Of a DNA stretch of 64,000 nt, positions 1 to 64,000 are shown piece by piece; positions within the stretch are counted from its first letter, which is position 1; each line of letters starts with the position of its first letter. The stretch covers positions 1 through 64,000 of the forward strand of contig JADFDG010000014.1 of NCBI GenBank assembly GCA_018262975.1, given 5' to 3'. The translations under genes and the position numbers were made by a program. The notes beneath the pieces were generated by a model. That model was not told the DNA's origin. It made no database searches and worked only from the letters and a program-made list of their open reading frames with translations. Source of the DNA: Gammaproteobacteria bacterium (GTDB taxonomy: Bacteria > Pseudomonadota > Gammaproteobacteria > Pseudomonadales > JADFDG01).

Positions 1-77
1 AGGGTAGCCTTGGGGGTGGGTCAGTTTTGGGCGAGCATTACCCCGGGAAGTGGGTCAATTTTCGGTGGGCGTCAACA
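1..77. mobile_element. Terminus of an IS21-type insertion sequence (partial)
   Basis: Two near-identical 21-base direct repeats lie 34 bases apart: 16-36 (GTGGGTCAGTTTTGGGCGAGC with one base trimmed here as GTGGGTCAGTTTTGGGCGAG) and 50-70 (GTGGGTCAATTTTCGGTGGG and C). They are followed by GTCAACA at 71-77. Multiple short internal repeats next to a TGTTGAC-like tip are typical of IS21-family (istA/istB) ends. Only the end is in the window; the transposase genes would lie to the left. The flanking gene stops making sense exactly at this boundary, which supports an insertion. Family assignment is from memory of IS21 ends. Confidence 0.5.
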
Positions 78-237
78 CAAAGGGAAAGTTGAGGCCGTTG
101 TAGGAGCCGAGCAACACGTCGGCCGCCACCTTGCCACCACCGCTGTTGCCTTCGGCCAGCTTCCAGAGCCGCCACGCGGCTCGGCGAGATTCCTCATGCA
201 GATCGGCTGAGTGCAGTACATCGATTACCTGTGCCAT
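55..237 (-). pseudogene. DUF7673-like small protein, C-terminus cut off by the IS end
   Basis: The start at 237 has a good ribosome binding site (GGAGG five bases upstream). The protein begins MAQVIDVLHSADLHEESRRA and contains RLWKLAEGNSGGGKVAADVL followed by LGSYNGLNFPF. That matches my memory of the DUF7673 pattern (RLW, SGQ, LLGLYNG, FPFDLT) found in small proteins of plasmids and genomic islands. After FPF the reading frame enters the IS terminus and stops at 55-57 after LTPTEN, so the usual C-terminal half is missing. The function of the family is not known to me. Confidence 0.5.
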
Positions 238-455
238 GTGTCCTCCCGGACAGTCAGATAGGGAGCGGAACAAGGGGCGGTCTACCCCTTACTGAAATAA
301 GACACCTCGGCACCAGTAATAACGGGGTAGGGGCGGCTCGCTTCGAGCCGGGAGGCCAGGCAAGGGTGGGCGGACGATCGATGCCCGTTCGCGGTCCCCG
401 AGGACCAGGGGCCGGCATTGGTATAGGAGCGGCTGTCTCTGAGGCCCAGGACCGG

Positions 456-515
456 GCGGGAGCGATATTTCGTGGGAGCGCTCGAATCAGCCGCCGAGGC
501 GGGAGCGATATTTCG
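456..515 (+). repeat. Two direct copies of a REP-like 17-mer
   Basis: The 17-mer GCGGGAGCGATATTTCG occurs at 456-472 and again, identical, at 499-515. Between them lies GTGGGAGCGCTCGAATCAGC, which resembles the GTGGGAGCG motif of repetitive extragenic palindromes common in Pseudomonas and Xanthomonadales. Each unit carries a short GCGA/TTCGC inverted core. Confidence 0.55.
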
Positions 516-712
516 CAGGCTGTCTGCCCTGCGGCGCATGGGGCGTCGAGTCAGTCTGCGGGTCCTATGACAGCGCACGGCCAAAGCGAATGGAAATGTC
601 TTTAGCTTCAGATGGATAGGCGTGACCTTCCTGCCCCTGGCCGCAGGCGTGTGTTCCTGGGGCCATGGGTAATCCCCTCACCGTGACGCCTGGCTAGGCG
701 GGGTCTGCGTAA

Positions 713-768
713 GATCGCTCCCGCCCGAAAGCCCGCTGCTGGTTGAGCTGCGAAATGTCACTCCCGGC
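713..768 (-). repeat. Inverted copies of the REP-like element
   Basis: GATCGCTCCCGCCCG at 713-727 is the reverse complement of the start of the units at 456 and 499. GCGAAATGTCACTCCCGGC at 750-768 is a diverged inverted copy. Together with the direct copies they form an inverted array about 300 bases across. Confidence 0.45.
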
Positions 769-1017
769 CGGTGTTTGCGCGCGCGGTCAACAGGGGTAGG
801 GCAGCGTTTGTAGCCCAGGATGTGGCGGGAAACCTTTGGAAGGGATGTACCCCGCCGGGCGCTACTGCGGGCGAACATCCCTGCCGAAAGGATGGTGGAG
901 TGCGGCGATATCAGGCCTTCTGGCGGCCCATTGAGATTCGGCTTCGGGTTTGAGGGCGGGTAAACTGCCGGCTAATGCCAATGCAAGTTTCTTGGCACCA
1001 AGAGGCTGGATTTCCAG

Positions 1018-1269
1018 ATGTCGACGCAGCAGAACGACCAAAGTGTGTTGAGGTGCCTTCACATTCAAGAATTGTTGGCCACCGTGGATGCGGGGCGGGG
1101 AAGTGGTGAACTGTCAGCGAAGATCCGCGCGGGTTCTGATGTCGTCTACCAAGCAAGTCAGGCTGGTTCTGGAAGGGTCGTTGCGTTGTATCGAGACGGC
1201 AGCCGGCTAGAAGGGACTTTTCTCGACGGCAGATTCACTCCAGATGAAACTCTGCCTCCCGGCAAGTAG
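1018..1269 (+). CDS. Hypothetical protein, 83 residues
   Basis: The frame encodes a balanced soluble small protein with VVALYRDGSRLEGTFLDGRF near its end, suggesting a small beta-rich fold. I do not recognise a family. There is no clear Shine-Dalgarno sequence before the ATG, and the gene lies in a region of decayed mobile DNA just upstream of the transposase remnant. It may be an integron cassette ORF or chance coding. Confidence 0.35.
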   Translation: MSTQQNDQSVLRCLHIQELLATVDAGRGSGELSAKIRAGSDVVYQASQAGSGRVVALYRDGSRLEGTFLDGRFTPDETLPPGK

Positions 1270-1277
1270 AGCGCCGT

Positions 1278-1755
1278 GTCCCCGGGTGCTGGTGGCAGTC
1301 ACCTCCCAGAGTTTGGGCGATCGCTTTTCTGAGCGGCGCTTGGTCGATTCAGCCGACGATGACCAGCGACGTGGTACTACAGGCCTTGCTCGCCGCGGTT
1401 TGGCGTCGCAAGCCGGCACCGGGCGTGATGGTGCACTCGGACCACGGCTGCCAGTTCACCAGAAGCGACTGGCTAGGTGTTCCTGAAGATGCACCGGATG
1501 GTGCCGAGAATGAGCCGCCGGGGAAACTGTCACGACAACGCCGTGGCAGAGAGTTTCTTCAGCGCGTTGAGGGAAGAGCGGATCAAGCGCCGGATCTACC
1601 CGACCCGGGCAGCGGCGACCTCGGACGTCTTCGACTACATCGAGATGTTCTACAACCCGGCGCGCCGGCATGGTTCCGCCGGGAACTTGTCCCCGGTAGA
1701 GTTAGAAAGTTGTTACGCGTTTGCGGGCCAACGGGTGTCTAAGGAAGTTTGGTCG
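1278..1755 (+). pseudogene. IS3-family transposase (OrfB) C-terminal remnant, frameshifted
   Basis: Three frames must be joined to rebuild an IS3-type DDE integrase core. LVAVTSQSLGDRFSERRLV reads in the first frame at about 1290-1345. AWSIQPTMTSDVVLQALL and then MVHSDHGCQFT read in the second. From 1477 the third reads RMVPRMSRRGNCHDNAVAES and IKRRIYPTRAAATSDVFDYI, ending near YNPARRHGSAGNLSPVELE. HSDHGCQFT carries the second catalytic Asp and NAVAESFF the catalytic Glu. OrfA and the N-terminal half of OrfB are missing, so this is a dead relic. Confidence 0.8.
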
Positions 1756-1758
1756 CAC

Positions 1759-1783
1759 CGCGGCCTGAGCTCAAACGTTAGGC
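1759..1783 (+). other. Candidate 3' half of an integron attC site
   Basis: The stretch CGGCCTGAGCTCAAAC, followed directly by GTTAGGC (1777-1783), matches the L'-R' half of an attC recombination site, in which CTCAA plus two bases precedes the GTTRRRY core. The 5' half would lie where the IS3 remnant sits (1737-1743 GTCTAAG is a poor partner). Insertion sequences often enter attC sites. The next ORF starts 24 bases after the core, as in gene cassettes. No integrase gene is in the window. Confidence 0.4.
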
Positions 1784-1806
1784 ATATGAATCCGGGCGTG
1801 GCGTAG

Positions 1807-2259
1807 ATGTCAAAGAAGAAAAAAATTAGCAATCCATTCTCCACCGGCGGTGGCGGCGCTCATTTTGAAGCGCATGTCCAGGCGTCATTTGTCGCGCTGA
1901 TGCTTACCGGAGGGAACGCGCCCTGCCTTCCCTGCTGGCCTATTGTAGAAATAAAACTTCAGAGCAAGATTGACGGCCTTGATACAGACGACCTCGTTGT
2001 TGTCGTGGAAAACGTGAACAGCAAGGAACAGCGGAAGCTTCTCGGGCAGGTCAAGCATTCCATTGCCATCACGCATGGCAGTCCCTTGTTTGGAGAGGTG
2101 ATGCAGGCCGCCTGGAATGATTTCAAAAATCCCAAGGTGTTCACCAAGAATAAGGATGTTATTGCCCTGATCACAGGGCCGCTCAGTGCGACCGATGCAC
2201 ACAATGTGCAATGGTTGCTAGGGTTTACCTCGGGCTGGAATGTAACGTTTGGGATGTAG
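1807..2259 (+). CDS. Orphan N-terminal nuclease domain of a STAND/AVAST-type defence protein (truncated)
   Basis: The 150-residue product begins MSKKKKISNPFSTGGGGAHF and continues with EAHVQASFVALMLTGG, the opening I associate with dsDNA nuclease domains (DUF4297/Cap4-like) fronting large STAND NTPases of antiphage systems such as Avs. A PD-(D/E)xK core can be proposed: Glu21, Asp61-Asp62 in LDTDDLVVVV, and Gln81-x-Lys83 in LLGQVKHS. WNDFKNPKVFTKNKDVIALI and TGPLSATDAHNVQWLL follow. The frame then ends in a short unrelated tail and a stop, where relatives run on for over a thousand residues. No NTPase or sensor part is found downstream. It abuts an IS3 remnant and an attC-like half site. Confidence 0.6.
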   Translation: MSKKKKISNPFSTGGGGAHFEAHVQASFVALMLTGGNAPCLPCWPIVEIKLQSKIDGLDTDDLVVVVENVNSKEQRKLLGQVKHSIAITHGSPLFGEVMQAAWNDFKNPKVFTKNKDVIALITGPLSATDAHNVQWLLGFTSGWNVTFGM

Positions 2260-2311
2260 GATACTGATTTATAAGGATTTTTGTTAAACTTTCGGGGTTG
2301 CGGTTCCAGAG

Positions 2312-2344
2312 GGCTCGGCGCGTGATGACGTGCCGGGCCTTTTT
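2312..2344 (+). terminator. Rho-independent terminator
   Basis: A 12-base-pair stem (GGCTCGGCGCGT with ACGTGCCGGGCC, two G-T pairs) closes a GATG loop and is followed by TTTTT. It separates the relic region from the secretion operon. Confidence 0.8.
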
Positions 2345-2410
2345 GTTGCGCTGCCCCGGCCGGCCGCCCGGGCAGGCCCCGGCGCACTGGTCGGGCAAGC
2401 GGCCATAATC

Positions 2411-2441
2411 TTGGCAACGGGCCGGGGTACGACCTTATAGT
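2411..2441 (+). promoter_or_regulatory. Possible promoter of the type I secretion genes
   Basis: TTGGCA (2411-2416) and TATAGT (2436-2441) resemble sigma-70 boxes, but the 19-base spacing is long. It lies about 70 bases before the exporter start, after the terminator. Confidence 0.25.
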
Positions 2442-2513
2442 CAGCCCCTTTGGGGCGCTGCCCCCACTTTCGTATCGGGCACTGTCTGGCAAGGACAGCG
2501 GGGAGACATCGCC

Positions 2514-4643
2514 ATGATGGCGTTATCGGAGGCGGACTTCGCCTGGACGGTGGGCAGCCTGTGCCAATTGCACAGGGTTCCTTTCAGTGAGGATTTGCTG
2601 ACCCGGGAGTTCCCTCCGCCGCATACGCTGCCTGCGCTGCTGGGGGCGCTGCAGCGTCTGGGTTTCGAGGCGAGCACCCGCGCGTGCCGCACCGGGCGCC
2701 TGGGTCGACTGCCCACGCCCTTCCTGGCCCTGGGCCAGCCCGCACCGCAGAACGGCGGGGCAGCCACGTTCTGCCCGCTGCTGGTGCTGCGTATCGAGGG
2801 CGACCGGGTTCTTTACTTTGTCGCCGGCAGCAACGAGCCGGTACAGGCGAGCTTCGACGAATTCGCGGCCCTCTACGCCGGCCGGATCGTGCAGTTCCGG
2901 CGGCAAGAGGAAGCCCTCAGTGACCCCGACGCTGCCGCCGCCAGCGAGCAACGTTTCGGCTTCCGGTGGTTCGTGCCGGTCTTGCTGCGCCACAAGGCGA
3001 TGTGGCGTGAGGTATTGCTTGCCTCGCTCGTACTGCAACTGATCGGCCTGGCGACGCCGCTGTTCACGCAGGTCATCATCGACAAGGTCATCGTCCACCA
3101 GACGGTATCGACACTGGTGGTCATCGGCGTGGCGCTGTTCGTCTTCATGTTGTTCGGCGCGCTGTTGACCTGGATGCGCCAGCACCTGCTGCTGCTGGTG
3201 GGTAACCGCGTTGACGCGGTGCTGGGAACCAGTGTGTTCGAACACCTGTTCCGGCTGCCCGCCCGATACTTCGAGCATCGCGCCACGGGCGTTATCGCGG
3301 CGCGTCTGCAGGCCATCGAGAGCATCCGTGAGTTCCTCGCCGGCAGTATCGTCACCCTGCTGCTGGACCTGCCCTTCCTGGTCATCTTCGTGGCCATGAT
3401 GTTCTGGTACAGCACGGCACTCACGCTCATGGTGCTGGCGGTTCTTGCCACCGTGGTGGTCGTCAGCCTGGTCATCGCGCCGATGTTCCAGAAGCTGCTC
3501 AACAGGCAGTTCCTGGTGGGCGCCCGCAACCAGGCGTTTGTCACCGAATACGTGGCCGGCGTGGAGACGGTCAAGGCCCTGCAACTGGAACCGCAGTTGC
3601 GCGACCGTTACCGGGACTATCTTGGTGAGTACCTCGAGGCGGCCCGGGCAACGCGGCAACTTGGCAACACCTACAACGTCATCACCAGCAGCCTGCAACA
3701 GTTCATGACGCTGCTGGTGCTGATCATGGGCGCCTGGATCGTGATGACCGGCACCACGATGACCATCGGTATGCTGGTCGCCTTCCAGATGTTCGCCAGT
3801 CGGCTGTCGCAGCCACTGATGGGGTTGGTGGGACTCTGGCAGCAGTTCCAGCAGGCAAAGATCTCGGTGGAGCGCCTGGGGGACCTGATGAACGCCCCGG
3901 AGGAGCCCTATACGCTGACGCCTTCGCGCGAGGTGGTCTCCAAGGGCGAGATCGAGTTCGTCGCGCTGGGATTCCGGTACGGGGAAGACCGCCCGTTCCT
4001 GTATCGCCAGTTCAGCCTGCGTATCCCGCCCGGCAGCACCTATGCAGTGACGGGCCCCAGTGGTTCGGGCAAGAGCACCCTGGCCAGGTTGCTGATGGGC
4101 TTCCTGCAGCCGGTGGAGGGCAGCGTCCTGATTGATGGTCGCGACGTGCGCCACCTCGCCGCCAACGAGTTGCGGACCGCATTTGGGGTGGTGCCGCAGG
4201 AGACCACGCTGTTTTCCGGCACCATCCTGCAGAACCTGATGATGGCCAACCCGAACGCCAGTTTCGAGGACGTGGTGGCCGCGTGCCGCATGGCCGAGAT
4301 GCACGACGTCATCGAGCGCCTGCCCAAGGGCTACCAGACGGAACTGGGCGAGCGCGGGGTCGGCCTGTCGGGCGGGCAGCGACAACGACTGGCCATTGCG
4401 CGTGCCCTGCTTAAGCGTCCGCCGATCCTCATCCTCGACGAGGCCGTCAGCAACCTCGACGACCACACCGCGGAACACTTCTGCCGCACGCTCAACCAGT
4501 TGCGTGGCAAGGTCACGATGCTCTTCATCACCCACCAGCTGCCCCGTTCGCTGCAGGTGGATGGCGTCATCCGCATTGGCACGCCGGCTCTGGTCGGAGC
4601 CAGCACGCCGCGCGAGCCGGGATCCACGGGGGTGACTCCGTGA
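2514..4643 (+). CDS. Type I secretion ABC transporter (HlyB/LapB-like permease-ATPase)
   Basis: This 709-residue inner-membrane exporter would energise secretion of the RTX protein encoded downstream. The N-terminal ~130 residues form a C39-like domain that lacks the catalytic Cys and His of bacteriocin-processing peptidases, as in HlyB, so it should bind substrate rather than cleave it. A six-helix ABC transmembrane region follows, with LIGLATPLFTQVIIDKVIVH at its start. The ATPase has Walker A GPSGSGKST (514-522), signature LSGGQRQRLAIARALL, Walker B ILILDEAVSNLD and an H-loop ITHQ. A GGGGAGA ribosome binding site sits seven bases before the start. The stop overlaps the next start (GTGA). 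Confidence 0.93.
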   Translation: MMALSEADFAWTVGSLCQLHRVPFSEDLLTREFPPPHTLPALLGALQRLGFEASTRACRTGRLGRLPTPFLALGQPAPQNGGAATFCPLLVLRIEGDRVLYFVAGSNEPVQASFDEFAALYAGRIVQFRRQEEALSDPDAAAASEQRFGFRWFVPVLLRHKAMWREVLLASLVLQLIGLATPLFTQVIIDKVIVHQTVSTLVVIGVALFVFMLFGALLTWMRQHLLLLVGNRVDAVLGTSVFEHLFRLPARYFEHRATGVIAARLQAIESIREFLAGSIVTLLLDLPFLVIFVAMMFWYSTALTLMVLAVLATVVVVSLVIAPMFQKLLNRQFLVGARNQAFVTEYVAGVETVKALQLEPQLRDRYRDYLGEYLEAARATRQLGNTYNVITSSLQQFMTLLVLIMGAWIVMTGTTMTIGMLVAFQMFASRLSQPLMGLVGLWQQFQQAKISVERLGDLMNAPEEPYTLTPSREVVSKGEIEFVALGFRYGEDRPFLYRQFSLRIPPGSTYAVTGPSGSGKSTLARLLMGFLQPVEGSVLIDGRDVRHLAANELRTAFGVVPQETTLFSGTILQNLMMANPNASFEDVVAACRMAEMHDVIERLPKGYQTELGERGVGLSGGQRQRLAIARALLKRPPILILDEAVSNLDDHTAEHFCRTLNQLRGKVTMLFITHQLPRSLQVDGVIRIGTPALVGASTPREPGSTGVTP

Positions 4644-5956
4644 CCGCTGATTACCGCTTCCTGCCGGCGCTGGATCGCATCACGCAGGAGCCGCCACCCA
4701 AGGCCGTCATGACGATCAGCCGGATAGTCATGGCGTTGGTCGCGATCCTGATCATCTGGTCGCTGCTGGGACGACTGGACATCGTGGTGGTGGCCCAGGG
4801 CCGGCTGGTACCCGAGAGTCACGTCAAGATCGTGCAGCCGGCGGAGGCCGGCGTGGTGCGCGAGATCCTGGTGCGTGAGGGCGACCATGTCGAGGCCGGG
4901 CAGGTGCTCATCCGCATGGACGACACCCTCAACAGTGCCGACACCCGCGCGCTCACGCAGAACCTCGCCGTCAAGCGCCTCGAGCTGCGCAGGATGGATG
5001 CCGAACTGCGCGGCGCGGCGTTCGTGGCGCAGGCCGGCGACGACATGACGCTCTATCGCGAGGCTCGCGCCCGCTTCGACGCCAACCGCGCTGCCTGGTC
5101 GGACAGCGCCGGGGGTGCCCGCGAGCAGCGCGAGCGGGCAACGGCCGAGCTGGCGGCGGCCCGCCAGGAACTGGCCAAGCTGGACAAGCTGGTGCCCGTC
5201 TACCGGGCGGAGCTGGCGGCCATGGAAGGGCTGCGTGCGAAGGGCTACGTGAGCGAGCTGGAGTACAACGCCCGCAAGCGCGCCACCATCGAGGCCGAGC
5301 AGGGGCTGGAAGCACAGCGTGCCCGCGTGGCTGGCCTTGAGGCAGCAGAGCGCCAGGCGGAGCGGCAGTTGTCCAACACCACCACCCGCTACCGTGCCGA
5401 CCTGGAGCGCGAGCGCGTGGCGTTGCTGGCCGATGTCCACCAGATCGAACAGCAGCTGGCCAAGCAGCAACACCGCAACGCGGCGCTGGAGTTGCGCGCC
5501 CCGCAGGCCGGCATCGTCAAGGACCTGGCCACGCATACCGCCGGCACCGTGGTATCGCCCGGCAGCGTGCTGTTGTCACTGGTGCCGGATGACGAGCGGC
5601 TGGTCGCCGAGGTGGCCATCCGCAACGAGGACATCGGGGAACTGCGCCCCGGCCTGCCCGTGCAACTCAAGGTGGCCGCCTATCGATTCCAGAAGTACGG
5701 GATGCTCGGCGGCACCGTGGAGCACATCAGCCCTGACGCCAGCAGCGCGGCTGCGGAAGGGCAGGGACCGCCGGCGCCGCCTACCTACAAGGCGCGGGTG
5801 TCGATCACGCGCGTCGGCGACGGTCAAATCGATCACCAGCCGCTGGCAGCCGGCATGACCGTCACCGCCGAGATAGACGTCGGCACCCGTTCGCCCTGGC
5901 AGTACCTCGTCGACCCGGTGCGTGGCACGGTGGCCAGCGCCGGGCGCGAGCGGTGA
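4640..5956 (+). CDS. Type I secretion membrane fusion protein (HlyD family)
   Basis: The 438-residue product has a short cytoplasmic N-terminus, one transmembrane helix at about residues 26-43, and a lipoyl half-motif VVREILVREGDHVEAGQVLI. A long coiled-coil hairpin rich in Ala, Arg and Glu is closed by LRAPQAGIVKDLATHTAGTV and the C-terminal beta-barrel. This is the standard layout of adaptors bridging the ABC exporter and a TolC-type outer-membrane channel. It starts with GTG, overlapping the exporter stop by four bases. The TolC partner is not encoded in this window and must come from elsewhere. Confidence 0.93.
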   Translation: MTADYRFLPALDRITQEPPPKAVMTISRIVMALVAILIIWSLLGRLDIVVVAQGRLVPESHVKIVQPAEAGVVREILVREGDHVEAGQVLIRMDDTLNSADTRALTQNLAVKRLELRRMDAELRGAAFVAQAGDDMTLYREARARFDANRAAWSDSAGGAREQRERATAELAAARQELAKLDKLVPVYRAELAAMEGLRAKGYVSELEYNARKRATIEAEQGLEAQRARVAGLEAAERQAERQLSNTTTRYRADLERERVALLADVHQIEQQLAKQQHRNAALELRAPQAGIVKDLATHTAGTVVSPGSVLLSLVPDDERLVAEVAIRNEDIGELRPGLPVQLKVAAYRFQKYGMLGGTVEHISPDASSAAAEGQGPPAPPTYKARVSITRVGDGQIDHQPLAAGMTVTAEIDVGTRSPWQYLVDPVRGTVASAGRER

Positions 5957-6004
5957 GTTGCGCCATCTAGTCCGTGTTCATGCCAACAACGCCAAGGACG
6001 CACC

Positions 6005-6475
6005 ATGAACCCTGCAACGTCAACCTTCACCTTCTGGTACCTGCTACTGGCTGTCGGTCCGCTGCTCGCCAAGCTGGCCGGCCTTTCCCTGCCGGACTCC
6101 TCGATCCTCGGGATGGGTCTTGGCATCTGGCTGGCAGCCGACACCTTCGTAAAGCACGAGGCCCGCGCTGCAACGACGGACGAGGCAAGGCGCTTTGCGC
6201 GCCTGGTGCTGGTGATCGTGACGCTGATCTGGGCGACGGCCCTCATCCTGCTGGCCGCCTTCGGTGCGAACGCGTTCGCCGCCGTGGCTTGGGCGGGATG
6301 GATGCTGGGCGGCGTGTTCACGTCACTGACCGCCCTGCTCGCCGTGGGTGCCAGCTTCGTGGTGTGGTACGTGGGCGCCTACTTCGTTGCCCGGATCGTT
6401 TTCGAATGGCGCACTGGCAAGCTCGCGCCGGCGCAGCCGCCTGCCGTGGCACCAGATAGCCAGTCGGGCGCCTGA
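6005..6475 (+). CDS. Small integral membrane protein of unknown function
   Basis: The 156-residue protein has about four hydrophobic segments: YLLLAVGPLLAKLAGLSL, ILGMGLGIWLAA, LVLVIVTLIWATALILLAAF and SLTALLAVGASFVVWYVGAY. A Pro/Ala-rich polar tail follows. AAGGA lies seven bases before the ATG. It sits 48 bases after the adaptor gene and before the lipoprotein and RTX genes, so it is probably co-transcribed with them. Some topology resemblance to small ABZJ_00895-type membrane proteins is possible but I cannot confirm it. Confidence 0.7.
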   Translation: MNPATSTFTFWYLLLAVGPLLAKLAGLSLPDSSILGMGLGIWLAADTFVKHEARAATTDEARRFARLVLVIVTLIWATALILLAAFGANAFAAVAWAGWMLGGVFTSLTALLAVGASFVVWYVGAYFVARIVFEWRTGKLAPAQPPAVAPDSQSGA

Positions 6476-6542
6476 GCGCGCCGCGCACGGCAGCCTGACA
6501 GCCCCAACGGCTCTACCCGACCCTTAGACAAGGAAGCGCACG

Positions 6543-7115
6543 ATGAAACACGACACCCTGACCCGCGCCCTCGCCCTGTGCCTGCTGGCGCTGGCTTTGG
6601 CCGGCTGCGGCAAGCAAGGCCCCGGCGGCGAGATCTGGAAGGAAGAAGTCCGCCTGATGAACGGGGACCTGATCATTGTTGATCGCGTGAACGTCTGGGG
6701 AGGCACCGGCGACCTGTCGAAGGGGCACGGGCCGCTGACCAAGGTTGAAATCCGCTTCGACTACAAGGGCAGGCGCTACGAGTGGGTGCAGCGGGGTCTT
6801 GCGCCGATGTCCATCCAGGAAGACCCGCAGGGCCGCATCTACATCGTGTCGACGTTGCGGTACTGCTGGGCCTGGCGCGACTGGGGCAAGCCCAAGAGCT
6901 TTTATGTCGTGCATCGCTACGAAGAGGGCGGCTGGCAGCGCATCGATGTCTCCGAGGTGGCCCCGGACACTGTCTTCAATCTTGCCTCGAAGAGCAGTGA
7001 GCCCCGGTCAACCCGGACGCGCGACTACGTGCCGGAGACGGCATGGAAGTACAAGGACGATGACTACGCCCCTAACAAGGGGATACTGCCTGGCCATGGC
7101 ACGGGATGTCAGTGA
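6543..7115 (+). CDS. Predicted lipoprotein of the RTX locus
   Basis: The 190-residue protein opens with a signal peptide ending in a lipobox (LALAGC, acylated Cys21). It then has a mixed beta-rich domain containing VRLMNGDLIIVDRVNVWGG and SMSIQEDPQ-like turns, and RYCWAWRDWGKP. I do not recognise a named family. An AAGGAAG ribosome binding site precedes it, and its stop lies 21 bases before the RTX start. Its position suggests a role in handling or anchoring the secreted protein, or in immunity to its lipase activity. That role is inference only. Confidence 0.75.
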   Translation: MKHDTLTRALALCLLALALAGCGKQGPGGEIWKEEVRLMNGDLIIVDRVNVWGGTGDLSKGHGPLTKVEIRFDYKGRRYEWVQRGLAPMSIQEDPQGRIYIVSTLRYCWAWRDWGKPKSFYVVHRYEEGGWQRIDVSEVAPDTVFNLASKSSEPRSTRTRDYVPETAWKYKDDDYAPNKGILPGHGTGCQ

Positions 7116-7136
7116 GAGAAGGAAAGGAAACCTACT

Positions 7137-10100
7137 ATGTACTCGCAGAAAACCATTGAGCTGGCGCGCCTGGCGCTCTACTCCTACGACTTCGATCAGC
7201 GTAACCGCTCCGGCATCCCGCCCGGCTACCGGCAGGTCGCGAAGTGGGAGAATCCGGCAACCGGCTTCCAGGCCTATGCCTTCCTGTGCGATGCAACGAA
7301 CGAGCTGGTGGTGTCGTTTACCGGCACGCGTTTCGCCGAGGGCGAGCCGCTGGATATTGACTGGCAAACCAACCTCGTTGGTGCCGCCGGCCATCCGTTG
7401 AGGTTTGGCGACGAGCGGCAGTTTGCCGATGCGGTTGAGTTCTTCCAAAACCTCATGGCCTCTAACATCCCGCAGGCGGCAAAGGACAACGTCATCTTTA
7501 CCGGCCACTCGCTGGGCGGCGGGATGGCAGAATTCATGGGTGTGCTGTTTGATCGGCCCGCCTTGGGATTTGCGGCCGCGCCGTTCCAGCAGATGACGCT
7601 CAACGAGGCTGTACTGAACCGGGCGTTGGCCGGCTTCCCGGAGGCGCTTACCCATGGTGATTCGCTGCGGGCCTGGGTAGATGCCGTGACGGCAGGCGGG
7701 GATACCGCCAGGGCAATGCTGGATGCCCGTGAGTCTCGCGTGCAGACGATTGCGATCGGCGGAGAAGTTGTAACGCTGCCGATGCACACGGGCGACAGTC
7801 TGTTCGATGTCATGAGCATGATGCTTACCGCGCTGGGCAGGTCTGGCCCGGTTGGGTCTGCCGCGGCAGTGGTGCTCGCCGCATACATCGCGTCAAACGA
7901 CGATCTCGAGAACGTCGCGGCCATCGCGCCAATGCTTGCCTTTCTGGGCGTTCCGGCCGTCAGCCAGATCGCTGGAGACGCGCTTGGAGATCTTGACCCT
8001 CGCGATCTGTATCTGGGCGACCGGAACTACTCGTGGATAGATGCCGGGGAATGGGCCCGGAGCAGCATTCTCGGCGATGACTTCTCCTTTGATGTCACGC
8101 AGTTCGTCACCCAGCACTCGATGGGTTGGCATCTTGCGCTGATGGAGTCAGAGGATCTCCGGCGGGCCGTTGCATCGATTCCTGATATGGCAGCGCTGGT
8201 CTCCGATGCTGATTACTTTGGTGTGAACGCCTACTTGGCCGATGCAGCCGATGTGCTGATGAAGATCATCCGGAATCATTTCGGGGTTGTTTCCGTAGAC
8301 GGCAGTACGTCTATCACGGCCAATGACTGGCTGACCGCTTTCGCTGCCGACATGGTCGCCATTGCCGATGCTGTTGCTGTTGGTTCGCAATCCAGCGAGA
8401 TTTCCGGTCTTGTCCTTCTGGCGACGGAGTATTACGCCAACAGCCCCGACGGCAGCATCACCCCCTTGCTGACAACCGTGAATGGCGGCGTTTCCGTGGA
8501 TACGTCCCGCATTAACACTCGCCCAGGGGAGGACCCGGTTGGGTTGAACGACTATCTCTACCGGGATGTTGCCGAGGCATTGCGCGGCATCAGTGGCTGG
8601 CGCTCAGTTCTGGGCGCTGCCCAAGCTGATCCAGATGCGACCTGGTTCGTCCAGCTCGGGGCGCAGGGCCTGGTCACATCCGGTACTGCCGGGCGTGATG
8701 TCTTCCTCGGCGGCGGCGAAACTGACGAGAGGATCGAGTCCGGCGAGGGGCATGATCTCATCGTAACGAGCGGTGGTAATGACATACTGGCGGGTGGCGC
8801 TGGCGACGACGTGCTGGTCGGTGGCTCTGGCCTCGATACCTATGTTTTCCGATCTGGTGATGGCGTCGACGTGATACACGACGCTGATGGCCAGGGTCGC
8901 CTGCTGATCAATGATGTCTTGATTGCAGGCGGTGAATCGGTGCTCACTCGGAGCGGCAAGCCCCTGTGGGTTGATCGCCAGAACAATTTGTATTTCTCAT
9001 TCAATCAAGCGGATGAGGCCAGGCATATCGGGCAGCTGGTGATATATGGCCCGGGGCTTGGCGGGGACGGAAATCGCATCGTCATCGAAGACTACGAGTT
9101 GGTATTCCCCGCCTTTGGCGGGCCGGTATCAGGCTCGTTGGGCCTGAGCTTCACGCGGAGTCCGTCGGTCAGCATCGTTGCCGGCCTTCAGGCCATCAAC
9201 CCGCACTACGGGGTTGATTTCATTTCCCAGACCACTTCGGCCAACCTCAAGGAAGGTTCGAGCGCTGTTCTGACAATCGCCGTCAACAGCGTCGCCGACT
9301 ACCCGCGAGTGCTGCAGGTGACGATGTCGCAGGCGGGACTCATCGAGTTGCTGTCCGGGGATCAGTACGTTGCACTGGGCGGCACGCCGTTCGAGGTCGT
9401 GCTGCCAGCGGGGCAGACGCAGGCCGTCCTGTCGGTGCGCGTGGCGGGTGACATCGATGCGAACAGCGCCGTGCAGCTGTCGGTGACCTTGCCGGGCGCT
9501 GAGGGCGACGACCCCGTAACCCACAACATCACCATGAACCTCGAGTCGGTGATCGAGAGCGAGTCGACCTCCACGGTGACCATCGTCGGTGGCGATGACT
9601 TCGATTCGATCAACCTCGTCGACGAGGAGCAGGACCACTACGTCGATGCCGGCGCCGGTGGCGCCAACGTGCTCGGCGGTGGTGGCCACGACACCATCAT
9701 CGGCGGCGACAGTGCCGACAACCTGACCGGCGGTCGTGGAGACGACGCACTGTACGGCGCGGCCCACCAGGAGGTGGACGATGCCTTGGCTGCCAACCTG
9801 GCAGCGGGCGATGGCGATGGCGATGGCGTCCTGCCGGAAGGCCCGGTGGTCGCGGAAGACACCCTGTCGGGGCTGGGTGGCAGCGATACGCTGATCGGCA
9901 GTGGCCTGGCGGACCTGCTCGCCGGTGGCTGGGGCGCCGACTTGCTGCTGGGTGACGCGGGCGACGACGTGCTGGTCAGTGGCGTTTCAGTGTTTCCCTT
10001 CTACTACGCGAACAGTGTCGCCGGCTTCAATGCCGAGATGGAGTTCAGGCCTTTCGCGGCGACGGTTGCAGGCGAGGAGGTGACCTACCTGTCGGCGACC

Positions 10101-13100
10101 ACGGTCAGCGTGATGGCCAACGGATGGGGCATCTACGTGGCAAATGATGGCTCCCCGGAGGGCAGTGACCGGCTGTATGGCGGTTGGGGCAGCGACGCGC
10201 TCTATGGCGGGACGGGCGATGACCTCCTGCATGGCGGCACCGGCGATGACATGCTGGCGGGATCGGCGGGCGGCGACCTGCTGGTGGGCGGCGATGGCAA
10301 CGACATGCTGTTCGGGGGCTACAACTGGCTCACCTTCACCGACCAGCTGATGGGCTACACCGCCTACCTGTACCGCCGTGACGAGGAAGAGGCCGGCAGC
10401 GACTACCTGGCCGGTGGCGCGGGCCACGACTACCTGGTGGGCGGTGGTGGCGCGGATGGCCTGTTCGGTGGCAGCGACAACGATGTTCTCTACGGTGACG
10501 GGACGCGGCTTGCCCATTCCACGCTGGGCGCAGATGACTACCTCGACGGCGAGGCGGGAGACGACGTCCTGGTCGGCGGGGTGGGCAGCGACCTGCTTGT
10601 TGGCGGCGAGGGCGACGATCGCCTGTACGCCGATTTCCCGGATTCCGATGACTCCGACGATAACCGCGAGGGCGATGACACCCTCTACGGCGGGGCCGGC
10701 AAGGACCAGCTCCACGGCCACGTCGGCAACGACTACCTCGACGGTGGCGCCGACGACGACGAACTGCAGGGCGGCAAGGGCAACGACACGCTGCTCGGCG
10801 GCAGCGGCATGGACAAGCTGGTGGGAGGCCAGGGCCGCGACATCCTGGCTGGCGGCGAGGACGACGACCAGATCATCGGCGACCAGCGGGGGGATGATGA
10901 CAGCGTCAGTGCCACGGAAGGTGACGACGACGAGATGGAGGGCGGCGCCGGCAACGACATCCTGCGTGGCCAGGGAGGAAGCGACCTGATCCGGGGCGAC
11001 GAGGGCGACGACAGCATCGCTGGCGATGCCGGCAATGACCGTGTTCTTGGCGGCGCCGGAAACGATTTGCTGGCCGGTGACAATGACGTTGGCGTGCTCG
11101 CCAGTCAGTACCACGGGAAGGACCTGGTTGACGGCGGCGACGGCGATGACCGCGTGTACGGCGGCGGCGGCGATGACGAGCTGCTCGGCGGTGCCGGCAA
11201 CGACCAGATCTTTGGCGATGACCCCGACAACGCCGGCGATGACTACCTGGACGGCGGTGAGGGGAATGACTACCTGCTGGGCATGGCCGGCAAGGACAGG
11301 CTGGTCGGTGGCGACGGCGACGACACGATGGGGGGTGACGCCGACGATCTGGACGAGTCCCTGCACGGGAACGACGAGCTGGATGGTGGCGAGGGTAACG
11401 ATACGCTGCTTGGCCTCGGCGGCGACGACCAGCTGGATGGTGGTGCCGACAACGATTACCTTGACGGCGGCAGCGGGAACGATGAGCTGGTGGGTGGCCA
11501 GGGCGACGACCAGCTTGCCGGCGGCACCGGCGATGACCTGCTTGATGGCGGCACGGGTGATGACACCTACTTCGTCGCCCGCGACCACGGCGAGGATCGT
11601 CTGCGGGATGCAGGCGGCTTCGACACGCTGGTGTTCGGCCCCGGGCTCGATCCGGCGGACATCCGGTTCTCGCTGGGTTCGCTTGCCATTGGTTTCGCCG
11701 ACTCCGATGTGCAGGTCCATCTCGAGGGCTTCGACCCCCTGGACGCGCTCGCGTCCGCCTCCATCGAGCGGGTTGCCTTCCAGGCAGCGGACGGCAGTAT
11801 CGTCTCCGTGCACAGCCTGGCGACCTTGATTGCCGAGAAGGGATTCGACATCGAAGGCAGTGGCCTGGTGGGCGGTACCAGCGTCAGCGATCGCATCGTG
11901 GGCAGCGAGGCGTCTGACATGATCCTCGCGCTCGGTGGCAATGACCAGGTCAGTGCTGGCAGTGGCAACGACCTGGTCGATGGCGGTGACGGCGACGATC
12001 GCATCCTCGGTGGTGCCGGCGATGACTGGCTGTCCGGCGGCGCCGGCAATGATGCGTTGGTCGGCGGCTCGGGTGATGACCAGTTGGCGGGCGGTGCCGG
12101 TGACGATCTGCTTGAGGGTGGTGTCGGCGACGACACCTACGTCATCATCGCCAACGAGGGCGACGATGTCATCGAGGATGTGGCCGGGAACGACCGTCTG
12201 CGGCTGGGTGTCGCGGCAGCTGACCTCGTCGTGCAGCGCTACGGCAACGACCTCAGGCTCGCGTGGGCGGGCGGGTCCGTCACGATCGCGGGCATGGCCG
12301 CCGCAGGCGGGCTGGAGGAGGTGGCCTTTGATGACGGCGATGTGCTGTCACGGGGCGCGCTGAACGCGCTGGCGATCGACGTCCCCGTCGAGGGGTTGAC
12401 CTTCGTGGGCACGGCGGGCACCGACGGCTGGATGTACCAGGGATCCCGTCCTGCCGTCGTTTATGGCCGTGGTGGCGATGACCAGTTGTCATCGGGCACG
12501 GCGGACGACTACCTGTACGGGGAAGAGGGTAACGACGTCCTGTCCGGCGGCGGTGGCGACGACTACGTGGACGGCGGTGACGGCGCCGACCGGTTGCTGG
12601 GCGGCAGTGGCGACGACCATGTCGTGGGCGGCGCCGGCCTTGACGAGTTGGTCGGCGGCACAGGCAACGATCTGCTCGAGGGCGGTGACGGCAGTGACCT
12701 GCTGTATGGCGAAGAAGGCAACGACACCTTGCTGGGTGGCGCCGGGCAGGATCGCCTTGACGGTGGCGCCGGTGACGACGTGCTCGCGGGCGGCGATGGC
12801 AACGACACCTACCTGGTTGACAGCGCAGGCGACGAGGTCGTCGAAGGCGCGGACGCGGGCTACGACAGCGTGCTCAGCTCGGTTGATTTCACCCTGGGAG
12901 ATCACCAGGAAGAGCTTCGCCTGAGGGGAGAGGCCGAAACAGGTGTCGGGAACTCGCTGGACAACAGCATCCGTGGCAACGCCGTTGCCAACACACTGTA
13001 CGGCATGGAGGGTAATGACACCCTGTACGGGGAAGACGGCGATGATGCACTGCATGGTGGTGCGGGCAATGATCGCCTCCACGGCGGCAGGGGCGCTGAT

Positions 13101-16100
13101 TTCCTCGATGGCGGATTTGGCGACGACCGGATGGAAGGCGGCTTTGGTGACGACACCTACGTGGTGGACAGCAGCGCCGATATCGTCCGTGACTTCGGCG
13201 GCTCGTTCCGCCGGGAGGCCCTGTCCGACGGTGGCGATGACACCGTGCTCACCACGGTCGACTTCGCAGCTGACTACAGCATCGAGCGGGTTGTTTTCAC
13301 CGGCACGGGTGATGCGGAACTGTCGGGCCAGTTCAACGCCAACGTCCTTGCAGGGGCGGGCGGCAACGACCTTCTCGTTGCCAACCTGCTGAACGGTGTC
13401 GTCGATGGCCCGGGCAACCTGAACTGGGTGTCGCCGCTGGGCGCGACCGAGGAGCGGTTGCTGGAAGAATTCGGTGCTGCGCTCTATCACGGACAGCTGG
13501 ACGGATGGCGCTTGTCTTTCGGTGCGCGGGAGGGCGATACGCTGAGCGGCGGCGACGGTGACGACGTCCTCCTCGGCGACCTGCATCACGACACGTTGCA
13601 GGGTGGCAGTGGCGCCGATCTGCTCGTCGGTTTCGGTGGGGCCGATACCATGGCAGGGGAGGCGGGCGACGATACCTACGTCGTTCACGGCGGCATGGCA
13701 CTCGACATGTTCTTCACCGGCGGGCATGTGCGTTACACGGATGCTGGTGGTGATGTGATCGTAGAGCTGGCCGGTGACGGCTACGACACGGTGATGTCCA
13801 TGGCCAGCTTCGCACTGCCTGACCACGTTGAGGCGCTCGTCCTGCTGGATGGGGACTGGCAGGATCATCCCCTGGCATGGATGTATGCCGGTGCGGTAAT
13901 GCCGGAAGACCTCGCTGTCACCGGCATCGGCAACGCGCTGGACAACCACGTGGTTGGTAACAGCCGTGACAACTGGCTCGATGGCGGGCTGGGCAACGAT
14001 GTGCTGCGTGGCGGCTTTGGTGACGATACCTACGTGGTCGACAGCGCCGCCGACAGCGTCCTTGAGCAGGTCGGTCAGGGGCAGGACACCGTTCGCAGCT
14101 CTGTGTCCTGGACCCTGGGGGACAACCTGGAAGATCTCGTCCTGACCGGCACCGCGGCGGCGAACGGAACCGGCAATGCGCTGGACAACCTGGTGGCGGG
14201 CAATGACGCCGACAACAGGCTGCGGGGGTTGGGGGGGAATGACCAGCTCCACGGTGCGGGCGGCAATGACATCCTCGAGGGTGGCGCAGGCTACGATGTG
14301 CTCGATGGCGGCACGGGTGCAGATGTCATGCGTGGCGGTGCAGGTGCCGACATCTACTACGTGGATGATGCGGGCGATGTCGTCGAGGAGACTTCTGCAT
14401 CCGGTCACGATTCCGTGTACGCGGGCGTCGATTTCACCCTCGGCTCCTGGGTCGAGGAGCTGTACCTGACGGGGACAGACGCCATCAGCGGCAACGGCAA
14501 CAGCCTCGCCAACATCGTCGAGGGCAATGCGGCGGACAACCTGCTCGACGGCCGCGAGGGTAACGACCTCATCAACGGTGGTGCCGGCAACGATACGCTG
14601 CTGGGTGGCGGGGGCAATGATGATCTCTTCGGTGAGTCGGGCAATGACTTGCTGGCAGGCGGCGACGGCAACGATGAGCTCGACGGTGGCGCCGGCATCG
14701 ATCAACTGATCGGGGGGACAGGCGATGACGTTTACCGCGTTGACAACGCACTTGACGAGGTGGTGGAGCTCGCCGGCGAGGGTGATGACACCATCTACGC
14801 CAGCGTCTCCGTGCTGTTGTCGGAGCATTTGGAGAGCGTCGTGCTCCGCGACCTCTTTGACGGGGTCGATGGCCAGGGATTCAGGGTCACGCTGACTGAC
14901 ATCGATGCGATGGGCAATGGCCTGGATAACGTCCTTTATGGAAGTTCAGGTGCCAACAGCCTCAGTGGCGAAGACGGCGACGACTACGTGGACGGCGGTG
15001 CCGGTAATGACCGCCTCCTCGGCGGTGCCGGCGATGACCAGCTTTTCGGTGGCAGCGACGGCCTGATCTACGAGAGCGACATCCTGCTCGACATGGTGGC
15101 GATGCTGCCGCCGAGGTGGGAGTGGATCGAGCTGACGCCGGGCCACTACTGGCGCGAGCGCTATCTGGACAACGATGACTATCTGGATGGCGGCGAGGGC
15201 AATGACCACCTGGACGGTGGCTCGGGGAACGACATCCTGCTGGGCGGTGACGGCAACGACTACCTTTACGGTGGCAACGACGCAAGCGGCAATGCTGTGG
15301 GCAGTTGGGACTGGGTGGGCACCTGGGGCAACGGGGAGAGCGTGCCGCCGCGTGATGCCCTGGAGGAGCAGGTTCCGCTGGTCGAGCTGGAGATACTGCC
15401 GGTCCCGAACGATGACCGGCTGGAGGGTGGTGCTGGCGATGACGTGGTTGATGGCGGTTCCGGGAACGACGTCCTGCTCGGTGGCGACGGGCTGGACAGG
15501 TTGCTCGGCGACGGTGAGGGCGACGCTTGGTGGGGCTATGCGCGGGCAGGCAACGACGTGCTGGATGGTGGCGCCGGCCTGGATCACCTTGAAGGTGGCA
15601 TGGGCGATGACACCTATTACGTTGACGGCTATGGCGACTTCACGCTCACCTGGTCGGATGTCGATCTCAGTTGCTGCAACCTGTCGACCTACGATGCGCT
15701 GGGCGGCTACACCTTGTCAGGTACCTGGGTGACCGACACGGTCATCGAGTACGAGGATCATGGTTGGGACACGGTCTACGCAGCAGTCTCCATGCAGCTT
15801 CCGTATGGCGTCGAGACGCTTGTGCTGCAGGAAGGTGCCGTGGCGGCTTTCAGCGATGACCGGGATGATTTCCTCGTCGGGAACGACGCCCGCAACCTGC
15901 TGGATGGCGGCGCGGGCGTCGACTGGATGGCAGGCGGCTTGGGCGACGATACCTACATCGTTGATCACGAGGCGGATTTCACGTCCGAAGACGTCGCTGC
16001 CGGTCAGGATACGGTCATCGCCAGTGTCGACCATGTACTGGCGGAAAACATCGAGCAACTCATCCTGCGCGGCGATGCCGTGGTGGGCAGCGGCAATGGA

Positions 16101-19100
16101 GGCGACAACGTTCTTGTTGGCCATGCTGGTTACAACCGGCTTTACGGCGGGGACGGCGACGACACGCTGGTCGGTCGCGGTGGGGGCGACCTGCTCGACG
16201 GGGGTGCCGGCGACGACAGCTACCTGTTCGGAGTTGGTGAGGGTGATGTCACCGCTTTCGACGAGGCAGGTCAGGATCGCCTTGTCATCGGTTCCGGGCT
16301 GACCTCCGCTGATGTCGACGTGGTGCTGGAAGATGGTGGGGACGGCACGAACTACGTCGTCGTCACCATCCGGTCGACCGGCGAGACGTTCACCATCGAG
16401 AATTGGCACAACGCTGCGTGGCGTATCGAGACCCTGGTGTTCTGCTGCAGTAACGAGGTGATTGATCTTGCCTCCCTGTTGGAGCGTGATGAGAACCATC
16501 CGCCAATTGCAGGTGATGATTCCTTCGTCCTTGCCGAGGACGCCGGCAGCCTGGTGGTATCCGCCGCCTCCCTCCTGACAAACGATGTAGATCCGGATGC
16601 CGGCGATGCATTGGAGGTATCGGCTATCTCCGCAGCGTCTGCCGCCGGCATCCTGCTGGTGCGCGAAGGCGACGCGATTGCCTACCAGGCCGCTGGCCGG
16701 TTCGACTGGTTGGCACAGGGTGAGGCCGTCGTGGACACCTGGACATACGTGGTGAAGGACGCGCGTGGTGAGACCGCTACCGCGACCGTTTCGGTGACCA
16801 TCGTCGGCGAGAACGATGCCCCCGTGGTGGCTGTCCCGCTGTCTGCGCAGACGGCGGAGGAAGATGCTGTTTTCTCCTTCATGGTTCCTGCGGGCGTGTT
16901 CGCCGATGTCGATTCCGGTGACGTACTCACGTTGAGTGCTGCTCGCCCTGATGGTCAGCCCCTGCCTGCCTGGTTGTCCTTTGATGCGTCCACCGGCACT
17001 TTCACCGGCATCCCGGCGAATGAGGACGTTGGAACGATTTACGTCCGCGTTACGGCGACGGATACGACCGGTGCTGCTGCCTCCTCCGTATTCGCACTGA
17101 CGATTTCCAATGCCAACGATGCGCCGGTGGCAGCGGGTGAGACGGTGTCGCTCGTCGAGGACTCTGCCGCCGTGGTGCTTTCCGGTGATCAGTTGCTGGC
17201 CAACGATTCAGATGTCGATGCCGGAGATGTGCTTGCCATTGCCGCGGTTGATCCCTTGTCTGCATCCGGTGTCGCGGTGTCCTTCGCCGGTGGCAACGTC
17301 TCCTATGACGCGGGCGATGGCTTCAACTATCTCCGTGAGGGTGAGGTTGCGCGGGACAGCTTCGGCTATACGGTCAGTGACGCTGCCGGCGCGACAGCGC
17401 AGGCTGTCGTCGAGGTATACATCACGGGCATCAATGATGCTCCCGTAGCAGTTGATGATGTCTTGTCGACATCTGCGAACAGTGTTTTGGATGCGTCTGT
17501 CAATCTGCTGGCCAATGACAGCGATCCCGATCGAAGCACTGTGCTGTCTGCACTTGCGCAGACCCAGGACGGCAACTGGGGGACCCTGATCACGTCGGCC
17601 ACGGGTGTCGCTGTCTACGCGGTGAATGCAGATGCGGCAAGTGTGCGTGCCCTGGCACAGGGCCAAGTCGTCGTCGATACGTTTGGCTATTCGGTGCGCG
17701 ATGATGGCAGTACGGCCCTAGCAGACAGTGGGCTGCTGCACGTCACCGTGACAGGCGTCAACGATGCCCCGGTGGTCGCGCAAGCATTGGCAGACCGGTC
17801 GGTGACGGAGGGTGCCGCGTTCGCCATCACGTTGCCTGCAGGGTCCTTCGTTGATATCGACAATGGGGACGTGCTGACACTGTCGGCGACCTTGGCTGAT
17901 GGCACGGCGTTGCCTTCCTGGCTGCTCTTCTCTGCGGCAACAGCCACCTTCTCCGGCACGGCGCCTGCAGGTTCCCCCGACCTTGCGCTGCGTGTTACCG
18001 CGACCGACGCTTACGGGGCGGCGGTGTCCAGTACCTTCGCGCTTGTCACCCAGACCGCTGGCGGTGCCTGTACCGGGGTGACCCTGGTGGGCACCAGTGG
18101 CAACGATTGCCTGACCGGAACAAACTGCAACGATGTGCTCGATGGCAGCGGTGGTGGTGACGTCATGGTCGGCCTCGGCGGAGACGATACCTATCATGTC
18201 GATTCCAACGGTGCCCGCGCCTGGTGGGATCCGTTCGGGATCTGTGCGACGCCGGCGGACACTGTCGTCGAGCAGCAGGGTGCCGGACATGATCGCGTCT
18301 ACGCCTCGGTTGACTACGTGCTCGCTGCAAACGTCGAGGACCTTCACCTGAACGGTAGCCTCCACTTGTGCGGGACAGGAAACAACCTGTCCAATCTGGT
18401 AGAGGGCAACGTCGGCAACAACACGCTGGGCGGCGGCGCTGGCAACGACTTGTTGCGTGGCGGTCGTGGGTGCGACACCTTGGTGGGTGGCACGGGGGTC
18501 GACATCCTTGAAGGCGGTGCCGACAGCGACACCCTGCGAGACGGCAGCGGCGCTTCGCTTTTCAACGGTGGCGCAGGAAGCGACACACTTGAAGGCAGTT
18601 GCCAGAATGAGCTGTTCCTGGGGGGCTCGGGCAATGACTGCATCGAGCTCGGCGGTGGCAGCGACGTAGTCCTGTTCAATCGGGGCGACGGCTGCGATGT
18701 GTTGGCGCTTGGAGGGGGTGGGCTCACCATCAACCTGGGTGGGGGTATCGCCTACGAGGACATCGCCCTGCAGCGCAGCGGACATGACCTGCAGATCCGG
18801 TTGGGTGGCAACGAGAGCATCACGCTCGACAACTGGTACGCATGGGGCTGCAATCGTCCCCAGGTCACCCTGCAGGTGGTGGCAGAGGCAATGGCAGGGT
18901 TCAACCAGGCCGGCAGCAACGCGCTGAGGGATGACAGTACGGAGCGCTTCAACCTCAATGGCCTGATCGGTCGCTTCGACCAGTTGCGGCAGTCCAATCC
19001 GTTCCTGAGCCAGTGGGCGGTTGCCGGCGCGCTAGCCCAGTTCCACCTCGGGGGTAGCGACACGGCGGCCATCGGGGGCGATCTGGCATATCGCTATGGC

Positions 19101-19232
19101 CTCGACGGCACGCTGGCGGGTTCGTCCGCGGCGGATGCCGCGAGCCTGATCGGCGCCGCCGGGTTTGGCAGCGGCCTGCAGAGCCTGGGGACGGTCGGTC
19201 TGGCTGGAGAGGGGGAGCGGCGACTGGGCTGA
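7137..19232 (+). CDS. Giant RTX protein (4031 residues) with N-terminal class-3 lipase domain
   Basis: This is the probable substrate of the type I exporter upstream. Residues 1-340 form a lipase class-3 fold: VVSFTGTRF near residue 58 (oxyanion region), nucleophile Ser125 in GHSLGGG, and candidate His327/His332 in QHSMGWH. A first RTX patch (about 512-585) is followed by a Calx-beta-like segment (about 690-810). From about 820 to 3110 there are long blocks of GGxGxDxLxG calcium-binding nonapeptides, many capped by DDTYVVDS-type strands. Residues 3120-3640 hold cadherin/VCBS-like repeats (NDAPVA, LLANDSD) and two dystroglycan-type Ig-like domains. A last RTX block (3645-3905) is unusually rich in Cys. 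The final ~120 residues are non-repetitive and likely carry the secretion signal. The ribosome binding site is GGAAAGG. No in-frame break is seen. Confidence 0.92.
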
Positions 19233-19269
19233 GTGCTGCAATGTAATGACCCAGCACTTCCTGTACAGG

Positions 19270-19358
19270 TCAGGCCGCTGATTCATAGGTCTTGGCGGTG
19301 GTATTCATGCCCAGTGCCTGGTGGGGGCGCCCCGGGGGTTGTAGGACCGGATCGGGTC
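19270..19358 (-). pseudogene. C-terminal scrap of an IS3-type transposase
   Basis: Reading the minus strand from 19358, DPIRSYNPR is followed, after a frameshift, by RPHQALGMNTTAKTYESAA and a stop at 19270-19272. YN-x-x-RPHQALG is the conserved C-terminus of IS3/IS481-type integrase-core transposases. Only about 30 residues remain. This is a separate relic from the one at 1.3-1.75 kb, and on the opposite strand. Confidence 0.7.
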
Positions 19359-19742
19359 CCCGATGCCCCCAAGATCCTTAGCCGTCCGAAGGGCTGTTTG
19401 GGAAGGGATGTATCGATCCAGGGACCTGGTGGTTGTGACTGCTTTGGGTGTCGACCCGGGCCGTCGAGCTAGTAGCTGTCGGCGGCCAAGGTCAGGTGGA
19501 CCAAGTGGGCCCGGGGCATGCCATAGGTGTCCCGGTTTCGGGCTCCTTGGATGCTGTTACTATTTGCTCTGGATTTCGGGCTGATTCCCGCCAAATCGCG
19601 ACATTCTGAGAGGTGGATGGTGCATATTTTTCAGCAACCCAATGATCGTATTGGTTTTTCTGGCGCCGGCACGTCCTGCCGGTACAAAGAAGAGTTCTGA
19701 TGACGCGCGGGGCGCCGCGAAGGCGCCCCGGTTGCCTGCCTG
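19359..19742. other. Intergenic stretch before the type II secretion genes
   Basis: No gene is convincing here. A perfect 8-base-pair hairpin GGGGCGCC/GGCGCCCC with a GCGAA loop lies at 19709-19729, 13 bases before gspN. It lacks a T-tract, so it is more likely a leader structure than a terminator. An AT-richer patch at 19620-19665 could hold the promoter, but no clear -35/-10 pair stands out. Confidence 0.4.
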
Positions 19743-20477
19743 ATGTATCCCCGTCGGTTGCTGATCGCCATTGGCCTGCTGGCCTTTCTCGCCAGCCTGC
19801 TGGTGCTCATGCCCGTGCGCGTCGTGCTGGCCATGCTGCCGGACGGCCTGCCGGTGCAGGCACCGGCCGGCAGCCTGCTGGACGGGCGGGTCACGGTAGT
19901 CCGTGGCGGAGACAACTTTCACGTTGCCTGGCGCCTGCAGCCGGCCTGGTTGCTGACTCTCGGTGTCGGGGCGCAATGGTCGGTGACAGGGGCCGACGGT
20001 CTGGCCGCCGACGGTTCGCTGGTGCGGCGGCCCTGGGGCGCCTCGGCTACCGTGGTGCAGGCCCGCTTGCCAGCCGCGTTCCTCAACCGTCACCTGCGTG
20101 CGGCTGGCATGACCGTCGACCAGCCCTTGCTGGTCCGCGACCTGGCGTTGAGCGGCCGGCCCGGCGGGCCGGTGCGCGCGGCGTCGGGCCGCCTCGCCTG
20201 GGGGCCGGGTACGCTGCGCTGGCGTGAGCAGCAGCCGGATACCGTGTCGTTGCCAGCCCTGCGCGGGGAGCTGTCTGCCGCCGATGGCGCCCTGCAACTG
20301 CTGGTTGACGGCGAAAGTGCGCCTGGCCAGACGCTGGCATCTGCCCGCCTTGATCCCGTCGGCCGGGAGTACCACCTGGTGGTCACCCGCCAAGCCGCTC
20401 CCTTGCTCGGTCGTCCGCAGCAACCCGGTGCGGCGCCCGGTTCCCCGCTCCTCGAAGTGCGCCAGCGGCTACGCTGA
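19743..20477 (+). CDS. gspN: Type II secretion system protein N
   Basis: The 244-residue protein has one N-terminal membrane helix (LLIAIGLLAFLASLLVLMPV). A periplasmic domain follows with LPDGLPVQAPAGSLLDGRVT and LPAAFLNRHLRAAGM, features of GspN, an accessory component of the type II secretion inner-membrane platform. Its ATG follows CCTGCCTG with no strong ribosome binding site. It heads an N-C-D order, whereas classical operons start with C-D and end with N. The remaining gsp genes are not in the window. Confidence 0.85.
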   Translation: MYPRRLLIAIGLLAFLASLLVLMPVRVVLAMLPDGLPVQAPAGSLLDGRVTVVRGGDNFHVAWRLQPAWLLTLGVGAQWSVTGADGLAADGSLVRRPWGASATVVQARLPAAFLNRHLRAAGMTVDQPLLVRDLALSGRPGGPVRAASGRLAWGPGTLRWREQQPDTVSLPALRGELSAADGALQLLVDGESAPGQTLASARLDPVGREYHLVVTRQAAPLLGRPQQPGAAPGSPLLEVRQRLR

Positions 20478-20507
20478 TGCAACAGCATTGCAGTTGATTT
20501 TTCTTAT

Positions 20508-20529
20508 GCAGGCCGATAGGTTGGCCTGC
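20508..20529 (+). terminator. Hairpin between gspN and gspC (attenuator-like)
   Basis: A 7-base-pair stem GCAGGCC/GGCCTGC with an 8-base loop is followed by TTATTTC. The T-tract is weak, so it may only dampen readthrough from gspN or stabilise the gspC 5' end. Confidence 0.35.
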
Positions 20530-20555
20530 TTATTTCAGGAAAAGAACCAACTCCA

Positions 20556-21488
20556 ATGGAACTCGTCGGGCGACTGAAATCGCTGGCGACCGACCACTGG
20601 CGCCGCATACTGGTCGTGACGACGAGCGTGGTGCTGGTGCTGCTCATTGCCGTGACCCTGGCCCGCCTTGTCTGGTTGGTGGTTGATGGCGCGTCGTCCG
20701 CGGTTGCGATCCCGCCGGTTGCTGCCCCGGTCATGGCCGTTGCCGCGCCACGTCGTTACTCCCCTGATGACGCCGCCCGCTGGCGACTGTTCGGCGACGC
20801 TGCACCCTCGGCTTCACCCGTCGCGACCGGTGAAAATGCGCCTGAAACCAGCCTGGCCCTGCAACTGCTGGGCGTGTTCAGCACCGGTGACACGCGCCTG
20901 GCCGGCGCCGTGATCGCGGAGCGTGGCAAGGACGGTGAGTTGTTCCGCATCGGTGCTGCCGTACCGGGCGGCGCCACGCTGGAAAAGGTCGAGGCTGACA
21001 AGGTGCTGTTGCGGCGTCGCGGGCAACTGGAAACACTGAAATTCGATGCCATGCCCGCCACAGACGGGGGGGCGCCGACCGTGGGTGGCGAGCGGCCAGC
21101 GGGCGGGTTGCCCCCGGGGTTCCGGGGCTTGAAGGACCGGTTGTTGTCCGCGCCGCCGACCGACGCCGAAGCCGGTGCCGGTGCCGGGGGGGCATCCGAT
21201 GCCTCGGCCCTTGCCGAGCAGGTGAAGGAAAATCCCGAGCAGGCCCTGCAGGACCTTGGCCTCAAGGCCGGCCCGGGCGGCGGCTACCTGGTGGGTGAGG
21301 GTGCGAACGCCGACCTGGTGCGCAACCTCGGCCTGCGGCCCGGCGATGTCGTGCTTTCGGTCAACGGCAAGCCGCTCGGCAATGCGCACAGCGATGCGCG
21401 ACTGGTGGACGAGGTCAAGGCCAGTGGCGAGGCCCGCGTGGAGATCCGCCGTGGCAGCCAGACATTTACCGTGAACTACCCCTTGTGA
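20556..21488 (+). CDS. gspC: Type II secretion system protein C
   Basis: The 310-residue protein is an inner-membrane component linking the platform to the secretin GspD. It has one transmembrane helix (about 20-40), a homology region (LALQLLGVFSTGDTRLAGAV, then AAVPGGATLEKVEADKVLL), a Pro/Gly/Ala linker, and a C-terminal PDZ domain. The PDZ part reads GANADLVRNLGLRPGDVVLS, VNGKPL, and VEIRRGSQTFTVNYPL at the end. AGGAAAAGAA precedes the ATG. gspD follows after a 60-base gap. Confidence 0.93.
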   Translation: MELVGRLKSLATDHWRRILVVTTSVVLVLLIAVTLARLVWLVVDGASSAVAIPPVAAPVMAVAAPRRYSPDDAARWRLFGDAAPSASPVATGENAPETSLALQLLGVFSTGDTRLAGAVIAERGKDGELFRIGAAVPGGATLEKVEADKVLLRRRGQLETLKFDAMPATDGGAPTVGGERPAGGLPPGFRGLKDRLLSAPPTDAEAGAGAGGASDASALAEQVKENPEQALQDLGLKAGPGGGYLVGEGANADLVRNLGLRPGDVVLSVNGKPLGNAHSDARLVDEVKASGEARVEIRRGSQTFTVNYPL

Positions 21489-21548
21489 CGGCAGGTGCCG
21501 GCGATGGCGTATCACGACCCGAACAACGCTGACGGAAGAACTGCATCG

Positions 21549-23828
21549 ATGAGTATCCAGGCAATGTGGCGCAGGCTTTTCGCTGCCGTGACCGTTGTGG
21601 TCCTGCTTGCGTTTGGCGGTGCGCCGGCGGCAGCGGCCGAAGGCCAGTGGAGCATCAACCTGCGTGACGCGGATATCCGCGCGTTCATTGACCAGGTGTC
21701 GGCGATGACGGGCAAGACTTTCGTGGTCGACCAGCGCGTCAAGGGCAAGGTCACGGTGCTCGCTCCGGAGCCGATGGGTTCGGCGACGGTGTACCAGGTG
21801 TTCCTGTCGGTGCTCAGCGTCAACGGCTTTGCCGCCGTGCCCACCGGGCGGGTGATCAAGATCGTGCCGGATGGCACCGCCAAGCAGGATTCCATCCCGC
21901 TGGATACCAGTGCGCGTCCGTCCGGCGACGAGATGATCACGCGCGTCATCGCCATCAACAATTCCTCGGCGGCGGAACTGGTCCCCGTGCTGCGTCCGAT
22001 GGTGCCGCAGTCCGGGCACATGGCGGCGGTTCCCGGCGCCAACGTGCTGGTGGTGACCGATCATGGCGAGAACGTCGCGCGCCTCGAGCAGGTGATCGCA
22101 CGCATCGACGGTGCCGATGCCGACGAACTCGAAGTGGTGCAACTCAATCACGCCTGGGTAGGGGACGTGGTCGACATGCTCGGCAGTTTCTCCTCGGCGG
22201 CAGACGCCAAGGCCGCCGGCACCGGTGCGGCGCGCGGTACCGGTGGTGCGGTATCGACGGGGCGCGTGCGCGTGGTGGCCGACGAGCGCACCAATCGCTT
22301 GTTGCTGCGTGGCGATGTGCGGGCGCGCGAGCGCCTGCGGCAATTGATCGCGACGCTCGACGTGCCCGCGGAAGCCAACACCGGCTCGGTGCAGGTGATC
22401 CGCCTGCGCCACGCCGAGGCCAAGAAGACGGCGGACATCCTCAAGGGCATGGTCGAGGGCGGCGGTTCGTCGTCGTCCGCGGGGACCGGCAAGGATGGCG
22501 GCGCCGCGGCGCTGCTCAATCCGGCCGCGGGCAAGGTGGCCATCCAGGCCGACGAGTCGCTGAATGCGCTGGTGGTCCGTGCCGAGCCATCGGTGATGCA
22601 GCAGATCAAGGCGGTGGTGTCGCAGCTCGACGTGCGGCGCGCGCAGATCCTGATCGAGGCGGCGATCGTCGAGGTGGGCGGCAGTACCGGTCGTGATCTC
22701 GGCGTGCAGTGGGCATCCGGCGATCCGGACAGTGGCCTGATGGGCGTGAATTTCTCCGGCGTGGGTCGCAGCCTCAACGAGATTGCCGCCGCGGTGGTCA
22801 GCCCGGCCACCAGCGCGGGTCTCGCCGACGGCGTGACCCTGGCCGGCGGCAAGCGCGATGCCAATGGCGACATCCAGTTTGCCGGCGTGCTGCAGGCGCT
22901 GGCATCCAATGCCAACGTGAACCTGCTGTCGACGCCCAGCGTGCTGACGCTCGACAACCAGGAAGCGTCCATCGTGGTCGGCGAGAACGTGCCGTTCATT
23001 ACCGGCAGTTCGACCGCATCCGGTGACGGCGTGTCCAACCCGTTCACCACCATCAAGCGCGAGGACGTGGGCATCCAGTTGAAGGTCACGCCGACGCTGA
23101 TCGACGAGGAGAACGTGAAGCTGGTGATCAACCAGGAGGTATCGAGCGTCAAGCCCAGCGAGGCCGGCGTGCAGTCCTCGGACATCATCACCAGCAAGCG
23201 CTCGATTGCCACCACCGTGCTGGCCGGCAATCGCCAGACCATCGTGCTGGGCGGCCTGATCGAGGACCGCGTGACGGAGACCGTGAAGAAGGTGCCGTTG
23301 CTCGGCGACATCCCGGTGCTGGGCATCCTGTTCCGCGCCAAGAGTGTCAGCCGCGGCAAGCAGAACCTGATGGTTTTCCTGCGGCCGACCGTGGTTGTCG
23401 ATGGTACCTCGGCAGGTGAGTTGAGCAAGGCGCGCTACCAGGGCGTGCGCTCGCTGGCGTTCGAGATCGACGCGCGCGGCGACATCGCCCGGATCCAGGA
23501 GGGCACGGTGTTGCCGGCGGCCATGGATGACCTGTTCTCCGGGTTGCGTGCTGCCGGGGAAGAGGCTGCGCAGTCGGGTGAGGTGAAGGCGGGGGGGGCG
23601 GCGACCGGTGCGGAACCACCGGCGCAGCCGGCGGTAGTCGAACCGCTGCTTGCAGTGCCTGTCGCTACAGAGCCTGCTGCCACAGAGGCTGCTGCCACAG
23701 AGGCTGCTGCCACAGAGCCGGTGGCGGGTGATACCGAGGCAGGTACGCCGTCACTGCCGGACGTTACCGCCCCGGCGACGGACGCCTCGGTCGAGGGTGG
23801 CCCGGCTGCCGCCCAGCCGGTACAGTAG
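21549..23828 (+). CDS. gspD: Type II secretion system secretin D
   Basis: The gene encodes the outer-membrane secretin, about 759 residues from the chosen start. The signal peptide MSIQAMWRRLFAAVTVVVLL ends near GAPAAAAEG. N0 (INLRDADIRAFIDQVSAMTG) and N1-N3 domains follow, with a Gly/Ser-rich insertion in N3. The secretin core has LSTPSVLTLDNQEASIVVGE, VPFITGSS, and TVLAGNRQTIVLGGLIED. The start at 21549 is preferred over one 54 bases upstream because the signal peptide begins there and GGAAGA lies just before it. The C-terminal tail is Ala/Pro/Thr/Glu-rich with a tandem repeat. No pilotin lipoprotein gene is adjacent. Confidence 0.95.
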   Translation: MSIQAMWRRLFAAVTVVVLLAFGGAPAAAAEGQWSINLRDADIRAFIDQVSAMTGKTFVVDQRVKGKVTVLAPEPMGSATVYQVFLSVLSVNGFAAVPTGRVIKIVPDGTAKQDSIPLDTSARPSGDEMITRVIAINNSSAAELVPVLRPMVPQSGHMAAVPGANVLVVTDHGENVARLEQVIARIDGADADELEVVQLNHAWVGDVVDMLGSFSSAADAKAAGTGAARGTGGAVSTGRVRVVADERTNRLLLRGDVRARERLRQLIATLDVPAEANTGSVQVIRLRHAEAKKTADILKGMVEGGGSSSSAGTGKDGGAAALLNPAAGKVAIQADESLNALVVRAEPSVMQQIKAVVSQLDVRRAQILIEAAIVEVGGSTGRDLGVQWASGDPDSGLMGVNFSGVGRSLNEIAAAVVSPATSAGLADGVTLAGGKRDANGDIQFAGVLQALASNANVNLLSTPSVLTLDNQEASIVVGENVPFITGSSTASGDGVSNPFTTIKREDVGIQLKVTPTLIDEENVKLVINQEVSSVKPSEAGVQSSDIITSKRSIATTVLAGNRQTIVLGGLIEDRVTETVKKVPLLGDIPVLGILFRAKSVSRGKQNLMVFLRPTVVVDGTSAGELSKARYQGVRSLAFEIDARGDIARIQEGTVLPAAMDDLFSGLRAAGEEAAQSGEVKAGGAATGAEPPAQPAVVEPLLAVPVATEPAATEAAATEAAATEPVAGDTEAGTPSLPDVTAPATDASVEGGPAAAQPVQ
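23673..23717 (+). repeat. 15-base tandem repeat, three copies, in gspD
   Basis: The unit GCTGCTGCCACAGAG occurs at 23688-23702 and 23703-23717, with a one-base variant at 23673-23687. It keeps the frame and encodes AATEA-type pentapeptides in the secretin tail, so slippage would change tail length without frameshift. Confidence 0.85.
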
Positions 23829-23908
23829 ACGCGGCTTCACGGGGCGCGCACGGAGGGCCGGCGCGCGCAGTGCGGGTGCTGAACCCGATCGAAGGGACAG
23901 GGGTCAAC

Positions 23909-24826
23909 ATGCTCAAGTTGCAGTTCAAGGACCAGCGCAAGCCTGCCATCTGGCTGGTCGAGTCGCGCTATGCGATCGGCAAGGACGCCCAGAACAACAT
24001 CGCCTTGCCCGACGACGGCGTCAGCCCCTTTCATGCCGAAATCAGGGTCGAGGGCGACCAGGTTTTCATTACCGATACCGGCAGCAGCAATGGCACGTTC
24101 GTCAACGGCAAGCGAATCCAGCGCCGCACGGAGTTGCGTTCCGGCGATGTGATCGCCATCCACACCGTGCAGTTGCTGCTGATGGATCCCAAGCAGGAAA
24201 TGAAGGGGGCGCCGGAAGGAGCGACTGCCATTTCCCCGGCGCTGGCCAACATCCCGATTGCCTCTTCCTCGGTCGCCGGCAAGCAGGACAGTGGCTGGGT
24301 GCTCAAGGCCAAGACCGGTTCGCTGGTGGGGCAGACCTTCCCGGTGCCGGCGTCCGGCAAGGTGGTGATCGGTCGCGCCAATACCTGTGACATCCAGCTG
24401 CCGGCCAACCACGTGTCGCGCCAGCATGCCGAGGTGCAGGTGACCGGTGGCAAGTTGCTGGTCAAGGACCTGAATTCCTCGAACGGCACCTTCGTCAACC
24501 GCAAGAAGGTGGCTGACGCCGAACTGCAGAACGGTGACGAGGTGCGCTTCGATACTTTCAGTTTTGAAGTCGTTGGCCCGGGTGGCGCCACGCAGTCGAA
24601 GATGACGGCAGTGAATGCGCCCGCACCGGCGCCGGCTGCCCGTGATGCGGCGCGTCCCAAGGCCGACGCAGCGGCCAGGCCGGCCGCCAAGCCGGCAGCA
24701 GCGCCCGCGGCTGCCAGCGCGAAGCCGAAGACCGCCGAAGCCTCGTCTTCCGGTGGCAGTGCGATGCTGCTGGTCGGTGTCCTGCTGGTGGCGGCAGCCG
24801 CTGCTGCCTGGTTCTTCCTCAAGTAA
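23909..24826 (+). CDS. Membrane protein with two FHA domains
   Basis: The 305-residue protein carries two forkhead-associated domains, which bind phosphothreonine peptides. FHA1 (about 5-90) has YAIGKDAQNNIALPDDGVSP, FHAEI and GSSNGTFVNGK. FHA2 (about 130-215) has VVIGRANTCDIQLPANHVSR, QHAEV and SSNGTFVN. An Ala/Pro/Lys linker leads to one C-terminal transmembrane helix (AMLLVGVLLVAAAAAAWFFL), so the FHA domains face the cytoplasm. AGGGACAGGGG precedes the chosen start. It follows gspD by 80 bases and is closed by a terminator, suggesting it belongs with the type II secretion genes, perhaps sensing phosphorylation of a partner. Confidence 0.85.
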   Translation: MLKLQFKDQRKPAIWLVESRYAIGKDAQNNIALPDDGVSPFHAEIRVEGDQVFITDTGSSNGTFVNGKRIQRRTELRSGDVIAIHTVQLLLMDPKQEMKGAPEGATAISPALANIPIASSSVAGKQDSGWVLKAKTGSLVGQTFPVPASGKVVIGRANTCDIQLPANHVSRQHAEVQVTGGKLLVKDLNSSNGTFVNRKKVADAELQNGDEVRFDTFSFEVVGPGGATQSKMTAVNAPAPAPAARDAARPKADAAARPAAKPAAAPAAASAKPKTAEASSSGGSAMLLVGVLLVAAAAAAWFFLK

Positions 24827-24847
24827 CCGCGATCGTGCGACAGGAAA

Positions 24848-24871
24848 GGCGGGCCGATGCCCGCCTTTTTT
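24848..24871 (+). terminator. Rho-independent terminator after the FHA gene
   Basis: A perfect 7-base-pair stem GGCGGGC/GCCCGCC with a CGAT loop is followed by six T residues. Confidence 0.9.
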
Positions 24872-24892
24872 GTTGGTGATGGAGGTATGCCG

Positions 24893-25819
24893 ATGACCCC
24901 CGAACAAATCTTTGTGCAATTGCGCCAGGCCGTGCAGGCCGGCCCCGCCGGGGCGGCGGACTTCGGCGCGTGGCGCGCCGGCCTGCGTGTCGATGGCGAC
25001 CCGTTTGCCGCTGCCGTGCGTTTCGGCCTGACGGCCGGGCAACTGGCGTTTGCTTTCGCCGGCGGTTACCAGGCCGCACTGCGTCGCCTGTTACCCACGC
25101 TGTCGCCCACGGCGTTTGGCGCCTTGTTGCTCAGCGAGGGGCGTCGCCAGCGCCCTGACGAACTGCAGACCACGCTGGTGCCGCTGGGTGACGGCCGCTA
25201 CCGCCTGGACGGGGAAAAATCGTACGTTACCGGCGCCACGGCGGCGGATCCGCTGCTGGTGGTCGCGCGCAACGGCGTGGCGCCCGATGGGCGGGTGCTG
25301 TCTGCGTTGCTGGTGTTGCCGCCGGACTTGCCGGGCATTCGCCAGGAAGCGGGCCGTGACCTTGGCTTCCTCGCCGCGTTGCCGCACGGCCGCGCGCGCT
25401 TCGAGGCTGTTGAAGTGGCCTCGTCCATGATCGCACCCGGTGACGGCTGGACCGCTTACGCGCGACCGTTCCGCACGCTGGAGGACGTGCACGTGCAGGC
25501 CGCCGTGGCTGCGCACGTTGCTGCCGAGGCGTTGCGGCGCGACTGGCCGGCGGCACTGGTTGCCAGCCTGGCGGGATGCCTGGCGCGACTGGCGCAGTGC
25601 GCGCAGTACGCACCTGACGATGCGCATGGCCACCTGCTGCTGGCTGCCGCCGAGCGCGAATTGCAGCAGGCAGCAGCGCAGGTCAACGAACTGGTGGCCG
25701 GCGCGGACGATGCGTTCGCGCGCGACTGGCGCGCCAATCACCTGCTGGTGGCACTGGCGGCACCGGCACGCGCGGCGCGCCTCGCCAAGGCCATGGCGGT
25801 GCTGCGCGCCACACCCTGA
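24893..25819 (+). CDS. Acyl-CoA-dehydrogenase-like protein
   Basis: The 308-residue product resembles the flavin-dependent acyl-CoA dehydrogenase superfamily. LVPLGDGRYRLDGEKSYVTG is the typical middle-domain beta strand, and an all-helical C-terminal part rich in Ala and Leu follows. It is shorter than usual members (about 380) and the family's helical N-terminal domain looks reduced. I do not see the catalytic Glu with confidence, so activity is uncertain. GGAGG at 24881-24885 sits seven bases before the ATG at 24893. It lies just after a terminator and converges on the minus-strand polyamine genes. Confidence 0.65.
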   Translation: MTPEQIFVQLRQAVQAGPAGAADFGAWRAGLRVDGDPFAAAVRFGLTAGQLAFAFAGGYQAALRRLLPTLSPTAFGALLLSEGRRQRPDELQTTLVPLGDGRYRLDGEKSYVTGATAADPLLVVARNGVAPDGRVLSALLVLPPDLPGIRQEAGRDLGFLAALPHGRARFEAVEVASSMIAPGDGWTAYARPFRTLEDVHVQAAVAAHVAAEALRRDWPAALVASLAGCLARLAQCAQYAPDDAHGHLLLAAAERELQQAAAQVNELVAGADDAFARDWRANHLLVALAAPARAARLAKAMAVLRATP

Positions 25820-25832
25820 GTGCCGGCCGCGC

Positions 25833-26021
25833 TCAGTAACGCGGCGGCAGGCTGCCGTGGTTGATGGTGGCGTCGGGATCCGCCGACGCCGGTGGTGGCG
25901 GCACCGGCAGTTGCGGCGGCGACAGGCAGGCGCGCAGGAACACGATCATCACCGCGAGCATGCCTATGCCCGCCAGCAGGCGTACGACGGCGGACAGTTG
26001 CGCTCGTGACAGCCGGCTCAT
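25833..26021 (-). CDS. Small membrane protein at the end of the polyamine operon
   Basis: The 62-residue protein has one transmembrane helix (VVRLLAGIGMLAVMIVFLRA) and a Pro-rich tail (PPQLPVPPPPASADP). Its start overlaps the stop of the substrate-binding protein gene by four bases, indicating translational coupling. I know no function; a short membrane partner of the importer or an unrelated passenger are both possible. Confidence 0.6.
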   Translation of the reverse strand: MSRLSRAQLSAVVRLLAGIGMLAVMIVFLRACLSPPQLPVPPPPASADPDATINHGSLPPRY

Positions 26022-27109
26022 TCGCCACCCTTCAGTTGCTGCCAGTACTGTTCGTAGACGGTGATGGCGTCGCCGATGTCCACCTGCAGTTCTGCTTTCG
26101 CCAGCACGTCGGCGCCGGGATAAGCCACCGGGTTGGAAGCGACGGCCGGGTCCAGCAGTTTTTGCGCGGCGAGGTTGGGCGTGCCATAGCCGACGGCTTC
26201 ACTGTTGCGCTTGCCGATGGCCGGCTCCAGCAGGAAGTTGACCAGCGCGTGTGCCGCGTCGATGCGCCTGGCGTTTTTCGGGATGGCCAGGCTGTCGATC
26301 CACATCACCGTGCCTTCCTTCGGGTAGACCAGCACCAGCTTCGGGTTTTCCTGCTGCGCCAGGTAGGCTTCGCCGTTCCACAGCATGCCGATGGCGGCGT
26401 CGCCCTGCAGGTAGGCGTCCTTGGGTGACTCGGAGTCGAACTTGCGCACGCTCGGCAGCAGCGCGGCGAGGCGCTGGTAGGCCTGCTCGATCTGTTTCGG
26501 GTCGGTGGTATTGCCGGAGTGGCCCAGCGAGCGCAGCGCCATGGCGAAGGTTTCGCGCACGTCGTCCAGCAGCAACACCTGGCCCTTGAACTCGGGCTTC
26601 CACAGGTCGGCCCAGGCCGTGACCTTCTTCGGATCGATCTTCGTGCTGTCCACGGCGATCGCGGACAGGCCCCACATGTACGGCACGCTCACCGCGTTGC
26701 CCTTGTCGTAGTCCTGGTCCATCAACGCCGGGTCGAGGTGGGCGACGTTGGGCAACTTCGTCTTGTCCAGCGGCGCCAGCAGGCCTTCCTTCGCCATCTT
26801 GCTGACGAAGTAGGTGGACGGCACCACTACGTCGCAGCCGCCCTCGGTGAGTTTCATCTTGGCGTACAGCGCCTCGTTGCTGTCGTAGGTGCTGTAGACG
26901 ACCTTGATACCGGTCTGCTTCGTGAAGTCGTCGAGCACGGTCGGATCGATGTATTCCGACCAGTTGCAGAAGTAGACCTCGCCGGCGGCTTTCGGCGCGG
27001 CAGCGGCTGCCGGTGCCGGGGCGTCCTCTTTCTTGCCGCAGCCGGCGAGCGCGAGGGCGGCGGCGAGGATGGCAATGGCCAGGCGGGCGGGGCGGGTGGG
27101 TGACGACAT
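26018..27109 (-). CDS. potD: Polyamine ABC transporter substrate-binding protein (PotD/PotF family)
   Basis: The 363-residue protein starts with a lipoprotein signal (ALALAGC, Cys24). It then shows the family opening VYFCNWSEYIDPTVLDDFTK, VVYSTYDSNEALYAKM and DVVVPSTYFVSKMAKEGLL. Aromatic and acidic residues such as those in YMWGLSAIAVD and WADLWKPEFKG line the polyamine pocket in PotD/PotF. It should capture spermidine or putrescine outside the inner membrane. It is the fourth gene of a minus-strand potABCD order, 24 bases after potC. Which polyamine is bound cannot be told from sequence alone. Confidence 0.92.
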   Translation of the reverse strand: MSSPTRPARLAIAILAAALALAGCGKKEDAPAPAAAAAPKAAGEVYFCNWSEYIDPTVLDDFTKQTGIKVVYSTYDSNEALYAKMKLTEGGCDVVVPSTYFVSKMAKEGLLAPLDKTKLPNVAHLDPALMDQDYDKGNAVSVPYMWGLSAIAVDSTKIDPKKVTAWADLWKPEFKGQVLLLDDVRETFAMALRSLGHSGNTTDPKQIEQAYQRLAALLPSVRKFDSESPKDAYLQGDAAIGMLWNGEAYLAQQENPKLVLVYPKEGTVMWIDSLAIPKNARRIDAAHALVNFLLEPAIGKRNSEAVGYGTPNLAAQKLLDPAVASNPVAYPGADVLAKAELQVDIGDAITVYEQYWQQLKGGE

Positions 27110-27133
27110 GGTGTGACCTCCGGCAGGATGGGT

Positions 27134-27907
27134 TCAGGACGGGCGACGTTGTCTGAGTAGCAACTGTGATGCCAAAACGATGGCCAGTGACAGCACGAAC
27201 AGCAGGGTGGCCAGCGCGTTCACCTCCGGCTTGAAGCCGAGGCGGACCATCGAGTAGATGCGCAGCGGCAGCACCTCGTATTCCGGGCCGCTGACGAAAT
27301 AGCTCACCACCACGTCGTCGAGGCTCAGCGTGAACGACAGCAGCCAGCCGGCAACGATGGCCGGCAGCGCCAGCGGCAGCAGCACGCGGCGCATGGCGGT
27401 GAACTCGCCGGCGCCGAGGTCGCGGGCCGCCTCGACCAGGCGCGGATCGAAGCCGGACAGCCGGGCGTACACGGTGACCACGGTGAACGGCAGGCAAAAG
27501 GTCACGTGGGCGATCACCAGCGAGCCGAAGCCCAGCGAAACGCCCAGCACCACGAACAGGCACAGCAGGCTGATGGCCAGCACGATGTCGGGCGTCAGCA
27601 GCAGCACGTACAACAGGCCGGACAGCGAGGCGCGGCCGCGGAAGCGGTAGCGGTACAGGGCGACGGCGCCCAGCGTGCCGATCACCGTGGCGACGGTGGC
27701 CGCGGTGACCGCCAGCACCACCGAGTGGATGGCTGCATCGACCAGTTGCGGGTTGGCGGCCAGCGCCTCGTACCATTTCAGCGTGAAGCCCTTCCACGCC
27801 ATGCTGTACTTCGAGTCGTTGAACGAGAAGGCGAACAGCACCGCCAGTGGCAGGTACAGGAACAGCAACACCCCGGCGACGACGGCGACGCGCAGTGCGG
27901 CGATCAT
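27134..27907 (-). CDS. potC: Polyamine ABC transporter permease PotC/PotI
   Basis: The 257-residue permease has about six transmembrane helices, beginning VAVVAGVLLFLYLPLAVLFA. The coupling loop that contacts the ATPase reads EAARDLGAGEFTAMRRVLLP, the expected EAA motif. FSFNDSKYSMAWKGFTLKWY is a PotC hallmark. Its start lies one base after the potB stop. It pairs with PotB to form the membrane channel. Confidence 0.93.
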   Translation of the reverse strand: MIAALRVAVVAGVLLFLYLPLAVLFAFSFNDSKYSMAWKGFTLKWYEALAANPQLVDAAIHSVVLAVTAATVATVIGTLGAVALYRYRFRGRASLSGLLYVLLLTPDIVLAISLLCLFVVLGVSLGFGSLVIAHVTFCLPFTVVTVYARLSGFDPRLVEAARDLGAGEFTAMRRVLLPLALPAIVAGWLLSFTLSLDDVVVSYFVSGPEYEVLPLRIYSMVRLGFKPEVNALATLLFVLSLAIVLASQLLLRQRRPS

Positions 27908-27908
27908 G

Positions 27909-28760
27909 TCAGGGTTCCCCGATGCGCTGGTTGGCGCGCCGTGCGCTGGCCGACCAGGCCCACAGCAACAGGCCCATCAGCACCACCAGCGTCACGCTGG
28001 CGGCGGCGCCGAACGGCCAGTCGCGCGCCACCAGAAACTGGTTCTTCACCAGGTTGCCCACCAGCAGGTCCTTGGCGCCGCCGAGCACGTCGGAGACGTA
28101 GAACAACCCCAGCGCCGGCAGGAAAACCAGCACGCCACCGGCGACGATGCCGGGCAGGGTCAGCGGCAGGATCACGCGCACGAAGCGTTGCAGGCGGCCG
28201 GCGCCGAGGTCGGCGGCGGCTTCCAGCAGGCGCGGGTCGAGTTTCTCGATCACCGCGTACAGCGGCAGGATCATGAACGGTAGCAGCACGTAGACCAGCC
28301 CGGCCACCACCGCGAACGGCGTGTACAGCAGCTGCAACGGTTCGCCGCTGTAACCGAGGGCGAACAGGGCGCTGTTCAGCGCACCGTTGGTGGCGAGCAC
28401 CAGTTTCACGGCATAGGCGCGGATCAGCGAGTTGGTCCAGAACGGCACGATCACCAGCAGCAGCAACAGGTGCCGCCACGGTGCGCGCGCACGCGCGACG
28501 ATCCATGCGAACGGATAGCCGACCAGCAGGCACAGCACGGTGGCGAGCGCGGCCAGGCCGAAGGAATCGACCAGCACGCCGGCATACAGCGGGTCGAACA
28601 GCCGCGCGTAATTGTCGAGCGTGAGCGGCAGGCTGACGAAGTGGCTGTCGTGGCGGGTGAGCAGGCTGGTGGCGACCACCATCAGGGTCGGCAGCAGCAC
28701 GAACACCGCCAGCCACAGGGCGATCAGCCCGGTGCTGGCGCGGCGGAAGACGTGCTGCAT
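27909..28760 (-). CDS. potB: Polyamine ABC transporter permease PotB/PotH
   Basis: The 283-residue permease has about six transmembrane helices. VPFWTNSLIRAYAVKLVLAT and LEAAADLGAGRLQRFVRVIL (EAA loop) are typical of PotB/PotH. Its ATG shares a base with the potA stop (TGATG), so the genes are translationally coupled. Confidence 0.93.
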   Translation of the reverse strand: MQHVFRRASTGLIALWLAVFVLLPTLMVVATSLLTRHDSHFVSLPLTLDNYARLFDPLYAGVLVDSFGLAALATVLCLLVGYPFAWIVARARAPWRHLLLLLVIVPFWTNSLIRAYAVKLVLATNGALNSALFALGYSGEPLQLLYTPFAVVAGLVYVLLPFMILPLYAVIEKLDPRLLEAAADLGAGRLQRFVRVILPLTLPGIVAGGVLVFLPALGLFYVSDVLGGAKDLLVGNLVKNQFLVARDWPFGAAASVTLVVLMGLLLWAWSASARRANQRIGEP

Positions 28761-29986
28761 CAGCGCGCGCCTGCCGTGTCGCGCGGCAACACGGTTTCCC
28801 AGTCGGCCACCCAGCTCACCCGCACCGGCTCGCCCAGCGGGTGGTCGAAGTCCGGTGCGTCCTCGTCGAAGAATTCGCTGGCGATCAGGCGCAGGCCGCT
28901 GGACGTCTCGATCACCGAGTCGAGGGTCGCGCCCTTGTAGGTGCGCTCGACGATGCGGCCGCTGAAATGTGCCATGCCGTCCGGCAGCGGTTCGCCGGGG
29001 CCGTAGACGCGCATGTCCTCAGGACGCACGACGACAGCAACTGCCTGGCCGGCGTGGCTGCCGGCCGGTGCGCGCACGCGGAAGGCCACGCCGCCGATGT
29101 CCACGGTGGCCGGTTGGGTGCCGCCGTTCCAGCGGCAGTTGGCCGGCGCGTCGCCGTGCGCCTGCACGTGGAGAAGTGTGCCGTCCATCACGTTGGCCTC
29201 GCCGACGAAGCGCGCCACGAACAGGCTGGCGGGCCGTTCGTAGATCTCCCGCGGCGGGCCCTGCTGGGCGATGCGGCCGGCGTCCAGCACCACCACGCGG
29301 TCGCTCATCGCCAGCGCTTCTTCCTGGTCGTGGGTGACGAACACGAAGGTGATGCCCAGCTTGCGCTGCAGCGCCTTGAGTTCGCCCTGCATCTGCTTGC
29401 GCAGCTTGTAGTCCAGCGCCGACAGCGACTCGTCGAGCAGCAGCACGCGCGGACGGTTCACCAGCGCGCGCGCCAGCGCCACGCGTTGTTGCTGGCCGCC
29501 GGACAGTTCGTGCGGGCGGCGCTTCTCGTAGCCGGCCAGTTGCACGGTGGCGAGCGCGTCGGCGACACGGGCATCGATCTCGCCGCGCGGCACTTTCTTC
29601 ATTTCCAGCCCGAAGGCGACGTTGCCGTGCACGGTCAGGTGCGGGAACAGCGCGTAGTTCTGGAAGACGGTGTTGACGTGGCGTGCGTCCGGCGGCAGGC
29701 CGGCGACGTCGCGGCCGTCGATGTGGATGCTGCCGGCGTCGGCCTGCTCGAAGCCGGCGATCAGCCGCAACACCGTGGTCTTGCCGCAGCCGGACGGGCC
29801 GAGCAGGGTGAGGAATTCGCCGTGGCGGATGTCCAGGTCGAGGCCGTCGAGCACGGTCTTGCCGTCGAAGGCCTTGCGGATGCCGCGCAGGGACACCACG
29901 GGTGGTTGCAGTGCACCATCACGGTGCGCTGCGGGCGCTGGATTTGCGCCGCCGGCGGCGGGCGGCTGGGGATCGGAAGCGTTCAT
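28760..29986 (-). CDS. potA: Polyamine ABC transporter ATPase PotA/PotG
   Basis: The 408-residue ATPase powers the importer. After a variable N-terminus, [20 protein letters not shown] opens the ABC domain. Walker A is GPSGCGKTT, the signature is [15 protein letters not shown], Walker B is [12 protein letters not shown], and the switch region [20 protein letters not shown] follows. A C-terminal TOBE domain ([12 protein letters not shown]) is present. The start at 29986 is chosen because the frame upstream is open without protein-like content; the ribosome binding site is weak. It is first in the operon, 47 bases from the AraC-type gene on the same strand. Confidence 0.93.
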
Positions 29987-30033
29987 GGCCGCCGATGTTA
30001 GCGCCGACCGGCCCGGCGTGGAAAAGCGCTTTT

Positions 30034-31053
30034 TCAGGTGCCGCCGGTATGGCGGCGGGCGAGGTATTCGGAGGGCGGAACCCCGAACCAGCGCTTGAAG
30101 GCGCGCCGGAAGGTGGACACGTCGTGGTAGCCCAGCGCCGAGGCAACCGATTCGACGGTGTGGCGCGGGTTGTCGAGGAACAGCGTGGCCAGGCGCTTCT
30201 GCTCTTCGTCGAGCAGGTACTGGTAGCTGGTGCCCTCGTCCTTGAGGCGACGGATCAGCGTGCGCGCCGACAGGTGCAGCGATGCGGCAATGTCGTCGAG
30301 CGTCCACAACTGGCCGGGGTTGTTGCGCAGGATGGCGGTGACGCGCGACGCGAACGAGCCGCGTTGCTGCAGGTCGGCGGCCACCTGTTCGCACTGTTGC
30401 TCGGCAAGTTGCCTGGCGATCGGGTCGGCGAACGGCAGCGGCGTGCTCTCGTGGCGGCGCGGCATGCTCAGCATGGTGCGTGGCGCGTCGAAGCGGAACG
30501 GCGCGCGCAGGTACTCGGCGTAAAGGGCGGCGTGCGCGGGTGCCCGGTAGCCGAAATCGGCGCGCGTGCCATCCAGGTGGTGGCCGAGCAGGAACTCCAT
30601 GGACGCCTGCGCCGAGGCGACCAGTGCCTCGATCAGGAAGATGCCCACTTCGTCATAGGGCACGCGCAGGTTGAACACCGTGTGGATTTCGTTGGCATCG
30701 CGCTCGGTGGAAACCCCGGCGAACTGGCCACGGATGTTCTGGTAACGGACCATGACGTCGAGGGCGTCGCCGAGCGTTGCCGAGGTATAGGCGGCGACGC
30801 CGACCGGACCGTGCGCGGCCAGGTGCACGCGCGAGCCCATCTGCAGGCCCAGCGCCGGGTTGCCGGAAATGCGCAGCGCGTTGCGGATGATCGTCACCTG
30901 GTCCGGCAGCGACAGGTACTCGTCGAGCTGGAACAACTGCTGCGGCGACAGCGACGTGCCCTCGAGCAGCGGCGCGACATTGTCGATGTCGAGCTGCAGC
31001 TCGCGGGCCAGCAGGCGCGAGTAGGTGGTGGCGAAGATCAGCGGTCCGGTCAT
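30034..31053 (-). CDS. AraC-family transcriptional regulator (OruR/ArgR-like architecture)
   Basis: The 339-residue regulator has an N-terminal ligand domain of the type PF12625 ([40 protein letters not shown]). Its C-terminal double helix-turn-helix reads [20 protein letters not shown], then [20 protein letters not shown] and FGVPPSEY. It lies between the pot operon and the oxidoreductase group, all on the minus strand, so it could control either. Such regulators often sit beside lipid, sterol or amine catabolism genes. Confidence 0.88.
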
Positions 31054-31113
31054 GGAGCCGGAGTATCGGGACTCCCGGGGCGTTTGTCACTATTTGCCCC
31101 GGGGCAATTCCCG

Positions 31114-32118
31114 TCAGGTGGCCAGGGGCACCCCGTGGCCGGTGTCGTCGGTGAGGATCTCGAAGGCCGCCCGGTGCCGGGTGTGCAGGGTGAGCGGCGG
31201 CTGGCCGCTGCGTTCCAGGGTGACCTCGCAGGCGGCGATCTTGCTGTTCAGGCAGGTGTGCGACCCGCCGGGCGGGTTGTAGTAGGTCAGGCCGACGAAG
31301 TCCTGGCGGGTGGCGTGGATGCGCCCGTGGATGCGCCAGCCGCGGCGGCGATCAGTGGTGTCGAAGCGCCAGTCGAAGTAGTCCCAGTGGCCACGGGCCC
31401 GCAGCGCACCGCCCAGGGCGTTGAGGCGGTAGTCGCTGCCGTCCACGCGCAGCACGGCGATGGTCATGGCCGGCGTCCACAGCGGTCCGAATTTCAGCTT
31501 CGCGGTGATGCATTCCAGGAAGGCATCGGGGGCGTTGTCGAAGCCGCACACCTGCCCCCAGGCGTAGGTGTCGGTGTGCTTGCTGCCCCAGTTGTGGTTC
31601 TCGCTGCCGGTCCAGTGGTCGATGACGATGCGCTCGCCGTCGACCTCCAGCGTGCCGTTGAACACCACGTTGGGGCGTTGCGACACGGCCTTGGCCTTGG
31701 GCAGCGGGGTGTCATAGAGGTTGTCAGGCAGGAACACCATCGGGGCGCCACCGCCGCTGTAGGCGAGACGCCAGCTGATGCGGTGCGGTGTTTCGGCGCT
31801 GCCCGTCAACTCGCCCGGGCGGAGCAAGGCTTCTCCGATGTGCACGTCGAGGCCGCGTGGCGAGAAGCGGCAATGACTGATCGGCAACTCGCGCTTGGCG
31901 GCGCGTACCAGGCCGCGCTCGCCGTCGGAATGGATCACCCACAGTTCGCCGATGGCGTCCTGCGGGCGCCCGCGCGGGGAAAAGATCGTGTAGCGGATCC
32001 AGAACGCCTCGTTGCGCGAGGGATGGTTGCCACGCAGGAACCAGCTTTCGTAGTGGCCGGCTTTCTGTCCGGGGCGGTAGCGGGCGGCTTGCCAGCCGGC
32101 GAGGTCGCGGTGGGTCAT
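31114..32118 (-). CDS. CrtC/AttH-like beta-barrel protein of unknown activity
   Basis: The 334-residue protein has no signal peptide. It contains GHYESWFLRGNHPSRNEAFW, IRYTIFSP, and WTGSENHNWGSKHTDTYAWG followed by QVCGF. The W-G-x-x-H-x-x-x-W-G arrangement resembles the double-calycin fold of hydroxyneurosporene synthase (CrtC) and AttH-type proteins, which act on hydrophobic isoprenoids. No carotenoid genes are nearby, so a lipid or sterol substrate is more plausible. The start at 32118 lies downstream of the neighbour's stop; AGGA is 11 bases before it. Confidence 0.5.
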   Translation of the reverse strand: MTHRDLAGWQAARYRPGQKAGHYESWFLRGNHPSRNEAFWIRYTIFSPRGRPQDAIGELWVIHSDGERGLVRAAKRELPISHCRFSPRGLDVHIGEALLRPGELTGSAETPHRISWRLAYSGGGAPMVFLPDNLYDTPLPKAKAVSQRPNVVFNGTLEVDGERIVIDHWTGSENHNWGSKHTDTYAWGQVCGFDNAPDAFLECITAKLKFGPLWTPAMTIAVLRVDGSDYRLNALGGALRARGHWDYFDWRFDTTDRRRGWRIHGRIHATRQDFVGLTYYNPPGGSHTCLNSKIAACEVTLERSGQPPLTLHTRHRAAFEILTDDTGHGVPLAT

Positions 32119-32158
32119 GGATGAGAATTCCTGTGCTGGGCCTGGATGGAATGCCGCT

Positions 32159-32608
32159 TCAGCCAAACGTGCCGTACGCCTTCTCCTCGCTCACCAGGCG
32201 CACCGCCTTGAAAGGGAACGCCAGCATGGAATCGCGGTACATCACTTCTGCCTTGCCGATCACGCGGCCATCCTTGTAGATGGCCAGCGGGCAGGTGATC
32301 AGCGAGGCGACCAGTTTTGCCGGGTTGGCTGAATAGGTCTTCTCGCCCTCGGCGCGCAGGCGGCCATGTTGCGGGTGGTCGAATTCCAGTTCATAGCGCG
32401 GGCCGGTGACGCGGATGGTGAGCACGCCCTCGGTCGGTATTTCTTTTCCTGCGACCTGCGCCATGCCGCGGAAATGGCGCGGCGCGCCCAGCGACAGCAT
32501 CTTCGGCGTGAAGGCGCGGATGGTGAAAGCGAATGCGTGGCCGCTGCCTTCACCGTCCAGTTGCATCCAGCCGCTCATGGTTTCCTCGAGCACGATGCCG
32601 ATCGCCAT
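32159..32608 (-). CDS. Hypothetical protein, 149 residues, paired with GMC oxidoreductase
   Basis: The product is a compact all-beta-looking protein with GSGHAFAFTIRAFTPKMLSL, FRGMAQVAGKEIPTEGVLTI and YELEFDHPQHGRLRAEGEKT. I do not recognise a named family, but similar segments occur fused to, or next to, cholesterol-oxidase-like GMC enzymes. It lies 53 bases after the GMC gene and 40 before the CrtC/AttH-like gene, as part of one run. Confidence 0.65.
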   Translation of the reverse strand: MAIGIVLEETMSGWMQLDGEGSGHAFAFTIRAFTPKMLSLGAPRHFRGMAQVAGKEIPTEGVLTIRVTGPRYELEFDHPQHGRLRAEGEKTYSANPAKLVASLITCPLAIYKDGRVIGKAEVMYRDSMLAFPFKAVRLVSEEKAYGTFG

Positions 32609-32661
32609 GGTTCGTTCCTCTCTGCGTTCTCTGTAGGGAGGGCGCCATGCGCCCGATGTCG

Positions 32662-34605
32662 TTAAGGATTGGCGAGTTGCTCGCCGAGCATCCGTGCGGC
32701 ACGCGTCGCCATCGCCATGATGGTGACCTGCGGGTTGGCGCCCAGCGAGGACGGCACGCTGGAGCCGTCCATGACGTACAGGCCCTCGGTGTTCCAGACC
32801 TTGTGTTGCGCGTCACACACCCCGCGATCCGCCGACGCGCCGATGCGTGCCGTACCCAGCGGGTGATACGCGGTGACGAGGAAGTGGCGCGGCTTGGGAT
32901 TGCTGGCCCAGAATGCGTCGAGCTCCTGCAGATTGCGCACCACGGTCATGCGCGACAGCCCGGGGATGCACACTTCCTTTGCGCCGGCCGCCAGGTACAT
33001 CTTTGCCAGCGTGTCGATGCCCTTGCGGAACAGCGCGAAGTCGGCGTCGTTCATGCTGTAGGTGACCAGCGGCAGGTCGCGGCTGAGTCCGCGGCGGACC
33101 TTGCCGCGCGAGGTGTCCTTCACCATGATGCCGAAATAGGCGGTCTGCTGGTAACGCTCGGTGAAGCGCACGAAGTCGTTGGCCTGCAGCGGGTTGAGCA
33201 GGCCGTGGCCGACGAAGGGAATGGTGCCGCCCTCGAACATCAGGCCCTGTTCCTTGAGGTCGTAGACGCCGTAGCCCTGCGGGATGGTGCTGCCGTTGGC
33301 AAAGTCGCGGTCGGGGAACCACGCCGTGACGGCGCCGGCCGGGTGGATGGACAGGTTGTTGCCCAGCCACGGCGAGCGCACGCCGTTGTCGCGCAGGAAG
33401 TTCGGCGTGATCAGCGAGCCCATGCTGACCACCGTGGCGCGCGCGCGCACGGTCAGTCGTACCTTGTTGCCGTCGGCATTGCGCCCGTGCGCCACCACGC
33501 CGGTGACGGTCTCGACGCCGTTTTCCCTGGTGCGCAGCAGCGTGTCGGCGCGGAAGCCGGTGAACAGGAAGGCGCCACGCTCGAGCGCGCGTGGAACGAA
33601 ACTGACGTTGGTGGATTGCTTGGCGTCGGTGGGGCAGCCGAACTGGCACAGGCCCTGGCCGTCGCAGCCCTCGGCGTTGCGGCGGAGCGGGCGCATTTCG
33701 GTCATGCCGATGCGGCGCGCGCCCTCGCCGATCACGTTGCCGATCTCGCCGACGTAGCGCGGGTCGGCCTGCTGCACCTTCAGCACTTCCTCGACCAGCG
33801 AGAAGTACGGATCCATCGCTTCCGGCGTGAAATCGGCGAGGCCTTCCGCGCGCCAGTCGGCCAGCGTGCTGTCGGGCGTGCGCAGGCAGGTGCCGGAATT
33901 GATGGTGGTGGTACCGCCGACGTTGCGGCCAATGGGGATCGGGATGATGTTGTTGCCGATCGCCGAGGTGGCGCCCAGGCCGCGATAGAGCCTGGGGATC
34001 ACCTCGGTGAGCTTGCCGTTGAAATCGCGGCGATCGTAGTAGTGGCCTTCCTCGATCATCACCACCGCCAGGCCGCGCCCGGCGAGTTCGAGCGCCGCCG
34101 CGGCACCGCCGGCACCCGTGCCGATCACCACCACGTCGCATTCCAGTTCTTCGTCCTGCGCCATGTCGGCGGCGGTGGAAACCTGGCTGCGCCAGCGTGC
34201 CTGCTCGATCGAGGCGGGTACGCGCACGCCATTGCGCGATTTCATGCGGGCGAGGTTGGCCTCGTCGAGCAGGTAGGCGGTGCGGAAGGGCAGTGACAAT
34301 GCGCGCAACAGGTTGCCGGCTACCGGTGAGCGGGCGTTGGCGGCCAGGAAGGCGCTGCGCGCTTCGCGGCTGGCGGCCGAAAAGCGGGTGCCGTGCGTCG
34401 CGAGGTAGCGCAACTCCAGCCACCACAGCAGGCTGCTCACCACCCGGCGCAGCGCCGGGCTGCCGGCCAGCGCGGAGTCCGCGGCGCCCAGCACGGCCGC
34501 GCTGTCGGGTGCCGGCAGCTGCTCGCCGGCCGGGAACGCTGCTTCCACGAGGCGTTCGGCAATCCGGCGCGTGTGGCCGGCCAAAACAGGGCGGTTGTCT
34601 GCCAT
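32662..34605 (-). CDS. GMC-family FAD-dependent oxidoreductase (cholesterol-oxidase/alcohol-oxidase type)
   Basis: The 647-residue flavoenzyme has an N-terminal helical extension of about 150 residues. The FAD Rossmann motif VVVIGTGAGGAAAALELAGR follows, then GRNVGGTTTINSGTCLRTP and the C-terminal active-site region HFLVTAYHPLGTARIG and YVMDGSSVPSSLGANPQVTI. GMC enzymes oxidise alcohols on sterols, sugars or aliphatics. The N-terminal extension resembles gluconate-dehydrogenase or long-chain alcohol oxidase subunits. CDGQGLCQFGCPTDAKQST contains three Cys in a small cluster. The start at 34605 is divergent from the acylase gene. The frame is open far upstream, only as a shadow of that gene. 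Confidence 0.9.
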   Translation of the reverse strand: MADNRPVLAGHTRRIAERLVEAAFPAGEQLPAPDSAAVLGAADSALAGSPALRRVVSSLLWWLELRYLATHGTRFSAASREARSAFLAANARSPVAGNLLRALSLPFRTAYLLDEANLARMKSRNGVRVPASIEQARWRSQVSTAADMAQDEELECDVVVIGTGAGGAAAALELAGRGLAVVMIEEGHYYDRRDFNGKLTEVIPRLYRGLGATSAIGNNIIPIPIGRNVGGTTTINSGTCLRTPDSTLADWRAEGLADFTPEAMDPYFSLVEEVLKVQQADPRYVGEIGNVIGEGARRIGMTEMRPLRRNAEGCDGQGLCQFGCPTDAKQSTNVSFVPRALERGAFLFTGFRADTLLRTRENGVETVTGVVAHGRNADGNKVRLTVRARATVVSMGSLITPNFLRDNGVRSPWLGNNLSIHPAGAVTAWFPDRDFANGSTIPQGYGVYDLKEQGLMFEGGTIPFVGHGLLNPLQANDFVRFTERYQQTAYFGIMVKDTSRGKVRRGLSRDLPLVTYSMNDADFALFRKGIDTLAKMYLAAGAKEVCIPGLSRMTVVRNLQELDAFWASNPKPRHFLVTAYHPLGTARIGASADRGVCDAQHKVWNTEGLYVMDGSSVPSSLGANPQVTIMAMATRAARMLGEQLANP

Positions 34606-34755
34606 CGGTGCGGGAGGCTCCGGTACTGCGTGGGTCGGGGCGTCCGGGGATGCCGGGGTTCCCCGATTATAGGCAGACCGGCAACCCGGTCTTGTCCCGG
34701 ACGTCGCCAGCGTGCCGACGATGTGGTTAAGTCTTGCCGTCCATGATGGCGGAGG

Positions 34756-37344
34756 ATGACCGGCGTGCGTCGCACTGTGTGGGTTCTGGCGGGATTGGCG
34801 GCCGTGCTGGCCGGGCTGTGGGCAGCATTGCCCTCTCTGGTCGCTTGGCAGGGCGAAGCCAGCCTTGATGAGCAGGAAGGGCGCCTGGCGCTGCCCGGGC
34901 TGGAGGGGCCGGCCAGCATCCGGCGGGATGCCCTGGGCGTGCCGCTGGTGGAAGCCGCCAGCGTCGAGGATCTCGCCCTCGCCACCGGCTATGCCATGGC
35001 GGAGGACCGCCTGGCGCAGATGGTGGGCATGACGCTGGTCGCGCAGGGGCGCCTGTCGGAGATGGCCGGTGTCACCACCTTCCCGCTGGACGTCTACATG
35101 CGCACGCTCGGCGTGTCCGGCATCGCGCGGGAGCATTACGCGGCGTTGCCGTCCGACCTGCAGCAAGTTTTGCAGCGCTTTGCGGACGGAGTGAACGCCT
35201 ACATCGACGGCCACCGTGATCGCCTTCCGTTCGGCTTGTCCGGCTACCAGCCGGAGCCCTGGACGCCGCATGACAGCATGAATATCTACGTGCTGCTCAA
35301 CCTGGGCCTGTCGCTCAACCTGCACCAGGAGTTGGCCTTCCTGGCGGCCGCCAACCGCGTCGGTCCGGAGCGCGCGGCCTGGTTGTTCCCGGTGATGCCC
35401 GACGAACCGTTGCCGTTCGCCGAGGCGCGCAAGCTGGTGCTGCCGGCGCAGGCCGGCTTGGGGGCGCGCGCGGAAGCCTTGGCGGCGCTCGATGACCAGC
35501 TGGAAGCCGCGTTGTTGCCGTTGGGGTTGGCGGCGTCGAACAACTGGGCGATCGCGCCGTCGCGCACCGCCGGTGGCGCCAGCATCCTCGCCAACGACAC
35601 GCACCTGATGCTCGACCACCCACCCATGTGGATGCAGATCCAGATGCGCGCCCCGGGCTACAACGCCGCCGGCGTGGCGATTGCCGGCGTGCCCGGCGTG
35701 GTCGCCGGCTACAACGGGCACGTTGCCTGGGGCATGACCATGGTGATGGCCGACGGGCAGGACCTGTTCGTCGAGCGCCTGTGGCGCGGCCGCGACGGCA
35801 ACCTGCGCTACAAGGACGGCGATGCGTGGCACAAGCTGCGCTACCGCGGCGAAGAAGTGCGCATCCGCGGTCGCGACCAGCCGGTACGGCTGGTCATCCG
35901 CGAGACTCACCGCGGGCCCTTGCTCGACGACGCCCTGCAAGGCCCGGCCATCAATCCCCTGCAGCCGGTTGAAACGGTGCGCGGCAAGGACGATGACTAC
36001 GCCATGTCGCTGGCCTGGACCGTGCGCGAACCGGATAACTCGCTGGTGGCCCTGTGGCGGCTGGCCAGCGCGACCAGCGCCGACGAGGCGCGCGCGGCGG
36101 CACGCGATATCCGCTACATCCACCTCAACATCGTGTACGCGGACCGCGAGCACGTGGGCTGGCAGGTCACCGGCCGCTACCCGGTGCGCAAGGCCGGCAC
36201 CGGCAAGTTCCCGTCGCCCGGCTGGACCGGCGAGTACGACTGGGTCGGCTGGCGACAGGTCGACGAGTTGCCGGCGCTGCAGGATCCGCCGGCCGGCTTC
36301 ATCGGCACCGCCAATGACCGCAAGTTGCCCGCGGCGCAGGCCGCGCTGCTGTCGCAGAGCTGGTTCGCGCCCGAGCGCGGCGAGCGCATCGACGCACTGT
36401 TGTCGGCGCGTCGAGACCATACCCGCGATACCGTCATCGCCATGCAGGCCGACCAGCACAACGTGTTCGGCCTGAAGTTGCGCGCCGCGCTGCTGGGCGA
36501 GCCGCTCGCGGCGCAGTTGCACGCCGCCATCGGCAAGTTGCCGGATGCCGACCGCCTGCGCGCCACCGAGGCCTACGCCGTCCTCAGCGCCTGGGATGGC
36601 GACATGCGCGCGGCGTCGGCGACGGCGGCGATCTTCGGGTTGTTCGAGCATGCATTGCCGCGGGAGGCCTTCCTGGATGAACTTGGCCCGGAAGACAGCG
36701 CGGCGTTCCGCGCGCTCGCCCAGGACCATCTCATCGCCTACTCCGCTACCCAGGACCACTTGCTGCAGCGCGCCGACAGCCCGTTCTGGGACGATGTGCG
36801 CACCACCGGCGTGAGCGAGACCAAGGCCGACATCATCGCCCGTGCGCTGGTGGCGGCGGTACGCGACGCCGAGGCACGCATGGGCAGCGACCGCGCGCAA
36901 TGGCAGTGGGGCAAGGTGCACACCTACCACTGGCGTTCGCCGGCGACGCAGATGCGTCCGTACCTGCCGTGGCTGGAACGCCTGCTGGTCGGGCGCCTGG
37001 GTGGCTGGCTCGATCGCGGTCCGTTCCCGGCGGGCGGCGACCACAACACGCTCAATGTGGCCGGCTTCGAGGTCGGCCGCAGCCTCGACGTGAAGACGGT
37101 GCCGGCGATGCGCCTGGTGGTGGATTTCAGCCAGGCGGAGCCGTTGTCGCTGGTGATCGCCGGCGGCCAGTCGGGCAATCCCGCCAGCCCGCACTACGCC
37201 GACGGCATTCCCCTGTACCTGTCGACGCAGGGCCGCTCGCAGCCCTTCAACGACCGCGCCGCGATGCATGCGCATTTCGCGCGCGTGAAGACGCTGGTCC
37301 CGGCACCGCGAGCACCGGAACCGGAGCGCCAGCGGGGGGAATGA
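34756..37344 (+). CDS. Penicillin-acylase-family (Ntn) amidohydrolase
   Basis: The 862-residue precursor belongs to peptidase family S45. It has an N-terminal membrane anchor or signal (VWVLAGLAAVLAGLWAALPS), an alpha chain with YAMAEDRLAQMVGMTLVAQG, and the autocatalytic cleavage site before Ser261 in LAASNNWAIAPSRT, which becomes the nucleophile. Beta-chain features include LANDTHLMLDHPPMWMQIQM and FPAGGDHNTLNVAGF. The family cleaves amide bonds of penicillins or N-acyl-homoserine lactones (quorum quenching), so the substrate is open. The next gene starts four bases after its stop. Confidence 0.92.
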   Translation: MTGVRRTVWVLAGLAAVLAGLWAALPSLVAWQGEASLDEQEGRLALPGLEGPASIRRDALGVPLVEAASVEDLALATGYAMAEDRLAQMVGMTLVAQGRLSEMAGVTTFPLDVYMRTLGVSGIAREHYAALPSDLQQVLQRFADGVNAYIDGHRDRLPFGLSGYQPEPWTPHDSMNIYVLLNLGLSLNLHQELAFLAAANRVGPERAAWLFPVMPDEPLPFAEARKLVLPAQAGLGARAEALAALDDQLEAALLPLGLAASNNWAIAPSRTAGGASILANDTHLMLDHPPMWMQIQMRAPGYNAAGVAIAGVPGVVAGYNGHVAWGMTMVMADGQDLFVERLWRGRDGNLRYKDGDAWHKLRYRGEEVRIRGRDQPVRLVIRETHRGPLLDDALQGPAINPLQPVETVRGKDDDYAMSLAWTVREPDNSLVALWRLASATSADEARAAARDIRYIHLNIVYADREHVGWQVTGRYPVRKAGTGKFPSPGWTGEYDWVGWRQVDELPALQDPPAGFIGTANDRKLPAAQAALLSQSWFAPERGERIDALLSARRDHTRDTVIAMQADQHNVFGLKLRAALLGEPLAAQLHAAIGKLPDADRLRATEAYAVLSAWDGDMRAASATAAIFGLFEHALPREAFLDELGPEDSAAFRALAQDHLIAYSATQDHLLQRADSPFWDDVRTTGVSETKADIIARALVAAVRDAEARMGSDRAQWQWGKVHTYHWRSPATQMRPYLPWLERLLVGRLGGWLDRGPFPAGGDHNTLNVAGFEVGRSLDVKTVPAMRLVVDFSQAEPLSLVIAGGQSGNPASPHYADGIPLYLSTQGRSQPFNDRAAMHAHFARVKTLVPAPRAPEPERQRGE

Positions 37345-37348
37345 CGTC

Positions 37349-38140
37349 ATGACCGACGTACTGGCCGGCTTCACCCGCCATGACTTCGCGCATGAGGGAG
37401 CCCGTTACCCGGTGTGGCGCACGGGCAGCGGTCCGGCGGTGGTGGTCATGCACGAGATTCCGGGCATCACGCCGGAAGTCGCCGCCTTCGCGCGTCGCGT
37501 GGCCGCCGCGGGCTTCACCGCGGTCATGCCGGAAATGTTCGGCGAGACCGGGCGCGGCTACGATCCTGCGCATGTGGCGAAATCGATGGCGCGCGCCTGC
37601 ATCCGCCGCGAGTTCAGCGTGCTGGCGGCGCGCCGCTCCAGCGCCATCACCGACTGGTTGCGCGCCCTGTGTCGTGCCGTGCACGCCGAGTGCGGCGGGC
37701 GTGGCGTGGGCGCCGTGGGCATGTGCCTGACCGGCAATTTCGCGCTGTCGCTGATGGTCGATCCGGTGGTGATGGCGCCGGTGCTGTCGCAGCCTTCCTT
37801 GCCGTTCCCGGTCACGCGCGCCCGGCGGCGCGGGCTGCACGTCACCGACGACGAACTGGCGGCGATCCGGCGCCGCGTGGCCGAGGACGACGTGAAGGTG
37901 CTGGGCCTGCGTTTCACCTGGGATGCCATGTGCCCGAAGGCACGCTTCGACCGCTTGCGCGAGGAACTCGGCGACGGCTTCGAGGCCATCGAGATCGACT
38001 CCTCACCGGGCAATCCGGCCGGCATCCCGGTGTATGCACACTCGGTGCTGACCCGTGACCTGGTGGACCGCGAAGGCCATCCCACCCGGCAGGCGCTGGA
38101 CCGCACGCTGGCGTTTTTCGCCGAACACCTGCGGGGATGA
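37349..38140 (+). CDS. Dienelactone hydrolase family protein
   Basis: The 263-residue alpha/beta hydrolase has VVVMHEIPGITPEVAAFARR (oxyanion strand, with the HEI-G pattern) and nucleophile Cys126 in VGMCLTGNFALSL, as in dienelactone hydrolases. Asp and His should follow in LGLRFTWDAMCPKARF and EGHPTRQALD. It follows the acylase gene by four bases and is likely co-transcribed. It probably hydrolyses small lactones or esters. Confidence 0.88.
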   Translation: MTDVLAGFTRHDFAHEGARYPVWRTGSGPAVVVMHEIPGITPEVAAFARRVAAAGFTAVMPEMFGETGRGYDPAHVAKSMARACIRREFSVLAARRSSAITDWLRALCRAVHAECGGRGVGAVGMCLTGNFALSLMVDPVVMAPVLSQPSLPFPVTRARRRGLHVTDDELAAIRRRVAEDDVKVLGLRFTWDAMCPKARFDRLREELGDGFEAIEIDSSPGNPAGIPVYAHSVLTRDLVDREGHPTRQALDRTLAFFAEHLRG

Positions 38141-38190
38141 CAGTACCGGGGGGCGGTGCCATACTCGGGGAAAGGCGGGGGGGTAAACGC

Positions 38191-38550
38191 ATGATCATCG
38201 TTCAGGCCCGTATTCCCGTACTCGGCGACAAGCGCAACATCGCCTACCAGAGCATCCACCAGTTCGTGGATCGCGTCCGCACCGAGCAGGGCTGTCTGTC
38301 CTGCGAGGCCCTGGTGACCCTCGAGAATCCCGACGTCATCGTCATCCAGCAGGCCTGGCGTGGCGCCGACGACCTCAACACCCATGCCGGCGGCCCGCAC
38401 CTGGACGCCTTCCTCGACGCGCTGCCGCAGTTCGTCGACGGCGAGGTGTCCACCCTGCGCTACGAGGCCTTTGCGGCCGAGGACACGCCGGACATCGAGC
38501 TGGACGCCGACGAGGAGATGGCGGCCCCGCAGGGCGTCACCCTGCACTGA
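38191..38550 (+). CDS. ABM-like (antibiotic biosynthesis monooxygenase fold) protein
   Basis: The 119-residue product shows the dimeric ferredoxin-like pattern of putative quinol monooxygenases: MIIVQARIPVLGDKRNIAYQ, RVRTEQGCLSCEALVTLENP, VIVIQQAWRG and HAGGPHLDAFLDALPQFV. An acidic tail follows. A G-rich ribosome binding site precedes 38191; an upstream in-frame ATG would add a Gly-rich stretch that looks untranslated. The true substrate is unknown. Confidence 0.75.
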   Translation: MIIVQARIPVLGDKRNIAYQSIHQFVDRVRTEQGCLSCEALVTLENPDVIVIQQAWRGADDLNTHAGGPHLDAFLDALPQFVDGEVSTLRYEAFAAEDTPDIELDADEEMAAPQGVTLH

Positions 38551-38560
38551 GCCGCGTCCC

Positions 38561-39964
38561 TCACGCCCGCTTCAGCAGTCGTTCCACCACGCGTTCGAGG
38601 TCGTCGAGCGTGCGCGTGGTTTCGGCGATCGTGCAGTACGGCCGGTAGCGCGGCATCACCGAGTCCCCGCTGCCCCAGCGGCCGGCGTTTTCCGGGTTCA
38701 GCCAGATCACCTGCCGGGCGCGTTCGCCCAGCCGGCGAAGGATGTCCGCGCGCGGTTCGCTGTAATTGGAGCGGGCATCGCCGAGGAAGATCAGCGTCGT
38801 GCGGTGGTCGATGTCATCGCCGCACAGCGCAGCAAGTTCCTCCAGCGCCAGACCGTAATCGGTGGAGCCCATGCCGTACAGCGCCAGCGTCCGGCCGACC
38901 GCCTCGCTGAAGTCGTGGTCGCGGAACAGCCCGGTCACCTCGCCGAGACGGTAGGAAAACGCGAAGGCGCGCACCCGCGGCAACACGTCCGCCAGGCTGT
39001 ACAGGAACAGCAGCAGGAACTTCGCGTAGGCACGCACCGAGTTCGACACGTCGCACACCACCACCACGTTGGGGCGCTCGATGCGCTTGCTGCGCCACTG
39101 TGGCTCGAACAGGATGCCGTCGTGGCGGATGTTGCGTGCCAGCGTGCGCCGCACGTCCAGCAGGCCGCGTTGCTCCACCCGGCGGCGGCGCGAGTGGCGC
39201 GCTGCCAGTTTCCTGGCGAGCTTGCGCACGATCTGCTCGACGCCGCGGAATTCGTCGAGGGTGGCAAGGTTCGCTTCGCGGATGATTTCCTCGCGCAGTT
39301 CGCGGTTGGCCTGTGCCGCCGACAGCAGGTACTGGCGGGCGATCAGGTCGCGGATCTCGTCGCGCAGCAGTTGCCGGCGCCGCTTCAGCTCGTCGCCGAG
39401 TGCGCGCCCGGCCGGGTCATCGCCGTCCTCGCGGCGGATGATCTCCAGGTCCAGTTGCTCGCCGCCCATTTCCTGCAGCACGCGGCGGCCGTACAGGCCT
39501 TTCTGGGTGAACACGCGGATGTTGCCGATGTTCGCCCGCTGCGCCGCCTGGGTCATGGCCATGGCAAGCGCCGCCGGGTCGCCCTGCATCAGCATCTGCC
39601 CGAGCGCGCTGGTGGGCTGTGGCGAGCCGCCACTGCCGCCACCGCTGCCGGTCGGCGTGCCGGCGTCACCCTCCACCGGTGGTGGCGGCGCAGTGTCGGT
39701 CGTGCTGTCGTCGCCAGCCGGTGACGCGTTGGCCAAGGCCGCCATGCGGCTGGCGGTGAAAAAGCGCTCGAAGGTTTCGTCGAACAGTTGCCGGTCACCG
39801 GTGCTCTTGGCGAGCGCCATGCCCAGGGTGTCGCGCAGGCGTGCGCGCGAGCCATAACCGACGAGGTCAACCGCGCGCAGGGCGTCCAGGGTCTCGGCGG
39901 TGGAAATTCGCACCCCGGCACCACGTGCGGCGTGGATGAAGTCGATCAGGACGGCGTGCGCCAT
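38561..39964 (-). CDS. VWA-domain (CoxE-like) protein
   Basis: The 467-residue protein is the partner of the MoxR ATPase encoded just upstream. The N-terminal part has FIHAARGAGVRISTAETLDA. A Gly/Ser/Pro-rich linker follows, and the C-terminal CoxE-type von Willebrand A domain reads PNVVVVCDVSNSVRAYAKFL (degenerate MIDAS DxSxS) and TTLIFLGDARSNY. MoxR-VWA pairs act as chaperones that insert metals or mature enzyme complexes. The molybdopterin oxidoreductase at 45 kb is a possible client, but that is inference. Confidence 0.88.
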   Translation of the reverse strand: MAHAVLIDFIHAARGAGVRISTAETLDALRAVDLVGYGSRARLRDTLGMALAKSTGDRQLFDETFERFFTASRMAALANASPAGDDSTTDTAPPPPVEGDAGTPTGSGGGSGGSPQPTSALGQMLMQGDPAALAMAMTQAAQRANIGNIRVFTQKGLYGRRVLQEMGGEQLDLEIIRREDGDDPAGRALGDELKRRRQLLRDEIRDLIARQYLLSAAQANRELREEIIREANLATLDEFRGVEQIVRKLARKLAARHSRRRRVEQRGLLDVRRTLARNIRHDGILFEPQWRSKRIERPNVVVVCDVSNSVRAYAKFLLLFLYSLADVLPRVRAFAFSYRLGEVTGLFRDHDFSEAVGRTLALYGMGSTDYGLALEELAALCGDDIDHRTTLIFLGDARSNYSEPRADILRRLGERARQVIWLNPENAGRWGSGDSVMPRYRPYCTIAETTRTLDDLERVVERLLKRA

Positions 39965-39971
39965 GGCGGCC

Positions 39972-40889
39972 CTACTTGAGCAGCGCCTTCAACTCGTTGC
40001 GCACGTCGGCGATGTCCTCCTCGTGCTTGAGCAGCACGTTGAGGGTACGCGACACCAGTTCCGCGTCCAGCGAATCGGCGTGCAGCAGCAGCAGCGCGCG
40101 CGCCCAGTCGATGGTCTCGCTGATGGCGGGGTGCTTCTTCAGGTCCAGTTCGCGCAGCGCGTGCACGAAGTCGACCAACTGTCCGCGCAGCGCGGCCGGC
40201 ACGTCCGGTACCCGTGCCTCGACGATGCGTTGCTCCAGCTTCTTTTCCGGGAACGGGATGTGCAGGTGCAGGCAGCGGCGGCGCAGCGCGTCGGACAACT
40301 CGCGGGTATCGTTGGAGGTGAGGAACACCAGCGGCAGCGAGCGTGCCTGCACCGTGCCGATCTCCGGCACGCTGACCTGGAAGTCCGAGAGGATCTCCAG
40401 CAGGAACGATTCGAACTCGGCGTCAGCCTTGTCGATCTCGTCGATCAGCAGCACGCAGCCGTGCTCCTGGCGCAGGGCGTTGAGCAGGGGGCGCGGTTCG
40501 AGGAAGTCCTCCGAGTAGAAGATGTCACCGAACCGGTGCAGGCGCGCCACCGACTCCTCCAGGCCCTTCGCGCCGCGCAGCAGGTCGCCGAGCTGCTCCT
40601 TGAGCACCTGGACGTAGAGCAACTGCTTGCCGTACTTCCACTCGTAAAGCGCCTTGGCCTCGTCGAGGCCCTCGTAGCACTGCAGGCGGATCAGCGGCAG
40701 GTCGAGCACGGTGGCAGCGGCCTTGGCGAGTTCCGTCTTGCCGACGCCGGGCGGGCCCTCGACCAGCACCGGCTTGTTGAGCGCACGTGCCAGGAAGACC
40801 GCCAGCGCGGTGGCATCCGAGGCCAGGTAGCCGGCGGTGGCGAGGCGGGCGGCAAGTTCGTCGGCGGCAGGGACGTTCGGGCGGTTCAT
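39972..40889 (-). CDS. MoxR-type AAA+ ATPase
   Basis: The 305-residue ATPase has Walker A GPPGVGKT (45-52), Walker B CVLLIDEIDKAD, sensor-1 LPLVFLTSNDTRELSDALRR and an arginine-rich helix RRRCLHLHIPFP. These are hallmarks of the MoxR group. The start at 40889 is the first Met before the conserved region. The VWA protein gene follows by seven bases, forming the standard MoxR-CoxE pair. Confidence 0.93.
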   Translation of the reverse strand: MNRPNVPAADELAARLATAGYLASDATALAVFLARALNKPVLVEGPPGVGKTELAKAAATVLDLPLIRLQCYEGLDEAKALYEWKYGKQLLYVQVLKEQLGDLLRGAKGLEESVARLHRFGDIFYSEDFLEPRPLLNALRQEHGCVLLIDEIDKADAEFESFLLEILSDFQVSVPEIGTVQARSLPLVFLTSNDTRELSDALRRRCLHLHIPFPEKKLEQRIVEARVPDVPAALRGQLVDFVHALRELDLKKHPAISETIDWARALLLLHADSLDAELVSRTLNVLLKHEEDIADVRNELKALLK

Positions 40890-41040
40890 GGCGATTCCGG
40901 TCACGGCAGGCGTTGGTGCAGTGTACGGCCCGCCCCGGCACGCTTGCCAGCCGCGCGCGGCCGCCACAGACTGCCTGACTGCACCGGCAGGCCCGGCACC
41001 CACCTGCCGGCAAGCCGACACATCATCGAGGGAGCCTTTC

Positions 41041-41712
41041 ATGCAACGCCCCATTCGCGCCGTGTTCTGGGATTTCGGCGGCGTGATCACTTCGAGTCCG
41101 TTCGAGTCGTTCCGCCGTTTCGAGCAGGAACGCGGCCTGCCGCAGGACTTCCTGCGCGAAACCAACGCACAGAACCACGAGCAGAACGCCTGGGCGCGGC
41201 TGGAGCGCGCGGAGATTTCGCCAGTGGAATTCGACGCGCTGTTTCTCGCGGAAACCACCGCGCGCGGCCACGCGGTGCCAGGCCGCGAGGTGCTGCCGCT
41301 GCTGGCCGGTCGGGTGCGCCCGTACATGGTCGAGGTGCTCAAGCGCATCCGTGATGACTACCGCGTGGCCTGCCTGACCAACAATATCGCCACCGGCTTC
41401 GGCCCCGGCATGAGCCTGGATGCCGACACCGCGCGCGAGATCGCCGCGGTGATGAAGCTGTTCGATTTCGTGCTGGAGTCCAGCAAGGCGGGCGTGCGCA
41501 AGCCAGATCCGCGCTTCTACGAGATCGCCTGCGAGACGCTGGATGTCGAACCCGCCGAAGTCGTGTACCTCGATGATCTCGGCATCAACCTCAAGCCGGC
41601 GCGCGCCATGGGCATGCGCACCATCAAGGTTGCAGACCCGCGCGATGCCATTGCCGAGCTGGGTGACGCGCTGGGCATCGATTTCTTCTCCACGCCGGTA
41701 TCCGGGGGCTGA
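41041..41712 (+). CDS. HAD-superfamily hydrolase
   Basis: The 223-residue protein has the HAD nucleophile motif FWDFGGVI (Asp11, but Phe replaces the usual second Asp at position 12, as in epoxide-hydrolase-N-like and acyl-phosphatase-like HADs). VACLTNN is motif II, SSKAGVRKPDPRFYEIAC is motif III and VVYLDDLGINL is motif IV. It resembles the N-terminal domain of ACAD10/sEH-type phosphatases. GGAG precedes the ATG. It is one base from the SDR gene that follows. Confidence 0.88.
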   Translation: MQRPIRAVFWDFGGVITSSPFESFRRFEQERGLPQDFLRETNAQNHEQNAWARLERAEISPVEFDALFLAETTARGHAVPGREVLPLLAGRVRPYMVEVLKRIRDDYRVACLTNNIATGFGPGMSLDADTAREIAAVMKLFDFVLESSKAGVRKPDPRFYEIACETLDVEPAEVVYLDDLGINLKPARAMGMRTIKVADPRDAIAELGDALGIDFFSTPVSGG

Positions 41713-41713
41713 C

Positions 41714-42511
41714 ATGGAACTGGGCCTCGCCGGACGGGTGGCGCTGGTCACCGGCGCGAATCGCGGCACCGGCCTGGTGACCGCGCGCATGCTGGCGGCC
41801 GAGGGGGCGCGCGTCATCGTCCACGGCTTTGACGACGCCGCGGCGCGCGATGCGGCTGACGGCATCGGCGCGCTGCACGTGGCCGGCGATATCCTCGACG
41901 CCGATGCGGCCGCGCGGGTCATGCAGTCTGCGCTGGCCATGCACGGGCGCATCGATGTGCTGGTCAACAACTACGGCACGGTGTCGCCCGGCAAGTGGGG
42001 TGCAACCAACGACGACGACTGGCTGGACATCTACCGCCGCAACGTGCTGTCGGCGATCCACATGGCGCAGGCGCTGCTACCGTCGCTGCGCGCGCGTGCG
42101 CCCGACCCCCGCGGGCGCATCATCAACCTGGGTACCGTCGGCACGCTGCGTCCCGGCAGTGCCATGCCGCATTACTACGCCTCGAAGGCGGCACTGGCCA
42201 ATGCCACGGTGAGCCTGGCGCGCGAACTGGCGGGCACCGGCATCACCGTGAATACCGTGGCGCCGGGGTTCATCCGCACCGCCGAAGTGGAGGCGTTCTA
42301 CACGGAGAAGGCGCGGCGCAAGGGCTTGCCCACCGACTGGGCGAGCGTGGAGCGCATGATCGTCGAGCATGAGTTTCCCAACCCGTGCGGGCGCATCGCC
42401 ACGCCCGAAGAGGTTGCCGCGCTGGTCTGCTTCCTGGCCGGTGATGCCGGCGCCTTCATCAACGGCCAGCACCTGCGGGTGGACGGCGGGGCGCTGGAAA
42501 CGCTGATCTGA
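41714..42511 (+). CDS. Short-chain dehydrogenase/reductase
   Basis: The 265-residue SDR has cofactor motif TGANRGTG, VLVNNYG (variant of NNAG), a catalytic Tyr-x-x-x-Lys in HYYASKAALA, and C-terminal FLAGDAGAFINGQHLRVDGG typical of FabG-like classical SDRs. Its ATG lies two bases after the HAD stop. It converges with the histidine kinase gene, the two stops being adjacent. Confidence 0.9.
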   Translation: MELGLAGRVALVTGANRGTGLVTARMLAAEGARVIVHGFDDAAARDAADGIGALHVAGDILDADAAARVMQSALAMHGRIDVLVNNYGTVSPGKWGATNDDDWLDIYRRNVLSAIHMAQALLPSLRARAPDPRGRIINLGTVGTLRPGSAMPHYYASKAALANATVSLARELAGTGITVNTVAPGFIRTAEVEAFYTEKARRKGLPTDWASVERMIVEHEFPNPCGRIATPEEVAALVCFLAGDAGAFINGQHLRVDGGALETLI

Positions 42512-44902
42512 TCATCCGGCGTCCACCGGCTGGATGCGCGCCAGCGTTTGCTCCAGCAGGCGCAGGCTCAGTGGCTTGGCCAGGTGGTCGTCCATGCCGG
42601 CATTCCGGCAGGCATCGATCTTTTCCGCGAAGGCATGCGCCGTCAGCGCGATCACCACGGCGTGCGGGTGGCCCTCCAGGCGTTCGCGACGACGGATCTC
42701 GCGGGTCGCGGCATAGCCATCCATGCCGGGCATTTCGCAATCCATGAACACCGCATCGTAGCGTGGCGTGGCGTTGAATACGCGTGCCACGGCATCCTGC
42801 CCGCTGTCAGTGGTGTCCACCTCATGGCCGAGCTTGCGCAGCAGGCCGGATGCCACCTGCAGGTTGATCAGGTTGTCGTCGACCACCAGCAGGCGCAGCG
42901 GGCGGGCCGGCACGCGCGCGTTGGGGGTGATGGCGCGCCAGGTGCCGCTGCCGGCGGTCTGCACCGGCAGGGTGAAATAGAACGTGGTGCCCAGCCCAAG
43001 GCTGCTCTCGAACGAGATGCTGCCGCCCATCAGTCCTACCAGTCGCCGCGAGATGGCCAGTCCCAGGCCGGTGCCGCCGAAGCGGCGCGTCATGGAGCGG
43101 TCGCCCTGGTTGAACGCCTCGAACAGCGCCGGCTGCTGGCTGGCGTCGATGCCGATGCCGGTGTCGCTGACCGCGAAGGTGAGCTTGCCGTCCTCCTCGC
43201 GGTGCACCGACAGGCGGATTTCGCCGGCATCGGTGAACTTGATGGCGTTGGACAGCAGGTTGCCGATCACCTGCTGCAGGCGCACCGGGTCGCCGACGAT
43301 CTCCGGTGGCACGTCCGGGTCGATGGCGGTGACGAAGCGCAATTTCTTGCGTTCGGCCTCGGCGCGAAAAATCTGTACCGCGGCATTGAGGACCTCGTGC
43401 ACGCGGAAGGGCACGTGTTCCAGTGCCATCTTGCCGGCCTCGATCTTCGAATAGTCGAGCACGTCGTTGATGATGGTGAGCAGGGTCCGGCCGGAGCCCT
43501 GGATGATCTGTGCGTACTCCTTCTGGCGCGGCGACAGTTCGGTGTCCAGCAACAACTCGGTGATGCCGAGCACGCCGTTCATGGGGGTGCGGATCTCGTG
43601 GCTCACGGTGGCCAGGAATTCCGAGCGGGCCTGCAGCGCCCGGTCGAGCTCGCGGGTGCGCTCCTCGACGCGCTGTTCGAGGTCGGCGGTGGCTTGTGCC
43701 TGAATGCGCAGGTTCTCGTCGCGGATCACCGCGAAGCGGTGCGCCAGCGCCAGCGACAGCAGGATGGTCTCCAGCGCCGAGCCGACCAGGATGCCGTACT
43801 CGGTGAGCAGCATCGCCGGCAACAGGCCCAGCCGTGACAGCAGGAAGGCTGCTGTCGAAGCCAGCAGCACCAGCCACGCGAGCGTGAAATAGCGTGCCGA
43901 AGGGTTGCCGCGCAGGACCTGCATCACGCCCACGCCGATCAGCCAGAACGTGCAGCCGACCGCGATCACGTAGATCACCCGCACCGCCGTGCCGAACGGT
44001 GCGAACAGCGCCAGCGGCAGCAGCAGCGGGAACAGCACCAGCAGGCCGTTCATGATGCGCTGCGCCGGTTCGTGTGGCCGGAGTGCCAGGATGCCGCGCG
44101 CGAACAGGATGACGAAGAATGCCGTGAGTACCGTCAGCGTGGGGACCGCGCGGTTGCCCCACCAGGGGTGCTCCGGCCACAGGTAAAGCGCGTTGAAGCC
44201 GAACACGGTGCCCATGGTCAGCCCGAAGGACGCCACGTAGAGCACGTACAGCAGGTGGTTCCGGTCGCGCATCGCCAGCCAGATCATCAGGTTGAAGGCG
44301 GCGATGCCGCCGATGATGCCGAAGAACACGCCGTAGGCGAGGTTCTCTTCGCTGCTCTCGTCGGCGAAATATTCACGTGTCTGCAGGCCCAGAGGCAGGA
44401 TCATCGGCCCTTCGTTGGTGACCCGCAGCAGGATCTCCGCGGTGTCGCCGGGTGCGAGTTCGAGGGGAAACGCAAGGTTCCGGTCGCGCAGCGGCCGCAG
44501 TCGCATCGGCAACTGGTCGCCGTTGCGCAATGTCACCGAGCGCCCGTCGCCGGTGGTCATGTGCAGCCAGACGTCGTCAAGGTAGGCGGCGTCGGCCTCC
44601 AGCACCCACTGCGTCGCGGAGGTGTCGTTGCGTACCGCGAGGCGGAACCAGAAGGCACGGGTCATGCCGAGGTTGGGGGTCTCGTCGGCGCTGTCGATGG
44701 CGTCGCCAGCGGCGAAGCGCGCCCGGGCGCAGGCGGCGTCGCAGGCGTGCTGGTCGTCGGCGAAATAGCTGAGCGCCAGCCCTGCACGGTGATCGACGCG
44801 GCTGTCGTCGAGCACCAGCAGGGGCGCCGCCTGGACGCTGCCGGCCAGCAATGCCAGCAAGGCGATCAGCAGCAGGCGCAGGGGGCGGAGGGTGCTGGCC
44901 AC
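42512..44902 (-). CDS. Hybrid sensor histidine kinase with 7TMR-DISM input
   Basis: The 796-residue protein has a signal peptide, a periplasmic 7TMR-DISMED2 domain (MTRAFWFRLAVRNDT, VLEADAAYLDDVWLHM) and seven transmembrane helices (about 190-390). A coiled-coil linker leads to HisKA with His435 in FLATVSHEIRTPMNGVLG. HATPase has GNLLSNAIKFTD and FGGTGLGLAISRRLVGLMGG. A receiver domain carries Asp721 in YDAVFMDCEMPGMDGY. DISM inputs are thought to bind carbohydrates or other small ligands. No response regulator gene is adjacent. Confidence 0.95.
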   Translation of the reverse strand: MASTLRPLRLLLIALLALLAGSVQAAPLLVLDDSRVDHRAGLALSYFADDQHACDAACARARFAAGDAIDSADETPNLGMTRAFWFRLAVRNDTSATQWVLEADAAYLDDVWLHMTTGDGRSVTLRNGDQLPMRLRPLRDRNLAFPLELAPGDTAEILLRVTNEGPMILPLGLQTREYFADESSEENLAYGVFFGIIGGIAAFNLMIWLAMRDRNHLLYVLYVASFGLTMGTVFGFNALYLWPEHPWWGNRAVPTLTVLTAFFVILFARGILALRPHEPAQRIMNGLLVLFPLLLPLALFAPFGTAVRVIYVIAVGCTFWLIGVGVMQVLRGNPSARYFTLAWLVLLASTAAFLLSRLGLLPAMLLTEYGILVGSALETILLSLALAHRFAVIRDENLRIQAQATADLEQRVEERTRELDRALQARSEFLATVSHEIRTPMNGVLGITELLLDTELSPRQKEYAQIIQGSGRTLLTIINDVLDYSKIEAGKMALEHVPFRVHEVLNAAVQIFRAEAERKKLRFVTAIDPDVPPEIVGDPVRLQQVIGNLLSNAIKFTDAGEIRLSVHREEDGKLTFAVSDTGIGIDASQQPALFEAFNQGDRSMTRRFGGTGLGLAISRRLVGLMGGSISFESSLGLGTTFYFTLPVQTAGSGTWRAITPNARVPARPLRLLVVDDNLINLQVASGLLRKLGHEVDTTDSGQDAVARVFNATPRYDAVFMDCEMPGMDGYAATREIRRRERLEGHPHAVVIALTAHAFAEKIDACRNAGMDDHLAKPLSLRLLEQTLARIQPVDAG

Positions 44903-45045
44903 TTCCCGGGATTCCTTGGGTGGGTCGAAGGGCCATTATGCGGTGCGCTGGCCGTTCTGGTCATCGGCGGGGCGGATCCGGCCCTTGTCTGGCCTGCCGG
45001 CCGGGCGGAAACTCGCCACCGGGTCCGGTATGCCAGGGAGTAGCC

Positions 45046-47418
45046 ATGAACGACGAACAGGTCCAGGTGCACTATCGCGCCTGCAATATCTGCGAGGCAT
45101 GCTGCGGGGTGGAGGTACAGCACCGCGGCGAGGAGATCCTGGCCATCCGCGGTGATCGCCTCGATCCGCTGGGCCGTGGTCATGTCTGCCCGAAGGCGGT
45201 GGCGCTCAAGGACCTGCAGGAGGACCCGGACCGCCTGCGCCACCCGGTGCGCCGCACCGCCGACGGCTGGGAGCGCATCAGCTGGGAGGAAGCCTTCCAC
45301 GAGGTGGTGGCCAACCTCGAGCGCATCCGCGAACAGCATGGCCGCAACGCCATCGGCTTCTACGCCGGCAATCCCACGGCCCACAACCATGGCGCGCTGC
45401 TGTTGCTCCCGTTCTTCGTCAAGGTGCTGCACACGAAGGGCCGTTTCAGCGCGACCAGCGTCGACCAGTTGCCGCACATGCTGGCGGCCATGGAGATGTT
45501 CGGCAACCAGGCGATGTTCCCCATTCCGGACATCGACCGCACCGATTTCTTCCTGTGCATCGGTGCCAACCCGGTCGCCTCCAATGGTTCGATCATGACG
45601 GCGCCGGACATCGTCAACCGCTTCAAGGCCCTGCAGAAACGCAAGGGGCGGCTGGTAGTGATCGATCCGCGTCGCACCGAGACCGCGGAGATGGCCGATG
45701 CGCACCACTTCGTGCGCCCGGGCACCGACGCCATGCTGGTGGCCGCGCTGATCAACGTGCTGTTCGCCGAGCGCAAGGTGAAGCCCGGCCGCGTGGCGGA
45801 GTTCACCAACGGCATCGAGACGCTGCAGAAGCAGGTGCGCCCGTTCACCCCGGAGGCTGTGGCGCCGCACGTGGGCATGGCGGCCGACGCGATCCGCGCG
45901 CTGGCACTGGATTTCGCGGCGGCGAAGAGCGCCGTGGCCTATTGCCGCGTCGGCACCTGCACCAGCGCGTGGAGCGCGCTCAGCGCATGGCTGGTGTACG
46001 CGCTCAACGTGGTCAGCGGCAACATGGATCGTCCTGGCGGCGTGATGTTCCCCAAACCGGCGATCGACGTGGTGGCGCTGGCGGCGCTGGCCGGTGAAAC
46101 GGGCCACTTCAACGCCTGGCAGTCACGCGTCAGCGGGCTGCCGGAATTCGGCGGCGAATTCCCGGCGGTGTGCATGGCCGAGGAAATCCTCACGCCGGGC
46201 GATGGCCAGATCCGCGCCATGATCACCCATGCCGGCAACCCGGTGTTGTCGACGCCCAATGGCCGCCAGCTCGACGAGGCGCTGGCGTCGCTGGATTTCA
46301 TGGTGGCCATCGACATCTACATCAACGAGACCACGCGCCACGCGCACATCATCCTGCCGCCCACCGGCGTGTTCGAGCACACACAGTTCGACCCGGTGTT
46401 CCATGCGGTGGCGGTGCGCAACACCGTGCGCTTCGCGCCGGCGATGCTGCCGAAGCCGGAGGGGGCGCTGCACGACTGGGAGATCCTGCTCGAGCTCACC
46501 ACCCGCCTGGCCAGCCGCGACCTGCCTTCCACGCTGGCGGCGAAGGCCATGCGTAGCGTGGTGCGCGCGCTCGGCGACGAGGGGTTGGTGGACCTGGCCA
46601 TCCGCCTCGGCCCCTACGGCAACCGCGCCGGCATCGTCGATCGCCTCGACGACCTGTTGCTGAACAACGGTTTCTCCGGCCCTCTGTACACGAGGTTGCG
46701 GCGGCAGCTCATCGAGCGCCTGCTGGCGATGCCGAAGGTGCGCGAGTTGCTGGCCACTTCGCCGTATGGCACCGAGAAGAAGCCCGAAGGCGGCCTGACG
46801 CTGGCGAAGATCAAGGCACACCCGCACGGCGTCGACATCGGTCCGCTGGAGCCGTCGCTGCCGGAGCGCCTGAGCACCCCGGACAAGACCATCGAGCTCG
46901 CGCCGGACCTTTACGCGGCGGACATGGCGAAGCTCGCCGCCACGCTGGCGCAGCCGCCCGCCGATGGCCTGCTGATGATCGGCCGTCGCCACGTGCGTTC
47001 GAACAACAGCTGGTTGCACAACAGCTATCGGCTGGTGAAGGGCAAGAACCGTTGCACCGCGATGATCAATCCGCACGACGCCAAGGCACTGGGCATCGAT
47101 GACGGCGCCGAGGTGGAAGTGTCCACACGCGTCGGCGCCATCCGCCTGCCGGCGGAAGTGACGGACGCCATCATGCCCGGCGTGGTGTCGGTGCCGCACG
47201 GCTTCGGCCACGATCGCGACGGCGTCGAGCTGAGCGTGGCCCGCGAGGTGGCGCCCGGCGCCAGCATGAACGACATCACCGACGAGCGCCTGCACGACCC
47301 CCTCACCGGCATGGCCATCATCAATGGCGTGCCGGTGCAGGTGCGGGCGCTCGCGCCGCGGGCGGAGCGTGCGGCGACGAAGAAGGGTCGCCCGCGCCGA
47401 GTCGCCGCGCCCCGCTGA
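45046..47418 (+). CDS. Molybdopterin-dependent oxidoreductase
   Basis: The 790-residue enzyme belongs to the DMSO reductase superfamily. The N-terminal 4Fe-4S site uses Cys13, Cys16, Cys20 and the Cys in GRGHVCPKA. Cofactor-binding regions include IGFYAGNPTAHNHGALLLLP, LVVIDPRRTETAEMADAHHF and the C-terminal MopB domain (LHNSYRLVKG, GIDDGAEVEVSTRVG). No Tat signal is present, so it should be cytoplasmic. Electron-transfer subunits are not adjacent; the group resembles single-subunit acetylene-hydratase/formate-dehydrogenase-like proteins of unknown substrate. CAGGGAG precedes the ATG. Confidence 0.92.
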   Translation: MNDEQVQVHYRACNICEACCGVEVQHRGEEILAIRGDRLDPLGRGHVCPKAVALKDLQEDPDRLRHPVRRTADGWERISWEEAFHEVVANLERIREQHGRNAIGFYAGNPTAHNHGALLLLPFFVKVLHTKGRFSATSVDQLPHMLAAMEMFGNQAMFPIPDIDRTDFFLCIGANPVASNGSIMTAPDIVNRFKALQKRKGRLVVIDPRRTETAEMADAHHFVRPGTDAMLVAALINVLFAERKVKPGRVAEFTNGIETLQKQVRPFTPEAVAPHVGMAADAIRALALDFAAAKSAVAYCRVGTCTSAWSALSAWLVYALNVVSGNMDRPGGVMFPKPAIDVVALAALAGETGHFNAWQSRVSGLPEFGGEFPAVCMAEEILTPGDGQIRAMITHAGNPVLSTPNGRQLDEALASLDFMVAIDIYINETTRHAHIILPPTGVFEHTQFDPVFHAVAVRNTVRFAPAMLPKPEGALHDWEILLELTTRLASRDLPSTLAAKAMRSVVRALGDEGLVDLAIRLGPYGNRAGIVDRLDDLLLNNGFSGPLYTRLRRQLIERLLAMPKVRELLATSPYGTEKKPEGGLTLAKIKAHPHGVDIGPLEPSLPERLSTPDKTIELAPDLYAADMAKLAATLAQPPADGLLMIGRRHVRSNNSWLHNSYRLVKGKNRCTAMINPHDAKALGIDDGAEVEVSTRVGAIRLPAEVTDAIMPGVVSVPHGFGHDRDGVELSVAREVAPGASMNDITDERLHDPLTGMAIINGVPVQVRALAPRAERAATKKGRPRRVAAPR

Positions 47419-48608
47419 TGGCGCGCATCCTCCTCGGGTGGGACCTGGGGGCCGGGCTCGGGCATGTCGCCAACCTGGTCGCCGTGGGCCAGGCGCTTGC
47501 CGCGCGCGGCCACGAGCCGGTACTCGCGCTGCGCGACCCGGTCGCCGCGTGGGACATGACCCGGGATTGCGGTCTGCGCGTCGTGCAGGCGCCGGCATCG
47601 CGCGTGCGGCAACCAATGCCGCCCGGCCAGCGCTTCCGCGCCCGGTCGCTGGTCGACATCCTGGGGGTCCATGGGGTCGCCAACCCCGATTGGCTCGAGC
47701 CGCAGGTGCGCGCCTGGCGCGACCTCATCGAGCTGGTGAGGCCGGCACTGGTGCTCAGCGAGTTTGCGCCGGCACTGTGCCTGGCGGCGCACGCACGCGT
47801 ACCGGTGCTGAGCATTGGCATCGGCTTCACCGTGCCGTGCCTGGCGGCCGACGGATCCTTTCCGGTGCTCGACCCGTCGGCCGTGCAGTTGCTGCCGCCG
47901 GCGGCGCTCACGGAATCCATAGCCACCGTGCTGCAGCGACTCGGGGTCGCCGTTCCTGCCAACCCGCTTGCCGCGCTGGCAGGCGATGCGCAACTGCATC
48001 TTGGCAGCGAACTGGTTGATCCGTACCGATCGGTGCGGCCGCCCGGAAGCCCCGGCCCGTTGTGGGCGTCGCCGGCGGCTGCAGTCCCGTTGCCGTCCTC
48101 GCCGGCCTGTCTCGTTTACCTGCCTGCAACACACCCCGGCATCCGTGACCTGGTGGAGGGCTTGCAGGGCCTGCGCATCCCGGGCGTGGCCTACGTGCAT
48201 GGCGGCAGCGCCACCCTGCGCGCCGCGCTGGGTCGTACAGGGCTGGAAGTTTCCGGGCGGCCAATCGACATGGACGCGGTGCTGCCGCGGGTGTCCGTCG
48301 TGTTCCACCATGGTGGCGTCGGTACCGTCGAGCGTTGCCTCGCCTGGGGGCGACCACAACTGGTTGCGCCGTTCGTTCTCGAGCAGGAACTGATTACCCG
48401 CGACTTGCTGCGACTCGGTGTCGCGAGGGAGCTGCCCGACCCGGCGGCGGCGCGCCGGGCCGGTGTCATGGTCAACGAGGTGGCTGTATCGCCGGAATTG
48501 CAGGCCAGTGCCGCGCGGATCGCCGCCAGTTTGCGTGGCCCGCAAGTACGGTCCGGGATGGACGCCTTGCTGGCCGCCTGCGAGGCATACTTGCCGCCCG
48601 GCGGATGA
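47418..48608 (+). CDS. UGT/MGT-type glycosyltransferase-like protein
   Basis: The 396-residue protein has a GT-B layout. Its N-terminus reads ILLGWDLGAGLGHVANLVAV. The C-terminal donor-binding region VVFHHGGVGTVERCLAWGRP and QLVAPFVLEQELITRDLL matches the HxGGxGT and D/E-Q features of macrolide-type glycosyltransferases. The start shares a base with the preceding stop (TGATG), so it is translationally coupled to the oxidoreductase gene, an unusual pairing. The acceptor is unknown. Confidence 0.8.
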   Translation: MARILLGWDLGAGLGHVANLVAVGQALAARGHEPVLALRDPVAAWDMTRDCGLRVVQAPASRVRQPMPPGQRFRARSLVDILGVHGVANPDWLEPQVRAWRDLIELVRPALVLSEFAPALCLAAHARVPVLSIGIGFTVPCLAADGSFPVLDPSAVQLLPPAALTESIATVLQRLGVAVPANPLAALAGDAQLHLGSELVDPYRSVRPPGSPGPLWASPAAAVPLPSSPACLVYLPATHPGIRDLVEGLQGLRIPGVAYVHGGSATLRAALGRTGLEVSGRPIDMDAVLPRVSVVFHHGGVGTVERCLAWGRPQLVAPFVLEQELITRDLLRLGVARELPDPAAARRAGVMVNEVAVSPELQASAARIAASLRGPQVRSGMDALLAACEAYLPPGG

Positions 48609-48743
48609 CAAACAAACTTCGGGTAATCTGCCGCCCGAAGGCGTACCATGCGCCTGTCCTGTCCTGCACAGCCCTGTCAGTACCCCCCGTTTCCCCCGCA
48701 TCGCACCTGCTCTGCGCCGTCTGACCCCACTGGAGGGCGCCTC

Positions 48744-48923
48744 GTGGCCAAGCCCAACTACTCGTTTGAAAAGCGCCAGCGCGAGCTGGCCAAGAAGAAA
48801 AAGAAAGAAGAGAAAAACCAGCGCAAGCTTGCCAAGAGCGATGCGTCTGGCGCTGTACCGGCGGAGTCGCCGTCCGATGCAAAGGCACCTGCCGATGCCG
48901 GCGATACCGTCGTGAATACCTGA
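48744..48923 (+). CDS. Small Lys-rich protein
   Basis: From GTG at 48744, with GGAGG well placed upstream, the 59-residue product reads MAKPNYSFEKRQRELAKKKK and continues through a Lys/Glu helix to an acidic Ala/Pro tail. Very similar short proteins are common and uncharacterised in gammaproteobacteria. It lies 14 bases before the RNA-binding protein gene and is probably co-transcribed. Its basic helix suggests RNA or ribosome contact (inference). Confidence 0.75.
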   Translation: MAKPNYSFEKRQRELAKKKKKEEKNQRKLAKSDASGAVPAESPSDAKAPADAGDTVVNT

Positions 48924-48937
48924 AACCGGAGTTTTTA

Positions 48938-49264
48938 ATGCAGCAGAACAAACTGTACGTCGGCAACTTCCCGTACTCGGTGGACGAGGCGCAGTTGCGT
49001 GACTTGTTCTCGGCGTACGGCCAGATCAGCGACCTCGCCATGATCATGGATCGCGAGACGGGTCGTCCCAAGGGTTTTGCCTTCATCACCTTCGCGACCC
49101 AGCAGGCCGCGGAGAAGGCGCTCGAGATGAATGGTCGTGATCTCGGCGGTCGCCCGCTGAAGGTCAACATGGCCATGGAGCGCGACAGCCGTGGCGGCGG
49201 TGGCCGCAGCGGTGGTGGCGGTGGTGGCTACGGCGGCGGTGGCCGCGGCGGCCCGCGCTGGTAA
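48938..49264 (+). CDS. RRM-domain RNA-binding protein, glycine-rich
   Basis: The 108-residue protein has one RNA recognition motif with RNP2 KLYVGNFPYS and RNP1 RPKGFAFITFAT, followed by a Gly/Arg/Tyr-rich tail (GGGGRSGGGGGGYGGGGRGG). Bacterial homologues (Rbp-type) are often cold-induced and bind single-stranded RNA. A terminator follows at once. Confidence 0.95.
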   Translation: MQQNKLYVGNFPYSVDEAQLRDLFSAYGQISDLAMIMDRETGRPKGFAFITFATQQAAEKALEMNGRDLGGRPLKVNMAMERDSRGGGGRSGGGGGGYGGGGRGGPRW

Positions 49265-49292
49265 TTACCGGCGTCAGCCAGTGACACGAAAA

Positions 49293-49317
49293 GGCCCGGC
49301 ATGTCCGGGCCTTTTTT
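49293..49317 (+). terminator. Rho-independent terminator after the RRM gene
   Basis: A perfect 7-base-pair stem GGCCCGG/CCGGGCC with a CATGT loop is followed by six T residues. Confidence 0.92.
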
Positions 49318-49341
49318 ATGGGTGCGTCGGGCGCGGCGCCG

Positions 49342-49815
49342 TCAGAGCCGTTCGGCCAGCGCCAGCACCTGCGCGGCCGTGATGCGCAGGCTGTCCTTCC
49401 AGGCAAGGCCGACGATTTCCTGGCCGGTGGCGCCGTCGCGGAAGTCCAGCGCCACGCCTGGCGCAATCAGGTGGCGGTAATCGAGGAACAGTTCCTCGCC
49501 GGCGGCGATGTCACGCAGCGCGAACACGAAGCCCAGGTGCCAGACGGCGTTGGGCGTGAACGAGTGGTTGATGAAGAAGTCGTCCGGGTAGTCCGGGCTG
49601 ACCACGCAGTGGTCCTCGAACCAGACCACCGAGGTTTCCGCGTGCGGGTGCGACTGTGGCGAGAAAATCTCCGCCAGTCGCACCGTGTGCGTGGCATGGG
49701 TCGGTGCGATCAGCACCCGCCCGGCCGCCACGGGCTCCTCGACAAAGAAACCCTTGCCGGCGCCAGCCACGGATGAAGGCCCGACGCGGTATTTCACGGT
49801 GATCAGGCCTTGCAT
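49342..49815 (-). CDS. SET-domain protein
   Basis: The 157-residue product is almost only a SET domain, the lysine-methyltransferase fold. VGPSSVAGAGKGFFVEEPV is the N-SET strand, FFINHSFTPNAVWHLG carries the NHS motif for S-adenosylmethionine, and GEELFLDYRHL carries the catalytic Tyr motif (ELxxDY). The post-SET Cys cluster is absent. Its target is unknown. Confidence 0.85.
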   Translation of the reverse strand: MQGLITVKYRVGPSSVAGAGKGFFVEEPVAAGRVLIAPTHATHTVRLAEIFSPQSHPHAETSVVWFEDHCVVSPDYPDDFFINHSFTPNAVWHLGFVFALRDIAAGEELFLDYRHLIAPGVALDFRDGATGQEIVGLAWKDSLRITAAQVLALAERL

Positions 49816-49851
49816 GTGCCACCCCGGGCCGTTGCGCGTTGGGCGGGCATT

Positions 49852-50634
49852 CTACGCCGGCGATTTCCCGATCATCCAGTACGAGACCTTCGTCACCAGC
49901 CGGCGCGGGGTGAGCCGCACGGTGAAGATGGCCAGCCGGTTGAGCCAGCCGGGAATCACCACCGGTCGTCCGGCAAACAGGGCACGCACCCCGGCGCGCG
50001 CCACCGGCTGTGGTTGCATGGCCGTGGACAGCAGCAACTTCGAGTCATTGCTGGCGCGGTCGTGGAAGTTGGTGAGCACCGCGCCGGGGCACAGTGCGGT
50101 CACGTTCACGCCGCGCTCGCGCAGTTCCGCGTCGAGGGCCTCGGAGAAGCTCAGCACGTAGGCCTTGGTGGCGGCGTAGACGGCGAACTCCGGGCCCGGC
50201 TCGAAGGAGGCCACCGAGCCGACGTTGAGGATGCGGCCGTATCCGCGGGCGGCCATGTCGCGGCCGAACAGCCAGCTCAGCTCGGTCAGGGTGGTGATGT
50301 TCAGTTGCACCATCTCCATCTGCCCGGCAAGCGACAACTTCACGAAGCGTCCCTTCAGTCCGAAGCCGGCGTTGTTCACCAGTACATCCACGGCCAGGCC
50401 GTGCGCCTGCACCGCGTTGTACAGCGCCTGCGCACTGCCGGCCACCCCGAGGTCGCTGGCAATGACCGTGCTGTGGACGCCATGGGCCCGGTGCAGTTCC
50501 GCGGCGAGCGCCTGCAACTTGTCGGCGCTGCGCGCGACCAGCACCAGGTCATGGCCTTGCTGCGCGAGCAGCAAGGCAATTTCGCGGCCGATGCCGATGG
50601 ATGCACCGGTGACGAGGGCGACGGGACGTTTCAT
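49852..50634 (-). CDS. Short-chain dehydrogenase/reductase (DltE/YqjQ type)
   Basis: The 260-residue SDR has cofactor motif TGASIGIG, VLVNNAGFG, catalytic Ser in LNVGSVASF and Tyr-x-x-x-Lys in VYAATKAY. The C-terminal hydrophobic part (NRLAIFTVRLTPRRLVTKVS) is typical of the 17-beta-HSD-like subgroup attached to membranes. It lies 24 bases after the peroxiredoxin-like gene on the same strand. Confidence 0.9.
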   Translation of the reverse strand: MKRPVALVTGASIGIGREIALLLAQQGHDLVLVARSADKLQALAAELHRAHGVHSTVIASDLGVAGSAQALYNAVQAHGLAVDVLVNNAGFGLKGRFVKLSLAGQMEMVQLNITTLTELSWLFGRDMAARGYGRILNVGSVASFEPGPEFAVYAATKAYVLSFSEALDAELRERGVNVTALCPGAVLTNFHDRASNDSKLLLSTAMQPQPVARAGVRALFAGRPVVIPGWLNRLAIFTVRLTPRRLVTKVSYWMIGKSPA

Positions 50635-50658
50635 GGGCTGGTCTCCTGCCGTGCCGGT

Positions 50659-51192
50659 TCAGCGTCGCGCCGCGAAGGCGTCGATGCGCTCGAAGGGAAT
50701 GTGCTCGCCGATCACCGGCGCGTAGAACGCTTCGACGACCCGGCCGTCTTCATCGATCAGGAAGTCGGCGGGCAGGCGAGTCTTGGTGCCGTGCATCGGG
50801 CCGGGCGTGAAGCCCTCCCTGAGCGCCTCGGCCAGCAGTGGCAGGTTCTTCGGCGACAGGTAGCCGGCCAGTGAATGCTCGAGGCCGTACAGCCGGTACA
50901 GCTTCTCGTCGGGATCGCACACGATGGGGAAGGGCGCGTCCTGCTCGCCGACGTTGGCGGCCACCTCGTCCACCGGCGCCTGGAACACGGCGACGATCGA
51001 CAGCCCCTGGCGCTCCCAGTCGGCGTAGCGGCCGATCATCTGGTGCACGCGCAGGTTGCACAGCGGGCAGCCGGCGTAGCGGAAGAACGCCAGCCAGACC
51101 TTGCGCCCGCGCAGCTGCGACAGCGTGAGCGGTTCGCGCGCGTAGACGGTGGCGGTGAAGTCGGGGGCGAGGCTGCCGGTGGTGATGCGCAT
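50659..51192 (-). CDS. Peroxiredoxin/AhpC-TSA-like thioredoxin-fold protein
   Basis: The 177-residue protein has LAPDFTATV at its start and the redox site FFRYAGCPLCNLRVHQM with Cys42 and Cys45, then IVAVFQAPVDEVAANV and a C-terminal FLIDEDGRVVEAFY. This is the peroxiredoxin-like PRX-like2/AhpC-TSA group. It follows the OYE-type gene by 29 bases in what looks like one operon, consistent with redox-stress handling. Confidence 0.88.
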   Translation of the reverse strand: MRITTGSLAPDFTATVYAREPLTLSQLRGRKVWLAFFRYAGCPLCNLRVHQMIGRYADWERQGLSIVAVFQAPVDEVAANVGEQDAPFPIVCDPDEKLYRLYGLEHSLAGYLSPKNLPLLAEALREGFTPGPMHGTKTRLPADFLIDEDGRVVEAFYAPVIGEHIPFERIDAFAARR

Positions 51193-51221
51193 GCACGTGT
51201 ACTCCTGTCGGTGATTGACGT

Positions 51222-52463
51222 TCAGCCGCGGGCGCGCAGCCGGCGGGTGCGGAAGCCGCGCGAGGCCATTTCGCCGAAGACCGCCAGCAGCGACCAGATG
51301 CCGCGCGGCTGCTTCGACGGCTCCTTGCCGGCGCCCATGCGGTGCAACTGGCGCGCGTACCAGCTCACTTCCATCATCGCCATCTCGTCGATGCGGCGGA
51401 TGCCGGTGCTGATCGGTGCTACCGTCGAGCGCACATCGCCGCCGGCTAGGACGTGTTTCGACAGGTCCGGTTCGGTGACCAGCGGGCGTGCCAGGCCGAC
51501 CACGTCGGTGGCACCGGAGGCCAGCGCCTCGCGCATCGCCGTCGCCGTGCGGAAGCCGCCGGTGACCATCAGCGGCGTGTGCGGGATGCGCGCGCGGATG
51601 TCCTGTGCGTAGCGCAGGAAATAGGCTTCGCGTTCGCGGGTGGAGGTGCGCACGGCACCGCCGCTCATTTCCGGTGCCTCGTAGGTGCCGCCGGAAATCT
51701 CGATCAGGTCCATGCCGAGGCCGGCCAGCGTCTGCGCCACCTGCATGGATTCCTCCTCGGTGAAGCCACCGCGCTGGAAATCCGCCGAATTGAGCTTGAT
51801 GGACAGCGCGAAGCCGTCGCCGGTGGCCGCGCGCATGGCGCGGTAGGTTTCCACCACGAAGCGCATGCGATTCTCCAGCGGGCCGCCCCAGCGGTCGGTG
51901 CGCCGGTTGGTCAGCGGCGACAGGAACTGGCTGACCAGGTAGCCGTGCGCGCCGTGGATCTGCGCGCCGCCGAAGCCGGCTTGCTGCGCGAGCCGCGCGG
52001 CGTTGGCGAAGCGCGCGATGATGTCCTCGATCTCGGCCTCCGTCAGTGCGCGCGGGGTGCCGAACATCGCCTGCATGTCCTCGCGGAACGGCACTGCCGA
52101 CGGCGCCACCGGGTCGGGATCGAGGAAGCGGATGACCTGCCGGCCGGGATGGTTCAGCTGCATCCACAACTGCGTACCGTCGGCGCTGCCGGCACGGGCC
52201 CATTCGCGCAGCAGCGGCAGGTCGCGGTCGTCTTCCAGTGCGACGTTGTTCGGCTCGCCGAGGTGGCGGCGGTCGACCATCACGTTGCCGGTGATGAGCA
52301 GGCCGGTACCGCCGGCGGCCCAGCGCGCGTAAAGGCGCGGCAACGCATCCGTCATGCGGTTGTCGACCGTGCCGAGCGACTCGCTCATGGCGCTCTTGCC
52401 CAGGCGGTTCTTCAGGATGGTGCCGTTGGGCAGGGTCAGTGGCTGGTCGGGGCGGGCGGGCAT
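51222..52463 (-). CDS. Old-yellow-enzyme-family NADH:flavin oxidoreductase
   Basis: The 413-residue FMN enzyme has LTLPNGTILKNRLGKSAMSE, LWMQLNHPGRQ, the active-site GAQIHGAHGYLVSQFLSPLT and the phosphate-binding MVTGGFRTATAMREALASG. This domain reduces activated alkenes using NAD(P)H. The C-terminal extension (about 340-413, basic and Arg-rich) is longer than in minimal OYEs, but there is no 4Fe-4S second domain. It is transcribed away from the ArsR gene, with three palindromes between them, so it is very likely under that regulator. Confidence 0.92.
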   Translation of the reverse strand: MPARPDQPLTLPNGTILKNRLGKSAMSESLGTVDNRMTDALPRLYARWAAGGTGLLITGNVMVDRRHLGEPNNVALEDDRDLPLLREWARAGSADGTQLWMQLNHPGRQVIRFLDPDPVAPSAVPFREDMQAMFGTPRALTEAEIEDIIARFANAARLAQQAGFGGAQIHGAHGYLVSQFLSPLTNRRTDRWGGPLENRMRFVVETYRAMRAATGDGFALSIKLNSADFQRGGFTEEESMQVAQTLAGLGMDLIEISGGTYEAPEMSGGAVRTSTREREAYFLRYAQDIRARIPHTPLMVTGGFRTATAMREALASGATDVVGLARPLVTEPDLSKHVLAGGDVRSTVAPISTGIRRIDEMAMMEVSWYARQLHRMGAGKEPSKQPRGIWSLLAVFGEMASRGFRTRRLRARG

Positions 52464-52481
52464 GGAGGGTCTTCCCTTCGT

Positions 52482-52557
52482 TTCGATGGCCATGAAAGTA
52501 TGTGATGGTTCGATATCCATCAAAGTGAATCCGACGAACGGTTTGATATCCATCGAA
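52482..52557. promoter_or_regulatory. Three operator-like palindromes between OYE and ArsR genes
   Basis: TTCGATGGCCATGAAA (52482-52497), TTCGATATCCATCAAA (52509-52524) and TTTGATATCCATCGAA (52542-52557) share the form TTyGATnnccATsrAA. Each is an imperfect inverted repeat around a central ATCC/GGCC, and the centres are 27 and 33 bases apart. They fill the 115-base divergent gap, the expected place for an ArsR dimer to bind and silence both genes. Confidence 0.75.
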
Positions 52558-52578
52558 GTTTGGGGGTATCTTGGGTGA

Positions 52579-52932
52579 ATGATGAACAAGCGCAGTGCCC
52601 CCGCCGATGACCGCCTTGACGCGCTGGCCCGCGCCTTCAAGGCGCTGTCCAATCCCAACCGGCTGCAGATCTACGTGGAGATCCTGCGCCGGCAGCGCCA
52701 GGCCATCGGTCCGGAGCACAGTTGCGCCCTGTACGACTTCCTCAACTCGCTGGAAATCGGCGCGCCCACCGTGTCGCACCACATCAAGGAGCTGGTCAAC
52801 GCCGGCCTGATCCGCGTCGAGCGTGACGGTAAGTACCTGGCCTGCGCGCTCGATGACGACATGCGCCTGGCGCTGCGGGCGTTCTTCGATCGCGAGGAGG
52901 CGGCACCGCCGCCGCGCCGCCGGGCGCGCTGA
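52579..52932 (+). CDS. ArsR-family winged-helix regulator
   Basis: The 117-residue protein has ARAFKALSNPNRLQIYVEIL and a recognition helix in TVSHHIKELVNAGLIRVERD, then GKYLACAL in the wing. It lacks an obvious CxC metal site in helix 3, so a non-metal ligand is likely. It has two closely spaced Met codons at the start. It is divergent from the OYE operon. Confidence 0.9.
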   Translation: MMNKRSAPADDRLDALARAFKALSNPNRLQIYVEILRRQRQAIGPEHSCALYDFLNSLEIGAPTVSHHIKELVNAGLIRVERDGKYLACALDDDMRLALRAFFDREEAAPPPRRRAR

Positions 52933-52982
52933 CTGCCGGGTATTGCCTCCGGTCATCGCGCCCCGGCGGCAAGGCCGTTAAC

Positions 52983-54092
52983 ATGGACGGCAATACTTCC
53001 GGCCGCCCGGCGATGTCACAGCGAACCTCCAATCCTGCCAGTCGCGGGCGCTCGCGTCCCCATCCGCTGCCGGCGCGGGCCACCGCGTTGCCGCGCATCC
53101 TTGCGCGCTTCTACATCGGCCTGGCGGTATTGGCGGCATCGGTCCTGCTGGGCACCCTGGCCTTCCGCTTCGGCGCGTCGCCGGCGCCGTCGTGGAGCGA
53201 TTCGTTCTACATGACGCTCATCACCATCTCGACTGTGGGTTACGCCGAGGTCGTGCCGCTCGACAGCTTCGCGGAGCGGGTATTTGCCGGCGTGCTGTCC
53301 ATTGCCGGCTTCGGCGTGATCACGTTCCTGTTCACCAGCCTGTCAATGTTCTTCCTGGAAGCCGATCTCGACTACACGCTGCGGAGGCGACGAATGGAGA
53401 AGCAGATCCGCAAACTGCGCGGACACTACATTGTCTGCGGCTTCGGCCGCGTCGGCAGCAACGTGTCCGGCGAATTGCGGGTAACCGGCCGCCGTTTCGT
53501 GGTCATCGATACCGATGAGGCGCGCCTGACCGCGCAACTCGCGCACACGCCCGACTTGCTGTACCTGGCCGGTGACGCCAGTGACGACGATGTGCTGCTG
53601 GCCGCGGACATCGAGGACGCGGCGGGCGTTTTCGCGGTGACCGGCGATGACAGTCGCAACCTGATGATCACGCTGACCGCGAGGCAGTTGAACCCGAAGG
53701 TGCGGGTGGTCGCGCGCTGCCACGATGTGAAGAACATTCCCAAGCTGCGCAAGGCCGGCGCCGACGAGATCGTCTCGCCGGATTTCACCGGCGGCATGCG
53801 CATCGCCTCGGCGATGGTGCGGCCGCACGTGGTGTCCTTCCTGGACGAGATGCGACGTTCGGATCTCAACCTGCGGGTGGAGGAGGTGGCCGTCCCGGAT
53901 GCCGGCGAGCCGGTGAGCGTCGGCGACGTGCGCCGGTCTGGCGACGGTTTCGTTGTCGTCGCGGTGCGGGCCGCCGGGCAGTGGGTCTTCAATCCGCCGG
54001 ATGATTACCTGCTCGAGGCCGGCCAGGTGCTGGTGGCCATGGCGTCGCCAGGCGGGCGCGCGCAACTGGAGCGGGCGCTGCGCCAGTTGTAG
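52983..54092 (+). CDS. Two-helix potassium channel with TrkA-N/TrkA-C (RCK) domains
   Basis: The 369-residue channel subunit has two transmembrane helices (about 38-58 and 97-120). The pore loop SFYMTLITISTVGYAEVVPL has Ala88 where the last filter Gly is usual. The RCK domain starts at HYIVCGFGRVGSNVSGELRV (NAD-type Rossmann) with VVIDTDE and LLYLAGDASDDDVLLAADIE. A TrkA-C domain ends the protein. A basic 35-residue N-terminus precedes the first helix. AAGG nine bases upstream supports the start at 52983. Confidence 0.9.
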   Translation: MDGNTSGRPAMSQRTSNPASRGRSRPHPLPARATALPRILARFYIGLAVLAASVLLGTLAFRFGASPAPSWSDSFYMTLITISTVGYAEVVPLDSFAERVFAGVLSIAGFGVITFLFTSLSMFFLEADLDYTLRRRRMEKQIRKLRGHYIVCGFGRVGSNVSGELRVTGRRFVVIDTDEARLTAQLAHTPDLLYLAGDASDDDVLLAADIEDAAGVFAVTGDDSRNLMITLTARQLNPKVRVVARCHDVKNIPKLRKAGADEIVSPDFTGGMRIASAMVRPHVVSFLDEMRRSDLNLRVEEVAVPDAGEPVSVGDVRRSGDGFVVVAVRAAGQWVFNPPDDYLLEAGQVLVAMASPGGRAQLERALRQL

Positions 54093-54096
54093 CGAC

Positions 54097-55071
54097 TCAG
54101 GGAATCAGCACGGTCGCACCGGTGGTGCGGCGCGCTTCCAGCGCGCGGTGCGCTTCGGCGCAGTCGGCCAGCGTATAACGCTGGCCGACCGCCACCTGCA
54201 GCGTGCCGTCTGCGATCGCCGCGAACAGGCGCCTGGCCATGTCGTCGCGTCGCGTGGTGTCGGCAATGTAGTGGAACAGGCTCGGGCGGGTCACCGTCAG
54301 TGACTTCGTGCCCAGCAGCGCTGTGGTGAACGGCGCCACCGGTCCGCTCGACTGCCCGAAACTCACCAGGTGGCCGAATACCGCCAGCGAGCGGATGGAG
54401 GTGTCGAAGGTGTCGCGGCCGACGCCGTCGTAGACCACTGCCACGCCCGCGCCGCCGGTCAGCCGCAGGACTTCGGCGGCCACGTCCTGTTCCCGGTAGT
54501 CGATTACGTGGTGGGCGCCGTGCCGGCGGGCGAGTGCGCACTTGTCGCTGCCGCCGGCAGTGCCGATGACGGTACAGCCGAGCGCATTTGCCCACTGGCA
54601 CAGCAGCAGGCCGACGCCGCCGGCGGCGGCATGAACCAGCACCGTGTCGCCGGCCTTTACCGGGCGGGCGCGGAACAGCAGGAACTCCGCGGTCAGCCCC
54701 TTCAACATTACTGCCGCCGCCTGTTCGTCGCTCACCGTCTCCGGCAGTCTCACCAGATGGCGCGCGGCGATCACCCGGCGCTCGCAGCAGGCGCCACCGG
54801 GCCCGGCCACGTAGGCGACCCGGTCGCCCACGGCAAGCCCCGTCACCTCCGGGCCCAGGCCCTCCACCACGCCGGCAGCTTCCATGCCCGGCACTGCCGG
54901 CGGCACCAGCAAGGGATACAGGCCGGTGCGCGCATACACGTCGATGTAGTTCAGGCCGATTGCCGTCTGTCGGAGGAGCACTTCGCCGGGGCCGGGCGTG
55001 GCCAGCGGGTACGGGCGGTACGTCAGGCACTCCGGGCCGCCGTGGGCGGTCAGCACGACGGCGTGGTTCAT
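54097..55071 (-). CDS. Quinone oxidoreductase (zeta-crystallin type)
   Basis: The 324-residue medium-chain reductase lacks the zinc ligands of alcohol dehydrogenases. It has LRQTAIGLNYIDVYARTGLY, VPGMEAAGVV and the NADPH motif VLVHAAAGGVGLLLCQWANA, matching Qor. It reduces quinones with one electron. Its start overlaps the UbiB-like gene's stop by four bases. Pairing with a UbiB-type kinase fits a shared quinone role. Confidence 0.93.
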   Translation of the reverse strand: MNHAVVLTAHGGPECLTYRPYPLATPGPGEVLLRQTAIGLNYIDVYARTGLYPLLVPPAVPGMEAAGVVEGLGPEVTGLAVGDRVAYVAGPGGACCERRVIAARHLVRLPETVSDEQAAAVMLKGLTAEFLLFRARPVKAGDTVLVHAAAGGVGLLLCQWANALGCTVIGTAGGSDKCALARRHGAHHVIDYREQDVAAEVLRLTGGAGVAVVYDGVGRDTFDTSIRSLAVFGHLVSFGQSSGPVAPFTTALLGTKSLTVTRPSLFHYIADTTRRDDMARRLFAAIADGTLQVAVGQRYTLADCAEAHRALEARRTTGATVLIP

Positions 55072-56417
55072 GCCGTCGGTCCCGTGTACTTCTCGACGAG
55101 GTCGCGCGTCGATGCAACGGTGCCGAGTTTCATCAGTGTCCAGTAGTGGCCGGTGATCACCCGGTTGACCAGCATGGTGCGCGCCGCCGGCTGGAACGAA
55201 TCGAGGTAGCGCAGCGGCGTGGCGCGCGCCTGCTTGAAAACCTCGATGTGCAACCGCGAGTTGCCGAAATCGAAAGGCTGGTCGGAGAAAGCGGGCAGGA
55301 ACAGTTCCATCCAGCGCCGGTAGAAGCTGTCCTCCGGGCGCGGACCGTCCGGCCGGCGCACGCCGAGGTCGATCAGCGCGGCCTCGATGCCGTCGAAGTC
55401 GGTGTTGTAGGCGGCCTGCATGATGCGGCGATAGATCGCGATGTCGCCCGGCGTCAGCCGCTTCACGGCGCCGAAATCGTAGATGATGATGCTGCCGTCC
55501 GGCCGGAACGCGAAGTTGCCGGGATGCGGGTCGCAATGCACGGCGTGGTGCACGAAGATCTGCTTGCCGAAGATGTCGAACACGCGGCGGCCGAGTTCGT
55601 TGCGCAGCGCCTGGTCGTACTGCGGCGAGCTGGCGACGGTGTCCAGCGTGTCGCCGCTCTCGCGGGTCAGCGTGAGTACGCGGCGGCTGGTGAACTCCTC
55701 CACCACCTCGGGGATGACGATGCCGTGGTCTTCGGCGTGGAAGGCGCGGAATGCGCGGAGGTTTTCCGCTTCCTTCTGGTAGTCGAGCTCGTCGCGCAGG
55801 CGGGCCTTGATCTCGTTGAAGACTTCGTCGATCACCTGTTCGTCGAGCTTGAGCAATCCGGCCAGCCGGAAGATGCGGCGCAGGTGGCGCAAGTCGGACT
55901 CGATGGATTCCTCGACGCCCGGGTACTGCACCTTGACCACCACTTCGCGACCGTCCGGCAGCACCGCGCGATGCACCTGGCCGATGGAGGCGGCGGCGAA
56001 CGGCTGCTCGTCCATCTCGCGGAACAGTTCATAAGGGGGGGCGCCGAGCTCGTCGATGATCTGCTTGCGGATCACGCGGAAGGGCATCGGCGGCGATTCC
56101 TTCTGCAGCTTCTCCAGTGCCTTGGCGAACTCTTCCGGCAGCAGGTCCTTCACCTGCGAGGCGATCTGCCCCACCTTCATCACCGCGCCCTTCATCTCGC
56201 CGAGCGTCTCGGCAACCTCCGCGCCGATCTTCGCCAGCATTTTCTGGCGTTCCTTCTCGCGCTGTTCCTCGGAAAGGAACAGTGACTTGGCGGAGGAGGT
56301 CGCCACGCGCGTGGCGATCGACGTGGACATGCCGGCCAGCTTCATGAACCGGCGCGCCGGCGTGGTGGCGGTGAAGCGCTTGTCGTTCTTCTTGTCGTTG
56401 TCGTCTTTGCTGGCCAT
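55068..56417 (-). CDS. ABC1/UbiB-family atypical kinase (AarF-like)
   Basis: The 449-residue protein has the KxGQ motif in GAVMKVGQIASQVKDLLP, the A-rich loop in FAAASIGQVHRAVL (AAAS replacing the P-loop), VVVKVQYPGVEESIESDL, catalytic HCDPHPGNF and the metal-binding YDFGAVK. This family supports ubiquinone synthesis through ATPase activity. No C-terminal transmembrane helices are seen, unlike UbiB, so it is closer to the AarF/Coq8-like cytosolic group. It is coupled to the quinone reductase gene. Confidence 0.93.
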   Translation of the reverse strand: MASKDDNDKKNDKRFTATTPARRFMKLAGMSTSIATRVATSSAKSLFLSEEQREKERQKMLAKIGAEVAETLGEMKGAVMKVGQIASQVKDLLPEEFAKALEKLQKESPPMPFRVIRKQIIDELGAPPYELFREMDEQPFAAASIGQVHRAVLPDGREVVVKVQYPGVEESIESDLRHLRRIFRLAGLLKLDEQVIDEVFNEIKARLRDELDYQKEAENLRAFRAFHAEDHGIVIPEVVEEFTSRRVLTLTRESGDTLDTVASSPQYDQALRNELGRRVFDIFGKQIFVHHAVHCDPHPGNFAFRPDGSIIIYDFGAVKRLTPGDIAIYRRIMQAAYNTDFDGIEAALIDLGVRRPDGPRPEDSFYRRWMELFLPAFSDQPFDFGNSRLHIEVFKQARATPLRYLDSFQPAARTMLVNRVITGHYWTLMKLGTVASTRDLVEKYTGPTA

Positions 56418-56505
56418 GGCTGCGGCATCCCCCTCGACGGCCGGATCATGGCACAGGGGGGTGGGGCGTCAATCGCGGTTTCCGGCAGTTCCGGCCCGCT
56501 GGGGC

Positions 56506-56541
56506 GGGGTGGCAAAAAGCCGGGGGTTTGCCCGCCACCCC
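56506..56541. other. Imperfect hairpin upstream of the UbiB-like gene
   Basis: GGGGTGGCAAA (56506-56516) pairs with TTTGCC plus ACCCC (56527-56541) across a 4-base bulge. It lies between the UbiB-like start and the leader of the lipoprotein gene. It is not followed by a T-tract on either strand. Confidence 0.35.
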
Positions 56542-56567
56542 CCGTTCCGTTTTGAAAAAAACCTGCG

Positions 56568-56750
56568 TATAGTACGCGCGCCTGCCGACCCTGGCGTTGT
56601 CCGACAATCGGTGCACTTCGTCAGGCGTTCGAGGCCTCCCGGAGTCATACGCATAGCCGCCCCAGCGGGCGGGGATGCCTATGATCCCGGGTTACCCGCG
56701 AGGGTGGCTCGGATCAGAACTGCCGGCAACGGCAGACCACGTGGTTAGTC
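56568..56750 (+). ncRNA. Candidate structured RNA or 5' leader of the lipoprotein gene
   Basis: A TATAGT box (56568-56573) precedes about 170 bases dense in perfect stems. GCAT/ATGC encloses CCGCCC-CAGC-GGGCGG (56651-56678). GATCC/GGATC (56683-56715) encloses ACCC-GCGA-GGGT (56694-56705). CTGCCG-GCAA-CGGCAG (56720-56735) and the palindrome ACCACGTGGT (56736-56745) follow. Two of the loops are GNRA tetraloops. No ORF fits. I cannot match it to a riboswitch or 6S/4.5S RNA I know. It may be a leader of the lipoprotein gene or a free small RNA. Confidence 0.45.
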
Positions 56751-56783
56751 AATTGCTGTCCCTGTGACCCTGTACGTTTCCTT

Positions 56784-56795
56784 GAGGTATACCTC
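56784..56795 (+). promoter_or_regulatory. Ribosome binding site inside a perfect palindrome
   Basis: GAGGTATACCTC lies directly before the ATG at 56797. Its GAGG is the Shine-Dalgarno sequence and can pair with CCTC over a TATA loop, so translation could be gated by opening this hairpin. Confidence 0.6.
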
Positions 56796-56796
56796 C

Positions 56797-57030
56797 ATGA
56801 AGAAGTTCGCTGTTCTGGCCGTTGCGGCCCTGCTGGTTGCTGCTTGCGGCAAGAAAGAAGAAGCCCCGGCTCCGGCCGCTGAAGTAGCTGCTCCGGCCGT
56901 TGAAGCCGCTCCGGCCCCGGTTGCCGAAGCTCCGGCTGCTGACGCCGCTGCTGTTGACGCCGCTGCTGCTCCGGCTGACGCCGCTGCTGCTCCGGCTGCT
57001 GACGCTGCTGCCGCTCCGGCCGCCCAGTAA
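56797..57030 (+). CDS. Ala/Pro-rich small lipoprotein
   Basis: The 77-residue protein has signal peptide MKKFAVLAVAALLVAAC with the acylated Cys17, then GKKEEAPAPAAE. About 50 residues of AP, AAPA and ADAAA repeats follow, with a few acidic residues. Such tails are unstructured and often span the periplasm or cell wall. It is monocistronic: structured leader before, strong terminator after. It is probably highly expressed (inference from the terminator and low-complexity coding). Function unknown. Confidence 0.85.
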   Translation: MKKFAVLAVAALLVAACGKKEEAPAPAAEVAAPAVEAAPAPVAEAPAADAAAVDAAAAPADAAAAPAADAAAAPAAQ

Positions 57031-57053
57031 TCGCCTAACCGCGATCGCTGAGG

Positions 57054-57085
57054 AAAAGCCCGCCTTCCGGCGGGCTTTTCTTTTT
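57054..57085 (+). terminator. Strong Rho-independent terminator after the lipoprotein gene
   Basis: AAAAGCCCGCC-TTCC-GGCGGGCTTTT followed by CTTTTT gives a 7-base-pair GC stem extended by A-T pairs. Confidence 0.95.
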
Positions 57086-57124
57086 GGGGTTTCCCCGCGG
57101 CAGTTGCCGGTGGTGAAAGTCCAA

Positions 57125-57150
57125 CAAAAAAGGCGCCTCGCGGCGCCTTT
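57125..57150 (-). terminator. Terminator of the phasin gene (minus strand)
   Basis: Read on the minus strand, AAAGGCGCC-GCGA-GGCGCCTTTTTT forms a 6-base-pair GC stem with a GNRA loop and a T-tract. It lies 20 bases after the phasin stop and is back to back with the plus-strand terminator. Confidence 0.92.
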
Positions 57151-57169
57151 GCTGTTCTTGCGGGGTGCC

Positions 57170-57589
57170 TCAGGCGCCCGGGCCCTGGCGCTTCTCGCCG
57201 GTGGCGACCAGGTCGTCAAAGAGGCGCTGGCTTTCGTCGCGCAGGGTGGCAACGGCGCCAATGACTGCCAGCACGTACTCGTTGCCGGCTTCCTCGGTCT
57301 CGCCCTGCTGCTTCTTGCCGGCTTCCACCAGCTTGTTCACCAGCTCGTCGCTCTCCTCGCGCAGGGTGGCGACCAGGCCGCGGGCGGCCACGACGTAACG
57401 GCTCTTCAGGGCGGCTTCGCTACCGATGGCGCGCTCGCCGGCCGACACGTACTTGTCCAGTTGCTTGCGGCCCTGCTCTTCGGCCTTGCTGACGGCGCCC
57501 AGGCCGGCCAGCCACACCTTGCGGTTCACTTCCTTCGCGCGGTTGACCAGCGACTCCTGCTGGCTACGCAGATCTTTCAGCTCGCCCAT
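57170..57589 (-). CDS. Phasin-family protein
   Basis: The 139-residue protein is almost all amphipathic helix: VWLAGLGAVSKAEEQGRKQL, LDKYVSAGERAIG and YVLAVIGAVATLRDESQRLF. This is the PHA granule-associated (PhaI/PhaF-type) phasin pattern, coating polyhydroxyalkanoate granules. The start at 57589 has GGAG seven bases upstream. No PHA synthase is in the window. Confidence 0.88.
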   Translation of the reverse strand: MGELKDLRSQQESLVNRAKEVNRKVWLAGLGAVSKAEEQGRKQLDKYVSAGERAIGSEAALKSRYVVAARGLVATLREESDELVNKLVEAGKKQQGETEEAGNEYVLAVIGAVATLRDESQRLFDDLVATGEKRQGPGA

Positions 57590-57774
57590 CTGTGCTCTCC
57601 TTCTACGGGTGGTGTTGCGGTGCGCCACGGCGTGGCGCGCCCGGTTGGCTACGGGGGCGAATGATAGGGAGCGCGCCCAATTACGGGTGCGCCCTTGTCG
57701 GACATTCCAACGGTATGGGGGTGACTTTCTGCCAGGCGCCGACGAACTGCCCATCGGCGCCGGTCGGCGCGGAC

Positions 57775-58842
57775 TCAGGAGCGCAGCGTGGTATAGCGCC
57801 AGGTGCGCGGCAACTGCAGCACGAAGTCGGGGCCGAAGGCGGCCGCCACGGTGGTCGCACCGGTCAGTTCGCTGGCCAGCACGGCCTCGACGATGCGCGG
57901 CGCGACTGCGGCGGTGAAGGTATAGCCCTCCAGCGTTTCCAGCCAGGCCTCGCGCACCTCGCCGCGGCGGTTGCGCGCCAGCGCCCAGGTATAGGTGCGA
58001 TCGCGATGGCGCGTGGCGGCATCCGGCCCGGCGACACGCTTGCGGATTTCGTCCTGCAGGCGGCGCCGCAGGCGTTCGTTGGCAAATACCTTCCGCATCA
58101 GCGGGGCGCTGTACTTCATGAACCGCGTGGCGAGGAAATCCTGTGCCACGTAGGTAGTGATGTCGGGGATGCCGGTGGTGACGTGCGCGGTGTACAGGTC
58201 GGCGAACGGCAGGCCGATGCAGTGCTTGCGGCCATCAGGGAAACGCACCTGGCGCAGGCGCTTGCCGATCGGCTCGTCGACGATGCGGCCGTCGCGGCGT
58301 ACCTGGCCGGAGAGCGTCGATACCTCGAGCATCGAGGTCAACGAGCCACTCGAGCGCTGGTGCACCGTGTCGATGGCAATTTCCAGCCAGTCGGCATCGG
58401 GCAGTTGCGCGTGCACGAAGGCCGCCACGGCGTCGGTGGGCACGGTGTTCACCCCCGACGACGGCAGCAGCAACACGCCGGCCTGGCGCGCCCGGGCGTC
58501 CTGGGCGAAGGTTTCCTGCGTCACCGGGCTTTCGCCGGTCACGTCGACGTAGTGGGTGGCGGTGCGCAGGCAGGCCTCGCGCATCGGCCGCGCCGTCTGC
58601 GTGAACGGGCCGGCCACGTGGTAGACGAGGTCGATGTCGTGCAGTGCGCGCTCGAGTGCTGCGGCATCGTCGAGGCCGACGGCGCGCCACTCGAGGCCCA
58701 GCGGCTCGGCCAGCGACTGCAGCTGACGCGCGTCACGGCCGGCCAGTACCGGCCGGTGGCCGCGCTGCAGCGCCTCGTCGATCACCAGTTTGCCGGTGTA
58801 GCCGTAGGCCCCGTACAGCATCCAGCGCCGCTGCGTGTTCAT
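57775..58842 (-). CDS. Saccharopine-dehydrogenase-like / trans-acting enoyl reductase family protein
   Basis: The 355-residue protein has an N-terminal Rossmann fold (WMLYGAYGYTGKLVIDEALQ, PVLAGRDARQLQSLAEPLG) and YHVAGPFTQTARPMREACLR, THYVDVTGE, as in saccharopine-reductase-like proteins and trans-acting enoyl reductases. A middle catalytic-like domain and a helical C-terminus follow. It probably acts on lipid or polyketide acyl chains. It lies 22 bases after the SDR gene on the same strand. Confidence 0.82.
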   Translation of the reverse strand: MNTQRRWMLYGAYGYTGKLVIDEALQRGHRPVLAGRDARQLQSLAEPLGLEWRAVGLDDAAALERALHDIDLVYHVAGPFTQTARPMREACLRTATHYVDVTGESPVTQETFAQDARARQAGVLLLPSSGVNTVPTDAVAAFVHAQLPDADWLEIAIDTVHQRSSGSLTSMLEVSTLSGQVRRDGRIVDEPIGKRLRQVRFPDGRKHCIGLPFADLYTAHVTTGIPDITTYVAQDFLATRFMKYSAPLMRKVFANERLRRRLQDEIRKRVAGPDAATRHRDRTYTWALARNRRGEVREAWLETLEGYTFTAAVAPRIVEAVLASELTGATTVAAAFGPDFVLQLPRTWRYTTLRS

Positions 58843-58864
58843 CCTGCGTGTACTCCGTGGGTTC

Positions 58865-59680
58865 TCAGGCGTTGTCGTGGCGCGCACGCAGGCGGCGCGC
58901 CTGGCGTACGGCCTGCTGCAGGAACGGTTCGCGCAGGCCGCGGTTGAAGCGGGAGAACAGGTCGAGCATCTTCGCGCTGGCCGGGAACACGATCACCGCT
59001 TCGTTGGCGGCCACGCCGCGCAGGATGCGCGCCACCGCGTCTTCCACCGGCATTTCCTTCATCGGGCTCTTGCCGCGCAACTTCGGGATGTTGATGCCGA
59101 GGCCGATGGCGTGGTCGAAGATGCCGGTGCTGACCACGCCCGGGCACACCACGTTCACCTTCACGCCCTTGTCGGCTGCCTCGGTGCGCAGTGACGTCGA
59201 CAAGCCGACCACCGCGTGCTTGGTCATCGCGTAGGCGGTCATCATCGGGATGGGCGCGAGGCCGGCGGCGCTGGCGGTGTTGACGATCTGGCCGAAACCT
59301 TGCCGCGCCATGACCTCGTAGGCGGCCGTGGTGCCGTTGATCACGCCCCACAGGTTGACGTTGACGATCTTCTCCCACTGCGCGCGCGTCATGTCGAGCG
59401 CTTCGCCGTAGATGGCGATGCCGGCGTTGTTGAACACGTAGTCGAGGCGGCCGTGGGTGCTGGCCGTTTCTTCGACCAGTTGGCGGAAGCGCACGCCGTC
59501 GGCGACATCCAGTACCTGGCCCTGCGTTCCGGGAATGGCGGCCGTGGTGGCAGCCAGTGCTTGCCCGTCGATGTCGGTGGCGACCACCGTGGCGCCGGCG
59601 CTGGCCAGCTGGCGCGCCAGTTCGCGTCCCATGCCCGATGCCGCCCCGGTGACGATCGCTACCTTGCCTTGCAGGTCCAT
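58865..59680 (-). CDS. Short-chain dehydrogenase/reductase
   Basis: The 271-residue SDR has TGAASGMG, VFNNAGIAIYG, catalytic Ser in NTASAAGL and Tyr-x-x-x-Lys in AYAMTKHAVVGL. The C-terminal basic stretch (VRQARRLRARHDNA) is typical of lipid-acting SDRs. It is the first gene of a two-gene minus-strand unit with the enoyl-reductase-like gene. Confidence 0.9.
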   Translation of the reverse strand: MDLQGKVAIVTGAASGMGRELARQLASAGATVVATDIDGQALAATTAAIPGTQGQVLDVADGVRFRQLVEETASTHGRLDYVFNNAGIAIYGEALDMTRAQWEKIVNVNLWGVINGTTAAYEVMARQGFGQIVNTASAAGLAPIPMMTAYAMTKHAVVGLSTSLRTEAADKGVKVNVVCPGVVSTGIFDHAIGLGINIPKLRGKSPMKEMPVEDAVARILRGVAANEAVIVFPASAKMLDLFSRFNRGLREPFLQQAVRQARRLRARHDNA

Positions 59681-59849
59681 GTTCCTGTGTCTCCCCTGTG
59701 CGAGTCGGGGCGGATCATGCCGAAAAATGACGGGCGAGTCACATTCTCCACACGCCGGGTGTGCGCCATGTCCGGTTTTGCGGATGTGGCGGCAGCGGCG
59801 CCCGCGGTGCCTGCCAGAATGGGTCCGTCAACAGCCGGGAGGATCCGCC

Positions 59850-60239
59850 ATGCCCCAGTTCGAACGCCTGCTTGCCCCGGTACCGCCGGCCACCCATGCC
59901 CAGCCGGGGATCGCCAGCGGACAGAAATGGTCTTCGGAGTACAACGTGGCCTGCTGGGCGCGCGGCCGCAGCAGCGAGCCGTCCACGGTGTCGTTGCTGG
60001 TGCGTTTCCGCGATGGCAGCGGCGAGCGCGAGATGCGCGTCGATCGCACGGTGTGCCGCCAGGAAGCCAGCCTGCTGCTGTCCGGACGCATCAGCGTGCA
60101 GGCCAGCGGGCGCATCGAGGAAATGACGGTGTGGCTGGTGAGCGAGCCGGCCTGCGAACTGTTCGTCGACGAACTCTATTGCCAGCGCGCCGGCGCGAAC
60201 GGCGCCGCTGCTTCCAGGCCTATCCTCGCGGCACGTTGA
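59850..60239 (+). CDS. Hypothetical protein, 129 residues
   Basis: The product is a small soluble protein with WSSEYNVACWARGRSSEPST, VSLLVRFRDGSGEREMRVDR and MTVWLVSEPACELFVDELYC. I do not recognise a family. GGGAGG eight bases before the ATG supports it. It converges with a small minus-strand gene and overlaps it by 20 bases. Confidence 0.7.
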   Translation: MPQFERLLAPVPPATHAQPGIASGQKWSSEYNVACWARGRSSEPSTVSLLVRFRDGSGEREMRVDRTVCRQEASLLLSGRISVQASGRIEEMTVWLVSEPACELFVDELYCQRAGANGAAASRPILAAR

Positions 60240-60417
60240 GGCGCGGCGCGGGCAACGGTGACGCCGGGTGGCCGGGGTCGTCGTCCGGCCTCTGCGGGTC
60301 CAGCAGCGAGCACGGTACCTCGCTGAAATCCAGGCCGGTGAGGCGCTTCAGGCGCGCCAGCTCTTCCTGGTCGTCGGGCCGGCGAAAGCGGGTGGGGCGC
60401 AGGTCGCGTTCGGTCAT
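60220..60417 (-). CDS. Small hypothetical protein, 65 residues
   Basis: MTERDLRPTRFRRPDDQEEL opens a polar small protein with ARLKRLTGLDFSEVPCSLLD and a Pro-rich tail. The K/R-LTGLDF-x-x-x-P core looks like a conserved short motif rather than shadow coding. The ribosome binding site is weak. It overlaps the 3' end of the plus-strand gene at 59850-60239. Confidence 0.5.
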   Translation of the reverse strand: MTERDLRPTRFRRPDDQEELARLKRLTGLDFSEVPCSLLDPQRPDDDPGHPASPLPAPRLNVPRG

Positions 60418-60681
60418 GGCGGTATCCGGCACTGGCTGGTTTGCCTCTCCCGGCTACTGCGAGTTTCGTGCCAGTCGCGCCGGGCGGCCGCAAACCACCG
60501 TCCGGCCGCGCAAATCGCCGAGTCGGGCTCGCCGGTTTGACGCGTCGGGGCCATCGTGCACGGTCATTTACTGACGCCCTGCGGCAGCCTTGGTGCTTTC
60601 TGATCGTGGTCAGCCAACGCAGACCCTGCCCTGGGGTATTCTCGCTGCCAATCGTCCTGCCGCAGCCCCGCCGGTGTCCCG

Positions 60682-61826
60682 ATGCGCAAACTGATCATTG
60701 TCCTCGCCTGCCTTGCCCTCGCCGGGGTGGCCGCCTGGCTGCTGTGGCCGCGCGAGCCGGTGCGTGTCGTGCTGGCGAGCATCGACCGTGGTGTGGTCGA
60801 GCAGGTGGTGTCCAACACCCGTGCCGGCACCATCAAGGCCTGCCAGCGTTCCAAGCTGTCGATGCCCATGGGCGGGCGGGTCGAGCGCCTGCACGTGAAG
60901 GAAGGCGACCACGTGCAGCGTGGCGCCATCCTCCTCGAGCTGTGGAACGACGACCGCGAGGCGCAGCTGGCGCAGGCGCGTGCCGCCGCCGTGGCCGCGC
61001 AGCAGCAGGAGCAGCAGGCCTGCCTGACCGCGGAGCAGGGCGCCCGTGATGCCGAGCGCATTGCCTCGCTCGCGCAGCAGCAGCTGGTGTCCGCCGACGC
61101 CGTCGACCAGGCCACCACGAAGAAGCGGGTCAGCGAGGCGGCATGCGCAGCGGCGCGGGCCCAGGCCGGCACCGCGCGCGCCGCCGTCCAGGTGCAGGCC
61201 GCGCTGCTGGAGGAAACCCGCCTGCGCGCGCCGTTTGCCGGCATCGTCGCCGAGATCAACGGCGAGATCGGCGAATACGTGACGCCGTCGCCGCCGGGCG
61301 TGGCGACGCCGCCGGCGGTCGACCTGATCGACGACTCCTGCCTGTACGTCACCGCGCCCATCGACGAAGTGGATGCCGCCGGCGTGAAACCGGGCCTGCC
61401 GGCGCGCATCACCATGGATGCGTTCCGCGGCCGCGAGTTCGCCGGTAAGGTGACGCGCATCGCGCCCTACGTGGTCGACAAGGAAAAGCAGGCGCGCACG
61501 GTCGATATCGACGTGCGATTCGATGCGCCGCCCGGCGACATCCTGCTGCTGGCCGGTTACTCGGCCGATGTCGACATCATCCTCGAGCGCCACGAGGGCG
61601 TGCTGCGCCTGCCGGCGGAGGCCCTGGTCGATGGCAAGGCGGTTCTGGTGCGTGATGCCTCGACCGGCAAGCTGGCGCACCGCGAGGTGAAGACCGGCAT
61701 TGCCAACTGGAACTGGGTGGAGGTGCTGGACGGCCTGCGCGAAGGTGAGCAAGTGGTCACTTCGCTCGATCGTGCCGGCGTTGCGGATGGCGCGGTGGTC
61801 GAACCCGACGCGGCGGCCGTCTCGCC

Positions 61827-61830
<4 letters not shown>
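60682..61830 (+). CDS. MacA-like periplasmic adaptor (HlyD/RND type)
   Basis: The 382-residue adaptor has an N-terminal membrane anchor (LIIVLACLALAGVAAWLLW), a lipoyl half (VERLHVKEGDHVQRGAILLE), a coiled-coil hairpin, LRAPFAGIVAEINGEIGEYV, and a beta-barrel ending in LREGEQVVTSLDRAGVADGA. It should link the ABC permeases downstream to an outer-membrane channel. The next gene overlaps it by four bases (ATGA). Confidence 0.9.
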
Positions 61831-62501
<671 letters not shown>

Positions 62502-62509
62502 CGGCGGTC

Positions 62510-63715
62510 ATGCGCGTCGCCGACCTGCTGGTCTTCGCGCTGCGCGCCCTGCTGCGGCAACGTTTCCGCTCGGCGATGATCCTGCTGGCGATGGCCATGG
62601 GCGTGGCCTCCGTGCTGGTGCTGACCGGCCTTGGCGAGGGAGCGCGCCTGTACGTGGCCGGTGAGTTCGCCGGCATGGGCACCGATACGCTCGGCATCCT
62701 GCCGGGCCGCTACGACACCACCGGCGGCATGCCGCCGGTCATGGGCACGGCGCCGCGCGACCTGACGCTCGAGGACGCCGAGGCGCTGCGCCGTATCCCG
62801 GCGGTGCAGAACGTGGCGCCGTTGCTGCTGGGCACCAGTACGCTGTCCAGCGGGGCGCGCGAGCGCGACGGCATCGTGGTCGGCACCACGCGCGACTACT
62901 TCTTCGTGCGGGCGATGACCCTGCAGCGTGGCTCCATCTTCCCCGACCTGCCGCCGGAAGCGCAGCCGCCGGTGGCGGTGATCGGGCCGACGGTCAGCGC
63001 CGAACTGTTCCGCGGTGACAATCCGCTCGGCCAGTGGCTGCGCATCGGCGACCGGCGCTTCCGCGTGATCGGTGTGCTCGGCGAGCAGAACAAGTTCGGC
63101 ATGAACCTTGGTGATGCGGTTTTCATTCCCGTCAACCACGCGCAGGCCCTCTACGACACCCAGGCGATGTTCCGCGTGCTGGCGCAGGTGCGCCCGGGCG
63201 CGTCGAAGGCGCGCGCCGCCGACGATATCCGCGCATTGCTCACCGCCCGCCACGAGGGCGAGGAGGACATCACGGTGATCAGCCCGGACGCGATGCTGAA
63301 ATCCCTCGATGCCATCCTCGGCACCATGACGCTGGCGGTGGCCGGCATCGGCGGCATCAGCCTGCTGGTGGCGGGCATCCTGATCATGAACGTCACGCTC
63401 ATCTCGGTGACGCAGCGCACCGAGGAAATCGGCCTGCTCAAGGCGCTCGGCGCCGGCGGCCGCACTGTGCGCCTGCTGTTCCTGGTGGAAGCGGGGTTGA
63501 TGTCGCTGGCCGGTGCGCTGGCGGGATCCGCCGTGGGACTGGCCCTGCTGGCGCTCGGGCGCATGGCGTGGCCGTCGATCCCCTTCACCGCGCCGCTGGG
63601 CACCATCGTGGCAGCGTTGCTGGTGGCCATCGCCGGCGGCGTGGTGTTCGCGCTGGTGCCGGCCGGGCGTGCCGCCAACCTCGACCCGGTCGTCGCGCTC
63701 ACGCGCCGCCGCTGA
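62510..63715 (+). CDS. FtsX/MacB-type ABC permease (first)
   Basis: The 401-residue permease has one helix at the N-terminus (about 20-40, ILLAMAMGVASVLVLTGLGE), a large periplasmic MacB_PCD domain (FAGMGTDTLGILPGRYDTTG, LRIGDRRFRVIGVLGEQNKF), and three C-terminal helices with IMNVTLISVTQRTEEIGLLK, the coupling loop. The ATPase is encoded separately, unlike fused MacB. A second permease follows, giving a heterodimer. Confidence 0.93.
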   Translation: MRVADLLVFALRALLRQRFRSAMILLAMAMGVASVLVLTGLGEGARLYVAGEFAGMGTDTLGILPGRYDTTGGMPPVMGTAPRDLTLEDAEALRRIPAVQNVAPLLLGTSTLSSGARERDGIVVGTTRDYFFVRAMTLQRGSIFPDLPPEAQPPVAVIGPTVSAELFRGDNPLGQWLRIGDRRFRVIGVLGEQNKFGMNLGDAVFIPVNHAQALYDTQAMFRVLAQVRPGASKARAADDIRALLTARHEGEEDITVISPDAMLKSLDAILGTMTLAVAGIGGISLLVAGILIMNVTLISVTQRTEEIGLLKALGAGGRTVRLLFLVEAGLMSLAGALAGSAVGLALLALGRMAWPSIPFTAPLGTIVAALLVAIAGGVVFALVPAGRAANLDPVVALTRRR

Positions 63716-63728
63716 GGGGTAACGGACC

Positions 63729-64000
63729 ATGCGCCTGGCGGACTGGCTCACCTGGATCTGGCGCGCGGCGCGCGCCAGCCGCCTGCGCACCTGGCTGACC
63801 GCGCTGGGCATCGCCATCGGTATCGCCGCGGTGTCCCTGCTCACCGCCATCGGCGAGGGCGTGCACACCTACGTGCTGGCGCAATTCTCCCAGTTCGGCA
63901 CGCACATCGTCGCCATCAACCCCGGCAAGACCGAGACCGGTGGTGGCGGCATGACCGGGCTGTTCCGCACCGAGCGCTCGCTCACCATCGAGGATGCCCA
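63729..64000 (+). CDS. FtsX/MacB-type ABC permease (second, cut by window end)
   Basis: From ATG at 63729 the frame reads MRLADWLTWIWRAARASRLR, TWLTALGIAIGIAAVSLLTA and LAQFSQFGTHIVAINPGKTE without a stop to the end of the window. It starts like the first permease (helix followed by the G-T-x-x-x-x-I-x-P periplasmic strand). The two permeases and one ATPase resemble heteromeric MacB-like or lipoprotein/antibiotic exporters. The product is partial. Confidence 0.85.
   Translation, partial: MRLADWLTWIWRAARASRLRTWLTALGIAIGIAAVSLLTAIGEGVHTYVLAQFSQFGTHIVAINPGKTETGGGGMTGLFRTERSLTIEDA

Follow-up and report, generated by a model that had tools for sequence, protein, structure and literature searches.

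New classes of structured RNA are normally claimed on the basis of relatives that share conserved sequence and show covariation. Protective stem-loops in the 5' part of mRNAs are well described, for example for ompA, for recA of Acinetobacter and for vacA (PMC7509114). Cis-regulatory motifs with few members have also been reported, among them the orphan motifs ilvB and sucC-II of Leptospira, and motifs of such rarity still comprise several representatives (PMC8632094). Here we analyze a hairpin-rich region upstream of a small lipoprotein gene, located in a window of 64,000 nucleotides (the whole stretch of DNA that was analyzed) from a gammaproteobacterial genome. As a tentative explanation, we propose that this lipoprotein is translated from a monocistronic mRNA whose 5' untranslated leader, at positions 56580-56796 (+), is structured and would function in cis, either passively or under weak regulation.

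A gap of 379 bases separates the gene for an ABC1/UbiB-type kinase (55068-56417, minus strand) from the gene for an Ala/Pro-rich lipoprotein of 77 amino acids with a lipobox ending in AAC (56797-57030, plus strand). Downstream of the latter follow a strong intrinsic terminator (57056-57085, +) and a phasin-like gene (57170-57589, -). No convincing gene was found in the intergenic region 56418-56796, in agreement with the original prediction, which had seen no coding explanation for the structure. A possible upstream open reading frame for 30 amino acids (56675-56767, +; alternative start at 56681) is unconvincing, with a start that falls inside the first of the hairpins described below and a GC3 of 0.63, and the antisense frame across the leader region, with a GC3 of about 0.6, is not coding-like either.

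The sequence TATAGT at 56568-56573 (+), which matches TATAAT in five of six positions and is followed by the GC-rich stretch ACGCGCGCC, makes a fair -10 box. This box had been noted in the original prediction and is indeed present; however, a scan for sigma-70 promoters made no call at this position, because the -35 element is poor or there is none at the right spacing. From the position of the -10 box we infer a transcription start at 56580 and, together with the folding analysis, a probable 5' leader of about 217 nt (56580-56796, +). A scan for intrinsic terminators made no call in the interval from the hairpins to the start of the lipoprotein gene, and the region therefore reads as a 5' leader rather than a small RNA of its own. 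The simplest transcript deduced from these sequence features would be a single mRNA of ~500 nt that includes the leader of ~217 nt. An independent small RNA had been proposed as well; it might act in trans and perhaps be processed out of the leader, and a compact stable fold with its own -10-like box is what such an RNA might look like. Yet with a weak promoter, a missing terminator and the lipoprotein gene, preceded by a Shine-Dalgarno sequence, following in line after about 60 nt, an independent small RNA seems improbable.

Three hairpins are predicted for the 101 nt of segment 56638-56738 (+), with a folding energy of -55.9 kcal/mol. Hairpin H1 (56644-56685, +) consists of 16 pairs in three blocks around a 4-nt loop (CAGC), contains internal mismatches and corresponds to an inverted repeat of 25 nt. 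Hairpin H2 (56687-56712, +) has 11 pairs, three of which are G-U pairs, and a GCGA loop of the GNRA type, while hairpin H3 (56720-56735, +; CTGCCG-GCAA-CGGCAG) has six perfect Watson-Crick pairs closed by another GNRA loop. The two GNRA tetraloops that had been predicted were thus recovered, and of the five perfect stems there remain three hairpins, with mismatches in H1, G-U pairs in H2 and perfect pairing in H3. H1 can be extended by CCCGG at 56638-56642 pairing with CCGGG at 56687-56691, and since the latter bases also form the 5' side of H2, this extension and H2 are mutually exclusive. The perfect palindrome ACCACGTGGT (56736-56745) follows directly after H3, and an imperfect stem-loop is predicted at the 5' end of the leader (56580-56636, +), where 100-nt windows taken alone were not beyond chance. 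When the first 60 bases of the lipoprotein gene were included in the fold, H2 and H3 partly gave way to other pairings, which makes the exact pairing scheme uncertain.

Comparison with shuffled sequences revealed -55.9 kcal/mol for 56638-56738 versus -39.2 ± 3.7 kcal/mol for the shuffles (z = -4.6), and none of 5000 dinucleotide-preserving shuffles was as stable; the original observation thus holds in the main. Of the region 56568-56750 originally delimited, about 100 bases are structured and the strongest part is 56638-56738 and not the entire span; likewise, the whole 222-nt leader is only moderately special (z = -2.6). After regression on dinucleotide content, the 100-nt window starting at 56641 (+) ranked third among 6390 windows from both strands of the 64 kb. 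The two windows ranking higher lie at 57021, on the strand opposite the lipoprotein terminator, and at 47281, in a stretch which, with its three open frames, is probably coding. The fold is strand-biased, being stronger on the plus than on the minus strand. As to the claim that its pairing lies far above that of other intergenic regions, 56638-56738 is the strongest intergenic structure in the window that is not a terminator, but in this GC-rich genome a few stretches of coding sequence come to comparable values (z around -4), and the excess is therefore real without being astronomical.

Such coding stretches, the selection of the finding after the fact and the absence of any sign of conservation would all be in line with fortuitous hairpins in a GC-rich intergenic stretch that have no function as RNA. 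We consider such an origin by chance unlikely in view of the shuffling result and the strand bias, and because, across 240 kb of this genome, intergenic stretches that were equally or more extreme were mostly terminators or REP repeats. The strongest intergenic fold outside of REPs in these 240 kb is a pair of very strong tandem hairpins, the second of which is an intrinsic terminator, about 1.5 kb past the end of rpsD (locus L165, 2576-2675, +; G000:C14 about 14576-14675).

GTAG-type REPs are a known kind of element, and they are abundant in this genome of 3.3 Mb, in which the GTAG-headed half-palindrome GTAGNGAGGGGGCCATGCCCCCGA has 544 matches (278 + 266; none for the control). These half-palindromes often occur in inverted pairs, as in a REP/BIME family (for example at loci L174 and L172), and the 64 kb window is nearly free of them, with one degenerate copy at 32633-32656. 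The only match to Y1_Tnp (PF01797) in the genome (locus L178, 1357-1923; G000:C25 near 134513-134851) has inverted GTAG-REP pairs on both sides, as expected for the locus of a RAYT transposase, and its sequence context suggests a RAYT-like gene. Like these REPs, the leader contains GC-rich palindromes in intergenic DNA, namely ACCACGTGGT, the inverted repeat of H1 and a perfect palindrome close to the lipoprotein start (GAGGTATACCTC), so that an element acting at the level of DNA, such as a palindromic operator or the relic of a repeat, for instance of a REP, might be considered. Unlike the REPs, however, the leader is single-copy in its own genome, which disfavors a REP or any other repeat; it lacks the GTAG head, nothing in it matches the REP core when up to three mismatches are allowed, and H2 depends in part on G-U pairs, which are found only in RNA. 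An element at the DNA level is consequently the explanation to which we assign the least probability, and we regard it as highly improbable.

The palindrome GAGGTATACCTC (also given as GAGGUAUACCUC; 56784-56795, +) includes the Shine-Dalgarno sequence GAGG (56784-56787), paired with CCTC in a hairpin of four pairs only. In every context folded, whether or not the remainder of the leader was included, the Shine-Dalgarno sequence was predicted to be more than 90% paired. A sequestered Shine-Dalgarno sequence, stable GNRA-capped stems and the bases CCGGG, which could pair either in the H1 extension or in the 5' strand of H2, make it conceivable that a signal switches lipoprotein expression through a regulated leader, be it riboswitch-like, a thermometer or protein-binding. 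Mutually exclusive stems are, however, common by chance in GC-rich RNA, no ligand is suggested by the downstream gene, and neither an Rfam family nor a relative in the order and class samples (see below) was encountered, so that we hold a regulated leader to be a rather unlikely alternative. As regards an expression platform, no terminator was called within the leader, and the Shine-Dalgarno sequence is predicted to be paired in all folds alike. In a more specific version, very unlikely in our judgment, alternative folds of extended H1 and H2 would respond to a signal by gating the hidden Shine-Dalgarno sequence of an abundant envelope lipoprotein and would define an RNA class restricted to this lineage. 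The riboswitch-like leader of the original prediction is upheld insofar as a structured leader is the best reading; its riboswitch-like character comes with no Rfam match and no relative, and a novel riboswitch is a possible but unsupported identity. For the suggested role in envelope control no positive evidence was obtained, and the downstream gene has no known function.

The original prediction had named a scan with Rfam as a check, and no family matched: at the gathering threshold, none of 4227 families of Rfam 15 was detected in the window, and within the leader a permissive search produced nothing beyond chance-level matches. Only short matches came up when 390 genomes of the order were searched by BLAST, and thirteen of these, examined in their context, all appear to be chance matches, most if not all lying in coding sequence. 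When 341 order genomes and 350 class genomes were searched with a covariance model, it recovered only the leader itself and its own reverse strand; built from one sequence, it is a weak model, and the searches used strict filters, so that distant relatives can be missed. Among the sampled genomes, the source genome is the only one from its bacterial family; a 16S search retrieved no 16S gene from its assembly. No relative of the leader was found on plasmids or in phages, the latter giving one 21-base chance match, and scans of viral contigs gave nothing. A search for contigs with an ABC1 kinase by peptide patterns led only to distant relatives, mostly from Prochlorococcus, which is attributable to the choice of the pattern. 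In another family of the order, the one in which the flanking genes are retained, a gene for an ABC1 kinase (52-62% identical) and a phasin gene are adjacent in 16 of the examined loci, with a short gap between them that contains neither leader nor lipoprotein gene. Leader and lipoprotein gene therefore appear to have been gained in the source lineage or lost in that other family.

The codon usage of the lipoprotein gene favors GCT, GTT and CCG. GCT is used for 25 of 40 alanines, compared to 6-9% in reference genes, while 6 of 7 valines are encoded by GTT, compared to 9-16%, and the codon score of the gene lies outside the range of all 127 background (reference) genes. Such a bias would be compatible with very high expression; since this genome's own genes for ribosomal proteins show less GCT/GTT bias, it is only suggestive in this respect and may have another cause. 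Searches with the N-terminus of the lipoprotein matched generic lipoprotein signal peptides only, and in the inspected regions upstream of these matches neither inspection by eye, which showed no obvious similar leader, nor the covariance model detected a relative. A gene at 26018-27109 (-) encodes a substrate-binding lipoprotein of the polyamine type, as judged by eye, beside ABC-transporter permease-like genes, and its product is similar to the small lipoprotein at the N-terminus (GCGKKEDAPAPAAAAAP).

The best reading of these data is a lineage-specific leader that would affect mRNA stability and/or translation. If 56580-56796 is a structured leader of this kind, transcription would start near 56580, cover the three stable hairpins as well as the lipoprotein gene and end at the terminator 57056-57085. 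The hairpins would most likely act in cis; they would hold off RNase E and slow down mRNA decay, as does the leader of ompA in Escherichia coli, and the small hairpin over the Shine-Dalgarno sequence would set the level of translation initiation. As no relative was found anywhere, a new class of regulatory RNA cannot be claimed, and the case illustrates that a strong folding energy in a single genome does not identify such a class. We rate the leader as lying outside every Rfam family tested and as a feature of an ordinary kind, which would work in the way of a structured mRNA leader. If real, it would be one more such leader, belonging to a small envelope lipoprotein from a poorly sampled bacterial family, and it would gain weight only through covariation in relatives. 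In its stable stems upstream of one gene and its few representatives, it is similar to the orphan motifs of Leptospira, although ilvB and sucC-II have six or seven relatives before the same gene (PMC8632094) and the lipoprotein leader has none. With the E. coli ompA leader it shares a long structured 5' region before an envelope protein gene and, for a start at 56580, a 5' end that is predicted to be paired, so that slower decay would be expected; in contrast to ompA, the Shine-Dalgarno sequence itself is predicted to be paired in the lipoprotein leader.
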